From Ruminococcus sp. (GTDB lineage: Bacteria > Bacillota_A > Clostridia > Oscillospirales > Ruminococcaceae), in the NCBI GenBank assembly GCA_017480485.1, contig JAFVAN010000015.1, forward strand, positions 1 through 64,000: 64,000 nt of DNA, read 5' to 3'. Under the pieces are notes generated by a model. The model was not told the origin of the DNA and ran no database searches. It saw nothing but the letters and a program-made list of their open reading frames with translations. A program made the position numbers and the translations under genes. Shown piece after piece: positions 1 to 64,000 of the stretch (within the stretch, counting starts at the first letter, position 1; each line of letters begins with the position of its first letter).

Positions 1-47
1 GCTTCGGCTCTGCGGCCATCATAAATCGCAGGAACGCCAAGGAAGGG

Positions 48-187
48 CGCTAGCGTGCACGGCGGGCGGAGCCCCGCCGGGGCAGGTCGCGTGAGCGGCG
101 GGCGGTGCCCCGCCGGGGCAGGTCGCGTGAGCGGCGGCGGAGCCGCCTTACAACGGTGAAATGTGCCGGGGCTCCCTCGCGATACGG
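48..187. repeat. dispersed GC-rich repeat, family A (inverted copy, two tandem subunits)
   Basis: Two near-identical subunits built on 'GGGGCAGGTCGCGTGAGCGG' are followed by the block that ends family A elsewhere ('GGCTCCCTCGCG'). The same sequence, in the other orientation, recurs near 17.9, 35.5, 38.2, 43.2, 46.0, 48.2 and 54.6 kb. No gene was found in positions 1-262. Confidence 0.7.
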
Positions 188-262
188 TGGCTCCCAGCAG
201 GCTTGTGCAGGACAGAGGCAGTTGATAATTGATAGTTGATAGTTGATAGTTGTTTAACACAA

Positions 263-308
263 GCGAAAAACGGTACCCACCCCCTTTGGGTGAGGTACCG
301 TTTTTCGC
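263..308. terminator. intrinsic terminator after glpK
   Basis: An inverted repeat with a GGTACC core has A-rich and T-rich outer arms, so it can work in both directions. It lies just past the glpK stop. It belongs to a set of hairpins with the same core (7.3, 15.6, 24.8 and 58.5 kb). Confidence 0.8.
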
Positions 309-319
309 CTGACTTTCTC

Positions 320-1807
320 TCAGCGGCAATTCTCCATAGCCGTCTTAACAGCCTTTTTCCAGCCCGCAAGATGCTCTGCTCGCTGGGCGGCGGTCATGCG
401 GGGAGAGAATTTTTCAAAGCTCCCGCCAAGGGTCAGCAGCTCATCGGTGTCCTGCCAGAACCCGACGGCAACGCCCGCCAGAAAGGCCGCGCCAATGGCC
501 GTGGATTCAACGTTTTCCGGGCGGGTGATCTCGCGGCCCAGAATGTCGGACTGGAACTGCATCAAGAAGTTGTTGGAACTGGCACCGCCGTCAACGCGGA
601 CGGAGCCAAGGCGGGAGACGTCCTCCTCCATTGCCGTCAGCACATCGGCGGTCTGGTAGGCGATGGCCTCCAGCACGGCCCTGACGATATGCGCCCGTCC
701 CGAGCCCCGGGTGAGGCCCGTGATGACGCCGCGGGCGTCGGGCTGCCAGTAGGGGGCGCCAAGGCCCGTGAAGGCAGGCACGATGTACACGCCCTCGGTG
801 CTTTCCACAGAGACCGCAAGGCGCTCGCTCTCGGCGGCGGTGGAGATAAGCCCCATCTCGTCCCGCAGCCACTTGACAGCCGCCCCCGCAATGAACACCG
901 AGCCCTCAAGGGCATAGGTCACCTGCCCGTTCAAGCCCCATGCAATGGTGGTCAGAAGGCCGTGAGAGGACTCCGCAGGCTCGCTGCCCGTGTTCATCAG
1001 CAGGAAGCCGCCTGTGCCGTAGGTGTTCTTGACGTCCCCCTTTGTGAAGCACTTCTGGCCGAAGAGGGCCGCCTGCTGGTCGCCTGCGCAGCCCGTGATG
1101 GGTATCTCTGCCCCGAAGACCGCCGCATCTGTCACGCCTATCTCGCCGCTGGAATCCACCACCTGCGGCAGGATGCTCTCGGGGATTCCCAGCAGGCCAA
1201 GGATCTCTCTGTCCCATTCAAGCTTGTGGATGTTGTAGAGCATGGTGCGGGAGGCGTTGGAATAGTCCGTAGCGTGGACCCTGCCGCCCGTCAGCTTCCA
1301 GATGAGCCAGCAGTCAACGGTGCCAAAGAGCACCTCGCCCCGCTCTGACCTCTCTCGGAGGCCGGGGACGTTTTGCAGCATCCACTTGATCTTGGTGGCG
1401 GAGAAATAGGGGTCGATGAGCAGACCGGTCTTGTCCCGGAAGAACTTTTCGAGGCCTTGGGCCTTATAGCCCTCGCAGATATCGGCGGTGCGCCTGCACT
1501 GCCAAACTATGGCGTTGCAGACGGGCTCGCCCGTGTTCTTGTCCCACATTATGGTGGTCTCACGCTGGTTGGTGATGCCGATGGCTGCGATATCCTCGGG
1601 GGAGGCGCCGCACTTTTCAAGCACGTTCCTTGCGGCCTCCAGCTGCGAGTCCCAGATCTCCTTCGCGTCGTGCTCGACCCAGCCGTTGCCCGGGAATATC
1701 TGAGTATACTCTATCTGGCTGACGCCCGCAGCCCTGCCGCTTTTCTCAAATAGCACGGCTCGTGACGAGGTCGTCCCTTGGTCCAGTGCGAGGATGTATT
1801 TTTTCAT
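320..1807 (-). CDS. glpK: glycerol kinase
   Basis: Phosphorylates glycerol to sn-glycerol 3-phosphate with ATP in the cytoplasm (FGGY kinase family). The 495-residue length is normal. The N-terminal phosphate-binding motif DQGTTSSRA and the second-lobe motif [13 protein letters not shown] are both present, as is the C-terminal DGGASSN nucleotide-binding segment. The ATG at 1807 is chosen because a GGAGG lies 7-8 bases upstream. A GTG 30 codons further upstream would read through repeat sequence and is rejected. It lies 135 bp downstream of recG on the same strand, and no glycerol facilitator or dehydrogenase gene is adjacent. Confidence 0.97.
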
Positions 1808-1837
1808 GGTCGTTCCTCCTTTTTTATGTCGAGTGCC

Positions 1838-1897
1838 GCTGGCAAGCTCGCTTACAACTGCGTGAAGCGAAAGGGTCCCCTCGCGATACGGCGGCAC
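1838..1897. repeat. partial family A repeat between recG and glpK
   Basis: A degraded copy of the family A element ('GCAAGCTCGCTTACAAC' and 'CCCTCGCGATACGG') fills most of the recG-glpK gap. Confidence 0.55.
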
Positions 1898-1942
1898 TAT
1901 AAGAAATCAAGTATGAGGCGGCGTGGCACCGAGCATCAACTG

Positions 1943-3988
1943 CTACGCCTCCTGCCCCGCGCTGCTCAGCAGCCTTTCTGCAAGCTCTCGGAGGCCTGCG
2001 TGCTCCGGCCTTTCCAGAGCGGGATCGCCTGAGATGAGCTCGTCCGCCGCCGCCGCTGCCTGATAGAACAGCTCCGTGTCCGAGGAGAGGTCGGCGATCT
2101 TTAGCTTTGGCAGGCCGTGCTGGCGGCTGCCGAAGAACTCTCCGGGGCCGCGCATCTTCAGGTCTTGCTCCGATATCTTGAAGCCATCGGAGGTGGAGGA
2201 AAGTATCCTCAGCCTCTCGCGGCTCTCCTCGCTCACGTTGTCGGTTATGAGTATGCAATAGCTCTTGTGCTCGCCTCTTCCCACGCGCCCCCGCAGCTGG
2301 TGCAGCTGTGAGAGCCCGAAGCGGTCGGCGTTCTCGATGACCATTATTACGGCGTTCGGCACGTCAACGCCCACCTCCACCACGGTGGTGGATACCAGCA
2401 GGTCAAGCTCCTGCTCCTTGAAGCTGCGCATGACACGCTCCTTGTCGGCGGCCTTCATCCTGCCGTGCAGCAGCCCGATGCGAAAGCCTTTAAGATCCTC
2501 CCTTTCAAGGCGCTCGGCGTATGCCTTCACGTTTTGCAGCTCCGTGTCGTTCTCGTCTATCATGGGGCAGACCACATAGCCCTGCCGCCCCTCCGAGAGC
2601 CTGTCTCGGACAAAGCCGAAGGCCCTGCTGCGAAGCTTTCCCGTGACGGCGTAGGTCTCTATCTTCTGCCTGCCCTTTGGCAGCTCGTCCAGCACCGAAA
2701 GGTCCAGATCGCCGTAGATCATCATTGCAAGAGTCCGAGGGATGGGGGTGGCGGACATTACGAGCTTGTGGGGGTTCTCGCCCTTTGCGGCAAGCCCCGC
2801 CCGCTGGGCCACGCCAAAGCGCTGCTGCTCGTCGGTGATGACCAGCCCAAGGTCCCAAAACTCCGTGGACTGCTGGACGAGGGCGTGTGTGCCGACGGCG
2901 GCGTCGTACTCCCCTGCCGCCAGCTTCTGCTTTAGCTCCTGCTTCTTCTTGGGCGTCAGCGACCCCGTCAGCAGGCAGACCCTTATCCCAATGGGCGAGA
3001 GCATGGCCTCGAGGGTCTTGTAATGCTGGGCCGCCAGCACCTCGGTGGGGGCCATCAGCGCCGCCTGACAGCCGCCCCGCACGGCGTAGTAAATGGCTCC
3101 CGCCGCCACGGCAGTCTTGCCCGAGCCCACGTCACCCTGCACCAGCCTGTTCATGGGATATTGCTTCTGCATATCGGTGCAGCAGTCCTCGATGGCCTTT
3201 TTCTGGCAGGCAGTGAGCTCAAAGGGCAGGGACTCGTAAAAGGGCCCCATATCGCAGGGAGGGATGACCCTGCCCTTCTCCTTCAGGGTGCGGCTGCGCA
3301 GCAGGTCCATACCAAGCTTCAGGGTAAAGAGCTCGTCAAACACCAGCCGTCGCTTGGCGGTCTCAAGGGAGAACTCGTCCTTCGGGAAGTGGATGTTTTC
3401 AAAAGCATAGTCCAGTGAACAGAGGTCGAAGCGCCTGCGGATGCTGTCGGGCATGGGCTCAAAGATCGAGCCCCCGATGCTGTCCAGCACGGCGTGGATG
3501 GACTTGCGGAGCAGGTTCTGGGACAGCCCCTCGCTCAGGTGATAGACGGGCTGTATAAGGTCGGGGCTATCGGCGGAGAGTATCAGCGGGGAGCTTATCT
3601 CCCGCCGCAGCAGCGAGCCCGCCAGCTTGCCGTAGAAGATATACTCCTCCCCCTCGGCAAGGCCCTTGAACAGGAACTCCGCGTTATATATTATCAGCAC
3701 GGCGTCGGCGGTGTCGTCGGTGATGACCGCCTTAAAGACCGTCATCCCCTTTCGTATCCGCGCGGGGGCCATTTTTTTGACTATCCTTGCCTTGAAGGCG
3801 CAGGGCTCGTCCTGGGGCGCCTCGCGGATGGTGGTCTGCTGTGAAAAATCCGTATAGCTCCTTGGAAAATGGCAGATGAGGTCATAGGCATCGTTGATGC
3901 CCAGCTTTTTATATATCTCGGCGCGCTTTTCGCCCACGCCCTTGATGTATGTTACAGGCTTCTCAAGCTCTGCAAGCAATTCCCTCAC
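1943..3988 (-). CDS. recG: ATP-dependent DNA helicase RecG
   Basis: Branch-migration helicase that reverses stalled replication forks and processes Holliday junctions. At 681 residues it is a full-length family member. The N-terminal wedge/OB-fold region spans about residues 60-150. Walker A GDVGSGKT is at about 285, motif III SATPIPRT follows, and the helicase C-terminal part carries TTVVEVGVDVP and QLRGRVGRG. The DExH box reads DEQQ at about 386 instead of the usual DEQH. The start is uncertain: GTG at 3988 directly abuts the Shine-Dalgarno AAGGAGG, whereas a TTG three codons downstream (3979) has a better 9-base spacing. Confidence 0.96.
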   Translation of the reverse strand: MRELLAELEKPVTYIKGVGEKRAEIYKKLGINDAYDLICHFPRSYTDFSQQTTIREAPQDEPCAFKARIVKKMAPARIRKGMTVFKAVITDDTADAVLIIYNAEFLFKGLAEGEEYIFYGKLAGSLLRREISSPLILSADSPDLIQPVYHLSEGLSQNLLRKSIHAVLDSIGGSIFEPMPDSIRRRFDLCSLDYAFENIHFPKDEFSLETAKRRLVFDELFTLKLGMDLLRSRTLKEKGRVIPPCDMGPFYESLPFELTACQKKAIEDCCTDMQKQYPMNRLVQGDVGSGKTAVAAGAIYYAVRGGCQAALMAPTEVLAAQHYKTLEAMLSPIGIRVCLLTGSLTPKKKQELKQKLAAGEYDAAVGTHALVQQSTEFWDLGLVITDEQQRFGVAQRAGLAAKGENPHKLVMSATPIPRTLAMMIYGDLDLSVLDELPKGRQKIETYAVTGKLRSRAFGFVRDRLSEGRQGYVVCPMIDENDTELQNVKAYAERLEREDLKGFRIGLLHGRMKAADKERVMRSFKEQELDLLVSTTVVEVGVDVPNAVIMVIENADRFGLSQLHQLRGRVGRGEHKSYCILITDNVSEESRERLRILSSTSDGFKISEQDLKMRGPGEFFGSRQHGLPKLKIADLSSDTELFYQAAAAADELISGDPALERPEHAGLRELAERLLSSAGQEA

Positions 3989-4020
3989 CCTCCTTCTGTT
4001 CCAAAAGTTTTACTGTTCTG

Positions 4021-4049
4021 AGTATAACATATTTTCAGAAAAAAGTAAA
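4021..4049 (-). promoter_or_regulatory. promoter for recG
   Basis: On the minus strand, -35 TTTACT is followed by a 17-bp spacer and -10 TATACT, about 30 bases upstream of the recG start. Confidence 0.5.
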
Positions 4050-4130
4050 GCTGCCGCATCGAAGGCAAACGGAAATCATTTTTCATTTTTTGTTTATGCA
4101 ATTTTGCCGCTCCGCGGCAAAATTGCGGAT

Positions 4131-4181
4131 GCCGAAAGAGGATATTCCCCCGCCGCTGGCGGGGGAATATCCTCTTTCGGC
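4131..4181. terminator. perfect 24-bp palindrome between degV and recG
   Basis: Two 24-base arms (4131-4154 and 4158-4181) are exactly complementary around a 3-base loop. It lies just after the degV stop. It lacks a clean T run on the minus strand, so termination is inferred from the hairpin and its position. The inner part resembles hairpins at 42.5 and 53.5 kb. Confidence 0.55.
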
Positions 4182-4258
4182 CAAATATATATGCTCAAAA
4201 CAAAACTTATAGAAATTGATTTTCGCATCGAAGGCCCGATGCAGCAGCTCTGTGTTTT

Positions 4259-5128
4259 TTATCTCTCCTCGCCCATGAAGAACAGCGCCAGCGTTCCGGG
4301 GCCCGAGTGGGCGCCGATGACCGTGCCTGTGTAGGAGATTATCACCTCGATATCACGGCCAAGCTTCTGCTTTGCAAGCTCTGCAACATAGTCTGCGTCC
4401 CCGAGGCAGTCGCCCTGGCAGATGCCGATGACGGGGTTCTCGTAGTCCCCAAGGCGCTCGCCCATGAGCTCTACCAGCTTGTTAAGGGACTGCTTTCTGC
4501 CCCTTACCTTGCCGATGGCCACAAGCCTGCCCTCGTTGTCAACATGGAGGATGGGCTTGATGCCGAGGACCGCCCCTGCCACAGCCGTGGCCTTGGATAT
4601 CCTTCCGCCCCTGTGCAGGTACTTGAGGTCGTCAACGGTGAAGAGGTGGCAGAGGTGCAGCTTGTTGTCCTCCAGCCACTGAGCAAGCTCATCGAGGCCG
4701 AGGCCTTCCTGCTTCTTCTGCCAAGCCTTGTAAAGCAGCAGGCCCTCGCCTGTTGAGGCGCAGAGGCTGTCAACGCAGACGATCCTGGCATCGGGGTATT
4801 TTTCCAGCAGGTTGTCGCGGGCCATGCAGGAGCTGTTGAAGGTTCCACTGAGGCCCGAGGAAAAGGCAAGATACAAAATATCGTAGCCCTCCTGCAAGAT
4901 CTTCTCAAAGAACGCCTCGCAGGTGGTGGGAGATACCTGAGAGGTCTTGGTCGCAGACCCCGCGCGCATCTTGGCGTAAAAATCGTCATAGGGTATATCG
5001 CCGTCGGCATGTGTCTCACCGTCTATCTCAAAGGAAAGCTTTATCATCCGAACTCCCATTTTCTGCACAACGTCAGCGGGCAGGTCACTGGTGGAATCGG
5101 AAGCAAGAATATATTTTCTGTCAGCCAT
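4259..5128 (-). CDS. DegV family fatty-acid-binding protein
   Basis: Cytosolic DegV/FakB-type protein. Characterised relatives bind a fatty acid and present it to the FakA kinase for phospholipid synthesis. The N-terminal signature SDSTSDLP, the central lipid-binding loop FSSGLSGTFNSS and the C-terminal AHSGPGTLALFF are all present, and 289 residues is typical. The start is supported by AGGAGGA upstream. No fakA gene is in the window, so the partner kinase is elsewhere. The transcript leader of about 210 bases contains a dispersed repeat. Confidence 0.92.
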   Translation of the reverse strand: MADRKYILASDSTSDLPADVVQKMGVRMIKLSFEIDGETHADGDIPYDDFYAKMRAGSATKTSQVSPTTCEAFFEKILQEGYDILYLAFSSGLSGTFNSSCMARDNLLEKYPDARIVCVDSLCASTGEGLLLYKAWQKKQEGLGLDELAQWLEDNKLHLCHLFTVDDLKYLHRGGRISKATAVAGAVLGIKPILHVDNEGRLVAIGKVRGRKQSLNKLVELMGERLGDYENPVIGICQGDCLGDADYVAELAKQKLGRDIEVIISYTGTVIGAHSGPGTLALFFMGEER

Positions 5129-5160
5129 ATGTTTGTCCTCCTAGCTTGGATATGGTTAGC

Positions 5161-5298
5161 GGAAATCAGATTTTGATTTCCGGATGTTAGAGGTGAGAGG
5201 TTAGAAGTTAGAGAAGGTGCGCCTGTGGCGCTTATATTATAATTGTCCTCTTCGCGAACACCTTTTCTAACCTCTAACATCTAATTTCTAACCTCTGG
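5161..5298. repeat. composite hairpin element, family B, in the degV leader
   Basis: A palindrome GGAAATCA/TTGATTTCC (5161-5182) is followed by heptamer-like repeats of TTAGAGG, a central hairpin, and the same repeats in inverse orientation. The same parts occur at 39.44-39.49 kb and inside the T-box at 55.0 kb. Confidence 0.7.
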
Positions 5299-5347
5299 AG
5301 ATAAATTTTAACAAAATTGATCTCCGTGGATATGGTTTATCAAGCTA

Positions 5348-5377
5348 ATTATACCACAAACAAAGGGCCGCGCACAA
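5348..5377 (-). promoter_or_regulatory. promoter for degV
   Basis: Minus-strand -35 TTGTGC, an 18-bp spacer and -10 TATAAT. The predicted leader of about 210 bases includes the family B hairpin. Confidence 0.5.
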
Positions 5378-5400
5378 CTGGTTTTTTTGATTTTGACCGC

Positions 5401-7203
5401 CTATTTTGTAAATATTGTGTGAACGTTCGAGCTTTCTCGGAGCTCGGGAGCGCCCGCCTCGCAGCCAAGAGCCAGCCCTCCGCCCTGTCCCGAGGCCATG
5501 AGCCGACCCAGCGGGGCCTCCACCTGCTCCCTTATTTTTGCTAGCAGCTCCAGAGGGCCGATGCAGGAGGAGGCCAGCTCCGCCGCGGCCTCGCTGCTCC
5601 ATGTGAGGGCGACCCCGCAGCCCTCCGCCTCCGCCCCAAGGGCCGTGAGCCGCCTTTCGCAGAGGGCAAGCAGCTCCTCGCCTTCAAGTGATTTGAGACT
5701 AAGGGAAAGGTCGGTGCAGCCCCGCAGCCATTCGGGAAAGGCCCGCCGGCCAGCACCGCCGCCGAAGCCGATGGCCCCCCGAGAGCCCGTTCTTGCGGTG
5801 AGCAGCACCACCGCCTGAGATAGCACTATCGGTGCGCCGCCGCAGTCCTCGGCCTCGCCGCGAAGCAGCCTTGTGACGAAGGCCTGCCGCTCGGGGTCGG
5901 CCCTGTGGGCGTTTTCCAGCACCACCACCGAGCAGGGCCGAGCCCGCAGCCTTTCGGGCAGGGAGCCGCAGGGCCGACCGTCGGGATGTCCCTCGAGGCG
6001 CAGCATCCCGCCCCAAGCGCCGCCCTGCGCAAGGTCGAGGCTTATGAGGGCTCCCCTGTCACTGAAAAGCGCCTCTGCAAGGGCGGCGCCCAGCAGGCTC
6101 TTGCCCGAGGCCTCGGGGCCGCCCACCAAGACGCTGAGCAGCGGCCTGTTTCCCGGGGGCGGCAGAGCACGGGCACCCGCCAGCGCCTGCGAGAGGGCAG
6201 AGACCGCCGCCTCCTGCCCAATGATGTGCCGCCCGAGGGCCTGCGAGAGCTCGCCGCACCGAAGCCGCAGCGCCCCGAGAGATGGCACACCCGCCATCCG
6301 CGCCGCAGCCTCCTCGCAGGAGGAGATGGAGAGCGTCGGCCTCTCGCGGGACGCCAGTCGCCCCAGATATTCCTCTCGGGTCAGCTCCCCTGAGAGATAC
6401 TCCCCGAAGGCCGCCTCGTCCCGCCCCTCGCGGCCGAGTCGCAGGCTCTCGGCGGCAAGGGCCTCGTCCAGCAGGTCAAGGGCCTTGTCGGGAAAGCGTC
6501 GGGTCCTGATATACCGCTCCGAGAGCTCCACTATCCGCTCGGCGGCCTCGTGGGGGACGGAGATGCCGTGATGCTCCTCGTAACGCTGCTTGACCCCCAG
6601 CAGCATGGAGAGGGCCTGCTGCTTTGTGGGCTCACGGACGGTGATGCTCTGGAAGCGGCGCTCCATGGCGCTGTCCCGCCCGATGCTGCGGCGCCACTCC
6701 TCGGGGGTGGTGGCGCCGATGACCTGCAGCTGGCCCCGGGCAAGCTTGGGTTTCAGGATATTTGCGGCGTCTATTGCGCCCTCGGCGGCGCCTGTACCCA
6801 TGATGCCGTGTATCTCGTCGATGAAGAGGATGGCCCCGCTGCGCTCGGCCTCCTCGATGCAGCCCTGCAAGCGCTCCTCGAAATCGCCGCGGTACTTGGC
6901 ACCGGAGAGCAGCTGGACAAGGTCAAGGGCAAAGACCCGCCGCCCGATAAGCTTTTCGGGGACGCTGCCCTCGCAGATGCGGCGGCACAGGCCCTCGACG
7001 ATGGCGCTCTTGCCCACCCCGGCCTCGCCCACAAGGCAGGGGTTGTTCTTCTCTCGGCGCAGCAGGACGGCAAGCACCCGGTCTAGCTCCTCCTGGCGGC
7101 CTATCAGGGGGTCGAAGCCCTCGCAGACGCGGCTGTCCGTCAGCTCTCTGCCGTAGCGCGAGAGCCGCCTGAACCGCCCGTTATCATAATAGCTGTCGTT
7201 AAT
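5401..7203 (-). CDS. Clp-type AAA+ ATPase lacking the N-domain, probable ATT start
   Basis: Resembles the tandem ATPase modules of ClpA/ClpB/ClpC. The segment GRELTDSRVCEGFDPLIGRQ matches the linker before D1. D1 has Walker A GEAGVGKS, Walker B ILFIDEIHG and the family motif RFPDKALDLLDEA. D2 has Walker A GGPEASGKS, but its Walker B reads VVVLENAH, with the Mg-binding Asp replaced by Leu. The usual Clp N-domain is absent (about 600 residues instead of 750-850). Homology extends upstream of the first standard start (GTG at 7077) to about 7190. The only start in frame before a stop is ATT at 7203, nine bases after GGAG. A sequencing error or decay of the 5' end is the alternative. Coding GC is very high. 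Confidence 0.75.
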   Translation of the reverse strand: MNDSYYDNGRFRRLSRYGRELTDSRVCEGFDPLIGRQEELDRVLAVLLRREKNNPCLVGEAGVGKSAIVEGLCRRICEGSVPEKLIGRRVFALDLVQLLSGAKYRGDFEERLQGCIEEAERSGAILFIDEIHGIMGTGAAEGAIDAANILKPKLARGQLQVIGATTPEEWRRSIGRDSAMERRFQSITVREPTKQQALSMLLGVKQRYEEHHGISVPHEAAERIVELSERYIRTRRFPDKALDLLDEALAAESLRLGREGRDEAAFGEYLSGELTREEYLGRLASRERPTLSISSCEEAAARMAGVPSLGALRLRCGELSQALGRHIIGQEAAVSALSQALAGARALPPPGNRPLLSVLVGGPEASGKSLLGAALAEALFSDRGALISLDLAQGGAWGGMLRLEGHPDGRPCGSLPERLRARPCSVVVLENAHRADPERQAFVTRLLRGEAEDCGGAPIVLSQAVVLLTARTGSRGAIGFGGGAGRRAFPEWLRGCTDLSLSLKSLEGEELLALCERRLTALGAEAEGCGVALTWSSEAAAELASSCIGPLELLAKIREQVEAPLGRLMASGQGGGLALGCEAGAPELRESSNVHTIFTK

Positions 7204-7336
7204 AGCGCATCACTCCTTACAAAAAGCTTTGGCTGCGCCGTGTTTTTTATTCGCGCAATATTATCTTATTCACGGGACAAATTTTACTTGACAGCGGACA
7301 GGGCAAAAAAAGAGCGCCGCAGGATCGACTTTCGGC

Positions 7337-7378
7337 AAAAAAGGTATCCCACCCCGCAGGGGGTGGGATACCTTTTTT
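7337..7378. terminator. terminator of the membrane sigma operon
   Basis: A strong hairpin has a GGTATCCCACCCC arm, its complement, and A and T runs on either side. It lies between the end of the 940-residue sigma gene and the Clp-like gene. Confidence 0.8.
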
Positions 7379-7443
7379 AGCAGCCTTATGCGCTGCAAAG
7401 CAGCGCATAAGGCTCGGATCCGGTTATGGAGTTTTGAGATCTT

Positions 7444-10266
7444 TTACTTATAATCTTCGGGCTTAGGTACATAGTTGTAGTTGTTTATGGCTTCTTCCAT
7501 TTCTTCAAAGGATTGCAGTTCATCATAGAATTTAGTAAACCTTTTTGCCTTTGTATAACCTGCATCCTTTATGGTATAGGGATCGCCTCCCAATTCTTCG
7601 TCAATGGTAAACCCATTTTCATCGAGTACGACAGATAATGGATCATTTTTAAAACTCAGCACCTTTTTGTTTCCTTTTTCATCAATAGTGGGGCCCACGT
7701 TTATTCTATCATCGAATAAAACTACTGTTTTATTATCTCTTATCGCCATTATTCCGGCGGAGTAATTATCGGAGTAACTAAAATCATATATGCACAAAGG
7801 CTGGTCCTCATCTTCAAGCCATGCAAGATAGATTTGAATGTCATCTTCCGTGTCAGCGAAGTCCTTGCCATATTCTTCAAGAATTTTCTCTTCTATTATA
7901 TCAATATAACTCTGCTTCCAGCTCACCTCTGTCTCAGGCTCCTGCTGTTCCGGCTCTTCTTCCCCCTCAGTAACATACTCATAATTCATTATCGCTTCCT
8001 CCATTTCCGCAAGGGAGTGCAGGTCGGAAAGAGTCTCATAAACTACCGCTACCTTTGTATAGCCTGTTTCCTCCGAAAAATATGGGTCTATACTCTTGGG
8101 CTCATCCATCCAATCAAGGTCCTCGCGGCGGGTCAGTCCACTGTCATCGAGAATAAAATAAGAATAATCCCGTGTGGCGAAGCCATTATAATTTTCAAAT
8201 ATCAGCGCCGTTTCGTTTTCATTTTTCCAAACGTCGGGAATCACACGGGCCACGCTATCCTGTGCCAGCAGCACTTGGCCGTTATTTATCACCATAAAGC
8301 CTTCGCTGAAGACGGTAGGAGAGGCCATTCTTTGGCCGGGGGCTAAAACAGGGTCCTCGTAAAGCTCGAAATGGCACATAGGCAGGGCCTCACCTTCACG
8401 CCACATAATATTGATGCGCATTTTAAGTTCCGTGCCTTCAAAGTCCCCGCCGTAGTCTGCGGCAACGCAGTTTTTGATGGTCTCGATATAGGGCTGCTTC
8501 CAGCTTTCGTCCATTTTGGGCTTTTCAAGCTCCGTGGTGTCAACAATAGGCCGCAGGGTCTGTGGGTCGATATCGACATCGGCTATATAATTGTTGTTAA
8601 TGTCCTCAACACTTAGCGAGTAATCCATCAACCCATATAAATATGGATCCTCAACACTTCTTGCCTGAATTACTATTCTAAAAGGCGCTTCATATGTACC
8701 GTCATATTGATTGCCGGCATCATCCAAATACAAGCCATAGTACCAGTTTTCCTTCGGCTCGTCAACAGACATTGGATGTACATCTACCCTTCCTTCGGCA
8801 GGGAAAACAGCTATCCAGTTATTATCATGCACAAACAGGGCTTCACCGTTCTTAAAAAACTCAAAGGAAGAATAATATGCAGAGCCTTCTCCAAAAACTG
8901 AATCATCTATCACGCAGTAAATCTCGCTGTTCTCGGGTGCTGTGTTCTTGATAGGGGTCATGACGCGGGCGTCAATATCAAGCTCCGTAAGCAGCCAGCG
9001 GTCAGTATAATTGGGTGATGCGTCTTTGAGAAGGATATATCCGCGGCCTGCATCGGGGCTCTGCCAGCCATCATAGCTTACCTTACTAAAATCTATCTCA
9101 ATATCCTCGCCGTCAAGCTTGAGGATATACGGCTGCTCCTCGGGCTCCGCTGCGGGCTCGGCTGCGCTTTCGGGCTCTGTCTCTGCGGGCTGCACGTCCG
9201 CGTCGATGACAGTCTCGGAGTCGTCCGAGTGCTTCTCAACATACTTGTCGTGGGCGAGCTTTATGGCGGCTGCGGCGCCGCCTACCGCTACGGTCGCCGC
9301 AAGGATGATGGCGGCTATCTTAGCGCCCGAGGCCGTCGCGGCGGCTGTGACCGTGCTTGTTGCCGAGGCCGAGCCCGCGGTGATGGTGCTGGTGGAGGAT
9401 GCCCCTCCCGCTGTAACGGTGCTGGTAGAAGACGCCCCGCCCGCAGCCAAGCTGCTGGTGGCAGACGAGGCCCCCGCAGAAACGCTGCTGGTGGCAGAGG
9501 TGGTGGCAGCCGAGCCGCTCACCGACGAAACGCTTGTGGCCGTTGACGAAACAGCGCTCACCGCCGAGGTGCCGCCAAGCACCCCTGCGCCGAACAGGCC
9601 GCTGTTCACTTGGGTCATAAGCGAGGAGATAGGCACCGCGCTGAGGACAACGCCCTGCTTCTGCAAGGCCTCCAGCTTCTTTTTAAGGTTCTTGCGGGCG
9701 TTGAAGAGCCGCGCCTTAACGTTGTTTTGGTTGGTGCCTGTTAGCTCCGCGATCTCCGCCACGCTCTTGTTTTGGTAGTAGTAGAGCAGCAGCGCCTCCT
9801 TGTGCTCGTCGCTGAGGGAGCTTATCTGCTCTGCCAGCAGGCACTTGATGTCCTCGTTCTCGGCGTAGTCCGAGGGGAGCATGACGGTGTCGCCGTAGCT
9901 TTCCTCGTAGGCCTGCTCGATGGCTGCGGCCTCGCCGTCGATCTTTGAAAGGTCGCTGTCCATGCTGTCGGTGGTGTTGAAATCCGCCCGCTGCCAGCGG
10001 CCCATCTTCTGCCTAAAGGCGTTGGTCTTGTTGATGGCTATCTTGTGCAGCCAAGTGCCGAAGTATTCGTTGTTTTGCAGGTCCTTGATGTGGTTTATCA
10101 CCTCGAAGAAGGAGTCCGAGACGATGTCCTCGGCGTCCTGCTCGGGGATGCCCTGTTTCATGACGTACTTCATCAGCCTGTCCTTGTACTCAACGTACAG
10201 TCCCTCGATGGCTGTGGTGTCCCCGGCCTTTGCCCGGGCCACCAGATCGTTTGTGTTTTCTGCCAT
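7444..10266 (-). CDS. membrane-tethered ECF-type sigma factor with large extracytoplasmic domain
   Basis: A 940-residue fusion. Residues 17-90 are sigma-70 region 2 (LYVEYKDRL, QDAEDIVSDSF, TWLHKIAINK). Residues 145-200 are region 4, with a helix-turn-helix (SVAEIAELTGTNQNNVKARL). A Ser/Thr/Ala-rich linker (about 205-313) leads to one transmembrane helix (314-337). Outside lie an acidic spacer, a first domain (about 378-575) and two related modules (about 588-765 and 782-935), each starting WKQ.YI and ending with EMEEAI.NY. It presumably directs RNA polymerase while tethered or after release by cleavage. GGAGG supports the ATG. It is second in an operon, 43 bp after a paralogue. The ectodomain function is unknown. 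Confidence 0.9.
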   Translation of the reverse strand: MAENTNDLVARAKAGDTTAIEGLYVEYKDRLMKYVMKQGIPEQDAEDIVSDSFFEVINHIKDLQNNEYFGTWLHKIAINKTNAFRQKMGRWQRADFNTTDSMDSDLSKIDGEAAAIEQAYEESYGDTVMLPSDYAENEDIKCLLAEQISSLSDEHKEALLLYYYQNKSVAEIAELTGTNQNNVKARLFNARKNLKKKLEALQKQGVVLSAVPISSLMTQVNSGLFGAGVLGGTSAVSAVSSTATSVSSVSGSAATTSATSSVSAGASSATSSLAAGGASSTSTVTAGGASSTSTITAGSASATSTVTAAATASGAKIAAIILAATVAVGGAAAAIKLAHDKYVEKHSDDSETVIDADVQPAETEPESAAEPAAEPEEQPYILKLDGEDIEIDFSKVSYDGWQSPDAGRGYILLKDASPNYTDRWLLTELDIDARVMTPIKNTAPENSEIYCVIDDSVFGEGSAYYSSFEFFKNGEALFVHDNNWIAVFPAEGRVDVHPMSVDEPKENWYYGLYLDDAGNQYDGTYEAPFRIVIQARSVEDPYLYGLMDYSLSVEDINNNYIADVDIDPQTLRPIVDTTELEKPKMDESWKQPYIETIKNCVAADYGGDFEGTELKMRINIMWREGEALPMCHFELYEDPVLAPGQRMASPTVFSEGFMVINNGQVLLAQDSVARVIPDVWKNENETALIFENYNGFATRDYSYFILDDSGLTRREDLDWMDEPKSIDPYFSEETGYTKVAVVYETLSDLHSLAEMEEAIMNYEYVTEGEEEPEQQEPETEVSWKQSYIDIIEEKILEEYGKDFADTEDDIQIYLAWLEDEDQPLCIYDFSYSDNYSAGIMAIRDNKTVVLFDDRINVGPTIDEKGNKKVLSFKNDPLSVVLDENGFTIDEELGGDPYTIKDAGYTKAKRFTKFYDELQSFEEMEEAINNYNYVPKPEDYK

Positions 10267-10309
10267 TGTTCTTACCTCCGTGTATATGTGTTTTCGGATA
10301 TTTTGTTTT

Positions 10310-12142
10310 TTAGAATATGGGTCTCAGGGTCTCGGGGTCGATCTCGACAGTGCCGGAGAAAAGGACGGTGTTGTTTATCCGTTCGGCCTCTGCTTCATGC
10401 TCATCGAGCTCGTCATAGCTATAATAGTTTCCCGCATAGTCGCAAAAAGTGATATCAAAAGTATATCCGCCTTTATATTCAAAGCGAGTAATGTTTATGT
10501 TTTGTTCTCCCCATTCTTTTTCCGCATCAAAAGCCCAGCCGTTGTTCATCGGAAAATCCTTGAACCAATTTTCATCAGGGTAAGAAGTCATATCAAGCAG
10601 ATTATAGTAATAATGTACTTCGGGGGAATAATCTCCGTTTTCATCAATACCGCCGATTATCCAAGTGCCCAGATCACAATAAAACAATCTTCCGTCATCC
10701 AGTGCGATATAATCATATCTAAGCCCAAATCCGACTGTCGTATTATACTCCCAAGTATTGCCGCCATCAGTTGTCTGCACAACTGCTTTTGGAAATCCCG
10801 CATTGGCATGAGTGCGATCTGTATATTCAATCATTACATAGGCACAGCCATCGTCGTATACATTTGCTACCCCTTTTTCGCACAGATCACGGAAGCTCCA
10901 GCTCTTCCCTACCCATTCATCGTAGATCTCCATGGCATTAGGAATAACTGCGTTTACGACCACATTTTCATTTATTGTATTTAACAGCCGCTCGTGCTCC
11001 GAAACATCACAGGTCTTGAAGCTTATCGGCGCTATCACTTCTTCCTCGATAATGTTTGCGGGTCCGGCATCCTCTGTGGTGAGTTGAGTTGTTACAGCAG
11101 GCGGCTGTGTTGTCGCTGCCAGAGTTGTTGTCTGGGCGGCAGTCGTTGTTGCAGTCGCTTTGGTCGTGGTGGTCGTGGTAGTTTTTTTGGTCGTGGTCGT
11201 CACCGTCACGCTCTCCTCGGCGCTGTCGTCAACTATCTCGGGGACGGCGGTGGTTGTGGTCGTCGTTGTCATCACTGTGGTAACGACCTCGCTGCTGCCG
11301 TCGTCGGGGCGGGTGTCGCCCTGTATGCGGTCGAGCCTTGTAAGGCCGAAGCCCAGACCCACCACCACAGCTGCCACAACTGCAACTGCGGCTATCTTAG
11401 CCCCGGAGGAGGATGCAACTGCGGCGCCCTCGGTGGAAGCGGCAGCGGCCTCGCCAGCGGTGGCTGCGGCTGCGGCGTCCTTGCCGCCCTCGTCCAGCTC
11501 TGCCAGCAGGCCGGAGATAGGCACTGCGCAGAGAGTGACGCCCTTTTTCTGCAATGCCTCAACCTTCTTTTTAAGGCTCTGGCGGGCCTTGAAGAGCCGC
11601 ACCTTGGCGTTGTTCTGGGTTATCCCGCAGAGCTCCGCCATCTCGGCGATGCTCTTGTTTTCGTAGTAGAACAGCACCAGGGCCTCCTTATGGTCCTGGC
11701 TCAGGGAGTCCAGCTGCTCTGCCAGCAGGCGCTTTACGTCCTCGTTCTCGGCGTAGTCCGAGGGGAGCATGACGGTGTCGCCGCGGCTTGCCTCATAGGC
11801 AAGCTCAACGGCTGCCATATCCCCCCCGAGGCCCGATTCCTCGTCCTCCTCGAAGATGACCCGCTGGTGAGCGCCTGATTTTTTCTTTAATTCTCCCGTC
11901 TTGCGCAGGGCTATCCTGTGTATCCAAGTGCCAAAGAACTCATCGTTCTGCAGGTCGCCGATATGCTTCATTACCTCCACGAAGGTGTCCGAGACCACGT
12001 CCTCGGCGTCCTGACTGCTCAGCCCCTGCTTGATGATAAATTTATACAGCTTGTCCTTATATTCAACATAGAGCTTGTCCATGGCGGCGCTGTCGCCCTT
12101 CTTGGCTCGGGCCACCAGCTCCTCGATGCTTCTGTCACTCAT
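10310..12142 (-). CDS. membrane-tethered ECF-type sigma factor, paralogue with Thr-rich stalk
   Basis: A 610-residue protein. Sigma region 2 is at about 19-90 and region 4 at about 145-197. They are close to those of the downstream paralogue, including the shared segment GDTVMLPSDYAENED and the post-region-4 motif AVPISGLL. A transmembrane helix (247-270) follows an Ala-rich linker. A stalk dominated by threonine (287-357) carries an ectodomain with one Asp-box-like motif TTDGGNTW (about 457-464). The protein ends VEIDPETLRPIF; the paralogue's first ectodomain ends with the similar VDIDPQTLRPIV. The ATG at 12142 has GGAGG upstream and overlaps the stop of a 36-residue ORF by 8 bases. No separate anti-sigma gene is nearby. 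Confidence 0.9.
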   Translation of the reverse strand: MSDRSIEELVARAKKGDSAAMDKLYVEYKDKLYKFIIKQGLSSQDAEDVVSDTFVEVMKHIGDLQNDEFFGTWIHRIALRKTGELKKKSGAHQRVIFEEDEESGLGGDMAAVELAYEASRGDTVMLPSDYAENEDVKRLLAEQLDSLSQDHKEALVLFYYENKSIAEMAELCGITQNNAKVRLFKARQSLKKKVEALQKKGVTLCAVPISGLLAELDEGGKDAAAAATAGEAAAASTEGAAVASSSGAKIAAVAVVAAVVVGLGFGLTRLDRIQGDTRPDDGSSEVVTTVMTTTTTTTAVPEIVDDSAEESVTVTTTTKKTTTTTTTKATATTTAAQTTTLAATTQPPAVTTQLTTEDAGPANIIEEEVIAPISFKTCDVSEHERLLNTINENVVVNAVIPNAMEIYDEWVGKSWSFRDLCEKGVANVYDDGCAYVMIEYTDRTHANAGFPKAVVQTTDGGNTWEYNTTVGFGLRYDYIALDDGRLFYCDLGTWIIGGIDENGDYSPEVHYYYNLLDMTSYPDENWFKDFPMNNGWAFDAEKEWGEQNINITRFEYKGGYTFDITFCDYAGNYYSYDELDEHEAEAERINNTVLFSGTVEIDPETLRPIF

Positions 12143-12245
12143 TTTCTTCTCCTCCGTCGATATCGTATTTTTCGAGGATGTCGTCAAGCATCCCCTGCTC
12201 GGCCATGTATTCAAGTACCACAACGATCAGCTCGTCAAAGGTCAT
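12135..12245 (-). CDS. 36-residue acidic leader ORF coupled to the sigma operon
   Basis: An ATG (12245) opens a 36-codon frame that is helix-prone and acidic (MTFDELIVVVLEYMAEQG at the N-terminus, GGEENE at the end). Its TGA lies inside codons 2-3 of the next sigma gene, so translation is likely coupled. It sits about 30 bases after a strong promoter. Its Shine-Dalgarno (GGGGGCGGGG) is poor. It could be a short regulatory peptide or a coupling leader. I recognise no family. Confidence 0.5.
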   Translation of the reverse strand: MTFDELIVVVLEYMAEQGMLDDILEKYDIDGGEENE

Positions 12246-12282
12246 GGCCCCGCCCCCGATACCGTTTTTTCTCTCTGTTCAT

Positions 12283-12311
12283 ATTATACCATCTCTCCTT
12301 CGTTCTTGCAA
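12283..12311 (-). promoter_or_regulatory. promoter of the membrane sigma operon
   Basis: On the minus strand: TTGCAA, 17-bp spacer, TATAAT, with TG just before the -10. Transcription should start near 12276. Confidence 0.75.
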
Positions 12312-12320
12312 GGGTCAGTT

Positions 12321-12488
12321 TCCCCCTCTGTTTATTAGAGTCCTAGCGCGGACGGCGCAATGCCGCCTTTGGGTAAATTTGTTCAGGTCCCAGGCTTTGT
12401 GTGACGGCGGGCCGCAGCTTGGTGTGGGCTAAAGGTATTGCCAGGTTCGTTTTATACCAAGCAATTTTCCCCCTCTGTTTATTAGAGT
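12321..12488. repeat. 126-bp repeat (family G) flanked by 23-bp direct repeats
   Basis: An identical 23-base sequence (core CCCCCTCTGTTTATTAGAG) occurs ending at 12341 and at 12488. Between them lies a roughly 90-bp sequence that recurs in inverse orientation at 54.72-54.81 kb. In both places it stands directly upstream of a promoter. The whole 12312-12623 gap holds only this repeat and the leader of the next small gene. Confidence 0.7.
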
Positions 12489-12623
12489 GTGCGAGGGGCC
12501 GAAAGGTTAACGCTTTTTTGAAATTCTGACCTCTATGTAACACTTTCCCGCCCCCGGCATAGAATGTAATATAAGCGCAGGCAAGGGCGCTTAGAAAAAT
12601 CTATATCCAAAAGGAGAATAGCT

Positions 12624-12746
12624 ATGTATAATAACAACTACTGGTGGATCATCATCCTCATCCTCATCGTTGTAGTATTCGGCGGCTGTGGCTGCGGCTG
12701 CAACGACAACTGTGGCTGCAACAACTGTGGCTGCGGCTGCAACTGA
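12624..12746 (+). CDS. 40-residue membrane-anchored cysteine-rich microprotein
   Basis: ATG at 12624 follows AAGGAG by 7 bases. The peptide starts MYNNNYWW, continues with about 11 Ile/Leu/Val residues forming a short membrane segment, and ends in a Gly/Asn/Cys tail with eight cysteines in C-G-C and C-N-N-C spacing. No further coding follows. Small hydrophobic Gly-rich peptides of the YjcZ kind occur in spore formers, but the cysteine tail differs. It may bind metal or form a cross-linked layer; this is speculation. It could also be chance, but the strong ribosome site and the regular codons argue for a gene. Confidence 0.65.
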   Translation: MYNNNYWWIIILILIVVVFGGCGCGCNDNCGCNNCGCGCN

Positions 12747-12941
12747 GCATTTTCCCTGCTGCCCCTCCCGCAGGGGCGGCTTTACATACAAGCAGGCCTT
12801 TATGGAAGAAATTCTCCTCGGCTCCTGCACGAGCAATTTCAGACACCACGCCCTCCGCCGTGCAGCGGCGAAGGGCGAAAAGCCATTCTCTAAAAAAAGT
12901 CTCATCCCGTGCAAAGGCTGTAAGAAATTCGCCCCGACATA

Positions 12942-12970
12942 TTGACATCATAATAACTAAATGATATACT
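12942..12970 (+). promoter_or_regulatory. promoter for the glycosyltransferase/GH26 pair
   Basis: TTGACA, 17-bp spacer, TATACT, with TGA directly before the -10. It lies about 50 bases upstream of the GT2 start. Confidence 0.8.
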
Positions 12971-13022
12971 ATATATAGTATTCTCATTATCCAAAACCTA
13001 CAAAAAGGGAGGGAGCCGTCAT

Positions 13023-13877
13023 ATGAGCCTGCGCAGGACCGATCTGTCATCATACTCTGTGCTTATGGCCGTATATGACAAGGAGCTCCCCGAGAACCTG
13101 AACGACAGCCTTGACAGTATGCTGATGCAGACCTATCCCCCTGAGGAGGTGGTGCTGGTCTGTGACGGCGAGCTCACCAACGAGCTGAACATAATCGCCA
13201 AGAGCTTCGAAAGCGAGTTCCGCAGCGTTTTCCGCATAGTTCGGACGGACGAGCATATCGGCGCGGGGGCCGCCCTTAACAAGGGCATCGAGGCCTGCAC
13301 CTGCGAATACATAATTAAGATGGACTCCGACGACACCTCCTATCCCGACCGCTGCTACAGGCAGATGAAGCTTTTTGCCGACGACCCTGAGCTGGACATG
13401 ATCGGCACCTTTGCCGAGGTCTACGACATTGAGGAGCAGCGGACCATTGGCATAAAGCAGATGCCCACAAAGCACGAGAAGATACTCAAATATGCCAGAC
13501 GGCGCAACCCCTTCTGCCGCCAGAGTCTGGCCTTCAGGCGCGGCAAGGCCCTGGAGGTGGGCGGCTACAAGGGAATGGACGAGCTTGAGGAGTGCGAGGA
13601 CTACGAATTTGCCGTAAGGATGCTGCAAAACGGTGCCAAGGCCCGCAACATCCCGGATCCTCTGGTCCGCTACAGGATAAGCAGCAAGGACTACGCCCGC
13701 CGCAAGAGCCTGCGCTCCACCAAGAGCTTCATCCGCGTGAGAAGGATGATAAGGAAAAGCGGCTTTTCCTCCCTCTGGGACGTCATCGTGCCGAGCACGG
13801 TGCAGCTGGGGCTGTTCATCCTGCCCGTAAGCTTTACAAGGCGCTTTTACACAACACTTAGAAAAACATCAAAATAA
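13023..13877 (+). CDS. family 2 glycosyltransferase
   Basis: A 284-residue GT-A fold enzyme that transfers a sugar from a nucleotide donor. The N-terminal VLMAVYDKE strand, the donor/metal motif KMDSDDTSYPDR (DxD) and the acceptor-side ECEDYEFAVRM are visible. The last 30 residues hold one hydrophobic segment that could touch the membrane. GGGAGGGAG precedes the ATG. The GH26 lipoprotein gene starts 14 bases after the stop, so the two share a transcript. The substrate is unknown; a surface polysaccharide is plausible. Confidence 0.88.
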   Translation: MSLRRTDLSSYSVLMAVYDKELPENLNDSLDSMLMQTYPPEEVVLVCDGELTNELNIIAKSFESEFRSVFRIVRTDEHIGAGAALNKGIEACTCEYIIKMDSDDTSYPDRCYRQMKLFADDPELDMIGTFAEVYDIEEQRTIGIKQMPTKHEKILKYARRRNPFCRQSLAFRRGKALEVGGYKGMDELEECEDYEFAVRMLQNGAKARNIPDPLVRYRISSKDYARRKSLRSTKSFIRVRRMIRKSGFSSLWDVIVPSTVQLGLFILPVSFTRRFYTTLRKTSK

Positions 13878-13891
13878 AGGAGTGTAGCTTA

Positions 13892-15625
13892 ATGATGAAA
13901 AGAATGACCGCCCTTTGTGCGGCGGCGCTCATGACCCTGTCGCTTGCCTCCTGCGGCAGCAGTGACAGCTCGGCCACTGCCTCGGAGGGCAGCGAGGCCA
14001 TAAAGGCCGTGACCCTCTACGACGACGAGCGCCATCCCGTTGAGACTCAGCCGGTTACCGAGTCCATCGGGGATCTGGACCTTTCCGAGGTGCAGAACGA
14101 GCAGAACGTCTCCCCTGACTTTAAGCTTGAGATCGAGGCCGAGACTGCGGAGCTGGAGGCTGCGGCGGTGCTTAACACCACCTCTCAGGGCGACTTCACA
14201 GGCGAGGGCTTTGTGATGCTGCCCAAGGCCGATTCCTACATGGAGCTCAGCTTCGAGCTTGACCAGACCGGAAACTATGACGTTATCATCGTGGCCGCAG
14301 GCGACAGCTCAAGCGGCGGCTCGGGCTCTTTGGAGCTGGATGGCGAGGCCCTGCCGAATTACACCATAAAGACTAACAAGTTCTCCGCCTCAACCCTTGC
14401 CAACGTGGTTCTGCCCGAGGGAAAGCACACCTTCAAGTTCAATGGCGGCGAGACAAAGCTCTGCATTGACAGTGTGACCGTCACCGCGGCAGGCACAGTT
14501 GACCTGGAGCAGTTCAAGGTGGACAGGGCCCTCATCAACCCCGACGCCTCCGAGGAGACCAAGCGGCTTTATAACTTCCTCTGCGACACCTACGGAAAAT
14601 ACACCCTCTCGGGCCAGTATTCCAGCGACAACATGGGCCCCTCCTGTGCCGAGTTCTACAAGATCAATGAGGAGACCGGCAAGACTCCCGCAGTGCTGGG
14701 TCTGGATTTCATCGAGCTCTCCCAGTCTCGAGTGGAGTGCAGCATAAACCGCGAGGCCTACGACTCTGACGAGGCCTATCAGGCAGCGGTAAGAGAAGAG
14801 ACCGACAAGCGAGCCAAGGTGCTCATAGATCAGGCCGAGGACTGGGTGCTGAATCAGGGAGGCATCGTGACCTTCTGCTGGCACTGGAACGCTCCCACGG
14901 ATTACCTTGACCAGAGCGAGTGGTGGAAGGGCTTCTACTCCGCCAACACCACCTTCAGCCTGTCAAAGGCCCTCAAGCAGGAGGACCAGGCAGGCTACGA
15001 CTACCTCATCAGGGACATCGACTCTCTGGCCCGCTACCTGAAGGTGCTGGACGACAACCACGTTCCGATACTTTGGAGGCCCCTGCACGAGGGCGGCGGC
15101 GATCCAAAGTGGCACAACCCTTGGTTCTGGTGGGGCTCCTCCGGCAGCGGTGCTTACATCGAGCTTTGGAAGCTCCTCTATGACCGCCTCACAAACTACC
15201 ACCACATCAACAACCTTATCTGGATATGGAACGGTCAGGACCCCGACTACTACGTCGGAGACGACTACTGTGACATCGTGGGCTACGACATCTATCCCGA
15301 GGGCGGCGACACCTCGTCCCAGAAGCCCATCTACGACATGATGAGAGAGACCATCGGCGAGAACAAGATAATCGCCCTCACCGAGAACGGTGTCATCCCC
15401 GACCCCGACGCCACCTTTGCTGACGGCTCACGCTGGAGCTGGTTCGCCACCTGGAACGGAGAATTCTGCATCAACGGCGACTTCGAGCTCAACAGCGATT
15501 ACACGCCCCTGGAGACTTGGGTAAAGATCTACAACAGCGACCGCGTGCTTACCCTTGACGAGCTGCCAGACCTCAAGAGCTACCCCCTTGACACCGAGGC
15601 CTTCCTCGCGGGCAATGCAAGCTGA
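13892..15625 (+). CDS. GH26 beta-mannanase lipoprotein with CBM35-like domain
   Basis: Secreted lipoprotein of 577 residues with lipobox LASC near residue 21, so it is cell-surface anchored. An acidic linker is followed by a beta-sandwich (about 85-200; YMELSFELDQTGNYDVII, HTFKFNGG), like family 35/6 carbohydrate-binding modules. The catalytic GH26 domain (about 220-560) carries FCWHWNAP, the acid/base motif WRPLHE, FWWG, and the nucleophile motif ALTENG. It should cleave beta-1,4-mannan outside the cell. Product uptake and phosphorolysis would fit the GH130 enzyme at 36.7 kb. AAGGAG precedes the start; ATG at 13895 is an equal choice. Confidence 0.92.
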   Translation: MMKRMTALCAAALMTLSLASCGSSDSSATASEGSEAIKAVTLYDDERHPVETQPVTESIGDLDLSEVQNEQNVSPDFKLEIEAETAELEAAAVLNTTSQGDFTGEGFVMLPKADSYMELSFELDQTGNYDVIIVAAGDSSSGGSGSLELDGEALPNYTIKTNKFSASTLANVVLPEGKHTFKFNGGETKLCIDSVTVTAAGTVDLEQFKVDRALINPDASEETKRLYNFLCDTYGKYTLSGQYSSDNMGPSCAEFYKINEETGKTPAVLGLDFIELSQSRVECSINREAYDSDEAYQAAVREETDKRAKVLIDQAEDWVLNQGGIVTFCWHWNAPTDYLDQSEWWKGFYSANTTFSLSKALKQEDQAGYDYLIRDIDSLARYLKVLDDNHVPILWRPLHEGGGDPKWHNPWFWWGSSGSGAYIELWKLLYDRLTNYHHINNLIWIWNGQDPDYYVGDDYCDIVGYDIYPEGGDTSSQKPIYDMMRETIGENKIIALTENGVIPDPDATFADGSRWSWFATWNGEFCINGDFELNSDYTPLETWVKIYNSDRVLTLDELPDLKSYPLDTEAFLAGNAS

Positions 15626-15639
15626 AAATAGTACAACAT

Positions 15640-15680
15640 AAAAAGCTATCCCACCAGCAAGGGGGTGGGATAGCTTTTTT
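15640..15680. terminator. bidirectional terminator between GH26 and the EAL gene
   Basis: A hairpin with an AGCTATCCCACC arm and its complement is flanked by A and T runs. It lies between two convergent genes. Confidence 0.8.
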
Positions 15681-15718
15681 CGCACTCTGCGGCGCCGCAG
15701 GGCTGGGGTATATGCGCA

Positions 15719-17650
15719 TCATACCGTCTTAGAGCCATGCTCCACAAGGTTGATGAACTCGTTCTTGGGTATCGGCCGCGAGAAGTAATAGCCTTGGAGG
15801 TAATCGACGGAGAGCTGGGTGAGCAGCTCCAGCTGCTGCTGGGTCTCAACGCCCTCTACAAGTATCTCTCTCTTCATCTGTCTTATCATCCTTACGCTGT
15901 TTTCAAGGATGATCCTCCCAAGCTCGCTCTCCTCTGCGCTCCAGAGGATGCTCTTGTCTATCTTGATGACGTCGAAGTCAAGGGAGAAGATGGCCTTGAT
16001 GTTGGAGTAGCCCGTGCCGTAGTCGTCCATGGAGAAGCGGAAGCCCGCGTCCTTCAGCTGGGTAACTACCTCGTTCAGGCGGTCGTAATCGTTGGCGTCG
16101 ATGGATTCGGTGATCTCAAAGTTTATGCTGTGCTTGTCGATGCCGTACTCCTCGACAACCCGATTGATGCGGTCTATGAACCCGGGCTGCATACACTCGG
16201 TAACGGAGAGGTTCACGTTGATGCAGTCAAGGCCCGTGCGCTCGAGGATGCCTGTCTTTATGAAGGCGCAGACCTCGTGCAGCACATAGTCGTCGATGGT
16301 GGAGATGAGGCCGATCTGCTCGGCAATGGGGATGAACTCGTCGGGATAAACGTTACCAAGCTCGTTGTCGTGGAGCCTGATAAGTGCCTCGGCCCCGTGG
16401 ATGCGCTTGTCAACAAGGTAATAGGTGGGCTGGTAGTAGACCTCGAAGTAATGCTTCTCGAGGCCGCGGCTGATGGCGCCCTCCACAGCCAGCCTGCGCA
16501 TGAGATAATCCAGATCGGAGCCCATGAGCACCTTCTTTTCAATGCCCGGAGGCACAGGGCTGTCCGCCATATAGAACACGTCGTTGACGCTCTTTATCCT
16601 GTCGGGGGCGTCGGCAGTCATTACCACCGCGTTCAGCAGGATGTCAGTGTCTCCCAGCTTCCAGGTCTTTTCAAAGCGCTCGCTTATCTCGTGGGCGAAG
16701 ACCGCCGCCTGCTCCTCCACCTTGTCCGGCATAAGCAGGATATAGTTGAAGGGGCTGGTGCTGTACATCTCGTAGCCGGGCATTATACGCCTGAGCTCCT
16801 CGGAGATGGAGGCCGAGATCTTGTCAAGGTTCTCGGAGCCCGTAGCCCGCTGGATAAGGTCGCCGTTGGTTATCTTCAAGCAGACCACTGTGAAAACGCG
16901 GTCGTTTACCACAAGTCCGCCCGCGTCGGTGGAAAGGGCCTTGCGGTTGTAGATGCCTGTGTCGATGTCTATGCGGTCGTCCTCGGTCTCGATGGCGATC
17001 ATAACGCCCGTAAGCGCCAAAGCCTCGGCAAAGATCTCGCTCTTGATGTCAATGTTTATAAACTGTATTGCAACGCCCACCAGCGCCAGCAGATAAAAAT
17101 ACACCAGCGCTATCCGCCGCTTGCCCGTGAGGGCCCGCCAGGAGAAGAAGAGCTTGTATACCGAATACAGCAGGTACACCGCCGCTGTAAGATAGATGAC
17201 CATCTCGGCCCAGCCGCGGGTGAAGTTGCGCTCGCCGTCAAAGTGGTACACCCAGCCCGTCAGCGGGTTCGTTATGACCAGCAGCTCCGAAACCAGGAAC
17301 AGAGAGGACATCTTGAAGGACTCCTGTCGTGTTCGGGTCTTGGCATTGGCGCCGCAGACGCACAGCACATAGACGGTGAACACGGGGCTCAGGGCGGTAT
17401 GCAGCACGAAGTAAAGGAACTCGGACAGCCGCAGCACAATAAAGACGGCCCCTGAGCTCTGCTTGAAGGGCTCGCACACCTCGCAGATGATCTCTGTCAC
17501 CGCATTGCTGGAAAGGATAAGCACGGTGGCGATATAGAGCTTGTTCTGTACCTTCTTGGTGCGCTTCTGCACAAAGGTGAAGAGCAGGCAGGTAAGGCAC
17601 ATTACGAGGCCCACTGTATACAGTGAAATATGAAACAGATCAATTCCCAT
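15719..17650 (-). CDS. membrane c-di-GMP phosphodiesterase (7TM, degenerate GGDEF, EAL)
   Basis: A 643-residue protein. Seven hydrophobic segments (about 1-220) resemble a 7TM sensory module. The GGDEF-like domain (about 230-380) keeps DTGIYNRKAL but has no GGDEF signature, so it is probably inactive or GTP-binding only. The EAL domain (about 390-640) has AEALIR, NVNLS, ITES, DDYGTGYS, KIDKS and EGVET, matching the metal and catalytic residues of active phosphodiesterases. Its likely role is to degrade c-di-GMP in response to a membrane signal. It stands alone with its own promoter. Confidence 0.93.
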   Translation of the reverse strand: MGIDLFHISLYTVGLVMCLTCLLFTFVQKRTKKVQNKLYIATVLILSSNAVTEIICEVCEPFKQSSGAVFIVLRLSEFLYFVLHTALSPVFTVYVLCVCGANAKTRTRQESFKMSSLFLVSELLVITNPLTGWVYHFDGERNFTRGWAEMVIYLTAAVYLLYSVYKLFFSWRALTGKRRIALVYFYLLALVGVAIQFINIDIKSEIFAEALALTGVMIAIETEDDRIDIDTGIYNRKALSTDAGGLVVNDRVFTVVCLKITNGDLIQRATGSENLDKISASISEELRRIMPGYEMYSTSPFNYILLMPDKVEEQAAVFAHEISERFEKTWKLGDTDILLNAVVMTADAPDRIKSVNDVFYMADSPVPPGIEKKVLMGSDLDYLMRRLAVEGAISRGLEKHYFEVYYQPTYYLVDKRIHGAEALIRLHDNELGNVYPDEFIPIAEQIGLISTIDDYVLHEVCAFIKTGILERTGLDCINVNLSVTECMQPGFIDRINRVVEEYGIDKHSINFEITESIDANDYDRLNEVVTQLKDAGFRFSMDDYGTGYSNIKAIFSLDFDVIKIDKSILWSAEESELGRIILENSVRMIRQMKREILVEGVETQQQLELLTQLSVDYLQGYYFSRPIPKNEFINLVEHGSKTV

Positions 17651-17748
17651 GCTTATCCCCCCCTTTCACGGGCGTGATATCATATATGCAAAAATATTAT
17701 CGTCAGCTTCGCGTGTTCATATTCATCCCATCATAATTTTACATTATA

Positions 17749-17776
17749 ATTATACCACATTTATCTTTTTTTGCAA
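17749..17776 (-). promoter_or_regulatory. promoter for the EAL gene
   Basis: Minus-strand TTGCAA, 16-bp spacer, TATAAT with TG in front. Confidence 0.6.
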
Positions 17777-17847
17777 GAGGGCTTTGTGAAATTCAGATAA
17801 AATCCCGGGAAAGTTTTTTGAAATTAGGTATAAAATGTAACAAAAGT

Positions 17848-18066
17848 GCTGACGGTGCACGGCCGAAGTCGCGTGAGCACTCGCAAGCTCGTTTACATCT
17901 CTGTGATTTTCGGGGCTCCCTCGCGAAACAGCCTTGATAAGGCACTGGCATAAAGCCCTCCTAACGGCTGCACTGCCGCCTCATTCGCAAGGGCGCCCAC
18001 CTCCCCTCCGGGGAGGCGCTGAGACTTTTTATGTACGCTCGACTGAAACCTTGGTGGGGGAATTAA
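17848..18066. repeat. family A copy followed by family C copy
   Basis: 17848-17930 is a family A element ('GTCGCGTGAGCACTCGCAAG'). 17934-18066 is a family C element, including the hairpin CCTCCCC/GGGGAGG and the end 'CCTTGGTGGGGGAATTAAA'. No coding potential was seen between 17651 and 18164. Confidence 0.7.
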
Positions 18067-18164
18067 AAAGGCATTTGGCGAGCAGGGGCATGGGGCGCCA
18101 GCCCCATTCAAAATCGGGGAATTAAAATATACTGAAAAAGTGTAGTTAAATTTTAAAAAACCTA

Positions 18165-18193
18165 TTGACAAGCACAATATGTTGTGCTATAAT
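18165..18193 (+). promoter_or_regulatory. consensus promoter with NrdR-type box in the spacer
   Basis: TTGACA (18165-18170), 17-bp spacer, TATAAT (18188-18193). Positions 18171-18188 form a perfect inverted repeat, AGCACAA-TATG-TTGTGCT, like NrdR boxes that control ribonucleotide reductase genes. Occupancy would block RNA polymerase. A second canonical box at helical spacing was not found. Confidence 0.8.
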
Positions 18194-18314
18194 AATAATC
18201 GAAGCACAACGGGTGCCCCAGGGTGCAGCGGCAGGAATACGGAAACGCCCCATTTTCCGCCCTCCGCGCACTGCCCGTGAAAAATATCACACTTGACGAA
18301 AGAGGTAAAGACTT
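18194..18314 (+). other. possible structured leader of the NrdD-like gene
   Basis: The 5' region can pair ACGGG (near 18207) with CCCGT (near 18275), enclosing a hairpin with arms CGGAAA and TTTCCG. It was compared by eye with the cobalamin riboswitch core and does not match. Confidence 0.3.
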
Positions 18315-18587
18315 ATGGTAAATGTAAATGTTAAAAACGGCGAGATGTCTCAGGAGGAGATAAACGCCTACATCCAGAGAGGACACGAGCTCTATCCCGG
18401 CAAGACCATCGAGGCCATCGACCTGACCGTTGACGGCGAGTTCGTTGACGTTGACTATCACTTCGCCGACGTTCCCTTCCAGAGGATCCGCAGGATCACC
18501 GGCTATCTCGTTGGCACCATCGACCGCTTCAACAACGCTAAGCGCGCCGAGGTAACAGACAGAGTTAAGCACAACATCTCCGCCTGA
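18315..18587 (+). CDS. small stand-alone protein like the C-terminal tail of anaerobic ribonucleotide reductase
   Basis: 90 residues. The C-terminal half, RRITGYLVGTIDRFNNAKR followed by AE..DRVKH, matches the end of NrdD, where the radical glycine lies in R-x-C-G-Y-L. Gly63 would be the equivalent, but the Cys before it is Thr. The N-terminal half (MSQEEINAYIQRGHELYPGK) is unrelated to the large catalytic barrel, which is absent. An NrdR-type operator overlaps the promoter. By analogy with YfiD and pyruvate formate-lyase it may be a spare or regulatory tail for NrdD; this is inference. The NrdD itself is not in the window. A GAGGT-like ribosome site precedes the ATG. Confidence 0.7.
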   Translation: MVNVNVKNGEMSQEEINAYIQRGHELYPGKTIEAIDLTVDGEFVDVDYHFADVPFQRIRRITGYLVGTIDRFNNAKRAEVTDRVKHNISA

Positions 18588-18608
18588 TCGAAAAAAAGCA
18601 ATAGAACT

Positions 18609-18638
18609 AAGCGGTGCTGGATAACAGCGCCGCTTTTT
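18609..18638 (+). terminator. terminator after the NrdD-like gene
   Basis: Hairpin arms AAGCGGTGCTG and CAGCGCCGCTT followed by a T run. Confidence 0.8.
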
Positions 18639-18747
18639 CGTATAATGTTTTTAGATGCAAAAAGCAAGAGCCGCCCCCCTGCGCGGCCATTTGTTATGCA
18701 ATACCTACAAAAATAGGTTACAAATTATGTACAAAATGCGGAAAAGC

Positions 18748-18776
18748 TTGATTTAACCGGAAAACTGTGATATAAT
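18748..18776 (+). promoter_or_regulatory. promoter for the sugar transferase
   Basis: TTGATT, 17-bp spacer, TATAAT, with TG in front of the -10. A partial family C repeat (18786-18842) lies in the leader. Confidence 0.7.
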
Positions 18777-18785
18777 AACCCATGT

Positions 18786-18842
18786 ACGGGGCGGCGCTGA
18801 GACTTATGTCAAGCGCACGAGTGAGACCTTGGTGGGGTAATT
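18786..18842. repeat. partial family C repeat in a leader
   Basis: Shares 'GCGCTGAGAC' and 'CCTTGGTGGGGTAATTAA' with the full family C copies, but lacks the central part. Confidence 0.6.
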
Positions 18843-18863
18843 AAACAGAAGGGAGGATGCGAG

Positions 18864-20270
18864 TTGAGCGGTAATAAGGAGCAGTTCAAAAGAATACTGA
18901 TCTTTTTCACTTCGCTTATACTTATCGGAGCCTTTACGGCGATGTTCGGCTATGTGTGGTATAAGGAATATAACAGCGATATGCTCGACCCCTTCTGGCA
19001 GAGGGGAAATATCCTCCTGATAATCATATATGTTTTCATCTACACCCTGACGGCCCGCAGCATGAGCGGCTTCAAGGTGACCTACCAAAAGCCCCTGACC
19101 CTCTTCGGGTCCCAGATGCTGGGCGTGGTCAGCACCAATGTTGTGATCTTCATTATCATAAGCCTTATCGGCCGTGGCCGACTCAGCCCAAGGCCTATGA
19201 TCCTGCTGACCGCCGCCGAGACCGCCGCCGCCCTTGTCTGGAGCTTTGCTACCACCCTGTTTTTCAAGAAGATCTATCCCCCAAGGCGGATGATAATAGT
19301 CTACGGCAACAAGAACTCCACCGCCCTCATCGAGAAAATGAGCATGAGGCAGGACAAGTACCACATCTGCGCCTCTGTCAGCTGTGACGAGGACATCGAG
19401 CGCATCAAGGAGCAGATACTCCGCTATGAGGCCGTGATAATCTCCGATGTGCCCAGCGTGATGCGCAACAAGCTGCTCAAATTCACCTTGGACAAGTCTA
19501 TACGAGTTTATATCACGCCCAAGCTCTCTGATATAATCATCCGCGGCAGCGAGGACTTCAACCTCTTTGACACTCCCCTGCTGCTGAACCGCAACGAGGG
19601 CCTTTCCTTTGAGCAGCGGTTCATCAAGCGCAGCTTTGACCTTGTGATGGGTATCGTGGCGCTGGCGGTGCTGTTCCCCTTTATGTTCATCGCGGGGCTC
19701 TGCATCAAGCTCTATGACCGAGGGCCAGTGTTCTACAGGCAGGAGCGCCTTACCATCGGCGGCAGGAGCTTTCACGTTTTCAAGTTCCGAAGCATGGTGG
19801 TGGACGCCGAAAAGCACGGCGCCCGGCTGGCGGGCAAGGACGACGACCGCATAACCCCCATAGGCAAGGTGCTGCGGCGCATACGCTTTGACGAGCTGCC
19901 CCAGCTTCTGAATATCATAAAGGGCGATATGTCCTTTGTTGGCCCAAGGCCCGAGCGCCCCGAGTTCTGCCGAAGGTACGAAAAGACCATGCCCGAGTTC
20001 CGCTACAGGCTGAAGGTCAAGGCGGGCCTTACAGGCTACGCTCAGGTGATGGGCAAGTACAACACCACCCCCTACGACAAGCTGAAGCTGGACCTGATGT
20101 ATATCGAGAACCAGTCCTTCGTGCTTGATATGAAGATAATCCTTATGACCATCAAGACCGTCTTTGTGCCCGACGCCACCGAGGGCATCACGGGCGATCA
20201 GGTAGAGACACAGCGGGAGCTGCACCCCCAGCGCGACGAGCGCGAGCTTGACAAGATACTAAAGGAGTAA
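18864..20270 (+). CDS. undecaprenyl-phosphate sugar phosphotransferase (WcaJ/WbaP type)
   Basis: A 468-residue polyprenyl-phosphate hexose-1-phosphate transferase that starts surface polysaccharide repeat units on undecaprenyl phosphate. Four N-terminal membrane helices (about 10-140) are followed by a degenerate nucleotide-binding region. The C-terminal catalytic domain (about 250-440) has KRSFDLVMGIVAL, DRGPVFYRQER, FKFRSM, RRIRFDELPQLLNI and GPRPERPEF. TTG at 18864 is the start: GGGAGG is seven bases upstream, and the nearby ATG at 18856 hits a stop after five codons. No other polysaccharide-cluster genes are adjacent. Confidence 0.93.
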   Translation: MSGNKEQFKRILIFFTSLILIGAFTAMFGYVWYKEYNSDMLDPFWQRGNILLIIIYVFIYTLTARSMSGFKVTYQKPLTLFGSQMLGVVSTNVVIFIIISLIGRGRLSPRPMILLTAAETAAALVWSFATTLFFKKIYPPRRMIIVYGNKNSTALIEKMSMRQDKYHICASVSCDEDIERIKEQILRYEAVIISDVPSVMRNKLLKFTLDKSIRVYITPKLSDIIIRGSEDFNLFDTPLLLNRNEGLSFEQRFIKRSFDLVMGIVALAVLFPFMFIAGLCIKLYDRGPVFYRQERLTIGGRSFHVFKFRSMVVDAEKHGARLAGKDDDRITPIGKVLRRIRFDELPQLLNIIKGDMSFVGPRPERPEFCRRYEKTMPEFRYRLKVKAGLTGYAQVMGKYNTTPYDKLKLDLMYIENQSFVLDMKIILMTIKTVFVPDATEGITGDQVETQRELHPQRDERELDKILKE

Positions 20271-20323
20271 ACAAGGGCAGCCGTGGAGCTGTCCTTTTGC
20301 TTGGGGTTGATACATATTGTCCC

Positions 20324-20352
20324 TTGAAAACACCCTCCTGCTGCGATATAAT
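20324..20352 (+). promoter_or_regulatory. promoter for the Xre/sigma-4 operon
   Basis: TTGAAA, 17-bp spacer, TATAAT. Confidence 0.75.
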
Positions 20353-20364
20353 TAAATCGCAGCA
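20339..20364 (+). promoter_or_regulatory. operator-like inverted repeat on the -10
   Basis: Perfect 9-base arms TGCTGCGAT and ATCGCAGCA, 8 bases apart, cover the -10 and the likely start point. The adjacent gene encodes a helix-turn-helix protein, so autorepression is the simplest reading. Confidence 0.6.
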
Positions 20365-20378
20365 AAGGAGTGATGAGC

Positions 20379-20825
20379 ATGAAGACCGGTCAGATCATCG
20401 CGCAGCTGCGGACACAGGCAGGCCTGACACAGCAGCTGCTGGCGGAAAAGCTCTATGTCTCCCGAGACCTTGTCTCCAAGTGGGAGACGGGCAGGAGGCT
20501 CCCGAACTACGACACAGTGCAGCGGCTGGCGGAGATCTTCGGCGTCGGGCCCGAGGTGCTTGTCAAAAGAAACGAACTGCTGCTGCGGGATCTGGCGGAG
20601 TGCATTCCAAAAGGGATGACCGCCGAACAGCTCAGGGCCCTTCTTCCGACCTTTCTGGACAGCCTGAAGGAGCGGGACAGGAGCGTTTTTATCAGGCGCT
20701 ACTACCTACTTGAGGAGCCCGCCGAAACGGCAGAAGCCTTTCATTACAGCACAGCCTATGTCCGCACAATACTGATGAGGACACGAAAACGCCTTAAAAA
20801 GCATTTGAAGGAGGCTATGCTATGA
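20379..20825 (+). CDS. Xre helix-turn-helix fused to a sigma-70 region 4-like domain
   Basis: 148 residues. Residues 1-60 are a Cro/C1-type DNA-binding domain (IIAQLRTQAGLTQQLLAEKL, SRDLVSKWETGRRLPNYDTV). Residues 75-145 resemble sigma region 4 (SLKERDRSVFIRRYYLLEEP, AEAFHYSTAYVRTILMRTRK). There is no region 2. ATG at 20379 gives AAGGAG an 8-base spacing; the GTG and ATG just upstream sit too close. The stop overlaps the next start by four bases (ATGA), as expected for a regulator and its membrane partner. Confidence 0.85.
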   Translation: MKTGQIIAQLRTQAGLTQQLLAEKLYVSRDLVSKWETGRRLPNYDTVQRLAEIFGVGPEVLVKRNELLLRDLAECIPKGMTAEQLRALLPTFLDSLKERDRSVFIRRYYLLEEPAETAEAFHYSTAYVRTILMRTRKRLKKHLKEAML

Positions 20826-21838
20826 ACAAGATCATCATGATGTACGACGCCCTTGCGGGCATCGACGAGAGCTATATCCTTGCGGCCCTGAAATATCCCG
20901 AGGCCGCGGCAAAAAGAAAACGCCGCCTTGGCCTTGGCCTTGCGGCGGCCTGCGCGGGGGCGGCGGTGGCTGTCTTCCCCTTAGTCAACGACAGAAAGGC
21001 TGCAAAGCCCGAGGCCCGCCCTGAATCCACCGGGACTGCCACGGCCTATATTAGAGAGCGCGCAGAGAGCACGCCCGATGTCCCACCCGCGGCTGCGCCC
21101 GGCTGGGCCTATGTGCGGTTCGAGAGCACCCTTATAAAGGAGGGCGACGCCTACTCCGAGGAGCAGCTGCCCGAGGTGACGCTGATCTATGAGGATAGAT
21201 ATTACCGCCAGCTGGCCACGGAAAGAGCGGCAGAGCTGGGTATCGGAGAGTCGCTGCCGGAGGAGGCCTTCGGCGCACCCATAGGCACCGTCACAGAAAT
21301 AGACACGGGCTCCACCGACCTGCCGCTGGCCTCTCAGGAGCCCACCCTTGCGGGAGCGGAGGTCTTTCTCTACGCCCCCGCCGACTGCCCCGCCATGGTG
21401 ATAGTAAGGCAGGGCGGGGCCTGCGGCATATTTGAATACACCGAGCTCCGGGGCTCATTCCGAGAGAGCTTCGCCTTCTTCGGCGCCAGCGGCCCCGAGG
21501 ATATCGAAAGCGTTTCCTACACTGTTTCGGACGAGGAGGAGGGCCGCCTGACGGATCCCGAGAGCCTGGGGCAGCTCTGGCAGCTGCTTTGCTCCCTCGA
21601 GCCCGAGCCGGAGCCCGCAGACCCCCGAGCCCCCACCCCTCAGTGGTACATCGACGCTTGGGAGGCCTACAGGGCCGCACCCACCGCCCCCCGGGAGGAC
21701 ATCCTGCTGACCTTCAATTTCAAAAACGGCACCCGCTTGGCCGAGGTGCTTTATCAGCCCTACATCGGCGACGGCTGCGTCAGCGGTATGCAGGAGCTGA
21801 CGCCGGAGCAGAACTCCGCCCTTCGGGGGCTGTTCTGA
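20822..21838 (+). CDS. single-pass membrane protein, anti-sigma-like partner
   Basis: 338 residues. A short cytoplasmic part with MYDALAGIDESYILAALKY, of the kind that opens clostridial anti-sigma proteins, ends in KRKRR. One membrane helix (about 36-55) follows, then a Pro/Ala-rich spacer and an extracytoplasmic domain (about 95-338) with no recognisable fold. It overlaps the upstream regulator gene and is probably translated with it. The role of binding the sigma-4 part and sensing outside is inferred from gene order and topology. The DD-carboxypeptidase follows after 48 bp. Confidence 0.7.
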   Translation: MNKIIMMYDALAGIDESYILAALKYPEAAAKRKRRLGLGLAAACAGAAVAVFPLVNDRKAAKPEARPESTGTATAYIRERAESTPDVPPAAAPGWAYVRFESTLIKEGDAYSEEQLPEVTLIYEDRYYRQLATERAAELGIGESLPEEAFGAPIGTVTEIDTGSTDLPLASQEPTLAGAEVFLYAPADCPAMVIVRQGGACGIFEYTELRGSFRESFAFFGASGPEDIESVSYTVSDEEEGRLTDPESLGQLWQLLCSLEPEPEPADPRAPTPQWYIDAWEAYRAAPTAPREDILLTFNFKNGTRLAEVLYQPYIGDGCVSGMQELTPEQNSALRGLF

Positions 21839-21886
21839 GGGCAAAATATAAACTCGCAGATCCTGCGATATGAGGTGATAGACAAA

Positions 21887-22906
21887 ATGAAAAGAAAGCT
21901 GACGGCCATAGCGGCCTGCCTTTGCCTGCTGTGCTCCTGCGGCAGCGGTGAGGCAAGCTCGGCTGCGGAAGGGCGCAAGTCTGCCGAGGCAGCGGGAGCT
22001 GTGACCGGGACGATGGTCCCTGAGACCTCCCCCGAGGACACTGACGCGCCAACAGAGACAACAACAACGACCACCACCACCACGACTACCACGACCACCC
22101 AGCGCCCCGAGGACCCGCCTCCCGAGACGGCCTGCAACGCGGCAGCCCTCTATTGTGTAGAGGATAATGAGCTGCTCTTCGGCTACGGGCTGGAGGAGCG
22201 GGTGGCCCCTGCAAGCCTTACAAAGCTGCTGACCGCCTCCACTGCCCTGCACTACCTTGGCCCCGACTACGTCGTCACCGTGGGCAGCGAGCAGGAGCTT
22301 CTGAACCCCGAATCCAGCCTCTGCTGGATAAAGCAGGGCCAGAGCCTGACCCTTTACGACCTGCTCTGCGGGATGCTGATGTCCTCCGGGAACGATGCGG
22401 CCTACGCCGCCGCAAAGAACACCGCCATCTCTGTCAGCGGGGACGAGGAGATGTCCGATCGGGAGGCCATAGAATACTTCTGCGGGCTTATGAACGAGGA
22501 AGCGCAGCGCATCGGCATGGCGGACAGCCACTTCACCACCCCCGATGGCTGGGACAGCTTTGACCAGTACACCACCGCCGCCGACCTGCTGACCCTTGCG
22601 AAGTTCGCCCTGACAATTCCCGAGCTTCGGGAGATCACGGCCAGGCACGACTACTCCACGGTCTTCGAGAGCGGCGAGTACGCCTACTGGATAAACACCA
22701 ACAAGCTGCTGGACCCCGAGGCGGTCTACTACATAGATGAGGCAGTGGGCCTGAAAACAGGCACCACTGCGGACGCAGGAGCAAATCTTATCGCGGCCTT
22801 CGAACACGAGGGCAAGACCTACATCTCCGTTGTTCTCGGCTGCGAGGACGACGACGACCGCTACTCCCTGACCATGGAGCTGGCGGAGAGCGTGGGGATA
22901 TATTAG
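21887..22906 (+). CDS. D-alanyl-D-alanine carboxypeptidase (peptidase S11), lipoprotein
   Basis: Trims the terminal D-Ala of peptidoglycan stem peptides outside the membrane. Lipobox LLCSC near residue 19 anchors it. An uninterrupted threonine stalk (about 60-75) leads to the S11 domain with PASLTK (SxxK), SSGND (SxN) and LKTGTT (KTG). There is no C-terminal amphipathic anchor, as expected for a lipoprotein. ATG at 21887 is preferred over the GTG at 21875, which overlaps the weak Shine-Dalgarno GAGGTG. It is likely the third gene of the Xre/anti-sigma operon. Confidence 0.93.
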   Translation: MKRKLTAIAACLCLLCSCGSGEASSAAEGRKSAEAAGAVTGTMVPETSPEDTDAPTETTTTTTTTTTTTTTQRPEDPPPETACNAAALYCVEDNELLFGYGLEERVAPASLTKLLTASTALHYLGPDYVVTVGSEQELLNPESSLCWIKQGQSLTLYDLLCGMLMSSGNDAAYAAAKNTAISVSGDEEMSDREAIEYFCGLMNEEAQRIGMADSHFTTPDGWDSFDQYTTAADLLTLAKFALTIPELREITARHDYSTVFESGEYAYWINTNKLLDPEAVYYIDEAVGLKTGTTADAGANLIAAFEHEGKTYISVVLGCEDDDDRYSLTMELAESVGIY

Positions 22907-22959
22907 CGCGGCGGCGGTAAGGTTGGGCTGCATATCGGCACTTTGGTGTGCCGCCGCTA

Positions 22960-23070
22960 AGTGAATAGTGAAGAGTGAAAAGTGAATAGTGAATAGTAAA
23001 GGTGTCCGCTTTGCGGACGATTTTAAAACATCGCCATAGGCGATACCTTAACTATTCACTATTCACTTAG
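22960..23070. repeat. inverted-repeat element, family E
   Basis: Tandem GTGAATA units on the left are mirrored by TATTCAC units on the right, with GTCCGC/GCGGAC and CGCCATAGGCG hairpins between. Fragments of the unit occur at the sigK stop (36.56 kb) and at 26.10 kb. Confidence 0.7.
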
Positions 23071-23102
23071 CAGACGCCGTGGCTGAATATTCCTTTCTGC
23101 CT

Positions 23103-23789
23103 TTACTTATACTCCACCCTGCCGGTGGCCCGCTGGTCCAGGTGGCTTATGTCGCCGTAGCCGTGGAGGCGGAAGTTGACTTCACTGCCGAAGCGGTCGT
23201 CGGTGCAGAGGGTGGCGATGGCTGTGGGCTCTGCGCTGAAACCCTGGAGGGTCAGCACGGGCGACACCCCCAGCAGGTGGGCGATGAGCACGCAGGTGGC
23301 CCCGAAGTGGCAGAAGAAGGCAAGGGTCTCGCAGCAGTCCCCCTGCCTGCGGTAGATGCCGCCCTCGCGGACCAGTCCCCGCTCCGCCAGAAGTGCGTCA
23401 AGGCCACGGCGGGCGGCCTCGTAGCGCTCGGGGGCGCCCGTGCCAGCGATCAGCTCGCTTTCGGCAAAGCCCTCCCGGTCATAGAGCAGGCCATCCCTGG
23501 TCCAGAGCTTCGGGGTCATGTCCCAGACGCTGACCATTTTATCCGGCCCGCCGTCCCTGACGGCAACGTCAAACTCGTGGAGCCAGTCACAGACGGTCAG
23601 AGGCACGTCCCTGTCCCCGAGGGCGATATCCGCAGTCTCCCGGGCCCTGCCCATAGGGGATGTAAAGGCGGCGGCAACCTCCTCCTCTTTAAGGCGGGCC
23701 CCCAGCCTTTCGGCCTGTCTGCGGCCTAGGTCAGTGAGGCAGTCGTTTGCGTAGTCGGGCTCGCCGTGGCGAATAAGCAGCAGTTTCAT
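23103..23789 (-). CDS. histidine phosphatase family protein
   Basis: 228 residues with the phosphoglycerate-mutase-like catalytic motif LLLIRHGEPDY at the N-terminus, the second arginine segment SPMGRARETADIA and the second histidine in FCHFGATCVL. It probably acts on a small phosphorylated substrate in the cytoplasm; the substrate cannot be told. ATG at 23789 is chosen because GGAGGA lies seven bases upstream. It follows the TraX-like gene by 70 bp on the same strand. Confidence 0.88.
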   Translation of the reverse strand: MKLLLIRHGEPDYANDCLTDLGRRQAERLGARLKEEEVAAAFTSPMGRARETADIALGDRDVPLTVCDWLHEFDVAVRDGGPDKMVSVWDMTPKLWTRDGLLYDREGFAESELIAGTGAPERYEAARRGLDALLAERGLVREGGIYRRQGDCCETLAFFCHFGATCVLIAHLLGVSPVLTLQGFSAEPTAIATLCTDDRFGSEVNFRLHGYGDISHLDQRATGRVEYK

Positions 23790-23859
23790 CTTTCTCCTCC
23801 TGAATACCATAGCTGAAAGCACCCGCTTTCATTTTGCAAGCTGTTAGTCAGATCGGTTT

Positions 23860-24666
23860 TTACTCCTGTATTATTTGAAATAGCCATTGCAGGAGCAAGT
23901 GCAGTGGATACCACACATAGAAGAAATACTTGGAAAATAGGGGGAAGCGTCCTTTCCTTCCGTTATAGAAAAATGTAATCACAACTCCCGCGCTCCATAC
24001 AGGCAGCAAGAAATGCAGATAGTCCGCTAATGCCGGGATGCTTCTGACCATTACGCAGTCAACAGCGAACATAAGGACCGTATATGCCATGAGCCTTAGA
24101 AGAGGCCTTTGGCGGAGCAGGTCAAAAAGCAGCATTATCATTATCCCGCTGACCTTCCATTCGCAGTCCAGCAGCCAGCTCACTGCCATCAAGGCCGCGA
24201 CCGTCAGCAGGCGCAGAGGCAGCCTCCGCTCGGAATGAATGACTATCAGCGCACACAGGCCCAAAAACAGCGTCATGATCACATTCCAATGCAAAAACAG
24301 ATCATAAAGAGTCAGGCCTCCCGGATATGTCAGCGCATAAGGTATCTGGGTGACAGCTGCCAGGATAAGGAGCCGTGCCGCATACCTTGATCTCGATCCG
24401 GTATAGTGAGCTCCCTCCGCAATAAAGAAGAAAAAGACAGGGGGCGCAAAATACTCTGCCGCAACTATGAACCGAAACAACGGCCTTGAAGGAAGAATAT
24501 ATTTATAAATATCCAGTGACCAATGTCCGATGGTCATCAATATCAACGCGATATATTTCAGCAAGTCACGGTCGATGAACTGCAAAGCAAGCTTTTTGTC
24601 CAGCAGCTTACGCTCAAGAGCCGAAGGGAAGGACGCTTTTTTTCTTTTACAAAATTCAGTTTCCAT
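23860..24666 (-). CDS. TraX-family membrane protein
   Basis: 268 residues with eight or more hydrophobic helices. The TraX-type features are FIDRDLLKYIALILMTIGHW, SRPLFRFI, a PPVFFFFIAEG segment and C-terminal FYVWYPLHLLLQWL. F-plasmid TraX acetylates pilin, while chromosomal members are of unknown role. There are no conjugation genes in the window, so a role in envelope modification is only a guess. Confidence 0.85.
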   Translation of the reverse strand: METEFCKRKKASFPSALERKLLDKKLALQFIDRDLLKYIALILMTIGHWSLDIYKYILPSRPLFRFIVAAEYFAPPVFFFFIAEGAHYTGSRSRYAARLLILAAVTQIPYALTYPGGLTLYDLFLHWNVIMTLFLGLCALIVIHSERRLPLRLLTVAALMAVSWLLDCEWKVSGIMIMLLFDLLRQRPLLRLMAYTVLMFAVDCVMVRSIPALADYLHFLLPVWSAGVVITFFYNGRKGRFPLFSKYFFYVWYPLHLLLQWLFQIIQE

Positions 24667-24777
24667 AATTCACCTCTAAAGTCCGGCCTGTCTTACCGTC
24701 AGCACAAAAGCGACCGGGTCAAAGCGGAAAACGGTGCTGCTGCACGCATCGGTATTTATCGGAAAAACATAACTGCT

Positions 24778-24820
24778 AAAAATGGTACCCCACCCCGTTC
24801 GGAGTTGAGTACCATTTTTT
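24778..24820. terminator. terminator after the anchored surface protein
   Basis: Hairpin with an AATGGTACCCCACCCC arm (imperfect complement) between A and T runs. It serves the minus-strand gene ending at 24874. Confidence 0.7.
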
Positions 24821-24873
24821 AGCCGGAAGCCGTTTATGCAACAGCCCCATCTCAGCTATAAAGCCTCGCGGCA

Positions 24874-25842
24874 TCAATAATACTTTGTCTTGTGCTTGAT
24901 AACGAAGAACACGACCAGGCCCACGATGATAACGGCGATCACCACGATGATGATGATAACGGGCTTCTTGGAGCTGCTGGTGTCCTTGGCCTCAGAGGTG
25001 GAAACGTCGGCGGTGTCGGCCTTCTGCTTGATCTGGATGCCCTCGATGGTCTCCTGGGCCTCGGCATTGGCGTTGAAGCCGTCAAGGTTCTTGACATAGC
25101 CCGCAGAGGTGCCGTCGGGCATTATGATATAGATATTATCGAGGCAAACGGCATCGGAATCCAGCTTCTGGAGAGCGGGGACCTCGAAAACTATCCTTGT
25201 GGCGTTGGCGGTGGGAGAAACAGCCAGGAAGCCGTCTCTGTACTGGGTAACGTTGTCGTTGTAAACAACGTCATACTCCAGCCTGAGCACCTCGGACAGG
25301 GGGGCCTCATACTCCTCGTTGGTGCCAAAAACGTAGATGGAGTTGCCCATCAGCTTGTTCTCGGCGTCAGAGCCGATCTTGTACTTGAAATTGATCGAGC
25401 AGCCGTCGAAGCAGGAAAGGCCGAAGCTCTCGGCTCTCAGCTCGATCCCGGGGCATACGAACTCGGCGTCCTCGTTCGTGGCGTCGGGATAAACAAGATT
25501 GTTATCCGCGTCCCTTACGGTTCCCGCATTCATGAACATAGTGCCCGAATAAGAGCCTGTAGCCGTTACCTTCAGGGAGAAGCCCTGATAGTAGGTGGAC
25601 TTGTCGCTGGCGGTGGAAATGCCTACCAGATCGGCGTCCTTTGTCGAGAAGATATAGTTCTTCCAGTCCTCGTTATCGAAGGAGAGTGCAGGCTGCATAT
25701 CGTCGGTCAGAAAGCTGTCCGTCACCGTGAACTCGATCTGAGAGGAATCGTCCTCCGCAGCGTCGGCAAGAGCGGTAACTGCCATACAGCTCAGCGAAAT
25801 GACAGCCGCGCAGGCCGCGCCGAAAATTCTCTTAAAAAGCAT
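24874..25842 (-). CDS. secreted surface protein with C-terminal membrane anchor
   Basis: 322 residues: a signal peptide cut after about 27 (VTALADA), a beta-rich ectodomain (about 35-265), an acidic Ser/Thr spacer, a 20-residue transmembrane helix (KPVIIIIVVIAVIIVGLVVF) and a short basic tail KHKTKYY. Strands such as YYQGFSLKVTATGSYSGTMF and CLDNIYIIMPDG look like the jelly-roll fold of carbohydrate-binding modules, but this is only a resemblance. It has its own promoter and terminator. No family was recognised. Confidence 0.85.
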   Translation of the reverse strand: MLFKRIFGAACAAVISLSCMAVTALADAAEDDSSQIEFTVTDSFLTDDMQPALSFDNEDWKNYIFSTKDADLVGISTASDKSTYYQGFSLKVTATGSYSGTMFMNAGTVRDADNNLVYPDATNEDAEFVCPGIELRAESFGLSCFDGCSINFKYKIGSDAENKLMGNSIYVFGTNEEYEAPLSEVLRLEYDVVYNDNVTQYRDGFLAVSPTANATRIVFEVPALQKLDSDAVCLDNIYIIMPDGTSAGYVKNLDGFNANAEAQETIEGIQIKQKADTADVSTSEAKDTSSSKKPVIIIIVVIAVIIVGLVVFFVIKHKTKYY

Positions 25843-25924
25843 TGCTTAGCCTCCTCAAAAAAATGAATGGCCGCGCCGCGCAGGGCGCTCCACAAGATAC
25901 AGTGCTTTATTGTATTACTATTAT

Positions 25925-25953
25925 ATTTTACACTAAAAACGCTCTATTGTCAA
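25925..25953 (-). promoter_or_regulatory. promoter for the anchored surface protein
   Basis: Minus-strand TTGACA, 17-bp spacer, TAAAAT, with TG before the -10. Confidence 0.7.
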
Positions 25954-26063
25954 GTGGATTTTAGTCAATATTGTCTGTTGTAACAAAAATGTAACCGATT
26001 ACAGAAACGCGGCGGGGGGAGGATGATTTTCTTCTTTGGCACTGTTGTACCGCCGCACAATGA

Positions 26064-26099
26064 ATAAGGCGGTGCCGCTTTAGCAGACACCGCCTTTTG
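26064..26099. terminator. terminator after the 290-residue membrane protein
   Basis: Arms AAGGCGGTG and CACCGCCTT with a short T run on the plus strand and ATT-rich sequence on the minus strand. A fragment of the family E repeat (TTCACTATTC) follows at once. Confidence 0.55.
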
Positions 26100-26130
26100 T
26101 TCACTATTCTTTTTTCGCCGAGCGACGCAC

Positions 26131-27003
26131 TTATGAAATACCCAGGAAGCCGAGGTAATTCTTCTTCGGCATACTGCTCTGGGTTATCTTCATGGTCTTG
26201 GGCTCGTCGTCGGGGGTGAGCTGGTAAAGCAGGGCCAGCACGCTCTCGCCGTTAGAGTCCTCCTCGATGACCCAGCCGACAGAGGGAACGATCTCCCTTG
26301 TGCCAAGCTTGGTGACAGTCTTTCTTACACCCTGCTGCTTGAGGGTGAAGAACTTGAGCTCGATATCCTGATTGGCGGGCTCAACGTAGATCTTGATGGA
26401 GCCCTTGTCGTTATCCTTTACGTCAACGATAGAGAACTTGTACTCTCCGTCGGGAGAGATGGTGTTGGCCTCGTCAGTGACCTCGGCGATGCTGCGCATC
26501 TGGGACTGATAGAGGGGATAGACCGAGCCTGTGGGGTCCAGCTCCAGGTCGATGGTGGTCTCTACCGAGGAGCCGCCCAGCAGGGCATTGAGCACGAAGT
26601 AGGCAACAATGCCCAGCACATACATCAGCAGGTAGATGGTGCCCATTATTACCTTAACGTTCTCGGCTGTGCCTGCGGCAAAGAAGATGACCAGCGCCAC
26701 CACGAAGGGCGGGATTATCAGCAGCCAGTTATACATATTGAACAGTATCATGAAGAACACGACCGGCATCATCAGCACGCTTATCAGCCTTGTTATGAGG
26801 GTCTCTCTCGAGTAGATCATCAGGATCAGGAAGACCACCGCCGCAATGACGTACATGGTTATGAAGCTGTTCTTTGTTTCGTTGTTGAACTCCAGCTTAT
26901 AGAGGAAGGAGGCGTAGGTAAGCAGGGTTATCACCGCGAAATAGATCGACGAAACCACGCCCACGCATCTCTTGACCCATTTATTCTCTAAAATGCTTTT
27001 CAT
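26131..27003 (-). CDS. polytopic membrane protein with extracytoplasmic C-terminal domain
   Basis: 290 residues. Five hydrophobic helices (about 15-35, 45-62, 70-88, 90-108, 118-140) are followed by a soluble domain of about 145 residues (SPDGEYKFSIVDVKDNDKGS, KTMKITQSS). No known family was recognised. It has its own promoter and lies between a surface protein and an adaptor lipoprotein, so an envelope role is likely. Confidence 0.82.
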   Translation of the reverse strand: MKSILENKWVKRCVGVVSSIYFAVITLLTYASFLYKLEFNNETKNSFITMYVIAAVVFLILMIYSRETLITRLISVLMMPVVFFMILFNMYNWLLIIPPFVVALVIFFAAGTAENVKVIMGTIYLLMYVLGIVAYFVLNALLGGSSVETTIDLELDPTGSVYPLYQSQMRSIAEVTDEANTISPDGEYKFSIVDVKDNDKGSIKIYVEPANQDIELKFFTLKQQGVRKTVTKLGTREIVPSVGWVIEEDSNGESVLALLYQLTPDDEPKTMKITQSSMPKKNYLGFLGIS

Positions 27004-27034
27004 AGCTTTCCTCCAAAATTTTATTCCACACTAT

Positions 27035-27063
27035 ATTGTATAACATTTTTAAAGGAAAATCAA
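27035..27063 (-). promoter_or_regulatory. promoter for the 290-residue membrane protein
   Basis: Minus-strand TTGATT, 17-bp spacer, TACAAT. Confidence 0.6.
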
Positions 27064-27206
27064 GTCTTTTCCGAAAAAATTCAGATAATTCTGTTTTTGT
27101 CTGTTTTTTTAGTTACTGCCGCTGCGCGGCAGCAACAGGAAAGCGAAGCAGATATCCTCTCCGCCGCATTTTTTTGTCCATAAAGCCTCTCGGGCAGGTT
27201 GAGGGC

Positions 27207-28205
27207 TCAGTTGAGGATAAGCTCCTCGCCGCCGACGAGCCCGCTGGTTATCTCTGTCTTCGTGCCGTCAACGATGCCGATCTCCACGTCCTGCTCTACC
27301 TTGACGCCGTCGATGAGCAGGTTCACGAACCTGCGCTCGCCCACGGTCTTGACGGCCTTTGTGGGAACGATGACGGTATCGAGTCTGGAATAAACGTTGA
27401 AGCTCACCTGAACGTCGCCAAAGGTGAAGAGGCCGCTGTCCTCGTCGGGCCTTACAACATAGGTATAGCTGGAATAATCGCCGTTGGAGTCGTGGATGAT
27501 GTCTACCACCTTGCCGCTGGTCTCGTTGGCGCCCTGAGTGAGCTTGACTGCGGTGCCGAAGTTCACGTTGTTCAGGGGATTGTCGTAGATGCGGCAGATA
27601 AGGAACTCCTCGGAGTTATCGCTGGTCTTGCCGAAGACCTGCCCCGCGCTGACCCAGGAAAAGCGGGTGAACTGGCCGCCCCGCACCCCTCCCGAGGTGA
27701 AGTAGCCGTCGCAGGGGGCGTAGACGTTGAATTTATCCTTCTGCTCCAGCAGGTGGTCATATTCCAGCTGCTCTATTTGCAGGTCGAGATAGGCCAGCTG
27801 GAGCTCGTTGTAGCCTGCGCCCTCGTTGTAGAGCTTGGCATAGGTGTTCTTGGCCTGATTCAGGTAGACCTCCTTTTCCTCCAGCTGCTCGTCAAGCTCC
27901 TCGCTGAAAAGGGTGCAAAGCAGGTCGCCCTTGCTGACGCCCTGATCCTCGGTGATATAGAGCTTGTCGATCTGGCCGCTGATGCCGAAGGTCACGGTCT
28001 CCTCGTAGGGATAGCCGTAGGAGCCCGTCTGGACGTACCTTTCGGATATCTCGCCGATCTCGGCCTTGGCCGTTCTGTATTTAACGGTCTTTACCTCGTA
28101 TATTGGCACGGCGATCTCCTGCTTCTCCTCCTCCTTTCCGCAGGCGGCAAGAGACAGCGCCAGCCCGAGGCACAGAGAAACAGAGATAAGCTTCTTGAAA
28201 TTCAT
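27207..28205 (-). CDS. HlyD/RND-type adaptor lipoprotein
   Basis: 332 residues. Lipobox LAAC (near residue 22) is followed by a barrel-sandwich half-motif (SGQIDKLYITEDQGVSKGDL), an alpha-hairpin (about 105-165, EELDEQLEEKEVYLNQAKNT), the second lipoyl half (FNVYAPCDGYFTSGG) and beta-barrel repeats. It would form the extracytoplasmic adaptor of a MacB-type ABC exporter. No ABC or permease gene is adjacent, so the partner is elsewhere or absent. ATG at 28205 follows GGAGG. Confidence 0.85.
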   Translation of the reverse strand: MNFKKLISVSLCLGLALSLAACGKEEEKQEIAVPIYEVKTVKYRTAKAEIGEISERYVQTGSYGYPYEETVTFGISGQIDKLYITEDQGVSKGDLLCTLFSEELDEQLEEKEVYLNQAKNTYAKLYNEGAGYNELQLAYLDLQIEQLEYDHLLEQKDKFNVYAPCDGYFTSGGVRGGQFTRFSWVSAGQVFGKTSDNSEEFLICRIYDNPLNNVNFGTAVKLTQGANETSGKVVDIIHDSNGDYSSYTYVVRPDEDSGLFTFGDVQVSFNVYSRLDTVIVPTKAVKTVGERRFVNLLIDGVKVEQDVEIGIVDGTKTEITSGLVGGEELILN

Positions 28206-28225
28206 AACAACACCTCCAATGGGTG

Positions 28226-28278
28226 AAAGAGTCTGAACATACACTCTTTATTTTATCACGGTTCCGCAGGATATTCAA
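28226..28278 (-). promoter_or_regulatory. promoter and start-site inverted repeat for the adaptor gene
   Basis: Minus-strand TTGAAT, 17-bp spacer, TAAAAT (28250-28278). Arms AAAGAGT and ACTCTTT (28226-28249) flank the likely start point and could be an operator. Confidence 0.5.
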
Positions 28279-28343
28279 CACCCCCGCAAAACCTTGTATA
28301 CCTGCACAAATGCGCGGGCCTGTTTTTGGCTAAATTTACCTTT

Positions 28344-29456
28344 TCAAAGGCTCAGCAGCTCCGAGATAACGGAGTTCGAGACCAGCATCCCCTTCGGGGT
28401 GAGGGAAAGGCGGCTGCCGCTTGAAATGCAGAGGCCCGCCTTTGAAAGGCCCTGCACAAGGGCCCTGAGCCTTGCGGGGTCCCGTGGCGAAAAGCCCAGA
28501 CGGGCGGCCTTGTCAAGGTCTATCCCTTCCCGAAGGCGCAGGCCGAGCATAATGTATTCCTCGGCGGGGTCGGGGGCAGGGTCGGTGATGAGCTCCCGCT
28601 GTGTCGGTGCTGTGATGAAATCCTCAATGCTCTCGGGGCAGGCAAAGCGGCGGCCGCCAAAGAAGGAATGGGCGGCGGGGCCGATGCCTATATACTCCTC
28701 GCAGCGCCAGTATTTCAGGTTGTGTCTGCTCTCCGCCCCGTGGCGGGCGAAGTTCGAGATCTCGTACTGCCGAAAGCCTGCGGCCTCGCAGAGCCTCACG
28801 GTCTCGAGGTAAAGGGCGGCGGTCTCATCCTCACTGGGGAGGGCCGCCGAAATGCCCGAGGAGGAGAACTCCGTGCCCTCCTCGACCTTTAGAATATAGG
28901 CCGAGATATGCTGTATCGGCAGGGCTGCAAGAGCCGAAATGGAGCGGCACAGCTTCTCCCCTGTCTGGTCGGGCAGGCCCAGCATCAGGTCGCAGGAGAT
29001 GTTCTCGAAGCCAGCCTCTGCGGCGGCAAGGACGGTCTCCCGCCCGCGCTGCGCTGTGTGGAGCCGCCCCAGCAGGGCAAGCTCGCCGCCGTCGGCGGAC
29101 TGAAAGCCCACAGAGAGCCTGTTGACCCCCGCCTGCCGCAGCTGTCGAAGCTTTTCGGGAGTGACGGTGCAGGGGTTGCACTCAAGGGTGATCTCGGCGG
29201 TGCTCACATCAAGGGCAAAGGCCTGCTCTGCGGCGGAGATGATGCTCTCCACCTGCGCGGGAGAGAGCAGCGAGGGCGTTCCGCCCCCGAGGTAGAGGGT
29301 GTCGGCCCGGACTCCCCTGCCCTCGTACGAGAGGATATTACGAAGGGCGGCGTCGGTGAAGGCCTCGGCGCTCTTTTTTGAATAGGCCCCGGAATAGAAG
29401 GCGCAGTAGGGGCATTTTCGTGCACAGAAGGGCACATGGACATAGAGGCCGATCAC
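28344..29456 (-). CDS. hemW: radical SAM heme chaperone HemW
   Basis: 370 residues of the HemN-like family. The cluster motif CARKCPYCAF has Phe after the third Cys, as in HemW and unlike true coproporphyrinogen dehydrogenase HemN. LYLGGGTPSLL and SVGFQSADGGEL follow. HemW binds heme and a 4Fe-4S cluster and is thought to deliver heme. The GTG start overlaps the upstream stop by four bases (GTGA), so it ends the four-gene operon that begins with the metallophosphoesterase. Confidence 0.93.
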   Translation of the reverse strand: MIGLYVHVPFCARKCPYCAFYSGAYSKKSAEAFTDAALRNILSYEGRGVRADTLYLGGGTPSLLSPAQVESIISAAEQAFALDVSTAEITLECNPCTVTPEKLRQLRQAGVNRLSVGFQSADGGELALLGRLHTAQRGRETVLAAAEAGFENISCDLMLGLPDQTGEKLCRSISALAALPIQHISAYILKVEEGTEFSSSGISAALPSEDETAALYLETVRLCEAAGFRQYEISNFARHGAESRHNLKYWRCEEYIGIGPAAHSFFGGRRFACPESIEDFITAPTQRELITDPAPDPAEEYIMLGLRLREGIDLDKAARLGFSPRDPARLRALVQGLSKAGLCISSGSRLSLTPKGMLVSNSVISELLSL

Positions 29457-29926
29457 TTGTCCCCGTCCTCGCTGTCAAAGGCGTTCTCGATGTAGGAGGC
29501 CGCCATGGCGTTGTTGTTCTTTATGCGGCGGATGGCGCTCCTGACGCCCCACACCCCAAGCACCGTAACGAAGGACAGCAGCATAAGTGCGAAGGCATAG
29601 CCGATAAAGGCCCCCTGCTCCTGCAGGGTCAGGTAGAAATACTTTGAGTTCTTTTCCAGCCAGCGCACCAGCGGCGGGTGGATGAGCACAAAGACGATGA
29701 ACCCCAGCCCCGCAGTATAGGCCAAGCCTGCGGCGGCGGCCAGCAGCGCTGCCTTGATATCCAAGGGCGAGAGCTTTGCCCCCACGAACACTGCCCATGC
29801 GGCGATCAGCACCAGCGCCCCCGTGCGGGATATATTGGCATAGCACTCATAGAGCAGCGGCAGCACCACCGCCCCCCAGAGCCCGTAGGTCAGGGAGAGC
29901 TTCATCGAGCGCTGAAAATCCTTCAT
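29453..29926 (-). CDS. membrane protein of unknown function
   Basis: 157 residues with four predicted helices (about 13-30, 38-52, 58-84, 103-128) and a charged C-terminus ending DSEDGDK. No family was recognised. It is third in an operon and its stop overlaps the hemW start. Confidence 0.8.
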   Translation of the reverse strand: MKDFQRSMKLSLTYGLWGAVVLPLLYECYANISRTGALVLIAAWAVFVGAKLSPLDIKAALLAAAAGLAYTAGLGFIVFVLIHPPLVRWLEKNSKYFYLTLQEQGAFIGYAFALMLLSFVTVLGVWGVRSAIRRIKNNNAMAASYIENAFDSEDGDK

Positions 29927-29975
29927 TGCAGTGTCCTCCTTTCGTTGTTGTTTTTCGGGTCCGTACCCGCCGGAT

Positions 29976-30416
29976 TCAAAGCAAGGTGCTAACGGCCCAG
30001 AGGCTCAAAAGCACCAGCGAGGCCGTCCCGAAGGTCAGGCCCGCGATAATGGTGGTCAGGGAATAGCGGTCATAGGCGCGGCCGCGCCTTGTCACCAGCA
30101 CCCAAGTGTCTCGGTCGGGGTCGTAGATGAATCTGACCAAAATGCCCTCGCTGGGGAAGGCGTTGCGGAACTCGCCGCTGCTGTTTTTGTACACGGCGCA
30201 GTTAAAATGCCCCTTCTCGGGCTTCTCTATCCTGTCGAAGCGGACGTGCTCGCGGTGGGCGCCGATGAGGGTAAAGGCAGTCACCGCAAAGAACACCACC
30301 GTCAGCGCCAGTGTCAGCAGCATGAGCACAAGTATCCCCAGCAGGATGTAATACCCGCTTATGCCCAAGGCCAGCAGCAGCGCAATGATAATCGCCAGTG
30401 CAATAATGATCTCCAT
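29976..30416 (-). CDS. membrane protein of unknown function
   Basis: 146 residues. Two N-terminal helices (2-25, 26-52), a soluble loop with GHFNCAVYKNSSGEF and TWVLVTRRGRAYDRYS, and a last helix (123-146). The loop resembles the small beta domain of NfeD-like or DUF membrane proteins only loosely. It is second in the operon, 23 bases after the phosphoesterase gene. Confidence 0.8.
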   Translation of the reverse strand: MEIIIALAIIIALLLALGISGYYILLGILVLMLLTLALTVVFFAVTAFTLIGAHREHVRFDRIEKPEKGHFNCAVYKNSSGEFRNAFPSEGILVRFIYDPDRDTWVLVTRRGRAYDRYSLTTIIAGLTFGTASLVLLSLWAVSTLL

Positions 30417-30439
30417 ACATCCTCCGTGGGGGTCTCAGG

Positions 30440-31540
30440 TCAGTTGCTTATGTCTATTACCACAAACTCCGAGATCGTTGCGGTCTTGAAGGGTATGGCC
30501 CAGCCCGAGATGCCCGAGGTGACAAGGAAGTCGGTGCCCTCGCGGCGTTCTGTGCCGTAGATGCGGTCGTTGGCCCCCATCAGCAGGCCCACGGGCCCTG
30601 CGGGGAAGATATGTCCGCCGTGGGTGTGGCCCGAGAGCACAAGGTCCGCCTCGGCCTCGGTCTCGTTTTTATAGTCGTTTGGCTGGTGGTCCAGCATTAT
30701 AATGTACTTGCTCTTGTCCAGATCGCGGGTGAGGTCCTGAGCCTCCTTGCGGTCTCCCGCCGACCTGTCCTCTCTCCCGACGACGTAGAAGGTATCGTCG
30801 ATGAGCACGGTCTCGTCCCTGAGTATCTTCACGTTGTTGCGCTCAAGGTTCTCCATCAGGTCCTGAGAGGAGAAGTCACGGTACTCGTAATAGCCGCGGT
30901 CGTGGTTGCCGTATATCCAATAGACGCCGTACTTGGTCTCGAGGGTGCCGAGAGCGTCGCAGGCCTTTATCATGTCCTCCTTCTCGGAGTCGTCGTCCAC
31001 AAAGTCCCCGCAGATCATGACGATATCGGGCTTTGTCTCGTTCACGCGGGCGCACTGCTCCTTAAACTCGTCGCCGTCCAGAGTTATGCCAAGGTGGAGG
31101 TCTGCGATCTCGACCACCCTGAGCCCGCCCTCGGGCAGGGGCTTGTCTGTTTTGAAGCTGTAGTCCGTCTCAAAGACATGATGGGCGCAGAACCAGCCGT
31201 AGCTCATATAAACCACCGTAAGGCCGATGGCCACCCATCCTGTGACGTAGCGCTCGGCGGGGTCATTTTTCTTTATCCTGCGGATGATGAAGGCCACCAA
31301 GTCGCAGATGGCCCAGATGATGACCAGGTGCAGCAGGACGATTATAACGGCCCAGGTATTGACGACCCGAAACACAAGGCAGGCCGCTATCGGGAACAGC
31401 GCCGCCAGCATCCCGAGGAGCTTGTTTTTCTCGGCGATGCGCTTGACGAAGCCGAAGCGCCTTGCGCGGGATATAAGGAAAAACAGTCCCAGGATGGAGA
31501 GTATTATAACAAATGCAAAGAGCCCGAGCCAGAGAGACAT
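30440..31540 (-). CDS. membrane-anchored metallophosphoesterase (YkuE/YaeI type)
   Basis: 366 residues. Three or four membrane helices (about 3-25, 42-62, 65-90, 103-120) precede a calcineurin-like domain with all metal motifs: VVEIADLHLG, CGDFVDDD, YGNHDRG, MLDHQP and SGHTHGG. Relatives hydrolyse phosphodiesters or UDP-diacylglucosamine-type lipids at the membrane; the substrate here is unknown. ATG at 31540 lies 7-8 bases after AAGGAG, and a TTG one codon upstream is less likely. First gene of the operon. Confidence 0.92.
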   Translation of the reverse strand: MSLWLGLFAFVIILSILGLFFLISRARRFGFVKRIAEKNKLLGMLAALFPIAACLVFRVVNTWAVIIVLLHLVIIWAICDLVAFIIRRIKKNDPAERYVTGWVAIGLTVVYMSYGWFCAHHVFETDYSFKTDKPLPEGGLRVVEIADLHLGITLDGDEFKEQCARVNETKPDIVMICGDFVDDDSEKEDMIKACDALGTLETKYGVYWIYGNHDRGYYEYRDFSSQDLMENLERNNVKILRDETVLIDDTFYVVGREDRSAGDRKEAQDLTRDLDKSKYIIMLDHQPNDYKNETEAEADLVLSGHTHGGHIFPAGPVGLLMGANDRIYGTERREGTDFLVTSGISGWAIPFKTATISEFVVIDISN

Positions 31541-31581
31541 CAAACCGCTCCTTTCTTTTCTGAATATAGTAATTCTATTAT

Positions 31582-31610
31582 ATTATACTATACCACTCTG
31601 TATTTGTCAA
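31582..31610 (-). promoter_or_regulatory. promoter of the phosphoesterase-hemW operon
   Basis: Minus-strand TTGACA, 17-bp spacer, TATAAT. Confidence 0.8.
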
Positions 31611-31752
31611 ATTCCTATGCGCGGGGTGCGGAGCGGCCTTTTGTTTGGCTTCTGCGGCGCTATTTTGCTTTCTGTGATTTGTTGCTTTGGCGCACGCCTT
31701 GATTGGCTTCTACGACGCACTTTTATTTGTGTGGTGTACTGCATCTGTGCCC

Positions 31753-31826
31753 GGCCTGCGAGGGGGAGACCGCCGATGTAGTAGCCCACATAAAGCCAAG
31801 GACGTGCACAAAGCCCCTCGCAGGCC
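31753..31826. repeat. long-arm inverted repeat in intergenic DNA
   Basis: Thirteen-base arms GGCCTGCGAGGGG and CCCCTCGCAGGCC are separated by 48 bases. The function is unknown. Confidence 0.5.
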
Positions 31827-31842
31827 AGGCGAACAACACATC

Positions 31843-31872
31843 AAAAAGCCCCCATCCATTCCGGATGGGGGC
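31843..31872 (-). terminator. terminator after the aminotransferase
   Basis: Arms GCCCCCATCC and GGATGGGGGC with a T run on the minus strand. Confidence 0.8.
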
Positions 31873-31896
31873 CGCTGTTTAATTGTGCACTGACGC

Positions 31897-33177
31897 TCAG
31901 CCCAGCAGCTTCTCGGCGCTGGCGAGCTTTACGGCGCAGACGAAGATCTTCATGGCCTGCTCCAGCTCCTCGACGGGGGGAAGAGTGGGGGCTATGCGGA
32001 TGTTGGAATCCTTGGGGTCCTTCTTGTAGGGGTAGGTGGCGCCTGCTCCCGTGAGGACCACGCCTGCCTCCTTGCAGAGCGCAACCACGCGCTTTGCGCA
32101 GCCGTCAAGGGTGTCAAAGCTTACAAAGTAGCCGCCGTTGGGCTTGGTGTAGGAGCCGATGCCAAGGGGCTTGATCTCGCTGTCAAGGGCGTCAAGGACA
32201 ACCTTGAACTTGGGGGCGATGATGGCGCGGTGCTTTTCCATCTGGGCCATAAGGCCGTCGTAGTCGTGGAAGAACTTGGCGTGTCTGAGCTGGTTTATCT
32301 TGTCGTAGCCGATGGTCTGGACGGTCATCAGGGACTTGATGTACTCAACATTCTTGACAGAGGCCGCCATTACCGCCACGCCGCCGCCCGCAAAGGTTAT
32401 CTTTGAGGTAGAGGCGAACTCATATACCATGTCCTCGGTGCCGTTCTTCTTGCACTCCTCCATCAGGTTCAGCAGCCTGTCGGGGGTGTCGGTAAGGTGA
32501 TGGATGCAGTAGGCGTTGTCCCAGAAGATGCGGAAATCCTTTGCCGCGGGCTTCAGGGCCGCAAAGCGCCTTACCACCTCGTCAGAATAGGTGATGCCCG
32601 TGGGGTTGGCGTACATGGGGACGCACCAGATGCCCTTGATGCTCTCGTCCTCGGCCACAAGCTTCTCGATCATGTCCATGTCGGGGCCGTCCTGCTTCAT
32701 GGGGATGTTTATCATCTCGAAGCCGAACTGCTCGGTGATGGCAAAGTGCCTGTCGTAGCCGGGAACGGGGCAGAGCCACTTGACCTTGCCGCAGTCCTTC
32801 CAGGGCTTCTGCTCTCCGTCAACGCCGAAGATATAGCAGCGGGCCACCATGTCGTACATTATGTTAAGGCTCGAGTTTCCGCAGATTATCAGCTCGTCGT
32901 TGCCGACGCCCAGCATGGGGGCAAAGAGGTTCTTTGCATCGACGATGCCGTCCAGACCGCCGTAGTTGCGGCAGTCGGTGCCGTCGGAAGCCTTGTAGTC
33001 GGCGTCGTAGCTGTTAACGGCCGCCAGCATTTTCATTGCAAGGTCCAGCTGCTCCGACGAGGGCTTGCCCCTTGCCATGTTGAGGGAGAGCCCCAGCGCC
33101 TTGTAGCCGTCGTACTCCGCCTTGACCTCGTCTCTGAAATTTTCGAGCTGCTGCTTATTCATTTCACTCAAAAGCAT
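31897..33177 (-). CDS. PLP-dependent aminotransferase, MocR-like class I (aspartate type)
   Basis: 426 residues of fold-type I. The pyridoxal phosphate lysine is in FASTSKITFAGG, WDNAYCIHHL carries the cofactor Asp, and NIRIAPTLPP has the carboxylate-binding Arg. The sequence matches the aspartate aminotransferase-like group found in Firmicutes (N-terminal LSLNMARGKPSSEQ), with no DNA-binding domain. It would move amino groups between aspartate or a similar amino acid and 2-oxoglutarate. ATG at 33177 follows GGAGG by seven bases. Confidence 0.9.
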   Translation of the reverse strand: MLLSEMNKQQLENFRDEVKAEYDGYKALGLSLNMARGKPSSEQLDLAMKMLAAVNSYDADYKASDGTDCRNYGGLDGIVDAKNLFAPMLGVGNDELIICGNSSLNIMYDMVARCYIFGVDGEQKPWKDCGKVKWLCPVPGYDRHFAITEQFGFEMINIPMKQDGPDMDMIEKLVAEDESIKGIWCVPMYANPTGITYSDEVVRRFAALKPAAKDFRIFWDNAYCIHHLTDTPDRLLNLMEECKKNGTEDMVYEFASTSKITFAGGGVAVMAASVKNVEYIKSLMTVQTIGYDKINQLRHAKFFHDYDGLMAQMEKHRAIIAPKFKVVLDALDSEIKPLGIGSYTKPNGGYFVSFDTLDGCAKRVVALCKEAGVVLTGAGATYPYKKDPKDSNIRIAPTLPPVEELEQAMKIFVCAVKLASAEKLLG

Positions 33178-33254
33178 ATTATTTCCTCCGAACAAAGATT
33201 TTTCAGTGCCGCCCGCGCATAACAGCGCCGCAGCGGCCTTGGAAGACCTTTTAT

Positions 33255-33283
33255 ATTATATACCCTCGAGCGGATTTTTGCAA
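33255..33283 (-). promoter_or_regulatory. promoter for the aminotransferase
   Basis: Minus-strand TTGCAA, 17-bp spacer, TATAAT. Confidence 0.75.
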
Positions 33284-33575
33284 GTTGTTTTTCTGCTTCT
33301 TGCAAAAAATCATTACATTTCACAGTTTAAGCACACCGCCCGCCCCATAAATAGACAAAATCACAAACGCGGCGGGGATGACTGGTTCGCCTCAGCTGGT
33401 GTGGGGGAGCCTCTGTATGCAAGCGTACTCTCTTCCGGCGTACAGGATGCCGGTGTCCAAGCGAAGTCGGGGCTCTCTTTTTCTGCCCTCTGTATATATG
33501 AGGCCCGCAGAGCCTCATTCGGTCTACAGAAAATGTTAACTTTTCGTAAACAAAAAACACCCCCGCAGGGAGCAG
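33284..33575. other. intergenic stretch without a recognised gene
   Basis: No supported ORF, RNA or repeat copy was recognised here, apart from ordinary AT-rich segments. Confidence 0.4.
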
Positions 33576-33613
33576 CAAAAAGGCACCTCTGTCATTTTTC
33601 TGACAAAGGTGCC
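33576..33613 (-). terminator. terminator after proS
   Basis: Arms GGCACCT..TGTCA and TGACA..AGGTGCC enclose an A-rich loop, with a T run on the minus strand. Confidence 0.8.
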
Positions 33614-33626
33614 GTGAAATAATTCC

Positions 33627-33656
33627 AACCTCTAACTTCTAACATCTAACCTCTAG
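33627..33656. repeat. family B repeat fused to the proS stop codon
   Basis: A short array of TTAGAGG-type units starts exactly at the proS TAG (33653-33655), so the stop codon is part of the repeat. Confidence 0.7.
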
Positions 33657-35113
33657 TAGGCCACTGCCCAGAGCACCATGTGCTTGGCGGGCTTGCCGCA
33701 GCAAACGCACTTGTCGGAGATGCTGTGCTGGGTGAGGGGGATGCAGCGGGAGCCTACTCCTGTCAGCTCCTTCACCTTGTCCTCGCAGGCCTCGTCGCCG
33801 CACCACATGGCCTCGATGAAGCCGTCGCCCTTCTCCTGGCGGACCTTGCTGATCTCCTCCAGAGTGGCGCACCGGTCGGTGTGGGCCTTTCTGTTCTCCA
33901 AAGCGCTGTTGAACATTCCCTGAGGTATCTCGGTGTCCAGCAGCTCCTTGACCTTGGCGGCAAGGGTCTCGAGGTCCTTCTCCAGAGAGACGGTCTGCTT
34001 CTCGCCATTGTAGCGGGTGGCGACTACGCACTGGCCCGCCTCGATGTCCTTGGGGCCGATCTCGATGCGGACGGGCACGCCGCGCATCTCGTACTCTGCG
34101 AACTTCCAGCCGGGGGAGTTGTCGCTGTCATCCAGCTTTACGCGGATGCCGAGGGACTTGAGCTTGTCGTATATCTCCCCTGCCTTCTCGAGGACGCCCT
34201 CCTTGAACTGTGCGATGGGCACGATGACGGCCTGCACGGGGGCCACGGCAGGCGGCAGCACAAGGCCGTTGTTGTCGCCGTGGGTCATGATGATGGCGCC
34301 GATCAGTCGGGTGGTAACTCCCCAAGAGGTCTGGTGGGGATATGAAAGGGTGTTATCCTTATTTGTATACTGGATGCCGAAGGCCTTTGCGAAGCCGTCG
34401 CCGAAGTAGTGGGAGGTGCCGGCCTGCAGGGCCTTGCCGTCGTGCATCAGGGCCTCGATGGCGTAGGTGGAGACGGCCCCCGCGAACTTATCGGACTCGG
34501 TCTTCTTGCCCTTTACCACGGGCATTGCCAGTTCCTTCTCGCAGAAGTCGGCGTAGCAGTTGAGCATACGCTCGGTCTCTTCGATGGCCTCCTCGGCGGT
34601 GGCGTGGATGGTGTGGCCCTCCTGCCACAGGAATTCACGTGAGCGCAGGAAGGGGCGGGTGGTCTTCTCCCAGCGGACAACGGAGACCCACTGGTTATAG
34701 AGCTTGGGCAGGTCACGGTAGGAATGGACGATATTTGCATAGTGCTCGCAGAACAGTGTCTCGGAGGTGGGGCGGACGCAGAGGCGCTCTTCAAGCTTCT
34801 CGCTGCCGCCGTGAGTCACCCAGGCGACCTCGGGGGCAAAGCCCGCGACGTGGTCCTTCTCCTTGTTCAGCAGGCTCTCGGGGATGAACATAGGCATACA
34901 AACATTCTCGTGTCCCAGCTCCTTGAAGCGGGTGTCCAGCAGGCGCTGGATGTTCTCCCAGATGGCGTAGCCGTAGGGCCTAATGACCATGCAGCCCTTG
35001 ACGCTGGTATACTCCACCAGCTCGGCCTTCTTGCAGATATCGGTGTACCATTTTGCGAAGTCCTCGTCCATAGAGGTTATCGCGTCAACCTTTTTTTCGT
35101 TTTTCTTTGCCAT
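33653..35113 (-). CDS. proS: prolyl-tRNA synthetase, archaeal/eukaryotic type
   Basis: 486 residues. A class II aminoacyl-tRNA synthetase that charges tRNA-Pro. Motif 2 is [15 protein letters not shown] and motif 3 lies in [13 protein letters not shown]. There is no INS editing domain. The C-terminal zinc-binding region (about CGDEACED to [11 protein letters not shown]) and the terminal VAY are typical of the ProS type 3 enzyme shared by archaea, eukaryotes and some Firmicutes. ATG at 35113 has GGAG upstream, although the 12-base gap is long. The start overlaps the end of the upstream small membrane protein gene by 29 bases. Confidence 0.96.
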
Positions 35114-35387
35114 GCTTAAAATCAACTCCATATATATCAGTATTATAGATCTTGTAATTCAGGTCATAGTCCTCATGCTGGGCGTCGTAAGCACCCTTGA
35201 CCTCAGGGGCTGTCCCAGACTCGCTGCCATCCTCCACCCTTGCGGGACCGGCGAGCCATTCGGGGTGGTTCTTGGAGAGCAGCTTGGCCAGCCTTGGCGT
35301 AAGCACGCAGGCTGCGGCGATAACGCCCATTATTACGGCGCTGCCGATCACCAGCTCCACCAGCAGCTTCACAAGCTCACTGTTCAC
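35085..35387 (-). CDS. small single-pass membrane protein upstream of proS
   Basis: 100 residues from GTG 35387 (GGAG eight bases upstream). The first third is one transmembrane segment ([20 protein letters not shown]). The rest is hydrophilic and Tyr/Asp-rich, with a basic tail KEKRKKG. The gene overlaps proS by 29 bases and shares its promoter. The layout recalls OadG-like small subunits, but the similarity is too weak to name it. Confidence 0.7.
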
Positions 35388-35419
35388 TCTCTCCACTCCT
35401 TTCATTGGCACTAAAGATT

Positions 35420-35448
35420 ATTATAGCATATCGGGTGGAATATTTCAA
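35420..35448 (-). promoter_or_regulatory. promoter for the small membrane protein and proS
   Basis: Minus-strand TTGAAA, 17-bp spacer, TATAAT, with TG in front of the -10. Confidence 0.75.
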
Positions 35449-35881
35449 GTAGTTTTTTAATTTCCCCGCCAACTGTGCTAACGGCGCACGGCCGAAGTCG
35501 CGTGAGCGGCGGCACGCCGCCTCACAGCGGTGTGATGCATGGGGGCTCCCTCGCGGGGGACGATCTCATATATGCCCTTGGGCGAGCATCCTGCCTCCCC
35601 TGAAAGGGGAGGGGGAGGACCATAATAGGGGGGACCCCCGAAAGCCCCGTTGGCAGAAGGGGCCGCGTGGCCGTTAAAGAAGAAAAGTCAGTTTTCCCTT
35701 AGCGGCTAAAAACTTAGAATATTGTGAGCTGTGCCCGGGAGGGCTGAACAGCTCACGGCACGGACAAATTATCAACTATTGACCCAAGCGACCCCGCAAT
35801 AATTGTGCATTGTGCATTGTGCATTGAACAACCCCCCTCCCGCATATACTGTAAACACACTCTTTGCAAGGAGGCCTCTAT
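35449..35881. repeat. repeat-filled gap with family A copy and GTGCATT units
   Basis: 35474-35560 is a family A element. 35805-35826 holds three tandem ATTGTGC units. A CATATACT (about 35842) upstream of sigK resembles the -10 of mother-cell sigma factors, but no matching -35 was found. Confidence 0.6.
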
Positions 35882-36562
35882 ATGCTTCAATTCCTGATAT
35901 CTCTGCTGTCGCGGCAGCTGCTGTTCTTCACTCTGCGCTTCGATAACAACACGGTCTTTCCCAAGCCCCTCTCCGCCGCCGAGGAGCGCCGCTGTTTCGA
36001 GCGCTTTGCAGAGGGCGACAAGGCCGCCAAGGACACCCTCATCGAGCACAACCTCCGCCTTGTGGCCCACATAATCAAAAAATATTACTCCCGGGAGCAG
36101 GATCAGGACGACCTGATCTCGATCGGCACCGTGGGCCTCATCAAGGCCGTGAACACCTTTGACCACACCAAGGGCAGCCGCTTCGCGACCTATGCTTCAA
36201 GATGTATTGAAAATGAGATCCTCATGCACTTCCGCGCCCTGCGCAGGACTGCGGGGGAGGTGCATTTTGACGAGCCCATCGACACCGACAAGAACGGCAG
36301 CGCCCTGACCCTCATCGACGTCATCTCCGACGGGGTGGACCTTGGAGAGCTGGTGGAGGCGAAGCTGGCGGCGGCCCGGGTCTGCGGCCTTGTGTCAGAG
36401 CTGCCGGAGCGGGAGCGGGAGATAATCACCCTGCGCTACGGCCTCGGGGGCGCCCGCCCTCTGACCCAGCGGGAAGTGGCGGCGCGGCTGGGCATCTCGC
36501 GGTCTTATGTATCAAGGATAGAAAAAGCAGCCCTGGAAAAGCTGAAGCGCTGCGCTCAGTGA
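35882..36562 (+). CDS. sigK: sporulation sigma factor SigK (pro-form)
   Basis: 226 residues. The last mother-cell sigma factor of sporulation. A hydrophobic pro-sequence (MLQFLISLLSRQLLFFTLRF) precedes the NNTVFPKPLS segment that opens SigK. Region 2 (IEHNLRLVAHIIKKYY, DLISIGTVGLIKA, ATYASRCIENEIL) and region 4 (REREIITLRYGL, ISRSYVSRIEKAALEKL) are complete. The gene is not split by a skin element. The first codon follows GGAGG by seven bases. The TGA stop lies within a family E repeat (AGTGAATAGTGAAGAG). The gene suggests spore-forming ancestry or ability. Confidence 0.92.
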   Translation: MLQFLISLLSRQLLFFTLRFDNNTVFPKPLSAAEERRCFERFAEGDKAAKDTLIEHNLRLVAHIIKKYYSREQDQDDLISIGTVGLIKAVNTFDHTKGSRFATYASRCIENEILMHFRALRRTAGEVHFDEPIDTDKNGSALTLIDVISDGVDLGELVEAKLAAARVCGLVSELPEREREIITLRYGLGGARPLTQREVAARLGISRSYVSRIEKAALEKLKRCAQ

Positions 36563-36649
36563 ATAGTGAAGAGAAAACCCGAACGAGGCCGTAAAGAGCT
36601 TCCTGCCGTGAAAGCGTGCTCCCCTCTCTTTGTGACGGAATTATCCCAA

Positions 36650-36683
36650 AACAAAACCGCCCCTGCCAAAGCGACAGGGGCGG
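36650..36683 (-). terminator. terminator after the GH130 gene
   Basis: Arms CCGCCCCTG and CAGGGGCGG with TTTTGTTTT on the minus strand. Confidence 0.75.
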
Positions 36684-36705
36684 ATAATATTTTACTGATC
36701 GGATA

Positions 36706-37704
36706 TCAGACCGAAGAATGGCTCTTGACGTAAGCAACAACGTCGTCAACGGTGGTGAAGGCCATGGAAACGCAGGTGTCGGCGCAGCCGTAGTAGATGG
36801 CTATGCGGCCTGTGTCGGCGTCCACCAGAGTGGCGCAGGGGAAGGTAACGTTCTGAACGTCGCCAACGCACTCGTAGATCTCCTGAGGGCTGAGCAGGTA
36901 CTCTGCGCAGCGATACTTTACCTTCCAGGGCTCGTCCTTGTCGAGGATGCAGGCGGAGAAGCTGTAAACAAAGCCGTTGCAGCTCTCGAGAACGCCGTGA
37001 TAGAAGCACAGCCAGCCCTCAGAGGTCTCTATCGGGATGGGGCCTGCGCCTATCTTCTTGCTCTCCCAAGCCTTCAGGGGGCCCATAACGTGTCTGTGCT
37101 CGCCCCAATACTTCATATCAGGGGACTGGGACAGGTACATATCGCCGAAGGGGGTGTGGCCCGAATCGGAGGGGCGGGAGAACATTACGAACTTGCCGTT
37201 TATCTTTCTGGGGAAGAGCACGCCGTTCCTGTTGAAGGGCAGGAATGCGTTCTCGCACTGATAGAAGGTCTTGAAATCATAGGTATAGCCGACGCCGATG
37301 GTGGGCTTCCAGCCGTAGGCGTTGCACCAGGTCACCCAATATCTGTCCTCTATCCAGCAGACTCTGGGGTCATAGCCGTAGCCCCACTGGTTTACTTCCT
37401 CGGTGCTCTTGTCTGCCTGCTCGAAAACGATCCTGTCGGGGTCGATGTTCCAGTGGATGCCGTCCTCGGAGAAGCCTGCGTGGAGCTCCATGTTTCTTAC
37501 CTTATCGTCAACGCGGAAGACGCCTGCGAACTTGCCGTTGAAGGGCACTACTGCGCTGTTGAAGATAGAGTTGCTGGTGGGAAGGAGGTTTCTGGGGATG
37601 ATGGGGTTAGCGTTATATCTCCAGATAACGTCTGTGCAGCCCTCGGGCTTATCCATCCAGGGCATATTGGGAATTGACTGACCGTTGATGATCTGTACGT
37701 TCAT
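36706..37704 (-). CDS. GH130 beta-1,4-mannooligosaccharide phosphorylase
   Basis: 332 residues of a five-bladed propeller phosphorylase. It has no signal peptide and acts in the cytoplasm, releasing mannose 1-phosphate from beta-1,4-mannosides with phosphate. [11 protein letters not shown] holds the catalytic Asp. [15 protein letters not shown] and [14 protein letters not shown] contain the residues that bind phosphate and sugar. The length and motifs fit the mannooligosaccharide phosphorylases known from Ruminococcus. It is monocistronic, with two LacI-type boxes upstream. It would complete mannan use begun by the GH26 lipoprotein at 13.9 kb. Confidence 0.92.
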
Positions 37705-37765
37705 TCTTGATTCCGCCTTTCATATTTTTTTGTTTTCATACTCACGGGCTATCGCCGTTAGTATT

Positions 37766-37794
37766 ATTAAACCACATTTTCAAAAATTTTTCAA
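37766..37794 (-). promoter_or_regulatory. promoter for the GH130 gene
   Basis: Minus-strand TTGAAA, 17-bp spacer, TTTAAT. Confidence 0.65.
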
Positions 37795-37809
37795 GCCCCC
37801 CGATTTTTT

Positions 37810-37844
37810 TGAAAACGTTTAAGAAACGGATGTAAACGTATACT
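37810..37844. promoter_or_regulatory. two LacI/CcpA-type operator boxes
   Basis: TGAAAACGTTTAAG (37810-37823) and TGTAAACGTATACT (37831-37844) each match about 12 of 14 positions of the cre/LacI-family consensus around a central CG. They lie 16-50 bp upstream of the GH130 -35 and are 21 bp apart centre to centre, two helical turns. Confidence 0.55.
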
Positions 37845-37898
37845 TTTGAATGTTAATATAATTTTTACATTTTTTACTTCCCCCACCTTTTTTATTTC

Positions 37899-38362
37899 CC
37901 CCTCCAACTTTCAATCGAGCGCACACACAAATTCTCAGCGCCTCCTCGGAAGGGAGGTGGGTTTCTTTGCGGATGAGGCGGCGGTGCAGGGGTTTCCAGC
38001 CGAAGCCCTCTACTCCTACGGACGGAAAACGCTTCGCTGTTCCTGCTTTGTGGAAGAGGCGGCGTCGTTACGGCGCAGCATCACGCCCTCAGCGGGGTGG
38101 AGAGGGATGAAGAGATTACATAAAGCTTCCTACGCGAGGGAGCCGCATATACCACATCATTGTTAACGAGCTTGCGAGTGCTTACGCGACTTGCGCCGTG
38201 CGCGCTAGCACCCTCTGACGCGAGGCCCCCGCGCGCGTTTTTTAATGCGCTCCGCGGGTGGTTTGAAGGCTTCTGCTCCTCCGTGAGGGAGCCTTTGCGG
38301 CTTTCACCGTTGTAAACGAGCTTGCGAGTGCTCACGCGACTTCGGCCGTGCGCCGTTAGCAC
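37899..38362. repeat. mosaic of repeat families C, D and A
   Basis: 37899-38002 is family C, 38010-38107 an inverted family D copy, and 38125-38215 and 38310-38362 are two family A copies. No gene was supported. Confidence 0.65.
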
Positions 38363-38366
38363 TGTT

Positions 38367-38918
38367 TTAATCCTCCAGACTGTTTTCCTCCTCGTCCAGC
38401 TTCTGCTGCCAGCTGCGCCAGCGGTGTACTCTCAGCTCGCCTATGCCCGCTTCGATGAGCATGAAGATAACAAACGTGATAATAGTATCCGAAACGATGG
38501 AGCCTGTCACCTTGCCGTCAACGTAGACATTCAGGGCGGTGATGGCCGCAACGACAAAGGCCGCCTCGACGAAATATCCAAGGAGCCTCTTTGCAAAGGC
38601 CGCGCCGCTCTTTTCGGGGTCTACGCTCCTGCCCGAGAGGGTGGTGGGCAGCCCAGGCTCCTTTTGGCCAAGGGCCGCGATGCAGAACACCACAGAGATC
38701 ACCAGCAGCTGCGCCAGATAGGGGTATGCCTTGTCGGCGTCCCGCTTGATAACGTATACTGCCATCATGATGCAGTCGAAGAGCATGGCGCAGACCGCCG
38801 AGGCCATGAACATCTTTGCAGTCCTGAGCTGCTGCCGCTCGTCCATAAAGTTCTCGTTCGCCCTCTTTTCCTGTGCCTTGTTTACAACGTAGTTTTCAAG
38901 TCTCTCTTTGTTTGTCAT
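38367..38918 (-). CDS. four-helix membrane protein paired with an Xre regulator
   Basis: 183 residues. A charged N-terminus (ERLENYVVNKAQEKRANENF) is followed by four membrane helices in two pairs (about 35-55, 66-83, 110-128, 140-160) and an acidic tail. It starts two bases after the stop of a small Xre gene. The pairing is common in Firmicutes, but the role is unknown. Confidence 0.82.
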   Translation of the reverse strand: MTNKERLENYVVNKAQEKRANENFMDERQQLRTAKMFMASAVCAMLFDCIMMAVYVIKRDADKAYPYLAQLLVISVVFCIAALGQKEPGLPTTLSGRSVDPEKSGAAFAKRLLGYFVEAAFVVAAITALNVYVDGKVTGSIVSDTIITFVIFMLIEAGIGELRVHRWRSWQQKLDEEENSLED

Positions 38919-38920
38919 AG

Positions 38921-39130
38921 TTATTCTCCTTTCTCGTCCTCGCTCCAGAAGAGCTCGTCCAGTGTCTTGCCCAGTGCGCGGCAGATGGCGATGCAGAGGT
39001 TCAGGGTGGGGTTGTAGTTCCCGGATTCTATCATCCCTATGGTCTGCCTTGTAACGCCCACGGCGTCCGCCAGCTGCTGCTGGTTCATATCCTTTTCCAT
39101 CCGCGCTATTTTCATCTTTTTATTTTTCAT
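38921..39130 (-). CDS. short Xre-family transcriptional regulator
   Basis: 69 residues made almost wholly of one Cro/C1 helix-turn-helix (MNQQQLADAVGVTRQTIGMI, ESGNYNPTLNLCIAICRALG). ATG at 39130 is taken as the start; GGAG lies rather far upstream (13 bases). It is the first gene of a two-gene unit with the four-helix membrane protein and probably represses its own promoter. Confidence 0.87.
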   Translation of the reverse strand: MKNKKMKIARMEKDMNQQQLADAVGVTRQTIGMIESGNYNPTLNLCIAICRALGKTLDELFWSEDEKGE

Positions 39131-39191
39131 GTCACTCGCGCTGCTCCTTTCTTCTGTTCTGCACACATCACAGTTTAGCTATCCTGTGACT

Positions 39192-39222
39192 ACATTGTAC
39201 ACCATACATTCCACAATGTCAA
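39192..39222 (-). promoter_or_regulatory. promoter and operator of the Xre/membrane pair
   Basis: Minus-strand TTGACA, 17-bp spacer, TACAAT with TG in front. Arms ACATTGT (39192-39198) and ACAATGT (39213-39219) overlap the -10 and -35 and fit an autoregulatory operator. Confidence 0.65.
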
Positions 39223-39439
39223 GTATATTTTACATATTTCTTGATAAATTTTGCATTTTTGTGAAATCTATCTAAAACATGAGGGAGCTTTACTGACATA
39301 ATATACAGATATTCAACAACGGAGCAAAGCAAGGCGCCCGCCTGCCGGGTCGGTGCCTAAAGCTGCACAGCTTACCCGATTTCCGTGGTAAGTTTCCACG
39401 GAATTCAATTTTTAACATATACGCCGAAGGCACACCATG

Positions 39440-39492
39440 TCTAACCTCTAACCTCTCACCTCTGACTTCCGGAAATCAAAAATTGATTTCCG
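39440..39492. repeat. family B element with GGAAATCA palindrome
   Basis: TTAGAGG-type units in inverse orientation adjoin GGAAATCAA/TTGATTTCC, the same two parts as at 5161-5298. It lies 20 bp upstream of the lepA promoter. Confidence 0.7.
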
Positions 39493-39511
39493 TGTAAGTT
39501 TCCTCTTTTGC

Positions 39512-39540
39512 TTGCAATTCTTCGTAACCTGTGCTATAAT
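39512..39540 (+). promoter_or_regulatory. promoter for lepA
   Basis: TTGCAA, 17-bp spacer, TATAAT preceded by TGTGC. Confidence 0.8.
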
Positions 39541-39574
39541 ATCTATATCTATGCAAACGTAAGGAGCGATCAGA

Positions 39575-41377
39575 GTGGACCGCAGTAAGATCCGAAATTT
39601 CAGTATAATCGCACATATAGACCACGGCAAGAGCACCCTGGCCGACCGTATCCTCGAGCTCACGGATACCGTCGCGCTGCGGGATATGGAGGCACAGCTG
39701 CTGGATAATATGGACATCGAGCGGGAGCGGGGCATAACCATAAAGGCCCGGGCCGTCCGTATGACCTACCACGCCGACGACGGCGAGGACTATGTCTTCA
39801 ACCTCATCGACACCCCGGGACACGTTGACTTCAACTACGAGGTCTCCCGCTCGCTGGCGGCCTGCGAGGGGGCGGTGCTGGTGGTGGATGCCTCTCAGGG
39901 CATCGAGGCCCAGACCCTTGCAAATACCTACCTTGCCATCGAGCACGACCTTGAGGTGCTGCCTGTGGTCAACAAGATAGACCTCCCCTCGGCGGACCCC
40001 GACCGTGTCTGCACCGAGATAGAGAACGTCATCGGCATCCCCGCCCTGGACGCCCCCCGCATAAGCGCCAAGACGGGCCTCAATATCCACGAGGTCCTGG
40101 AGCGGATAATCACCGACATCCCCGCCCCCAAGGGCGACGACTCCGCGCCCCTCAAGGCCCTTATCTTCGACAGCTACTACGACTCCTACAAGGGGGTCAT
40201 CATCTTTGTGCGGCTCATGGAGGGCTCTGTCAGGGCAGGCGACCGCATCAGGCTGATGGCGGCGAACGCAGAGTTCACCACCACCGAGATAGGCTACATG
40301 GGCGCCACGGACCTTGTGCCAAGCGGTGAGCTCCATGCGGGAGAGGTGGGCTACATCGCCGCCTCTATCAAGTACATCGGGGACACACGGGTGGGCGACA
40401 CCGTCACCAACGCCGACAGCCCCTGCGCCGAGCCCTTGGAGGGCTACAAGAAGGTGAACCCCATGGTCTTCTCCGGCGTCTACCCTGCCGACGGCGCCAA
40501 GTACCCCGACCTGCGGGACGCCCTTGACAAGCTGATGCTCAACGACGCCTCTCTGTCCTTTGAGCCCGAGACCTCGGTGGCTCTGGGCTTCGGGTTCCGC
40601 TGCGGCTTTCTGGGGCTTCTGCATATGGAGATAATCCAGGAGCGGCTGGAGCGGGAATTCAACCTTGACCTCATCACCACGGCGCCCTCTGTTATCTACA
40701 AGGTCAACCTGACGGACGGCACCACGGTGTACATCGACAACCCCACAAACTACCCCGACCCCGCCAACATCGCCTCTGCCGAGGAGCCTGTGGTCAGGGC
40801 GGATATCCTTTCGCCCTCGGAGTTCGTGGGAAACATCATGGAGCTCTGTCAGGAGCGGCGGGGCGTTTTCAAGAACATGACCTATCTGGACGAGACCCGT
40901 GTGGAGCTGCACTACGAGCTGCCCCTGAACGAGATAGTCTACGACTTCTTCGACGCGCTGAAATCCCGCACCCGCGGCTACGCCTCCTTCGACTACGAGA
41001 TGAAGGGCTACGCCCCCAGCAAGCTGGTGAAGCTTGACATCCTGCTCAACGGCGAGAGCGTGGACGCCCTTTCCTTCATCGTACACACCGACAAGGCCTA
41101 CCAGCGGGGCCGCAGGATAGCGGAGAAGCTGAAGGAGAACATCCCACGCCAGCTTTTCGAGGTGCCGATACAGGCGGCTATCGGCGGCAAGGTCATCGCC
41201 CGCGAGACCGTCAAGGCCATGCGCAAGGACGTGCTTGCAAAGTGCTACGGCGGCGACATAACCCGAAAGAAGAAGCTGCTCGAAAAGCAGAAGGAAGGCA
41301 AGAAGCGTATGCGCCAGCTGGGCTCGGTAGAGGTGCCGCAGGAGGCGTTCATGTCGGTGCTGAAGCTGGATGAGTGA
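39575..41377 (+). CDS. lepA: elongation factor 4 (LepA)
   Basis: 600 residues, the normal length. A ribosome-bound GTPase that rescues or remodels stalled or misassembled ribosomes. The G domain has [18 protein letters not shown] and NKIDLP. EF-G-like domains II, III and V follow, and the LepA-specific C-terminal domain ends in [23 protein letters not shown] start with GGAG eight bases upstream. It is monocistronic, with its own promoter; hemW, often adjacent to lepA in Firmicutes, is 10 kb away. Confidence 0.97.
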
Positions 41378-41970
41378 TGCCTGGAAACTAGAGGTTAGAG
41401 GCTAGAAAAGGAGCAGGGGCCTACGTTCACCCGCGGAGCGCATTAAAAAACGCGCGGTCAAGCCTCGCGTCAGAGGCTTGTCGCGGACCCGCGAAACAAG
41501 CGCAGATCTCGTGCCCTTCACCCGGCGCAGCACCGGTGAAAGCGGGAGCGCCGATTTGCACACCGCTCCACCCCGCTGAGGGCGTGATGCTGCGCCGCAA
41601 CGACTTTGCCTCTTACACAAAGCAGGAACAGCGAAGCGCATTCCGTCCGGAGGAGGCTGGGGCCTCTGCCATGAAACCCCTCCACCCCCGCCTATCGGCG
41701 GCGGTCCCCCTCCTGCGGTTGCTTCGCTGCCGCTGTTCAGGGGAGGCAAATTGTTCGCCCAAGGCCAAATGAGGAGCAGAGGCCGCATATGCATCCCCTT
41801 CCCCTTGTCACCCCCTGTCGGCCCCTTTACGCGCGGAGAAAATGGAGTGAACCGTGACCTTATGTGCCCGCGTTTTTCAGAGCCCCCCGAGGGCTTGTGC
41901 GGGTGACTATCAATTCCTCTTGCTTGTCAAATAACTATCAACTCACCTCACCCCAAAGGAGATAACGAAC
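41378..41970. repeat. repeat-rich gap after lepA
   Basis: 41387-41408 is a family B fragment, 41566-41700 a family D copy, and 41700-41752 an inverted copy of a sequence that recurs at 42984-43025 (CCTCCCCTGAACAGCGGCAG). No gene is supported. Confidence 0.6.
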
Positions 41971-42462
41971 ATGGCTACTCTGCATAAACCAAAGCAGATA
42001 TTTGAGAAGCTCTCGCCCCTGTGGGCGCTGCTTATGACGGCGCTGCACGTGGGGAGCATCTGGTATGTGTTCTTCATCACGGAGAACTACTCCCTGTGGG
42101 CGGACTACGAGAACTACATCAAGCACCTTATCCGAATCGCGGTGGTGGTGGTCTCCACCTGGAGCTTCGTGCCTGACGACGTGACGGCCATCGTGCGGCA
42201 CACGCTGTATTACATCCTCTCGGCGGGCATCTGCTGCGGGGCGATGTACTACTACATTTTCACCATCTTTGACCCCGAGACCTCCCACAGCGCCATGGTG
42301 ATGATCTACTACTATGTTGAATTCACAGGCAGCGGTGTGCGGGAGTATGTGATGAAGTACACCATCGAGTACTCGGTATATCTCTGCGCGGCGGTGGCGG
42401 CCTTTGCGGCCATCAAGCACAAGATGAGCGCCTCGGGCTGGATAAGGCGCAGAACAAAGTAG
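41971..42462 (+). CDS. four-helix membrane protein of unknown function
   Basis: 163 residues with helices at about 17-37, 50-65, 72-95 and 128-146. It begins MATLHKPKQIFEKLSPLWAL and ends in the basic RRRTK. AAAGGAG precedes the ATG. No family was recognised, and repeats lie on both sides, so it stands alone. Confidence 0.78.
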   Translation: MATLHKPKQIFEKLSPLWALLMTALHVGSIWYVFFITENYSLWADYENYIKHLIRIAVVVVSTWSFVPDDVTAIVRHTLYYILSAGICCGAMYYYIFTIFDPETSHSAMVMIYYYVEFTGSGVREYVMKYTIEYSVYLCAAVAAFAAIKHKMSASGWIRRRTK

Positions 42463-42479
42463 GCGATCGTAAAACTCGG

Positions 42480-42526
42480 CGGAAAAATGGCATCTCCCCC
42501 ATAGGTAGGAGAATACCTTTTTCCGC
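42480..42526 (+). terminator. terminator-like hairpin after the 163-residue gene
   Basis: Imperfect arms GGAAAAATGGCATCTCCCCC and its partner with AATACCTTTTTCC. The same outer sequence occurs at 53.53 kb. Confidence 0.65.
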
Positions 42527-42639
42527 ACCTCCCCGAGCCGCGTTAGCGGCGAAGGCATATTAAACAATAGAGAAAATCAAAAAGCGAAATTGTAAAAGCG
42601 GCCCGCAATTATGGGCTTTCAGATTTTTTCGATCGGCTA

Positions 42640-42860
42640 TTATATTATCAGATCATATCATAAGCTTATATTATCAGAAATAATATTAATAATAATCATA
42701 TCATAAAATAATAAAATAATATTAAATAATAATTATATCATAAATAATATTAAATAATAATTATATCATAAATTATATTATAAGATCATGATATAAGTAC
42801 TTGTACAAGTATTATTATTTTTATATACTTGTATAAGTAACTTGTACAAGTAAAGATAAT
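42640..42860. repeat. AT-rich island with direct repeats and three palindromic boxes
   Basis: Two nearly identical 28-base units (ATATTAAATAATAATTATAT core) lie between 42712 and 42770. They are followed by ACTTGTACAAGT (42799-42810), ACTTGTATAAGT (42827-42838) and ACTTGTACAAGT (42840-42851). The base composition differs sharply from its surroundings. Confidence 0.7.
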
Positions 42861-42983
42861 ACCGCGCGCGCAAAGCCTTCGCCGCCTGCGGCGGCTCAGA
42901 GAGGGGGCGAAAATGCACCTCCCCTGCCTGGCGGCGAGGAGTGCATTTTCGCCGAGTATCGCTTACCCTCGGTCGTGTGTGTT

Positions 42984-43025
42984 TTGCCTCCCCTGAACAG
43001 CGGCAGCGAAGCAACCGCAGGAGTG
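42984..43025. repeat. family F repeat (plus copy)
   Basis: GCCTCCCCTGAACAGCGGCA and the following bases match 41710-41752 in inverse orientation. Confidence 0.6.
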
Positions 43026-43195
43026 GAACCGCCGCCGAGTATCGCTCACCTGTGGGTGGAGCATATCGCTTGCCGCAGGCACTTAACGGACTATGTCGCA
43101 GAACTCTGCGATGGTGTTACTTCTATTTCCGTTGGCCTTGGGCGTTATGCTGACTGTTGCACCGCGAGGGAAACCCCGTGCTTCTCACCATAGTG

Positions 43196-43395
43196 AACGA
43201 GCTTGCGAGTGCTCACGCGACCTGCCCCGGCGGGGCACCGCCCGAGCTTGCGAGTGCTCACGCGACCTGCCCAGGCGGGGCACCGCCCGAGCTTGCGAGT
43301 GTTCACGCGACCTGCCCAGGCGGGGCACCGCCCTCACGCGACTTGCCCAGGCGGGGCACCGCCCTCACGCGACTTGCGCCGTGCGCGCTAGCACC
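43196..43395. repeat. tandem array of family A, three 45-bp and two 31-bp units
   Basis: Units start at 43199, 43244 and 43289 (45 bp each), then 43334 and 43365 (31 bp; the last diverges into the usual family A end, GCGCGCTAGCACC). Units differ by single bases. There are no spacers, so it is not a CRISPR array. The rest of 42861-43618 holds no supported gene. Confidence 0.85.
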
Positions 43396-43627
43396 TTCTC
43401 CTATAAACAGGCAAAAAAGGGCGTTTTGTTGCACGGCCGTGTGCAACAAATGGGGGGTTGTGGATAAATTAAATATAAAAACATATGTTTGCACAAACCA
43501 TGATAGAAAACTTTGTGGAAAAGAGAGAATTTTTTTGAGGGGCGCTTGATGGACAGTTAGGGCGCCGCAGGCCCGAGGAGGGCATCAAATTCGTTTAATA
43601 TTTTTATATATAGAAAGTGTGAAAGCT

Positions 43628-44911
43628 ATGCTTGAAAAAGAGATCGAACAGTATTACGCCGAGCATGAGGCGGAGATGATTGGGAGGCTGGATGAGCTTT
43701 GCTCCATCGACAGCTCCTTCCGCGACCCGAGGCCCGAGGAGGGCCTGCCCTTTGGAGAGGGGTCCGCAAGGGCTCTGAAATGGGTACAGGATTTTGGACA
43801 GGAGATCGGACTATCTGTACGAAATATTGACCGGCACGTTATTGCGATGGACTGGAAGGAGGGAGCCGAGCCTGTTCTGGCCATACTGAGCCACGCGGAT
43901 GTTGTTCCCGCAAACGCCGAGGAATGGACCTATCCTCCCTTCCGTGCCACCCGGGTCGGAGACCGCCTCTACGGCCGCGGCACCATCGACGACAAGGGCC
44001 CCACCGTGGCCGTTATGTACGCCATAAAGTGCCTGAGGGAGCTGGGCGTGAAGCTTGAACAGAGCTTTAGGATGGTGGTAGGCGGCAACGAGGAACAGGG
44101 CTGCGAGGACATCGAATACTACGCCGCCCGCGAGCCCTTCCCGGAAATGGTGGTCACCCCCGACGGCTCCTTCCCCGTTCTCAACTGCGAGAAGGGCATG
44201 GTGCATTTGATGTTCGTATCCTCATATGACGGCCCCGAGCTCAGCGGCGGCACTGTCATCAACGCCATCCCGGACAAGTGCCTTTTTGACGGAAGGGTCT
44301 ACACTGGCCGCGCCGCCCACGGCTCCCGCCCCGAAAACGGCGAGAACGCCATCACAAAATTCCTGTCGGGATACGAGGGTGAAAACGCGCAGCTGCGGGC
44401 TTTGGCGCGGCTCTTCCCCCACGGAGAGTACAACGGGCACAGCACCGGGCTGGGCTTCTCCGACCCGCTCACGGGAGAGATGACCTGCGCCCTGACCATA
44501 CTTCGCTCCTGCGGCGGCAGGCTTGAAGGGGGCATCGACATCCGCTATCCCATCGACCGCAGCTATGCCGAGATAAGCGGCATCATCCGCTCCACGCTGG
44601 AGGCCGCAGGCTTCGAGATCAGCGAGTGCGAGGGCATGGAGCCTCATCACGTCCCCGAGGAGTCGCGGCTGGTACAGACGCTGCTTGGTGTTTACGAAAA
44701 GGTGAGGGGCGAAAAGGGCGAGTGCATTGCCGAGGGCGGCATCACCTACGTTCACAACACGGCGGGGGGCGTTGCCTTCGGGGCGGAGTACCCTTGGGAG
44801 GAGAACAATATGCACGGCGCCGACGAGCACATAGAGCTCAGCACCTTCCGCGACAACTTTTTGATGTACGCCCACGCGATAATGGAATTATGTAATGCGC
44901 AATTATCGTGA
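43628..44911 (+). CDS. M20 family metallo-dipeptidase (PepV/Sapep type)
   Basis: 427 residues. A zinc- or manganese-dependent enzyme that cleaves dipeptides in the cytoplasm. Metal and catalytic motifs are ILSHADVVPA, GRGTIDDKGPT and VGGNEEQGCED, and the lid/dimer domain carries AHGSRPENGENAI. ATG at 43628 is used; a GTG three codons upstream (43619) is possible, and neither has a strong ribosome site. The C-terminal codons resemble the GTGCATT-type repeat seen at 35.8 kb, so the natural end may have been altered by a repeat. Confidence 0.92.
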   Translation: MLEKEIEQYYAEHEAEMIGRLDELCSIDSSFRDPRPEEGLPFGEGSARALKWVQDFGQEIGLSVRNIDRHVIAMDWKEGAEPVLAILSHADVVPANAEEWTYPPFRATRVGDRLYGRGTIDDKGPTVAVMYAIKCLRELGVKLEQSFRMVVGGNEEQGCEDIEYYAAREPFPEMVVTPDGSFPVLNCEKGMVHLMFVSSYDGPELSGGTVINAIPDKCLFDGRVYTGRAAHGSRPENGENAITKFLSGYEGENAQLRALARLFPHGEYNGHSTGLGFSDPLTGEMTCALTILRSCGGRLEGGIDIRYPIDRSYAEISGIIRSTLEAAGFEISECEGMEPHHVPEESRLVQTLLGVYEKVRGEKGECIAEGGITYVHNTAGGVAFGAEYPWEENNMHGADEHIELSTFRDNFLMYAHAIMELCNAQLS

Positions 44912-44940
44912 CAGCCACAGAATTGCTTATACAAAACAAC

Positions 44941-44972
44941 AGCCCCCAGCCAAGCCGGTTGGGGGCATTTTG
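44941..44972 (+). terminator. terminator after the dipeptidase
   Basis: Arms GCCCCCA and TTGGGGGC (plus an inner CC/GG) with ATTTT behind. Confidence 0.65.
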
Positions 44973-45060
44973 CAGCGCCGCAACGACGCCGCCTCTTACA
45001 TAAAGCAGGAAAGAGCGAAGCGATTTTTCCGTCCGTAGGAGGAAACCCCACCACCCCCGC
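44972..45060. repeat. family D repeat
   Basis: GCAGCGCCGCAACGACGCCG and following sequence match 41580-41700 and, inverted, 38010-38107. Confidence 0.6.
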
Positions 45061-45084
45061 CTATCATAAGGCTTGATCCTGAGC

Positions 45085-45114
45085 ACAAAAAAGCCTCCCC
45101 TGAAAGGGGAGGTG
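45085..45114 (-). terminator. terminator after the 173-residue membrane gene
   Basis: Arms CCTCCCCT and AGGGGAGG with a T run on the minus strand. Confidence 0.65.
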
Positions 45115-45152
45115 GCTTGCCACAGGCAAGACGGAGGGGTCACATCCAGACC

Positions 45153-45674
45153 CTACTCATCCGTCCGTCCCAGCTTCTTGACATACATCAAATACGCCAG
45201 CGCCAGCGTGAAGACCACATCCGCGATGCAGATGCTGCGGAAGGCTATCAGGGTCACTATCACGGGCAGCAGCACCGTGGCGGGGCGCATCAGGATGGCG
45301 AAAAGGCTGTGAGACTTGGTCATGTACACTCCCGAGGCAAAGAGAGGCGACAGCAGCCCGAAGGCTATCCAGCACACCAGCCGCAGCACCGAGAACTGCT
45401 CATAGCCTGTTGTCTTCGTCAGGTAGTACCAGAGGCCGAAATTCGCCAGCAGCATCGGCACCGCAAAGAAGGACACAAAGATCACCGCCTGCTTCTTCGC
45501 GCTGCACAGCAGCGTCACCAGCACGCAGATGAACACCCAAGCCATCAGCCGCGAGGTCACGTCCTCGAACAGTATATCCTTGTACTCTGCATACCGCGCC
45601 CCAAGCCCGCACAAGGCGCCCAGCAGCGCCGCCGCAGGGGGCGTGAGTATTATCTCTTTTAGTCTCTCTGTCAT
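45153..45674 (-). CDS. polytopic membrane protein of unknown function
   Basis: 173 residues with about six hydrophobic segments (12-28, 40-58, 63-85, 97-115, 125-150, 150-165). No family motif was recognised. The neighbours are repeats on both sides; it is probably monocistronic. Confidence 0.75.
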   Translation of the reverse strand: MTERLKEIILTPPAAALLGALCGLGARYAEYKDILFEDVTSRLMAWVFICVLVTLLCSAKKQAVIFVSFFAVPMLLANFGLWYYLTKTTGYEQFSVLRLVCWIAFGLLSPLFASGVYMTKSHSLFAILMRPATVLLPVIVTLIAFRSICIADVVFTLALAYLMYVKKLGRTDE

Positions 45675-45702
45675 TGTCTTTTGCTCCTTCTTTTTAATTC
45701 CC

Positions 45703-46066
45703 CCACCAAGGTCTCAATTCTGCGCACACGCAAATTCTCAGCGCCTCCCCGGAGGGGAGGTGGGTGCCTTTTTTAATTCCCCCACCAAGGCCTCAATTCT
45801 GCGTACACGCAAATTCTCAGCGCCTCCCCGGAGGGGAGGTGGGCGCCTTGGTGGATGAGGTGGCGGTGCAGCCGTTCGGTGGGCTTTGTGCGGGCGGTAT
45901 CTATCTAGGCTGCTGTTTCGCGAGGGAGCCCCCTCGCACCACAGAGTTGTAAACGAGCTTGCGAGTGCTCACGCGAATTGCGCCGTGCGCGCTAGCACCC
46001 CCGGAGGGGAGGTGGGTGCCCTTGTGGATGAGGTGGCGGTGCAGCCGTTAGGAGGGCTTTATATTT
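45703..46066. repeat. two tandem family C copies, one family A copy, one partial family C copy
   Basis: AATTCCCCCACCAAGG occurs twice, at about 45707 and 45776. Family A follows at 45908-46000, and a family C fragment at 46003-46066. No gene is supported. Confidence 0.7.
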
Positions 46067-46093
46067 CTCGCCCTTCACCAAAATTGTGCATCG

Positions 46094-47209
46094 TCAAACC
46101 AGTTTGTAGTTGCCCAAAAACTTGAAATAGCTCAGCTCGTAGCTCAGCTCGTCGATGAGCTTGACCACCTGCGGGGACTTTAGCGAGCCCTCAAAATCCA
46201 GATAGAACACCGCGTCAAAATCCGTGTCCGCAATGGGGCGGGATTCGATCATCGTCAGGTTCAGCCCCGCCGCCGAGAACTTTGTCAGCAGGCGGTAAAG
46301 CGCCGCCCGCCTGTGGGGCAGTGCCAGTGATACCGAAATGGTGTCGGCCCCCTCGGGGCAAAGGGTCTCCTTAGAGATAAGTATAAAACGGGTGGCGTTG
46401 TGGCGGGCGTCGGCAATGTCCCGCCGCAGCACCACAAGGCCCTGCTCCTCTGCGCATTTCTCGGAGCAGATGGCGGCTATGGGCTCACTTGACCCCGCCA
46501 CCAGCTCCGCCGCGATAGAGGTGTTCTTGGCGGTACGGGTGCTGTAGCCGCCGGAGTGTATGAACCGCGAGCACTGCATCAGCGCCTGCTCGTGAGAGCA
46601 GAGTATCTCGATGTCCTCCTCCCTCGTCCCCGGGCGGGCCGCAAGGCAGTGAGAGACCGTCAGCTTCGTGGTGGCGCAGATCTTAAGGTCGTATTCCTTC
46701 AAAAGCTCGTAGGTCTGGGAGACAGAGCCCGCGGTGGAGTTCTCTATCGGCACCACCCCAAGCTCGCACTCGCCGCTCTCCACGGCCTTGAACACCTTCC
46801 GAAAGCTGTCGTAGAACACGGGCTCCAGCGCCTTCGAGAACTGGCCGCAGGCAATGTGAGAGTAGCTGCCGCTTATGCCCGGGACCGCCGCCCTTGCGGG
46901 CTTTGTCAGGTCAAGGGGGGCATGGGCTATCTCCTCACGCTCCGCAAACACCCGCTGGTATTGCAGCAGCTTCGAGATGTCCATAAGTGTGGAGAACAGC
47001 ACCTGTGAGCCGCCTCCCAGCCACTCGGGCATATCTCGGCGCACGCGGTCAAGTATCTCGTCCTCGCGGCTGCTCTGGAAGATGTCCAGATCATTCTGCT
47101 TCTTGTACTCCGCCACCTGCACGCAGAGCTCCATCCGCTCTGCAAACAGCCGCTCTATCTCCCTGTCTATCCCGTTTATCCCCTGTCGGAGCTCGTTAAG
47201 ATCCTTCAT
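46094..47209 (-). CDS. pheA: bifunctional chorismate mutase/prephenate dehydratase
   Basis: 371 residues. Converts chorismate to prephenate and then phenylpyruvate for phenylalanine. The N-terminal AroQ chorismate mutase domain (about 1-85) has RQGINGIDREIERLFAERME. The dehydratase domain (about 108-285) has VPIENSTAGSV and the catalytic NATRFILIS. A C-terminal ACT domain (about 295-371) has LTMIESRPI for feedback binding of phenylalanine. It follows the HAD gene by 71 bp on the same strand. Confidence 0.95.
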   Translation of the reverse strand: MKDLNELRQGINGIDREIERLFAERMELCVQVAEYKKQNDLDIFQSSREDEILDRVRRDMPEWLGGGSQVLFSTLMDISKLLQYQRVFAEREEIAHAPLDLTKPARAAVPGISGSYSHIACGQFSKALEPVFYDSFRKVFKAVESGECELGVVPIENSTAGSVSQTYELLKEYDLKICATTKLTVSHCLAARPGTREEDIEILCSHEQALMQCSRFIHSGGYSTRTAKNTSIAAELVAGSSEPIAAICSEKCAEEQGLVVLRRDIADARHNATRFILISKETLCPEGADTISVSLALPHRRAALYRLLTKFSAAGLNLTMIESRPIADTDFDAVFYLDFEGSLKSPQVVKLIDELSYELSYFKFLGNYKLV

Positions 47210-47263
47210 ATTTTATCCTTTCGATTTTTCCTTCTGACTGCTCATCTTGCTTTTTCCGCCTAA

Positions 47264-47290
47264 ATTCTAACCTCTAACATCTAACCTCTG
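47264..47290. repeat. family B repeat fused to the HAD gene stop
   Basis: CTAACCTCTAACATCTAACC in plus orientation. The HAD gene's TAG (47281-47283) is inside it. Confidence 0.65.
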
Positions 47291-47931
47291 AATATAACCT
47301 CCCCCGCCTTGTCCAGCGTCTCGCAGACCGCGTAGGTCAGGGGCAGGATGTCCCTCGTGGGCTGGGTCAGGTCGGGTATCATTATCACGTTCAAATGTGC
47401 CACCGCCGCCGAGATAACGCCGTTTGGCGAATCCTCCAGCGCCACACACTCTCGGGGATCAAGGCCCAGCTGGGCGCAGGCCCGTATGTAGATGTCCGGG
47501 GCGGGCTTGCCGTTTGCCACCATGTTCCCGCAGATGAACTCGTCGAACTTTTCAAAGACGCCGATGCTCTTTAGGTACCATTCGGTGCGGGGATAGTCGG
47601 TGGCGGTGCAGACTGCGGCCTTTAGGTCCGAGCGGCCTATCCTGTCCAGCAGCCGGTCAAGGCCCGGCTTCTTGTCGATGCCCTGCTCTTTGATGTAGGC
47701 GTTCATCAGCTGCTGCCTGCGGGCCCGCACACGGGGGTAGTCAAAATCCGGGCAGACGATGCGCTTCAAATGCCCCTCGGCATAGGGTGCCGACATAGAG
47801 CGTATGTCAAGAACGTGCTCGGGCCGCATGGGGAAGCCCAGCTCCTCCGCTGCCTCCACCCAGAACCGCTGCAGCAGCCTCTCGGTGTCCACCATCAGCC
47901 CGTCCATATCAAATATCACTGCCTTGAACAT
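47281..47931 (-). CDS. HAD-superfamily phosphatase/phosphomutase
   Basis: 216 residues, close to beta-phosphoglucomutase-like hydrolases. Motif I DMDGLMVDTE holds the nucleophile Asp. A helical cap domain follows, the Lys motif is NGKPAPDIY, and motif IV is LEDSPNGV. The substrate cannot be told. AAGGAGG precedes the ATG. The final RG and stop come from a family B repeat, so the C-terminus may be trimmed or replaced. Confidence 0.9.
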   Translation of the reverse strand: MFKAVIFDMDGLMVDTERLLQRFWVEAAEELGFPMRPEHVLDIRSMSAPYAEGHLKRIVCPDFDYPRVRARRQQLMNAYIKEQGIDKKPGLDRLLDRIGRSDLKAAVCTATDYPRTEWYLKSIGVFEKFDEFICGNMVANGKPAPDIYIRACAQLGLDPRECVALEDSPNGVISAAVAHLNVIMIPDLTQPTRDILPLTYAVCETLDKAGEVIFRG

Positions 47932-48379
47932 TGGTGCCTCCTTGATCGTAGTAAAAGCTTGCGGTGTATGGAAAAAAATACTTCATATCGGTCTGTTCCG
48001 CACTGACCTTCAAACGGCCGCGCTGCGAAGAGACGATATAGCTATTGGCGTAAACAAGCATCATGGTCTCGGTCGGAGTGCGGCTTTTTTCTCACTGCTT
48101 CTCATGCTGCACATCCTTTCCCCGCTGTATGGCGACGCTAACGGCTGTAGTCGGTGCCCCGACAGGGCAAGTCGCGTGAGCACTCGCAAACAAGCCTTCC
48201 GAACGGCTGCACCGCCGCCTCATCCACAAAGGCACCCACCTCCCCTCCGGGGAGGCGCTGAGACCCCGCGTGTGCGCAGAATTGAAGCCTTGGTGGGGGA
48301 ATTAAAAAAGGCAGCCCGGCTTTCTGGGGGCGGGGCTGCCTTTTGTCATTCATATATCAGGAAAACGCCCGCTGTGCTG
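47932..48379. repeat. gap with family A and family C copies
   Basis: 48130-48190 is family A and 48195-48306 family C (inverted). The first 200 bases hold no recognised feature. Confidence 0.6.
48304..48344 (-). terminator. terminator after carB
   Basis: Arms AAAAGGCAGCCC and GGGCTGCCTTTT around a GC-rich loop, T run on the minus strand. Confidence 0.75.
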
Positions 48380-51300
48380 TCACTCTGTAATATCGGCGTG
48401 GTGTGCCTGAAGGGACTTTACGCCGAAGTGGGTGTTCTGCTTGATGGCCTTGATGCCCTCGGCGCTGGCCTTGGCGGCAGCCATCGTTGTGATGTAGGGC
48501 ACCCTGTGCTTGATGGCGGCCTTTCTGATGTAGCTGTCATCGTGGGCGCTGGTCTTGCCAGCGGGGGTGTTCACGATAAGCTGTATCTCGCCGTTGGCGA
48601 TCTCGTCCGCGATGTTGGGCCTGCCCTCGTAGATCTTGAAGATCTTCTTTACGGGGATGCCCGCGTTCTTTATCATCTCGAAGCTCTTGCCCGTGGCGAT
48701 GATGTTGAAGCCCAGCTCGTTGAAGGCCTGAGCGATCTCAAGCAGCTCGGGCTTGTCGCGGTCGTTTACGCTGAGGAGCACCGTGCCCTCCTGAGGCAGG
48801 CGGGTCTGGGTGGCCTCCTGGGCCTTGTAATAGGCCTCGCCAAAGCTGGGAGAAATGCCAAGCACCTCACCCGTAGAGCGCATCTCGGGCCCGAGGACGG
48901 GGTCTACCTCCTGGAACATATTGAAGGGGAACACGGCCTCCTTGACGCCGTAGTGACCTATCTTCTTGTCCCTGAGAGCGGGAACGGGAGAGGGCCTGCC
49001 TGTCAGGTCGGCGGTGATTATCTCGGTGGCGATCTTTACCATGTTGATGCTGCACACCTTGGACACCAGCGGAACGGTCCTCGAGGCTCTCGGGTTGGCC
49101 TCCAGCACATAGACGGTGTCGCCCTCGATGGCGTACTGCATATTCATAAGACCCTTGACGTTCATCTCGACGGCAATGCGCTTGGTGTATTCCTTGATGG
49201 TGGCAACGATCTCGGGAGGAAGGTTCTTGGAGGGCAGGATGCAGGCGGAGTCGCCCGAATGGATGCCCGCAAGCTCGATGTGCTCCATAACGGCGGGCAC
49301 AAAGCAGTTCTCGCCGTCAGAGATAGCGTCGGCCTCGCACTCCGTTGCGTGGTTGAGGAAGCGGTCGATGAGGATGGGCCTGTCGGGGGTAACGCCTACC
49401 GCCGCAGACATATAAACTCTCATCATCTCGTCGTCGTGTACTATCTCCATTCCGCGGCCGCCCAGAACGTAGGAGGGGCGCACCATTACGGGATAGCCGA
49501 TGCGGTTGGCGATCTCAAGCGCCTCGTCAACATTTACCGCCATGCCGCTCTCGGGCATGGGAATGCCAAGCTTGTCCATCATGGCGCGGAAGTGGTCTCT
49601 GTCCTCGGCCAGATCTATGGTCTCGGGGGTGGTGCCAAGGATGTTCACACCGTACTTTTTAAGGTCGTTGGCAAGGTTAAGAGGCGTCTGGCCGCCGAAC
49701 TGCGCGATAACGCCCACGGGCTTCTCCTTCTCGTGGATGGAGAGCACGTCCTCGAGGGTCAGGGGCTCAAAGTAGAGCTTGTCGGATGTGTCGTAGTCGG
49801 TGGAAACGGTCTCGGGGTTGCAGTTGACGATGATGGACTCGAAGCCCAGCTTTTTCAGGGCCAGCGCTGCATGAACGCAGCAGTAGTCGAACTCGATGCC
49901 CTGACCGATCCTGTTGGGGCCGCCGCCGAGGATCATTATCTTCGGGCGATCGGTGTTGGAGGGGCTCTTGTCCTCGTCCAGATGATATGTTGAATAGTAA
50001 TAGGCAGCGTTCTGTGTGCCGCTTACGTGCACGCCCTCCCAAGCCTCCTTGATGCCGAAGCCGATGCGGGCGTTTCTTATCTCTTCCTCTGTTACCTCCA
50101 GCAGCGAGCTTAAATATCTGTCGCTGAAGCCGTCGAGCTTTGCCTGACGGAGTTGGGGCTCTGCGGGGACTGCGCCCTTGTTTTTAAGCAGCTCCTCCTC
50201 CTCGTCCACAAGCTCCTTCATCTGCTCCAGGAACCAGTGCTTGATCTTGGTGAGCTCCCAGATCTCGTCGATGGTGGCACCCTTGCGCAGGGCCTCGTAG
50301 ATAACGAACTGCCTCTCGCTGGTGGGGAAGCGCAGCTTTTCAAGCAGCTGCTCCTTGGTAAGGGAGTTGAAGTCCTTTGCGAAGCCAAGGCCGTAGCGCC
50401 CGGTCTCGAGGCTGCGGATGGCCTTCTGGAAGGCCTCCTTGTAGGTCTTGCCTATGCTCATTACCTCGCCAACGGCGCGCATCTGTGTGCCAAGGTGGTC
50501 CTCGGCGCCCTTGAATTTTTCAAAGGCCCATCTTGCAAATTTGATAACGACGTAGTCGCCGTCGGGGACGTACTTATCCAGCGTGCCGTACTTGCCGCAG
50601 GGTATCTCGTCCAGAGTCAGGCCGCAGGCCAGCATTGCGGAAACGAGGGCTATGGGGAAGCCCGTAGCCTTCGAGGCCAGCGCCGACGAACGGGATGTAC
50701 GGGGGTTTATCTCGATAACGACTATCCTGCCCGTCTCGGGGTCTCTTGCAAACTGGCAGTTGCAGCCGCCGATGACCTCTATCGACTCGATGATGCGGTA
50801 GCTCATCTCCTGTAACTGGGCCTGAACGTCCTCGGGGATGGTCAGCATGGGAGCGGAGCAGAAGGAGTCGCCTGTATGCACGCCGATGGGGTCGATGTTC
50901 TCTATGAAGCAGACGGTGATCTTGTTGTTCTTGGCGTCTCTTACGACCTCCAGCTCAAGCTCCTCCCAGCCGAAGATGCACTCCTCGACCAGCACCTGAC
51001 CCACAAGGCTTGCCTGCAAGCCGCGGGCGCAGACTACCTTAAGCTCGTCCACGTTATACACCATGCCGCCGCCTGCGCCGCCCATAGTGTATGCAGGGCG
51101 CAGGACCACGGGGTATTTCAGCTCCTCGGCGATCTTTACGGCCTCGTCAACGCTGTAGGCCACCTGGCTCTTGGGCATTCCGATGCCAAGGGCGCTCATG
51201 GCGTTCTTGAACTCTATCCTGTCCTCGCCGCGCTCGATGGCGTCCACCTGAACGCCGATGACCTGCACGCCGTACTTTTTGAGCACGCCCGCCTTGTCCA

Positions 51301-51604
51301 GCTCCGAGCAGAGGTTAAGGCCCGACTGTCCGCCAAGGTTAGGCAGCAGAGCGTCGGGGCGCTCCTTCTCGATTATCTGGGTGAGCCTGTCGAGGTTCAA
51401 GGGCTCTATGTAGGTGATATCGGCCACGTCGGGGTCGGTCATAATGGTGGCGGGGTTGGAGTTGACGAGGACTATCTTATAGCCCAGACTCCTAAGCGCC
51501 TTGCACGCCTGTGTTCCCGAATAGTCGAACTCGCAGGCCTGTCCGATGATGATTGGGCCCGAGCCGATGATCATGATCTTGTTGATATCCTGTTTCTTTG
51601 GCAT
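48380..51604 (-). CDS. carB: carbamoyl-phosphate synthase large subunit
   Basis: 1,074 residues, full length. Makes carbamoyl phosphate for pyrimidines and arginine from bicarbonate, ammonia and two ATP. Two homologous ATP-grasp halves are visible ([20 protein letters not shown] and [37 protein letters not shown] and [16 protein letters not shown]). The C-terminal MGS-like regulatory domain runs from about 940. The glutaminase subunit carA is not adjacent, so it must be elsewhere. The promoter lies 60 bp upstream. Confidence 0.97.
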   Translation of the reverse strand: [1074 protein letters not shown]

Positions 51605-51662
51605 ACAAAAAACTCCGTTCTGTTAAAAAATATCATAGCGGTCAAAAAAATCCCTAACTTAT

Positions 51663-51691
51663 ATAATAGCATATTGTGGAGGAAAATGCAA
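51663..51691 (-). promoter_or_regulatory. promoter for carB
   Basis: Minus-strand TTGCAT, 17-bp spacer, TATTAT, with TG before the -10. Confidence 0.65.
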
Positions 51692-51723
51692 TATTAAAAT
51701 CAGGTTAATTCAAAAAAGTTCAT

Positions 51724-51755
51724 AAAAAAATCTCCCCGAGGGTTTCGGGGAGACT
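51724..51755 (-). terminator. terminator after the leucine-rich-repeat protein
   Basis: Arms TCTCCCCGA and TCGGGGAGA with a T run on the minus strand. Confidence 0.8.
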
Positions 51756-51761
51756 GATGGC

Positions 51762-53081
51762 TTATTTTACCTTTACCGACTTAACGGCGCTGTAATTGCC
51801 GTAACGGGTGGAGGCGGCCTTGCCGTCCCGAGTGACAAAGGAGCGCACCTTGACATACCAGGTCTCGCCGCTCCGGGGGACCCTCGAGAAGCTCTCGCTC
51901 AGGTCCGAGAGGTCGGTGGAGGTGTAGCTGTGGACGTATTTCTTGGGGGCGGAGCTCTTTACCTCGCCTGCGGCAGCGTCAAGGGCTGCTTTGTCCCGGC
52001 AGTAGAGCACCTGATAGCCCACGGCCCCTGCTGTGGCCTTGCTCCAGCTCAGCTTGAAGCTGCCCTTCCCTGCCGTAATGGACTGTATGGCGTTCCTCGC
52101 GGGCTTGATGACGAAGGTCTTCTTGTAGGTGCCGATCACGTTTTTGTTCCTGCCCGTGACCGTGGCGGTGGCAACGCCCACCTTGGTGTTGTTGGAATAT
52201 TTTACGGTATACTCGCTCTCGGGGATGGGGGTGCCGTCCTTGAATTTTACGGTGATCTTCGGCTCGATGGCCTTGCCCGTATAGGCGTAGGAGGCATAGG
52301 GCACCGTCACCTTAGCGTAGCTCGTCCCAAGATCAAGGGGCTTTACGGTGAAGCTTTTACTTGTTTCGGTGCCCTTGTATTTGCCGCAGCCCTTGATGGC
52401 AATGCGGGCGCTGCCGACAGCGGTGTTGTCAGTATAGGTCAGGGTGTAGTCCGCGCCCTCGGTCAGGATGACGCTGCCGTCCTTGACTGTGACGGTAGGC
52501 TTTACCGCCCGTCCGCGGTAGGTGTAGCTGCTGTAGGGGATAGAGACCCGTGCGCTTAGCAGATCGTACTTGGGCTTGGTCCTGAAGCCGTTCTTTTCGG
52601 CGTATTCCGAAGCCGCCGATCCGTCCATGCAGACAATGGTGAAACCCTCTATCTTCTCCGATGTTCCCTCACATTCCTCGGCGCTGTAGCCAAGAGAATA
52701 CGCGCCGATCTTCCTGACACCGTCGGGTATCGTGACAGCGGTGAGATCGCCGCAGCCAAAGAAGGCGTAAGCGCCGATAGTCTCAAGAGTATCCGGAAGA
52801 GTGACCTTAGTGAAGCAGGAGCTCTCGAAGGCTCCGGCTGCGATAGCCGTGACCTTATGGCCGTCAAGCTCAGCCGGTATGACAAGCTCACCGCGCCACT
52901 GATCGCAGCGGGTAACGGCGGCGCAGCCTTCGGCATCGAGCGTATAGTAAAAATCTCCGCATTTAGCGGCATCTGCGGCCTCGGCAGTGATGGTGACAGG
53001 GCTCCCGCCCTCATAAACAGGCAGGCCGCCCGCCCCAATCGCAACAGCAGCGGCCAGCAGGAATGACAGTGCTTTTTTCAT
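51762..53081 (-). CDS. secreted leucine-rich-repeat and Ig-like domain protein
   Basis: 439 residues. The signal peptide is cut near residue 35. BspA-type leucine-rich repeats (about 60-135) read TKVTLPDTLETIGAYAFFGC and LTAVTIPDGVRKIGAYSLGY. Two Ig-like repeats (about 175-265 and 270-350) each have VPYASYAYTGKAIEPKITV-type starts and end TFVIKP. The last 85 residues look like a fibronectin type III domain. There is no sortase motif or membrane anchor. Such proteins bind surfaces or hosts; the exact ligand is unknown. It has its own promoter. Confidence 0.88.
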   Translation of the reverse strand: MKKALSFLLAAAVAIGAGGLPVYEGGSPVTITAEAADAAKCGDFYYTLDAEGCAAVTRCDQWRGELVIPAELDGHKVTAIAAGAFESSCFTKVTLPDTLETIGAYAFFGCGDLTAVTIPDGVRKIGAYSLGYSAEECEGTSEKIEGFTIVCMDGSAASEYAEKNGFRTKPKYDLLSARVSIPYSSYTYRGRAVKPTVTVKDGSVILTEGADYTLTYTDNTAVGSARIAIKGCGKYKGTETSKSFTVKPLDLGTSYAKVTVPYASYAYTGKAIEPKITVKFKDGTPIPESEYTVKYSNNTKVGVATATVTGRNKNVIGTYKKTFVIKPARNAIQSITAGKGSFKLSWSKATAGAVGYQVLYCRDKAALDAAAGEVKSSAPKKYVHSYTSTDLSDLSESFSRVPRSGETWYVKVRSFVTRDGKAASTRYGNYSAVKSVKVK

Positions 53082-53137
53082 GTCTCTCAGCTCCTTTTAT
53101 ATCTCTCCGAAAGCGCAGGGTGCGCGGGCTTTTTTAC

Positions 53138-53166
53138 ATTATAGCGCAAAGTCTTTTATTTGTCAA
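53138..53166 (-). promoter_or_regulatory. promoter for the leucine-rich-repeat protein
   Basis: Minus-strand TTGACA, 17-bp spacer, TATAAT. Confidence 0.75.
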
Positions 53167-53221
53167 ATAAAAGCCCCCGCTGCGCAACAAAAAATGCGGG
53201 CGGGGGTGTTGAGGGCTTGCC

Positions 53222-53386
53222 TCAGTCCTTCTTCCTGATCTTGTCGACTACGTCCTCGACCTTGTCCTTTACCTTTTCAAGGTTGTCCTTGGAGGCCAGG
53301 TCCTTGGCCTTGTCCTTTACGCCGTCGGGTATCTTGTCCTCTACCTTGTCGATCTTTTCCTTGATGTCATTAAGATCAAATCCCAT
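53222..53386 (-). CDS. 54-residue charged amphipathic protein
   Basis: ATG at 53386 after GGAGG, stop at 53222. It starts MGFDLNDIKEKIDKVEDK and is rich in Lys, Asp and Val in a heptad-like pattern, ending KIRKKD, so a long amphipathic helix is likely. It has its own promoter. It resembles the small helical proteins annotated MT0933-like or LEA-like, but short charged sequences match by chance, so no function is assigned. Confidence 0.72.
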   Translation of the reverse strand: MGFDLNDIKEKIDKVEDKIPDGVKDKAKDLASKDNLEKVKDKVEDVVDKIRKKD

Positions 53387-53431
53387 TTTATTGTACCTCC
53401 GTTAAAAGATTGCGGCGCTGCCGCTGATATT

Positions 53432-53460
53432 ATTATAGCAGACTTTTGTCAAGATGTAAA
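53432..53460 (-). promoter_or_regulatory. promoter for the 54-residue protein
   Basis: Minus-strand TTTACA, 17-bp spacer, TATAAT with TG in front. Confidence 0.6.
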
Positions 53461-53528
53461 GACTTTTTTGTGCCGATACGCACGGCGGGCGGTATAAGCC
53501 CTCGCCGCCTGCGGCGGCTCGGGGAAAT

Positions 53529-53577
53529 GCGGAAAAAGATATATCTCCCCCTACGGGGGGAGAATACCTTTTTCCGC
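53529..53577. terminator. terminator-like palindrome
   Basis: Imperfect arms GCGGAAAAAG..TCTCCCCC and GGGGGGAG..CTTTTTCCGC. The outer part matches the hairpin at 42480-42526. No gene ends here, so it may insulate two divergent promoters. Confidence 0.55.
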
Positions 53578-53647
53578 CGAGTTTATGCCCGACTAAAGAC
53601 AGAGAAAAAAACGATCGCCCCCCATTCGCGAGGGGCCCGGGACGTAT

Positions 53648-53676
53648 TTGACAAAACACAGCGGCTGTGCTATACT
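53648..53676 (+). promoter_or_regulatory. promoter of the EcfA gene with spacer palindrome
   Basis: TTGACA, 17-bp spacer, TATACT preceded by TGTGC. The spacer contains CACAGC-G-GCTGTG (53657-53669), a perfect palindrome that could be an operator. Confidence 0.7.
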
Positions 53677-53722
53677 TTTATTCAGCAAACAACTATACCC
53701 GATAAACAACTGAGGTGAAAAA

Positions 53723-54577
53723 ATGAGCTCCTTCCTTCATGCCGAAAGGCTTTACTTTTCATACATCAACGACCTTGAGGACCCGCCTGTCAGGAACGAG
53801 GTCCTAAAGGGCATTGACCTTGATATCCAAAAGGGCGAGTTCGTGGCGGTGCTGGGGCATAACGGCTCGGGAAAATCCACCCTTGCAAAGTGCTTCAACG
53901 CCATCAACCTGCCCGAAAGCGGCACCGTCACCGTTGACGGGATGGACACCAGGGACGAGGATAATCTGCTTCCCATCCGGCAGCGGGTGGGGATGGTCTT
54001 CCAGAACCCCGACAACCAGATAGTCGCCACCATCGTCGAGGAGGACGTGGCCTTTGCCCTGGAGAACATGGGCGTCGAGCCCAAGGAGATACGCCGCAGG
54101 GTGGACGAGGCCTTAAAGACCGTGGATATGTACGACTACCGCCTCCACGCCCCCCACAAGCTCTCGGGCGGGCAGAAGCAGCGGGTGGCCATCGCGGGCA
54201 TCATCGCCATGCGCCCCGACTGCATACTCCTTGACGAGCCCACCGCCATGCTGGACCCCCAAGGCCGCGCCGAGGTAATGAGCACCATCAAGCAGCTGAA
54301 CCGCGAGCAGGGCGTTACCATCGTGCTGATAACCCACTACATGGAGGAGGCCGCTCAGGCCGACAGAGTCGTGGTCATCGACGGCGGCGAGGTGGTGCTG
54401 GACAACGTCCCCAAGAAGGTCTTCGCTCAGGTGGAGACCATGAAGAACCTTGGCCTTGACGTGCCGCAGGTAACGGAGCTTATCTGGGAGCTCAAAAAGG
54501 AAGGCTACCCCCTCTCCACCGAGATAATCACCGAGGACGAGTGCGTGGAGGCGCTGGCGGCGCTTTTTAAGGAATGA
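53723..54577 (+). CDS. ecfA: energy-coupling factor transporter ATPase EcfA
   Basis: 284 residues. ABC ATPase that powers uptake of vitamins or cobalt/nickel with EcfT and an S component. Walker [11 protein letters not shown]-loop [10 protein letters not shown], signature [10 protein letters not shown], Walker [12 protein letters not shown] and switch ITHYMEE are intact. The Q-loop and the C-terminal helical extension fit EcfA1. Usually ecfA1, ecfA2 and ecfT are contiguous, but here neither follows; the T-box operon begins instead. The partners must be elsewhere. A GAGGT ribosome site precedes the ATG. Confidence 0.93.
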
Positions 54578-54605
54578 CCGAGGGGGCCTGAAAATATACG
54601 GGTGA

Positions 54606-54690
54606 CCACCGTATCGCGAGGGAGCCCCCTGAACATTACACCGTTGTAAACGAGCCTGCGAGTGCTCACGCGACCTGCGCAGTCCGCGCT
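54606..54690. repeat. family A repeat after ecfA
   Basis: Contains TCGCGAGGGAGCCCCC, TTGTAAACGAGCCTGCGAG and TGCTCACGCGACCTGCGC. Confidence 0.7.
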
Positions 54691-54719
54691 TAGTGTAAAA
54701 TAAACGTAGGCAGCGTTTT

Positions 54720-54812
54720 AAGCTCGCACCAAGCTACGGCCCGCCGTCACACAAAGCCTGTCTCCTGCACCTTTCTACCCAAAGGCGGCATTGCGCCGTC
54801 CGCGCTAGGACC
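54720..54812. repeat. family G repeat upstream of the T-box promoter
   Basis: The sequence from CACCAAGCTACGGCCCGCC to GCCGTCCGCGCTAGGA is an inverse copy of 12342-12430. It ends 11 bp before the -35. Confidence 0.7.
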
Positions 54813-54822
54813 GCGCTAGGAC

Positions 54823-54851
54823 TTGACAATCCTGCGGATTTGTGCTATATT
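54823..54851 (+). promoter_or_regulatory. promoter of the Tyr T-box operon
   Basis: TTGACA, 17-bp spacer, TATATT preceded by TGTGC. Confidence 0.8.
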
Positions 54852-54881
54852 ATTGTATATTGACAACTATATCCTTAAATG

Positions 54882-55220
54882 CAGTGACGGGAAAAAGTAG
54901 GCTGCGGGACTGAGCAAAGAGAGCGTCCGTTTGGTGCGAGGGCGCGGAGGCCCCCTGCCGAATACATCCCCGAGCAGCCTGCCCAGAAAGCACTGACAGA
55001 TGCTAGAGGTGAGAGGTCAGAAGTTAGAAAAGCTGTCCGCGAAACGGACAATACTTTATCTAACCTCTAACATCTAACCTCTGACCTCTAAAGGCAACGG
55101 CAGGACGGCAGCGGCCGTTACACCGCCCAAAGGTCGGCAGCGCCATGGGCTCTTGCCGATAAACCGAGGTGGTACCGCGATAATTCGCCCTCTGATGATA
55201 ATTCATCGGAGGGATTTTTT
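54882..55220 (+). ncRNA. T-box leader with tyrosine specifier
   Basis: Stem I carries GAGAGCGTCCG and GGTGCGAG. The specifier loop reads GAA-UAC-A, with the Tyr codon at 54963-54965. The T-box bulge sequence GAGGTGGTACCGCG (about 55166-55179) and a terminator (arms CCCTCTGATGA/TCATCGGAGGG, 55187-55220, then T6) complete the switch. Uncharged tRNA-Tyr should favour the antiterminator and expression downstream. A family B hairpin (55003-55092) sits between Stem I and the antiterminator. Confidence 0.93.
55003..55092. repeat. family B hairpin element inside the T-box leader
   Basis: CTAGAGGTGAGAGGTCAGAA units, a central hairpin CTGTCCGC-GAAA-CGGACA, then inverse units to CTGACCTCTAAA. It has the same architecture as 5183-5298. 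Confidence 0.85.
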
Positions 55221-55233
55221 GTGAGGTGAGAGG

Positions 55234-56097
55234 ATGAGCCGTAAAACACAGAGCCTTGTGGGCCTCTGCACAGGTCTGGGCCTTGGCATCTTTTTGCTGA
55301 TACTCGAGGGCGCCGAGTGGTATATCATCCTGCCCGTGGTGGTGATCGTCGCGGTCATCGTGATCTTCGCCTTTGTCAAGGACCGCTTGGACTCCAGACG
55401 CCTCGATCGGCTGGAGGAGAGCATCTCCACAGGCGAGCGCTACAGAGACGAAAAATGGCGCTCAAAGCAGCAGAGGTACCTTGCAAAGCACGGCTTCCGA
55501 GAGCCCCGCATCTCCATGGCCCGAGACCTGCTCTGGCACACTCAGGAGCTTTCGGGGCTGTGGTTCATGGGGCTGGGGCTGCCGGTGCTGGCGGTGTTTT
55601 TGATAATCTATTTCTCCGAAAACGACCTGACAGCCCTGATCTTCGGGGTGGTCTGCACGGCGGCGCTGGTGTGGTACGGCTGGTACCGCTTCCGCTCGCC
55701 GAAGCTCAGGCGGCTTATCGCGGACCTTGAGCAGCACCCGAAGTTCGATGTGCTCAACGAGGCCTATATGCGGGGCAGGACCATCTCCCGCAAGCGCAGC
55801 GGCCTGAACCTGGGGGCCGGGATAGTTACCCTTTTCACCCCCAAGGCGCTGGTGCCAATAACCTTTAACGAGGTTCGGGAGGTAAGCTTTTACGTCGAGC
55901 ACAGGCTAAATTACACCAACGGCCTTTACAGCGACACCGAGCACCACTTCTACGTCCGCATCCTTGCGGGGGACGATCAGAGCGTGAAGGAGTTCCCCAT
56001 CGAGCTGGGAGAGCAGGCGGCAGTTGAGGCCGTGGAGCAGCTTGCTCGGGCAGGGCTGCCCGTCAAGGCGGAGGCGCTTGGGCTGTATAATGAATAA
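55234..56097 (+). CDS. membrane protein of unknown function, first gene after the Tyr T-box
   Basis: 287 residues. Two N-terminal helices (about 8-24, 28-50), a charged segment with DRLEESISTGERYRDEKW, two more helices (about 108-125, 130-148) and a soluble C-terminal domain with ITFNEVREVSFYVEHRLNY. No family was recognised. GAGGTGAGAGG precedes the ATG. The stop codon lies in a repeat-like AATGAATAATGAATAG. It should respond to tRNA-Tyr charging because no terminator separates it from the T-box. Confidence 0.82.
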   Translation: MSRKTQSLVGLCTGLGLGIFLLILEGAEWYIILPVVVIVAVIVIFAFVKDRLDSRRLDRLEESISTGERYRDEKWRSKQQRYLAKHGFREPRISMARDLLWHTQELSGLWFMGLGLPVLAVFLIIYFSENDLTALIFGVVCTAALVWYGWYRFRSPKLRRLIADLEQHPKFDVLNEAYMRGRTISRKRSGLNLGAGIVTLFTPKALVPITFNEVREVSFYVEHRLNYTNGLYSDTEHHFYVRILAGDDQSVKEFPIELGEQAAVEAVEQLARAGLPVKAEALGLYNE

Positions 56098-56119
56098 TGA
56101 ATAGCAGGAGTGAAATACT

Positions 56120-56599
56120 ATGGGCTTTCGGGAAATGAGAAGGCAGCGGCAGGCCATAAGCCGCGAGGAGTGCATCGAGGTGCTCAAATGCGAGACCCGC
56201 GGTGTGCTCTCGGTCATCGGCGACGAGGGCTATCCCTACGGCGTGCCGATAAACCACTACTACGACGAGGAGACAGGCAGGCTCTACTTTCACGGGGCCA
56301 AGTTCGGCCACAGGGTCGAGGCCGCTGAGAAAAACGACAAGGCCTGCTACACCGTCTACGACAAGGGCTTTCTTAAAGAGGGCGACTGGGCGTTGAACGT
56401 CCGAAGCGTCATCATCTTCGGCAGGCTGCGGCCGGTGACAGACGAGGCCAGAGCCATCGAGCTCTGCCGCAGGCTCTGCTACAAGTTCACCGACGACGAG
56501 GACTACATTGCGGACGAGATACGGCGCTTCGCCGCCGCCACCCTGGTGCTGGAGCTGGTCCCCGAGCAGATGACGGGCAAGCTTGTGAACGAGAAATAA
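56120..56599 (+). CDS. pyridoxamine 5'-phosphate oxidase-like flavoprotein (NimA type)
   Basis: 159 residues with the split-barrel flavin-binding fold: LKCETRGVLSVIGDEGYPYG, INHYYDEETGRLYFHGAKFG and NVRSVIIFGRLR. NimA-like relatives reduce small nitro or quinone compounds with FMN or F420; true PdxH is longer. It lies 22 bp after the first T-box gene, in the same operon. Confidence 0.9.
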   Translation: MGFREMRRQRQAISREECIEVLKCETRGVLSVIGDEGYPYGVPINHYYDEETGRLYFHGAKFGHRVEAAEKNDKACYTVYDKGFLKEGDWALNVRSVIIFGRLRPVTDEARAIELCRRLCYKFTDDEDYIADEIRRFAAATLVLELVPEQMTGKLVNEK

Positions 56600-56728
56600 G
56601 GGACGCCGCATCTTGCCTCATAAAGCGAAGCGTTCTGAAAAACTAAATGTAAAGGTCGTGATAAAAATGATATCGCCCGACGATCTCATTTGTTATGGAA
56701 GCACAGCCCCCGAAGGGAGAGAAGACGC

Positions 56729-57139
56729 ATGAAGGAAAAACAAGGCTTCAGCTTTGCTGTTGCTCTGATGCCGATATTTGCCATGCTTGTTATGGCAATG
56801 ATCACAAAGGGAGTTTTCGGCAGCAACGTTCCCCTGCTGCTGTTTGTACCGATACCCATGGCCGCCTGGGTGGCTGCAAGGGCATATGCGTTTTTTATCA
56901 AGCTCTCACCGGGCGCAAGAACAGCCTCGTATCACATAGCCTGTGCAGCGGCGCTGATCTGCTACATAATATTTATGGTGCTCAGCATTGATAAGGCGGA
57001 GGCTCAAAAGGAGGCCGAGCAGAGCGGCATGAGCTCCCACGGGATAGAGGCTATGATGACGGCGATGTTTTACGGTATCCCGAATTTCATCTTACTGGTG
57101 ATAGATCTTATCGGAAATTATATCAACAAAGAAAACTAA
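56729..57139 (+). CDS. membrane protein of unknown function upstream of tyrS
   Basis: 136 residues from ATG 56729 (GGGAGAG upstream). It has four hydrophobic segments (about 10-28, 32-55, 66-84, 113-131) with a charged loop ([18 protein letters not shown]) before the last. No family is recognised. It ends 16 bp before tyrS, so it is cotranscribed. Confidence 0.78.
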
Positions 57140-57155
57140 AAACGGAGGAATAAAA

Positions 57156-58373
57156 ATGACAGTATTTGAAGAGCTTAAAAGACGCGGACTTCTCGCCCAG
57201 CTGACGGACGAGGAGGAGATCAAGAACCTTATCAACGAGGGCAAGGCCACCTTCTACATCGGCTTTGACCCCACAGCCGACAGCCTGCACGTTGGACACT
57301 TCATGGCCCTGTGCCTGATGAAGAGGCTTCAAATGGCGGGCAACAAGCCGATCGCCCTGCTGGGCGGCGGCACAGGCATGATCGGCGACCCCTCTGGCAA
57401 GACCGACATGAGAAAGATGCTGACCAAGGAGACCATCGAGCACAATGTTGAGTGCTTCAAGAAGCAGATGAGCCGCTTCATCGACTTCTCCGACGGCAAG
57501 GCAATGGTAGTGAACAACGCCGACTGGCTGCTGGACCTGAACTATGTTGACGTGCTCCGTGAAGTCGGCGCCCACTTCTCTGTAAACAAGATGCTCTCCT
57601 TCGAGTGCTACAAGCAGAGAATGGAGAGGGGCCTGACCTTCCTTGAGTTCAACTACATGATAATGCAGTCATACGACTTCTACAAGCTTTTTACCGACTA
57701 CGGCTGCAATATGCAGTTCGGCGGCGACGACCAGTGGGCCAATATGCTGGGAGGCACCGAGCTTATCCGCAAGAAGCTGGGCAAGGACGCCTACGCCATG
57801 ACCATCACCCTGCTTTTGAACTCCGAGGGCAAGAAGATGGGCAAGACCGAGAAGGGCGCCGTATGGCTCGACCCCGAGAAGACCAGCCCCTACGAGTTCT
57901 TCCAGTACTGGAGGAACGTGGGCGACGCCGATGTTATCAAGTGCCTGAAGATGCTCACCTTCGTTCCCATCGAGGAGATCGAGGAGATGGAGAAGACCAT
58001 GGAGGGCGCCGAGTACAACAAGGCCAAGGAGCTGCTGGCCTACGAGCTGACGAAGCTCGTTCACGGCGAGGAGGAGGCCGAGAAGGCCCGCGCCGCTGCC
58101 AAGGCTCTCTTTGGTGCAGGCACCGACAGCGCCGATATGCCCACCACTGCCATCCCCGCCTCCGACCTGACCGACGGCAAGATCGGCATCCTTGACCTGC
58201 TTGTAAAGACGGGCCTTGCCCCCTCCAACAGTGAGGGCCGCCGCCTTGTCACCCAGAACGGTATCTCGGTGAACGACGCGAAGTTCACAGACCCCAAGGG
58301 CCTTGTTGACCTCTCCGAGCCCGTTATCATCAAGAAGGGCAAGAAGGTGTTCCACAAGGTTATTGTGGAGTAA
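57156..58373 (+). CDS. tyrS: tyrosyl-tRNA synthetase
   Basis: 405 residues. A class I enzyme that charges tRNA-Tyr. The HIGH-type motif is LHVGHF and the KMSKS-type motif KMGKTEKG. The tyrosine pocket includes [10 protein letters not shown] and GGDDQWANM. The C-terminal S4-like RNA-binding domain runs from about 340 ([20 protein letters not shown]). Fourth gene behind a Tyr T-box whose specifier matches this enzyme. CGGAGG precedes the ATG. Confidence 0.97.
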
Positions 58374-58467
58374 GAGGCCGCCGAAAACAACAAAAATAGT
58401 TATTTCACACAGCCGTGTTCCCTCGAAAACCATAATTGCGGCACTGCTTCGCAGCGCCGCAAAGTGC

Positions 58468-58508
58468 AAAAAAGGTACCTCACCCCCTTCGGGGTGAGGT
58501 ACCTTTTT
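58468..58508. terminator. bidirectional terminator between tyrS and tadA
   Basis: Hairpin AAAAGGTACCTCACCCC with its complement and A/T runs, between two convergent genes. Confidence 0.85.
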
Positions 58509-58515
58509 CGCAAAG

Positions 58516-58983
58516 CTAATGCTTCTTCCTCTCCCTCAGCTCCCTGAAAAACTCCGAGAGGAGGGCGGCGCATTCCTCTGCCAGCACTCCCCGTTCGATT
58601 TTGGGGATGTGGTTGTAGGGCAGGGAGAACAGGTCGATGACGGAGCCGCAGCTGCCTGCCTTGGGGTCGGCGGCGCCGTAGACAAGGCGCTCGGGGCGGG
58701 AGTTTATCACAGCCCCCGCGCACATGGGGCAGGGCTCGAGGGTGACGTACAGGGCGCAGTCCACAAGACGCCAGCCCCCAAGAGTGCGGCTGGCCTCGTC
58801 AATGGCAATTATCTCGGCGTGGGCAAGGGGTGAGCGGTCGCTCTCGCGGCGGTTGCGGCCCCGTCCAACTATCTCGCCTGTGCTCTGCTTTACCACCACC
58901 GCCCCAACAGGCACCTCGCCCTCGGCGGCGGCCTGCCTTGCAAGCTCTATGGCCTCCCGCATATAGATCTCGTCCTTCTCCAT
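58516..58983 (-). CDS. tadA: tRNA(Arg) adenosine-34 deaminase
   Basis: 155 residues. Converts A34 of tRNA-Arg(ACG) to inosine. Zinc ligands and proton shuttle: LAHAEIIAI (HAE) and TLEPCPMCAGA (PCxxC). The length is typical. ATG at 58983 has AGGGTG nine bases upstream; a GTG two codons earlier overlaps the previous stop. It follows the CPBP-like gene by two bases. Confidence 0.95.
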   Translation of the reverse strand: MEKDEIYMREAIELARQAAAEGEVPVGAVVVKQSTGEIVGRGRNRRESDRSPLAHAEIIAIDEASRTLGGWRLVDCALYVTLEPCPMCAGAVINSRPERLVYGAADPKAGSCGSVIDLFSLPYNHIPKIERGVLAEECAALLSEFFRELRERKKH

Positions 58984-58985
58984 CC

Positions 58986-60137
58986 TCACATCACCCTCAC
59001 AGTCAGGATAGAGACGATGAGCATTGCCACGAAGCCCGCCCAGACAGGGGCGCTCATGAGCATTATCCTCAGCTTGCTGCGGGTGGTCAGCTCCTCGTCG
59101 TTGGTGCCGATGGAGAGCTTGAAGCTCTTGCGGCCCATGCGCTTGTAGTAGAAGACGGCGCCGAAGAAAACGGCGATCATGATTATCAGCTCAAAGATTT
59201 CGCCGAAAACTTCATCGTAGCTGCTGCGGGCGAAGGTGATGGCAAAGGTGAAGGCCCGCGCTATCACGCGCATTGCGATGGCAGGCTTTATGGAGCCCGA
59301 GCGGACGGTGATAACTCCCGTAAATATCGAAACAAAAAGCAGGTAGCCTATCTGGGTGAGGTCATGGAGCATCCAGACGCTTGCAATGGCGGTGACGATG
59401 ACGGCGAACATCTCTCCGAACTGGCGGAACAGCTGGAGAAGGAAGCCCCGATAGAGGACCTCGATTAGCACGGCGATAACAACGTGCTGCAAAAAGCCGC
59501 AGACGATCATGGTGGAAAGGTCCTCGGCAGCGATATAGTCATAGTAAAGTGAGGAGATGCCCACAGCGCCCAAGGCCTTGGAGAACAGCAGGTTTATCAT
59601 TCTTCCTGCAAACATCATCAGCAGCATTACCAGCACAACGCTGAAATAGATGCTGCCCTTGACGCGCTTCATCGGTATCGCGACCCTCGTTGGCAGGTGG
59701 GTGGTGGCGCTTAGGAAAAAGATAGGCAGCAGGTACTCCATCAGGTTGAGAGACACCAGCATATAGGCGGCCTCGGAATTCAGGTAGTTGCCGTTTTCCA
59801 GCGTCTCGTAGTAGATGCGGCCGCCCTTTTCAAGGCCATAGCCCACGTCCATTATCAGCATCCTGACCATTGCAACGGCGGCCATTATCAGCAGGGACAT
59901 TCCCAGCAGGCGGAAGCAGTTGAAGAGGGCTGCTTTCTCCTCCTCGACGCCCGTATTGTCAACAAAGCCCTCGCCGTCCATATAGGCGTGCTCGCGGATG
60001 TCCTTGACGAACCTATAGCCATAGGGGTTGTTCTCGGCGCTCCGCCACTCCTGATACTCCTTCTGGTAGCGGCGGGACTGGTTGTAATATTTATGGCGCT
60101 TCGAGACGTCGATGACATATTTCTTATTATCTGCCAT
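58986..60137 (-). CDS. CPBP-like intramembrane protein with degenerate active site
   Basis: 383 residues. A charged cytoplasmic N-terminus (about 1-75) precedes eight or so helices. The CPBP/Abi motif 1, usually EExxxR, reads IEVLYRG, losing the first Glu. Motif 2 appears as VWMLHD and motif 3 is weak. Intact members process prenylated proteins or peptides in the membrane; activity here is doubtful. ATG at 60137 has GGAG eight bases upstream. Translation may be coupled to tadA. Confidence 0.8.
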   Translation of the reverse strand: MADNKKYVIDVSKRHKYYNQSRRYQKEYQEWRSAENNPYGYRFVKDIREHAYMDGEGFVDNTGVEEEKAALFNCFRLLGMSLLIMAAVAMVRMLIMDVGYGLEKGGRIYYETLENGNYLNSEAAYMLVSLNLMEYLLPIFFLSATTHLPTRVAIPMKRVKGSIYFSVVLVMLLMMFAGRMINLLFSKALGAVGISSLYYDYIAAEDLSTMIVCGFLQHVVIAVLIEVLYRGFLLQLFRQFGEMFAVIVTAIASVWMLHDLTQIGYLLFVSIFTGVITVRSGSIKPAIAMRVIARAFTFAITFARSSYDEVFGEIFELIIMIAVFFGAVFYYKRMGRKSFKLSIGTNDEELTTRSKLRIMLMSAPVWAGFVAMLIVSILTVRVM

Positions 60138-60170
60138 GCCAGCCACTCCTTTCGGGAAATCGTTATTTCC

Positions 60171-60199
60171 AGTATAACACATTTATCTGAAAAAGTAAA
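60171..60199 (-). promoter_or_regulatory. promoter for the CPBP-like/tadA operon
   Basis: Minus-strand TTTACT, 17-bp spacer, TATACT. Confidence 0.55.
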
Positions 60200-60267
60200 C
60201 CATTTTATCACACTAAGAATCACCGTGTTCAAAAAAGCATAAAGGCCTGAAAAAGCGCATCCCTCAC

Positions 60268-60384
60268 AAAGCCTGCCTGACGGCTGCACCGCCGCCTCAT
60301 TCAGCAGGCCTTCCACCTCCCCTCCGGGGAGGCGAAAATAAGCCCCGTCAGACGCAGGCATGAAGCCTTGGTGGGGGAATTAAA
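60268..60384. repeat. family C repeat
   Basis: GGCTGCACCGCCGCCTCATT, CCTCCCCTCCGGGGAGG and CTTGGTGGGGGAATTAAAA, in the same order as at 17.9 and 48.2 kb. Confidence 0.75.
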
Positions 60385-60417
60385 AAAAGCTCCCCTGCCC
60401 GAAAGCAGAGGAGCTTT
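60382..60417 (-). terminator. terminator after tuf
   Basis: Arms AAAGCTCCTCTGC and GGCAGGGGAGCTTT (one mismatch) with a T run on the minus strand. Confidence 0.8.
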
Positions 60418-60447
60418 GAAGTTTTTGAAAGAACTATCTTCTACGAA

Positions 60448-61647
60448 TTAGTCTCTAACGCCGGTAACAACGCCGGAACCAACGGTTCTGCCGCCCTCAC
60501 GGATAGCGAAGCGGAGACCTTCCTCGATAGCGATAGGAGTGATGAGCTCAACGTCCATCGAAACGTTATCGCCGGGCATGCACATTTCCTTGTCAGCAGG
60601 AAGAGTGATAACGCCGGTAACGTCAGTAGTTCTGAAATAGAACTGAGGTCTGTAGTTGTTGAAGAAAGGAGTATGACGGCCGCCCTCTTCCTTCTTCAGA
60701 ACGTAAACCTGACCGGAGAACTTGGTGTAGGGGTGGATGCTGCCGGGCTTGCAGAGAACCTGACCTCTCTCGATCTCGTTTCTCTGAACACCACGGAGCA
60801 GTGCGCCGATGTTGTCGCCAGCCTCAGCATAGTCCAGGATCTTTCTGAACATCTCGATACCGGTTACAACAGTCTTAGCTCTCTCCTCGGTAAGGCCGAT
60901 GATCTCTACTTCGTCACCAGTCTTCAGCTGGCCTCTCTCAACTCTACCGGTAGCAACGGTACCACGACCAGTGATCGTGAATACGTCCTCAACAGGCATA
61001 AGGAAGGGCAGGTCGGACTTACGGTCAGGAGTAGGAATGAAATCATCAACAGCCTCCATGAGCTCAAGGATAGGAGCATAAGCGGGATCGCTGAGATCGT
61101 CGGGAGCGTTAAGAGCAGCAAGAGCAGAGCCCTTGATGATAGGAGTATCATCGCCGGGGAACTCATACTTGTCCAGCAGCTCGCGGATATCCATCTCAAC
61201 CAGCTCGAGGAGCTCTTCGTCGTCAACCTGGTCAGCCTTGTTCATGAAAACAACGATAGAAGGAACGCCAACCTGACGAGCGAGCAGAAGGTGCTCTCTG
61301 GTCTGAGCCATAGGGCCATCGGAAGCAGCAACAACGAGGATAGCGCCGTCCATCTGAGCAGCACCTGTGATCATGTTCTTTACATAGTCAGCATGACCGG
61401 GGCAGTCAACGTGAGCATAGTGACGCTTGTCAGTCTCATACTCAACGTGAGCGGTGTTGATGGTGATTCCACGCTCTCTCTCCTCGGGAGCCTTGTCGAT
61501 CATGTCGTAAGCCTCATACTTAGCCTGGCCCTTCATAGCGAGGGTCTTGGTGATAGCGGCAGTAAGAGTGGTCTTACCATGGTCAACGTGACCGATAGTA
61601 CCAATGTTTACATGGGGCTTGGTTCTTTCAAATTTTGCCTTTGCCAT
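60448..61647 (-). CDS. tuf: elongation factor Tu
   Basis: 399 residues. Brings aminoacyl-tRNA to the ribosome as a GTP complex. G1 is GHVDHGKTT, the effector loop region holds RGITINTAH, then DCPGHADYV and the NKAD motif, and domains II and III are complete ([27 protein letters not shown]). The codon choice is narrower and less GC-rich than neighbours, as usual for a highly expressed gene. It follows fusA, with its own promoter in the gap. Confidence 0.98.
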
Positions 61648-61702
61648 AGGAATATTCCTCCTTAATTAAATTTAGTTTCAAAGGTAGCATACTATAAATC
61701 TA

Positions 61703-61731
61703 ATTATAGCAGATTTTTTTCACAAATGCAA
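61703..61731 (-). promoter_or_regulatory. internal promoter for tuf
   Basis: Minus-strand TTGCAT, 17-bp spacer, TATAAT with TG in front, in the fusA-tuf gap. Confidence 0.75.
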
Positions 61732-61754
61732 TAGTTTAGGAAAATTTTTTCAAA

Positions 61755-63860
61755 TTAGTCCTTGCTTCTATTGCTGATGATCTTCTCGGAGATGGACTTA
61801 GGCACCTCGGTGTAGCTGTGAGGCTCCATAGCGTACTGGCCTCTGCCCTGGGTCTTGGAACGCAGGTCATTGGAGTAGCCGAACATCTCGGACAGAGGAA
61901 CGAGTGCGTCTACCTGAACGGCACCTGTTCTCTGCTCCTGACCGAGGATCTGTCCTCTTCTGGAGTTGAGGTCGCCGATAACGGTACCCAGATAATCATC
62001 GGGGGCGATAACGGAAACCTTCATGATAGGCTCGAGGATAACGGGCTTGGCCTTCTTCATAGCCTCCTTGAACGCCATAGATCCGGCGATCTTGAATGCC
62101 ATTTCGGAGGAGTCTACCTCGTGATACGAACCGTCGTAGAGCTCGACCTTTACGTCAACTACCTGGTAGCCGGCGAGAACTCCGGCCTCCATAGCTCCCT
62201 TGATACCTGCGTCAACAGCAGGGATATACTCCTTGGGAACAGCGCCGCCGACTACGCTGTTGATAAACTCGTAGCCCTTGCCGGACTCGTTAGGCTCAAC
62301 ATTGATCTTAACGTGACCATACTGGCCCTTACCGCCGGACTGCTTAGCATACTTGTAGTCCACGCTGGCCTTTTCTCTGATAGTCTCCTTGTAGGATACC
62401 TGAGGAGCGCCTACATTTGCCTCTACCTTGAACTCACGGAGGAGACGGTCAACGATGATCTCCAGATGAAGCTCGCCCATGCCGGCGATGATGGTCTGAC
62501 CTGTCTCTTCATCGGTATAGGTCCTGAAGGTGGGGTCTTCTTCGGCCAGCTTGGAGAGGGCGATGCCCATCTTCTCCTGACCTGCCTTGGTCTTGGGCTC
62601 GATAGCCAGCTGGATAACTGGCTCAGGGAACTCCATAGACTCAAGTATTACGGGGTGCTTCTCGTCGCAGAGAGTGTCGCCCGTTGTTGTATTCTTTACG
62701 CCGATAGCGGCGCCGATGTCTCCGGCATAGATGGTGTCGATGTCCTTTCTTGCGTTGGAGTGCATCTGAACGATACGTCCGATACGCTCGTTCTTATCCT
62801 TAGTGGAGTTGTAAACGGTCGAGCCCGCGGTGAGCACGCCCGAATAAACTCTGAAATAGCAGAGCTTGCCCACGAAGGGGTCGGTAGCGATCTTGAAGGC
62901 CAGAGCTGCGAAGGGCTGGTCGTCGCCGGATACTCTCTCACACTCGTCGCCTGTCTCGGGGTCGATGCCTTTGATGTGGGGAACGTCGATAGGAGAGGGC
63001 ATATAGTCAACGATAGCGTCAAGCAGCTTCTGAACGCCCTTGTTCCTATAGGATGTGCCGCAGCATACGGGCACCATAGTATTGGCTATAGTTCCCTTTC
63101 TTATGCACATCTTGATCTCGTCGATGGTGAGCTCCTCACCGTCGAGGTACTTCATCATGACCTCCTCGTCCTGCTCGGCGGCAGCATCGAGGAGCATTGC
63201 GCGGTATTCCTCGGCCTTCTCCACCATATCGGCGGGGATATCAGTTACCTGGATGTCGGTGCCAAGGTCATTGGTGTAGATATACGCCTTCATCTCCAGC
63301 AGGTCGATCAGGCCCTTGAAGTCATCCTCGGAGCCGATAGGCAGCTGGATGGCAACAGCGTTGCACTGGAGCCTCTCGTGGAGCATATGCATTACGTTAT
63401 AGAAATCGGCGCCCATGATATCCATCTTGTTGACGTATACCATTCTGGGTACCTTGTAGTTATCGGCCTGTCTCCAAACCGTTTCGGTCTGGGGCTCGAC
63501 GCCGCCCTTGGCGCAGAGGACCGTTACAGAGCCGTCGAGAACTCTCAGGGAGCGCTCAACCTCGACTGTAAAGTCAACGTGTCCGGGGGTGTCTATGATA
63601 TTGAGTCTGTAATGCTTCTTGGCGTCAGTATCATAGGTGGGAGTCCAGTAGCAGGTGGTGGCGGCGGAGGTGATAGTGATACCTCTCTCCTTCTCCTGCG
63701 CCATCCAGTCCATTGTGGACGCACCGTCGTGAGTTTCACCGATCTTGTAATTTACACCGGTATAAAACAGGATACATTCTGTGGTAGTAGTTTTTCCGGC
63801 GTCGATGTGAGCCATGATACCGATATTACGGTAATCCTGAAGCTTTGTTTCTCTTGCCAT
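61755..63860 (-). CDS. fusA: elongation factor G
   Basis: 701 residues. GTPase for ribosomal translocation. AHIDAGKTT (G1), [18 protein letters not shown] and VNKMD are in the G domain. Domains II-V are complete, with [14 protein letters not shown] in domain III and GQYGHVKI in IV. It lies 18 bases after rpsG, the conserved str operon order. AGGAGG precedes the ATG. Confidence 0.98.
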
Positions 63861-63878
63861 TGTTTCCTCCTGTTTATA

Positions 63879-64000
<122 letters not shown>

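Follow-up and report, generated by a model that had tools for sequence, protein, structure and literature searches.

Two tandem genes on the minus strand of a Ruminococcus sp. genome, gene B followed by gene A, were found to encode ECF sigma factors that carry a predicted transmembrane helix and a large C-terminal domain in the same polypeptide, and gene B is overlapped at its start by a 36-aa micro-ORF. The best explanation of this locus is that each protein unites sigma factor, membrane anchor and sensor of envelope state in one chain, controls its own expression and has a microprotein partner translated along with it, and we put the probability of this reading at about 0.6. Coordinates refer to the window, which is the whole stretch of 64,000 nucleotides that was analysed, and all features lie on its minus strand unless stated otherwise.

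Sigma domains, predicted helix and ectodomains of genes B and A

Gene B (10,310–12,142; 610 aa; ATG at 12,142) encodes sigma2, sigma4, a helix, an S/T-rich linker and an ectodomain, and gene A (7,444–10,266; 940 aa) encodes sigma2, sigma4, an A/S/T-rich linker, a helix and a three-module ectodomain. In Pfam searches, region 2 of B was matched at approximately residues 20–85 (11,888–12,085; Sigma70_r2, 1.4e-8) and region 4 at approximately residues 138–198 (11,549–11,731; r4_2, 1.5e-11), and the corresponding regions of A were matched at 10,012–10,209 (Sigma70_r2, 1.2e-7) and 9,673–9,855 (r4_2, 4.6e-12). Both proteins contain regions 2 and 4 above the Pfam cut-offs and no region 3, and they scored 82 bits (A) and 86 bits (B) with TIGR02937, for which the cut-off is 42.9. 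The best Foldseek match of both structure models was E. coli sigmaE, AlgU and SigW were also among the top matches, and sigma2 of A superposed at 2–3 Å in the best single-domain matches; the model of B was confident in its sigma part alone. Thus, A and B are ECF sigma factors by sequence and fold criteria, and their sigma parts share 130 identical residues over 205 aligned positions. The sequence-only reading had described two adjacent sigma genes with regions 2 and 4, a helix and an outside domain, which was confirmed for both. It had also placed the end of the pair at 12,245, which is instead the ATG of the separate 36-aa ORF in another frame.

A terminator-like hairpin lies past gene A (7,348–7,367, no strand assigned), albeit as one of 13 found in a scan that gave 6.5 in shuffles, which is weak. 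Among the nine window ORFs around the pair, a set that leaves out small ORFs, seven matched Pfam families, none of them anti-sigma, and the two with no Pfam family may be spurious. The earlier claim that no anti-sigma gene is nearby therefore holds by Pfam for these nine ORFs, but it had overlooked the overlapping micro-ORF as a possible regulator. The window also contains a GH26/CBM35 lipoprotein gene on the other strand, close to the operon and upstream of it, and a GH5 gene adjoins the related locus L001.

The transmembrane helix was predicted by hydropathy at residues 248–270 of B (11,333–11,401), where the structure model is not confident, and at residues 315–337 of A (9,256–9,324), where the model has a low-confidence helix at 318–339. 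The Kyte-Doolittle peaks were 2.48 at residue 250 of B and 2.36 at residue 317 of A, and no second window of at least 1.6 was found anywhere in either protein. Alanine-rich segments push such values up. The extensions beyond the sigma part comprise approximately 400 residues in B and 740 in A, and no anti-sigma domain was matched in either (Pfam, E up to 1); a classical anti-sigma domain would hardly fit into the approximately 50 residues that separate sigma4 from the helix of B. The predicted topology places the N-terminal sigma part inside and the C-terminal domain outside. Because the residues after the predicted helices are positively charged (RLDR; KLAHDKYVEK), the positive-inside rule gives this topology no support, and the extracytoplasmic placement is supported by the homology of the B ectodomain to a predicted lipoprotein whose gene is close to the related sigma gene of L075.

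This homology was detected at 1e-4 by blastp and, for the B ectodomain group, at a probability of 97% and an E-value of 1.5e-11 by hhalign. The L075 lipoprotein gene belongs to a row of genes in the same direction that starts behind two copies of the promoter motif described below and ends at a sigma gene, and a search with its product returned only its own near-identical entry. The B ectodomain (approximately residues 379–610; 10,313–11,008) has no Pfam family and contains one Asp-box-like motif, TTDGGNTW (residues 457–464; 10,751–10,774), of the kind that occurs several times in the blades of sialidase/BNR propellers; A contains none, and the ectodomain of B was modelled without confidence. 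The A ectodomain comprises module 1 (residues 378–578; 8,533–9,135), with block pLDDT mostly 70–90 and a few blocks lower, module 2 (approximately residues 581–770; 7,957–8,526) and module 3 (7,450–7,941). Module 3 repeats module 2 with 60 of 162 residues identical (score 232 vs a maximum of 52 in 200 shuffles). The Asp-box and the repeated modules previously noticed in the two ectodomains were both recovered. The module 1 group gave hhalign probabilities of 72% against the B ectodomain group and 81% against the L075 lipoprotein, which are weaker than the homology of B to the lipoprotein. When 7995 candidates were scored with the A ectodomain, only two sigma proteins were among the matches listed. 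Its matches in Foldseek were all weak and beta-rich, among them the XusB lipoprotein at 7.9e-4 and, at 1.1e-3, the heparin sensor BT4663; TM-scores did not exceed 0.2, in a comparison that scarcely probed the ectodomain parts. No named outside domain and no carbohydrate-binding family was found in A or B with Pfam.

The search with a sigma-to-helix query yielded 25 homologues of 355–929 aa; it admitted lengths of 0.55–1.75 times the 610-aa query, and shorter proteins could not appear. Within one genome, six matches were obtained. Of 32 related loci, two are truncated at contig ends, and the remaining 30 all have a 19-residue hydropathy window of at least 1.76 between residues 190 and 560; the maximum of one relative reaches only 1.76. 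The architecture is thus kept in relatives with differing outside domains, in agreement with the one-piece sensor and sigma factor proposed from the sequence. Weaker sigma relatives were found in 5 of 294 other genomes of the order, and the search for plasmid-borne relatives gave no match. A literature search found no account of such a protein type or of the micro-ORF.

The micro-ORF in front of gene B

The micro-ORF (12,135–12,245) encodes 36 aa with a net charge of -11 and shares 8 nt with the beginning of gene B (ATGAGTGA). Of 31 distinct related loci, 23 have a micro-ORF ahead of the sigma gene; its stop overlaps the sigma start by 4 to 17 nt at 19 of these, by more at L004, L006 and L012, and not at all at L010. 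The differences by codon position were 191/101/316 among seven type-1 members (0 of 20000 column shuffles as extreme) and 880/616/1048 among ten type-2 members (0 of 10000), and because third-position changes are in excess, selection on the amino acids of the micro-ORF is indicated. This excess speaks against a mere leader that controls sigma translation through a functionless peptide, a reading otherwise in line with the stop/start overlap at most loci and with a hairpin that covers the micro-ORF ribosome site in three type-2 relatives; we regard it as quite improbable. The micro-ORF is in one frame relative to the sigma gene at 20 of 24 loci, window included, and in the other at 4, so a programmed frameshift joining the two was ruled out. 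Mimicry of the sigma N-terminus was likewise rejected, with 9 of 9 alignments not clearly above shuffles (p 0.05 to 0.9).

The product might also be the real inhibitor, i.e. a minimal anti-sigma, or a co-sigma subunit, with the membrane domain mainly localising sigma. Its position next to or overlapping the sigma gene, its coding selection and its acidic charge, seen in the window and in 19 of 20 further members counted (-2 to -10), would fit such a role, as would the absence of any profile match away from a sigma gene in 297 genomes. Against it, known anti-sigma families showed no similarity to the micro-ORF product, one member (L004) is basic with a charge of +8, and action in cis through translational coupling is equally possible. 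Furthermore, there is no micro-ORF in front of gene A, and it is missing at 8 of 31 loci even if its stop may lie as far as 200 nt into the sigma gene; these include L003, which is closely related and has an ECF-type promoter of its own. This inhibitor or subunit role seems unlikely. The profile had no match in the 294 other genomes of the order, and because it is absent where five of these hold weaker sigma relatives, the architecture does not depend on the micro-ORF. Nineteen micro-ORF sequences were compared with Pfam and NCBIfam, and none was matched convincingly (lowest E-values 0.0044 and 0.0047, one member each).

Promoter motif and predicted regulon

An exact ECF-type promoter, AACCTTT-N14-CTCTAA, which the sequence-only reading had also overlooked, is present upstream of the operon (12,482–12,508) and is the sole window site at up to two mismatches, where 0.96 would be expected by chance. 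The motif is conserved with equal spacing upstream of L002, L009, L010 and, with CACTAA, L003. The direct repeat CTCTAATAAACAGAGGG spans the -10 and start region of this promoter (12,471–12,487) and recurs at 12,324–12,340 with no AACCTTT at the matching -35 distance; its scan gave three matches at up to three mismatches, two of them exact, against 0.12 expected. In addition, a sigmaA-type promoter, TTGCAA-N17-TATAAT, is found at 12,283–12,311 (10/12, TG before the -10). The scan for this type gave nine sites vs 5.6 in shuffles, which is weak alone, and similar hexamers were seen by eye in L001, L002, L003, L008 and L009.

In the four genomes that contain the closest relatives, enrichment of the strict ECF motif was seen, with 12 occurrences vs one for the reversed pattern, and 9 of the 12 sites were not used to define it; its presence in sigma upstream regions is circular, as the motif was defined from them. 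The relaxed motif was absent at 22 of 30 sigma upstream regions. At other loci, the genes that follow the motif or a sigma gene encode for the most part predicted lipoproteins and membrane proteins, including one product behind the motif that resembles the B ectodomain, and at some loci ABC transporters. A lipoprotein gene immediately follows sigma at only 6 of 16 sigma regions examined, and none does so directly in the window.

Polysaccharide sensing had been suggested for the pair, and control like that of cellulosome genes by SigI/RsgI could be imagined from the upstream GH26/CBM35 gene and from the GH5 gene beside L001. The motif in the window is upstream of B only and not of GH26, the genes that it precedes at other loci code mainly for predicted membrane or secreted proteins that match no known family, and no carbohydrate-binding family was matched in A or B (Pfam). 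The suggestion was thus not supported, and we consider it very unlikely.

Proposed mechanism and known systems

In the resting state, sigma would be kept at the membrane by the single helix, while the C-terminal domain would sense envelope or outside conditions through a putative ligand. A signal from the ectodomain would free or activate sigma, most likely through cleavage near the helix; no protease or autoproteolysis family was matched in A or B (Pfam), and no cleavage site was identified. The active sigma would bring RNA polymerase to AACCTTT-N14-CTCTAA promoters, its own included, which may be the cognate ones, so that positive feedback would be layered over a basal sigmaA promoter and the regulon would take in lipoprotein and membrane protein genes. 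The microprotein, whose translation presumably comes directly ahead of that of the first sigma gene, probably determines how much sigma is made or how active it is, and the tandem sigmas probably channel two sensors into one regulon. Very tentatively, the locus may represent a distinct unit, in which a one-piece transmembrane sigma is set by a co-translated microprotein found, in the genomes searched, only beside such sigma genes or their remnants, and the sensor domain is also produced by the regulon as a free lipoprotein, as a built-in decoy or co-receptor feedback.

CadC/ToxR-type one-component regulators act from the membrane without proteolysis, and sigma could similarly be active while attached, through dimerisation or conformational change of the ectodomain. 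In A and several relatives, sigma4 is joined to the helix by a long, flexible linker rich in A/S/T, which would permit this, and the lack of a protease family match agrees with it. However, the linker of only approximately 50 residues in B and its nearest relatives would make it hard for a holoenzyme to get to the DNA, and IutY of Pseudomonas putida (ECF243), a fused sigma that has been studied, is described as released by Prc and RseP (PMC8999054; PMC7593790), which makes activity in the attached state rather doubtful. IutY resembles A and B in being a sigma fused to a membrane-spanning regulator, but its fused part is given as the anti-sigma of an iron cell-surface signalling system (PMC8999054), which was not matched in A or B (Pfam, E up to 1).

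Another one-polypeptide layout of sigma, transmembrane region and outside domain, with a putative autoregulatory promoter motif, is described for ECF52, e.g. SCO4117 of Streptomyces coelicolor, and A and B resemble it in both respects (PMC5826349). ECF52 is stated there to be limited to Actinobacteria and to carry a zinc-finger domain and a carbohydrate-binding module; unlike it, A and B have no zinc-finger match at E up to 1 and no carbohydrate-binding match, B has only its short sigma4-to-helix stretch, and an overlapping micro-ORF goes unmentioned in that paper's account of the group. A and B resemble the SigI/RsgI system in having a membrane protein with an outside sensor, and differ from it in being single chains that match ECF sigma models, with no separate anti-sigma among the nine neighbouring ORFs. 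SigI is not an ECF sigma, and SigI and RsgI are two proteins, sigma and anti-sigma. In Clostridium thermocellum, RsgI is reported to be cut by RseP within its helix (PMC12203970).

The window sigma factors may belong to ECF262. This group, represented by SFB89493.1 of Ruminococcus albus, is listed with no anti-sigma and a regulatory extension of type 'Others' (PMC8999054 Table 2, after Casas-Pastor et al. 2021). A and B share the regulatory extension and the lack of a separate anti-sigma, and the host lineage is plausible. The review's entry gives no mechanism for ECF262, and its text counts 15 ECF groups with extensions still to be studied (PMC8999054). If the locus is ECF262, the present results would provide concrete predictions for one unstudied extension group. 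With sensor, anchor and sigma in one chain that has no recognisable anti-sigma domain, the question becomes how tethering alone silences sigma, and the predicted promoter and the overlapping microprotein turn this question into a single reporter assay. The predicted regulon would offer a route to finding the signal. These findings together suggest a compact, little-studied way of passing outside signals to genes.

Architecture and relatives of the sigma pair

The genes B (10310–12142, minus strand, 610 aa) and A (7444–10266, minus strand, 940 aa) are arranged head to tail, 43 bases apart. Both products contain sigma regions 2 and 4 over the Pfam cut-offs, match the ECF superfamily model and have a single hydrophobic segment after sigma4, and solved ECF sigmas were the best matches of both structure models. 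Pfam, the ECF model and hydropathy thus bore out the sequence-only reading of two adjacent genes with sigma regions 2 and 4, a hydrophobic segment and an outside part. The extent of 7444–12245 assigned to the pair was correct at its lower end; at the upper end, B starts at 12142, and the start at 12245 belongs to a separate small ORF. The two ectodomains gave no Pfam family over cut-off, and their described features were recovered: a threonine-rich linker and a single Asp-box-like motif in B, and in A a first module followed by another module in two copies (60/162 identical). B and A have the architecture of single-chain transmembrane sigmas.

The homologue search that this reading had called for, using the sigma-to-helix region of B, returned 25 proteins at E ≤1e-10 among 7994 scored candidates, which were restricted to 0.55–1.75 times the query length and so could not include unfused short sigmas. 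The outside parts vary among these relatives, with leucine-rich repeats (PF13306) in P0018 and P0023 and, by eye, calcium-loop-like DxNGDGxPE stretches in some others. In the portion covered, the homologue P0005 shares 71% of its residues with B. A contig of 25354 bases is given as the source of both P0005 and P0010, so a recurrence of the tandem pair is probable. The locus L001 is a contig of uncultured Clostridia whose genome has 6 matches at 1e-10. In the family of that genome, 13 of the 297 genomes had a match at 1e-25, with at least 30 matches when the best candidates, up to eight per genome, were scored; weaker matches were found in 5 of 294 other genomes of the order.

Three neighbours of the pair were also recorded. 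A Clp-like AAA ATPase gene (5401–7077, minus strand) is located downstream in the same direction. On the plus strand, a tiny ORF of 40 codons (12624–12746) begins with hydrophobic residues and is rich in Cys-Gly pairs by eye, and 13892–15625 encodes a GH26 enzyme with a lipoprotein-like start and a CBM35 match under its cut-off, adjoined by a family 2 glycosyltransferase gene.

A conserved micro-ORF before the sigma genes

The 31 distinct loci compared were the genome-search matches plus L001, with L001 and L005 counted as one place. Of these, 23 have a small ORF ahead of the sigma gene (21 from the scan; L006 and L012 added by eye and then translated) that overlaps the sigma start except at L010, where it ends 5 nt before. 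No such ORF is present at L003, L016–L020, L027 or L028, where a wider scan gave nothing alike. At L027 and L028 alike, the genes upstream and in the same orientation encode a further tethered sigma and two lipoproteins, and gene A, the second of its pair, also has no micro-ORF. Type 1 follows the approximate pattern MT[FL][DE]E...YM..QG..DD...KY; the longer type 2 retains T.DE.I close to its N-terminus, and the resemblance at L030 is weak. Differences by codon position were 191, 101 and 316 in seven type-1 members and 880, 616 and 1048 in ten type-2 members aligned gap-free from their starts; no column shuffle was as extreme in either set, in a test that ignores sequence kinship. The product in the window has a charge of −11, and 19 of 20 further members counted are acidic; that of L004 is basic (+8).

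A profile built from 19 micro-ORFs gave 23 matches in 10 of the 297 genomes. Most of these are expected, since 18 of the 19 rows were drawn from those genomes; the informative part is that none of the 23 was away from a sigma gene. Twenty-one fell at known loci, one directly after the sigma gene L020 (L052) and one at L042 (1490–1798), where an intact-looking micro-ORF overlaps a truncated sigma remnant of ~60 codons. Among 294 further genomes from the order, the same profile had no match at 1e-4. A hairpin over the micro-ORF ribosome site was observed at L011, L013 and L023 (z of −8.3, −4.7 and −9.4, respectively), which could act as a translational gate; upstream of the micro-ORF at L015 and L026, folding was not clearly better than in shuffles.

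Promoter motifs upstream of the sigma genes

Upstream of B are a sigmaA-type promoter (12311–12283, minus strand) and an ECF-type promoter, AACCTTT-N14-CTCTAA (12508–12482, minus strand), which resembles ECF promoters of the SigW/sigmaE type. The latter is the sole site in the window at ≤2 mismatches, a looseness at which ~1 is expected by chance. The exact motif also precedes L002, L009 and L010, and L003 has a CACTAA variant. Of 53 occurrences of the strict pattern in the 297 genomes, 12 fell in the four genomes whose sigmas are the closest relatives (5, 4, 1 and 2) and 41 in the remaining 293. For the reversed pattern, the corresponding numbers were, by hand count, one and about 120.

Three of the 12 sites had served in defining the motif, and the remaining nine played no part in its definition. 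By eye, one each precedes genes for a secreted protein, a lipoprotein and a zinc-ribbon membrane protein, and two each precede two membrane-protein genes standing ahead of a sigma gene. At L069, a predicted membrane protein gene starts as far as 550 nt further on, and at L070 no clear gene follows. No product encoded behind the motif and submitted to Pfam had a family over cut-off. A different promoter-like unit (GTGCAGTTTTTT...ATCTAAGTxACAGAGAG), which a second sigma may recognise, is present in four copies behind the strict motif and ahead of the gene at L069 (5716–6050, plus strand). A looser motif, TAACC-N16-18-[CG][AT]CTAA, drawn up after viewing 30 upstream regions, some near-identical to each other, had 11 sites in 8 of them (shuffle mean 0.02) and none in 117 downstream windows. 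Five tandem promoter-like units (TAACC...GTCTAA) precede the tethered sigma gene at L086 (9416–9680, minus strand), and two copies of a related form precede that of L085.

Control and companion genes

One-piece sigmas with membrane parts are a known kind, with ECF48, ECF52, ECF53, some ECF36 and IutY described in the review PMC8999054. Among the groups tabulated there is ECF262, which may include B and A; its representative comes from Ruminococcus albus, and no mechanism is given for it. ECF52 and IutY are sigma/anti-sigma fusions, whereas the ~50 residues between sigma4 and the helix of B match no anti-sigma domain, so B is no obvious fusion of that type. For the micro-ORF and the promoter, no earlier report was found in the mainly open-access literature searched. 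The G.xLCAVP segment conserved after sigma4 and the micro-ORF are candidate control elements besides tethering, and release would occur by proteolysis if the analogy with IutY and RsgI holds.

A predicted lipoprotein gene is directly 3' of the sigma gene in 6 of 16 regions around sigma genes (L077, L082, L083, L084, L087 and L088), and ABC transporter genes lie further on in L082, L083, L084 and L087; some of the other regions stop at a contig end. The L084 ATPase was confirmed by Pfam, and the other three L084 products submitted had no family over cut-off. In the window, neither lipoprotein nor ABC transporter genes of this kind follow the pair. In L088 (579–5955, minus strand), the tethered sigma gene is followed by five consecutive genes of 336–379 aa with lipoprotein-like starts. 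The order in L075 is two promoter motifs, a membrane protein, two lipoproteins, a promoter motif, the micro-ORF and the sigma, and the lipoprotein of 327 aa from this row is a homologue of the B ectodomain group. These companion genes suggest that the tethered sigmas sense the state of the envelope.
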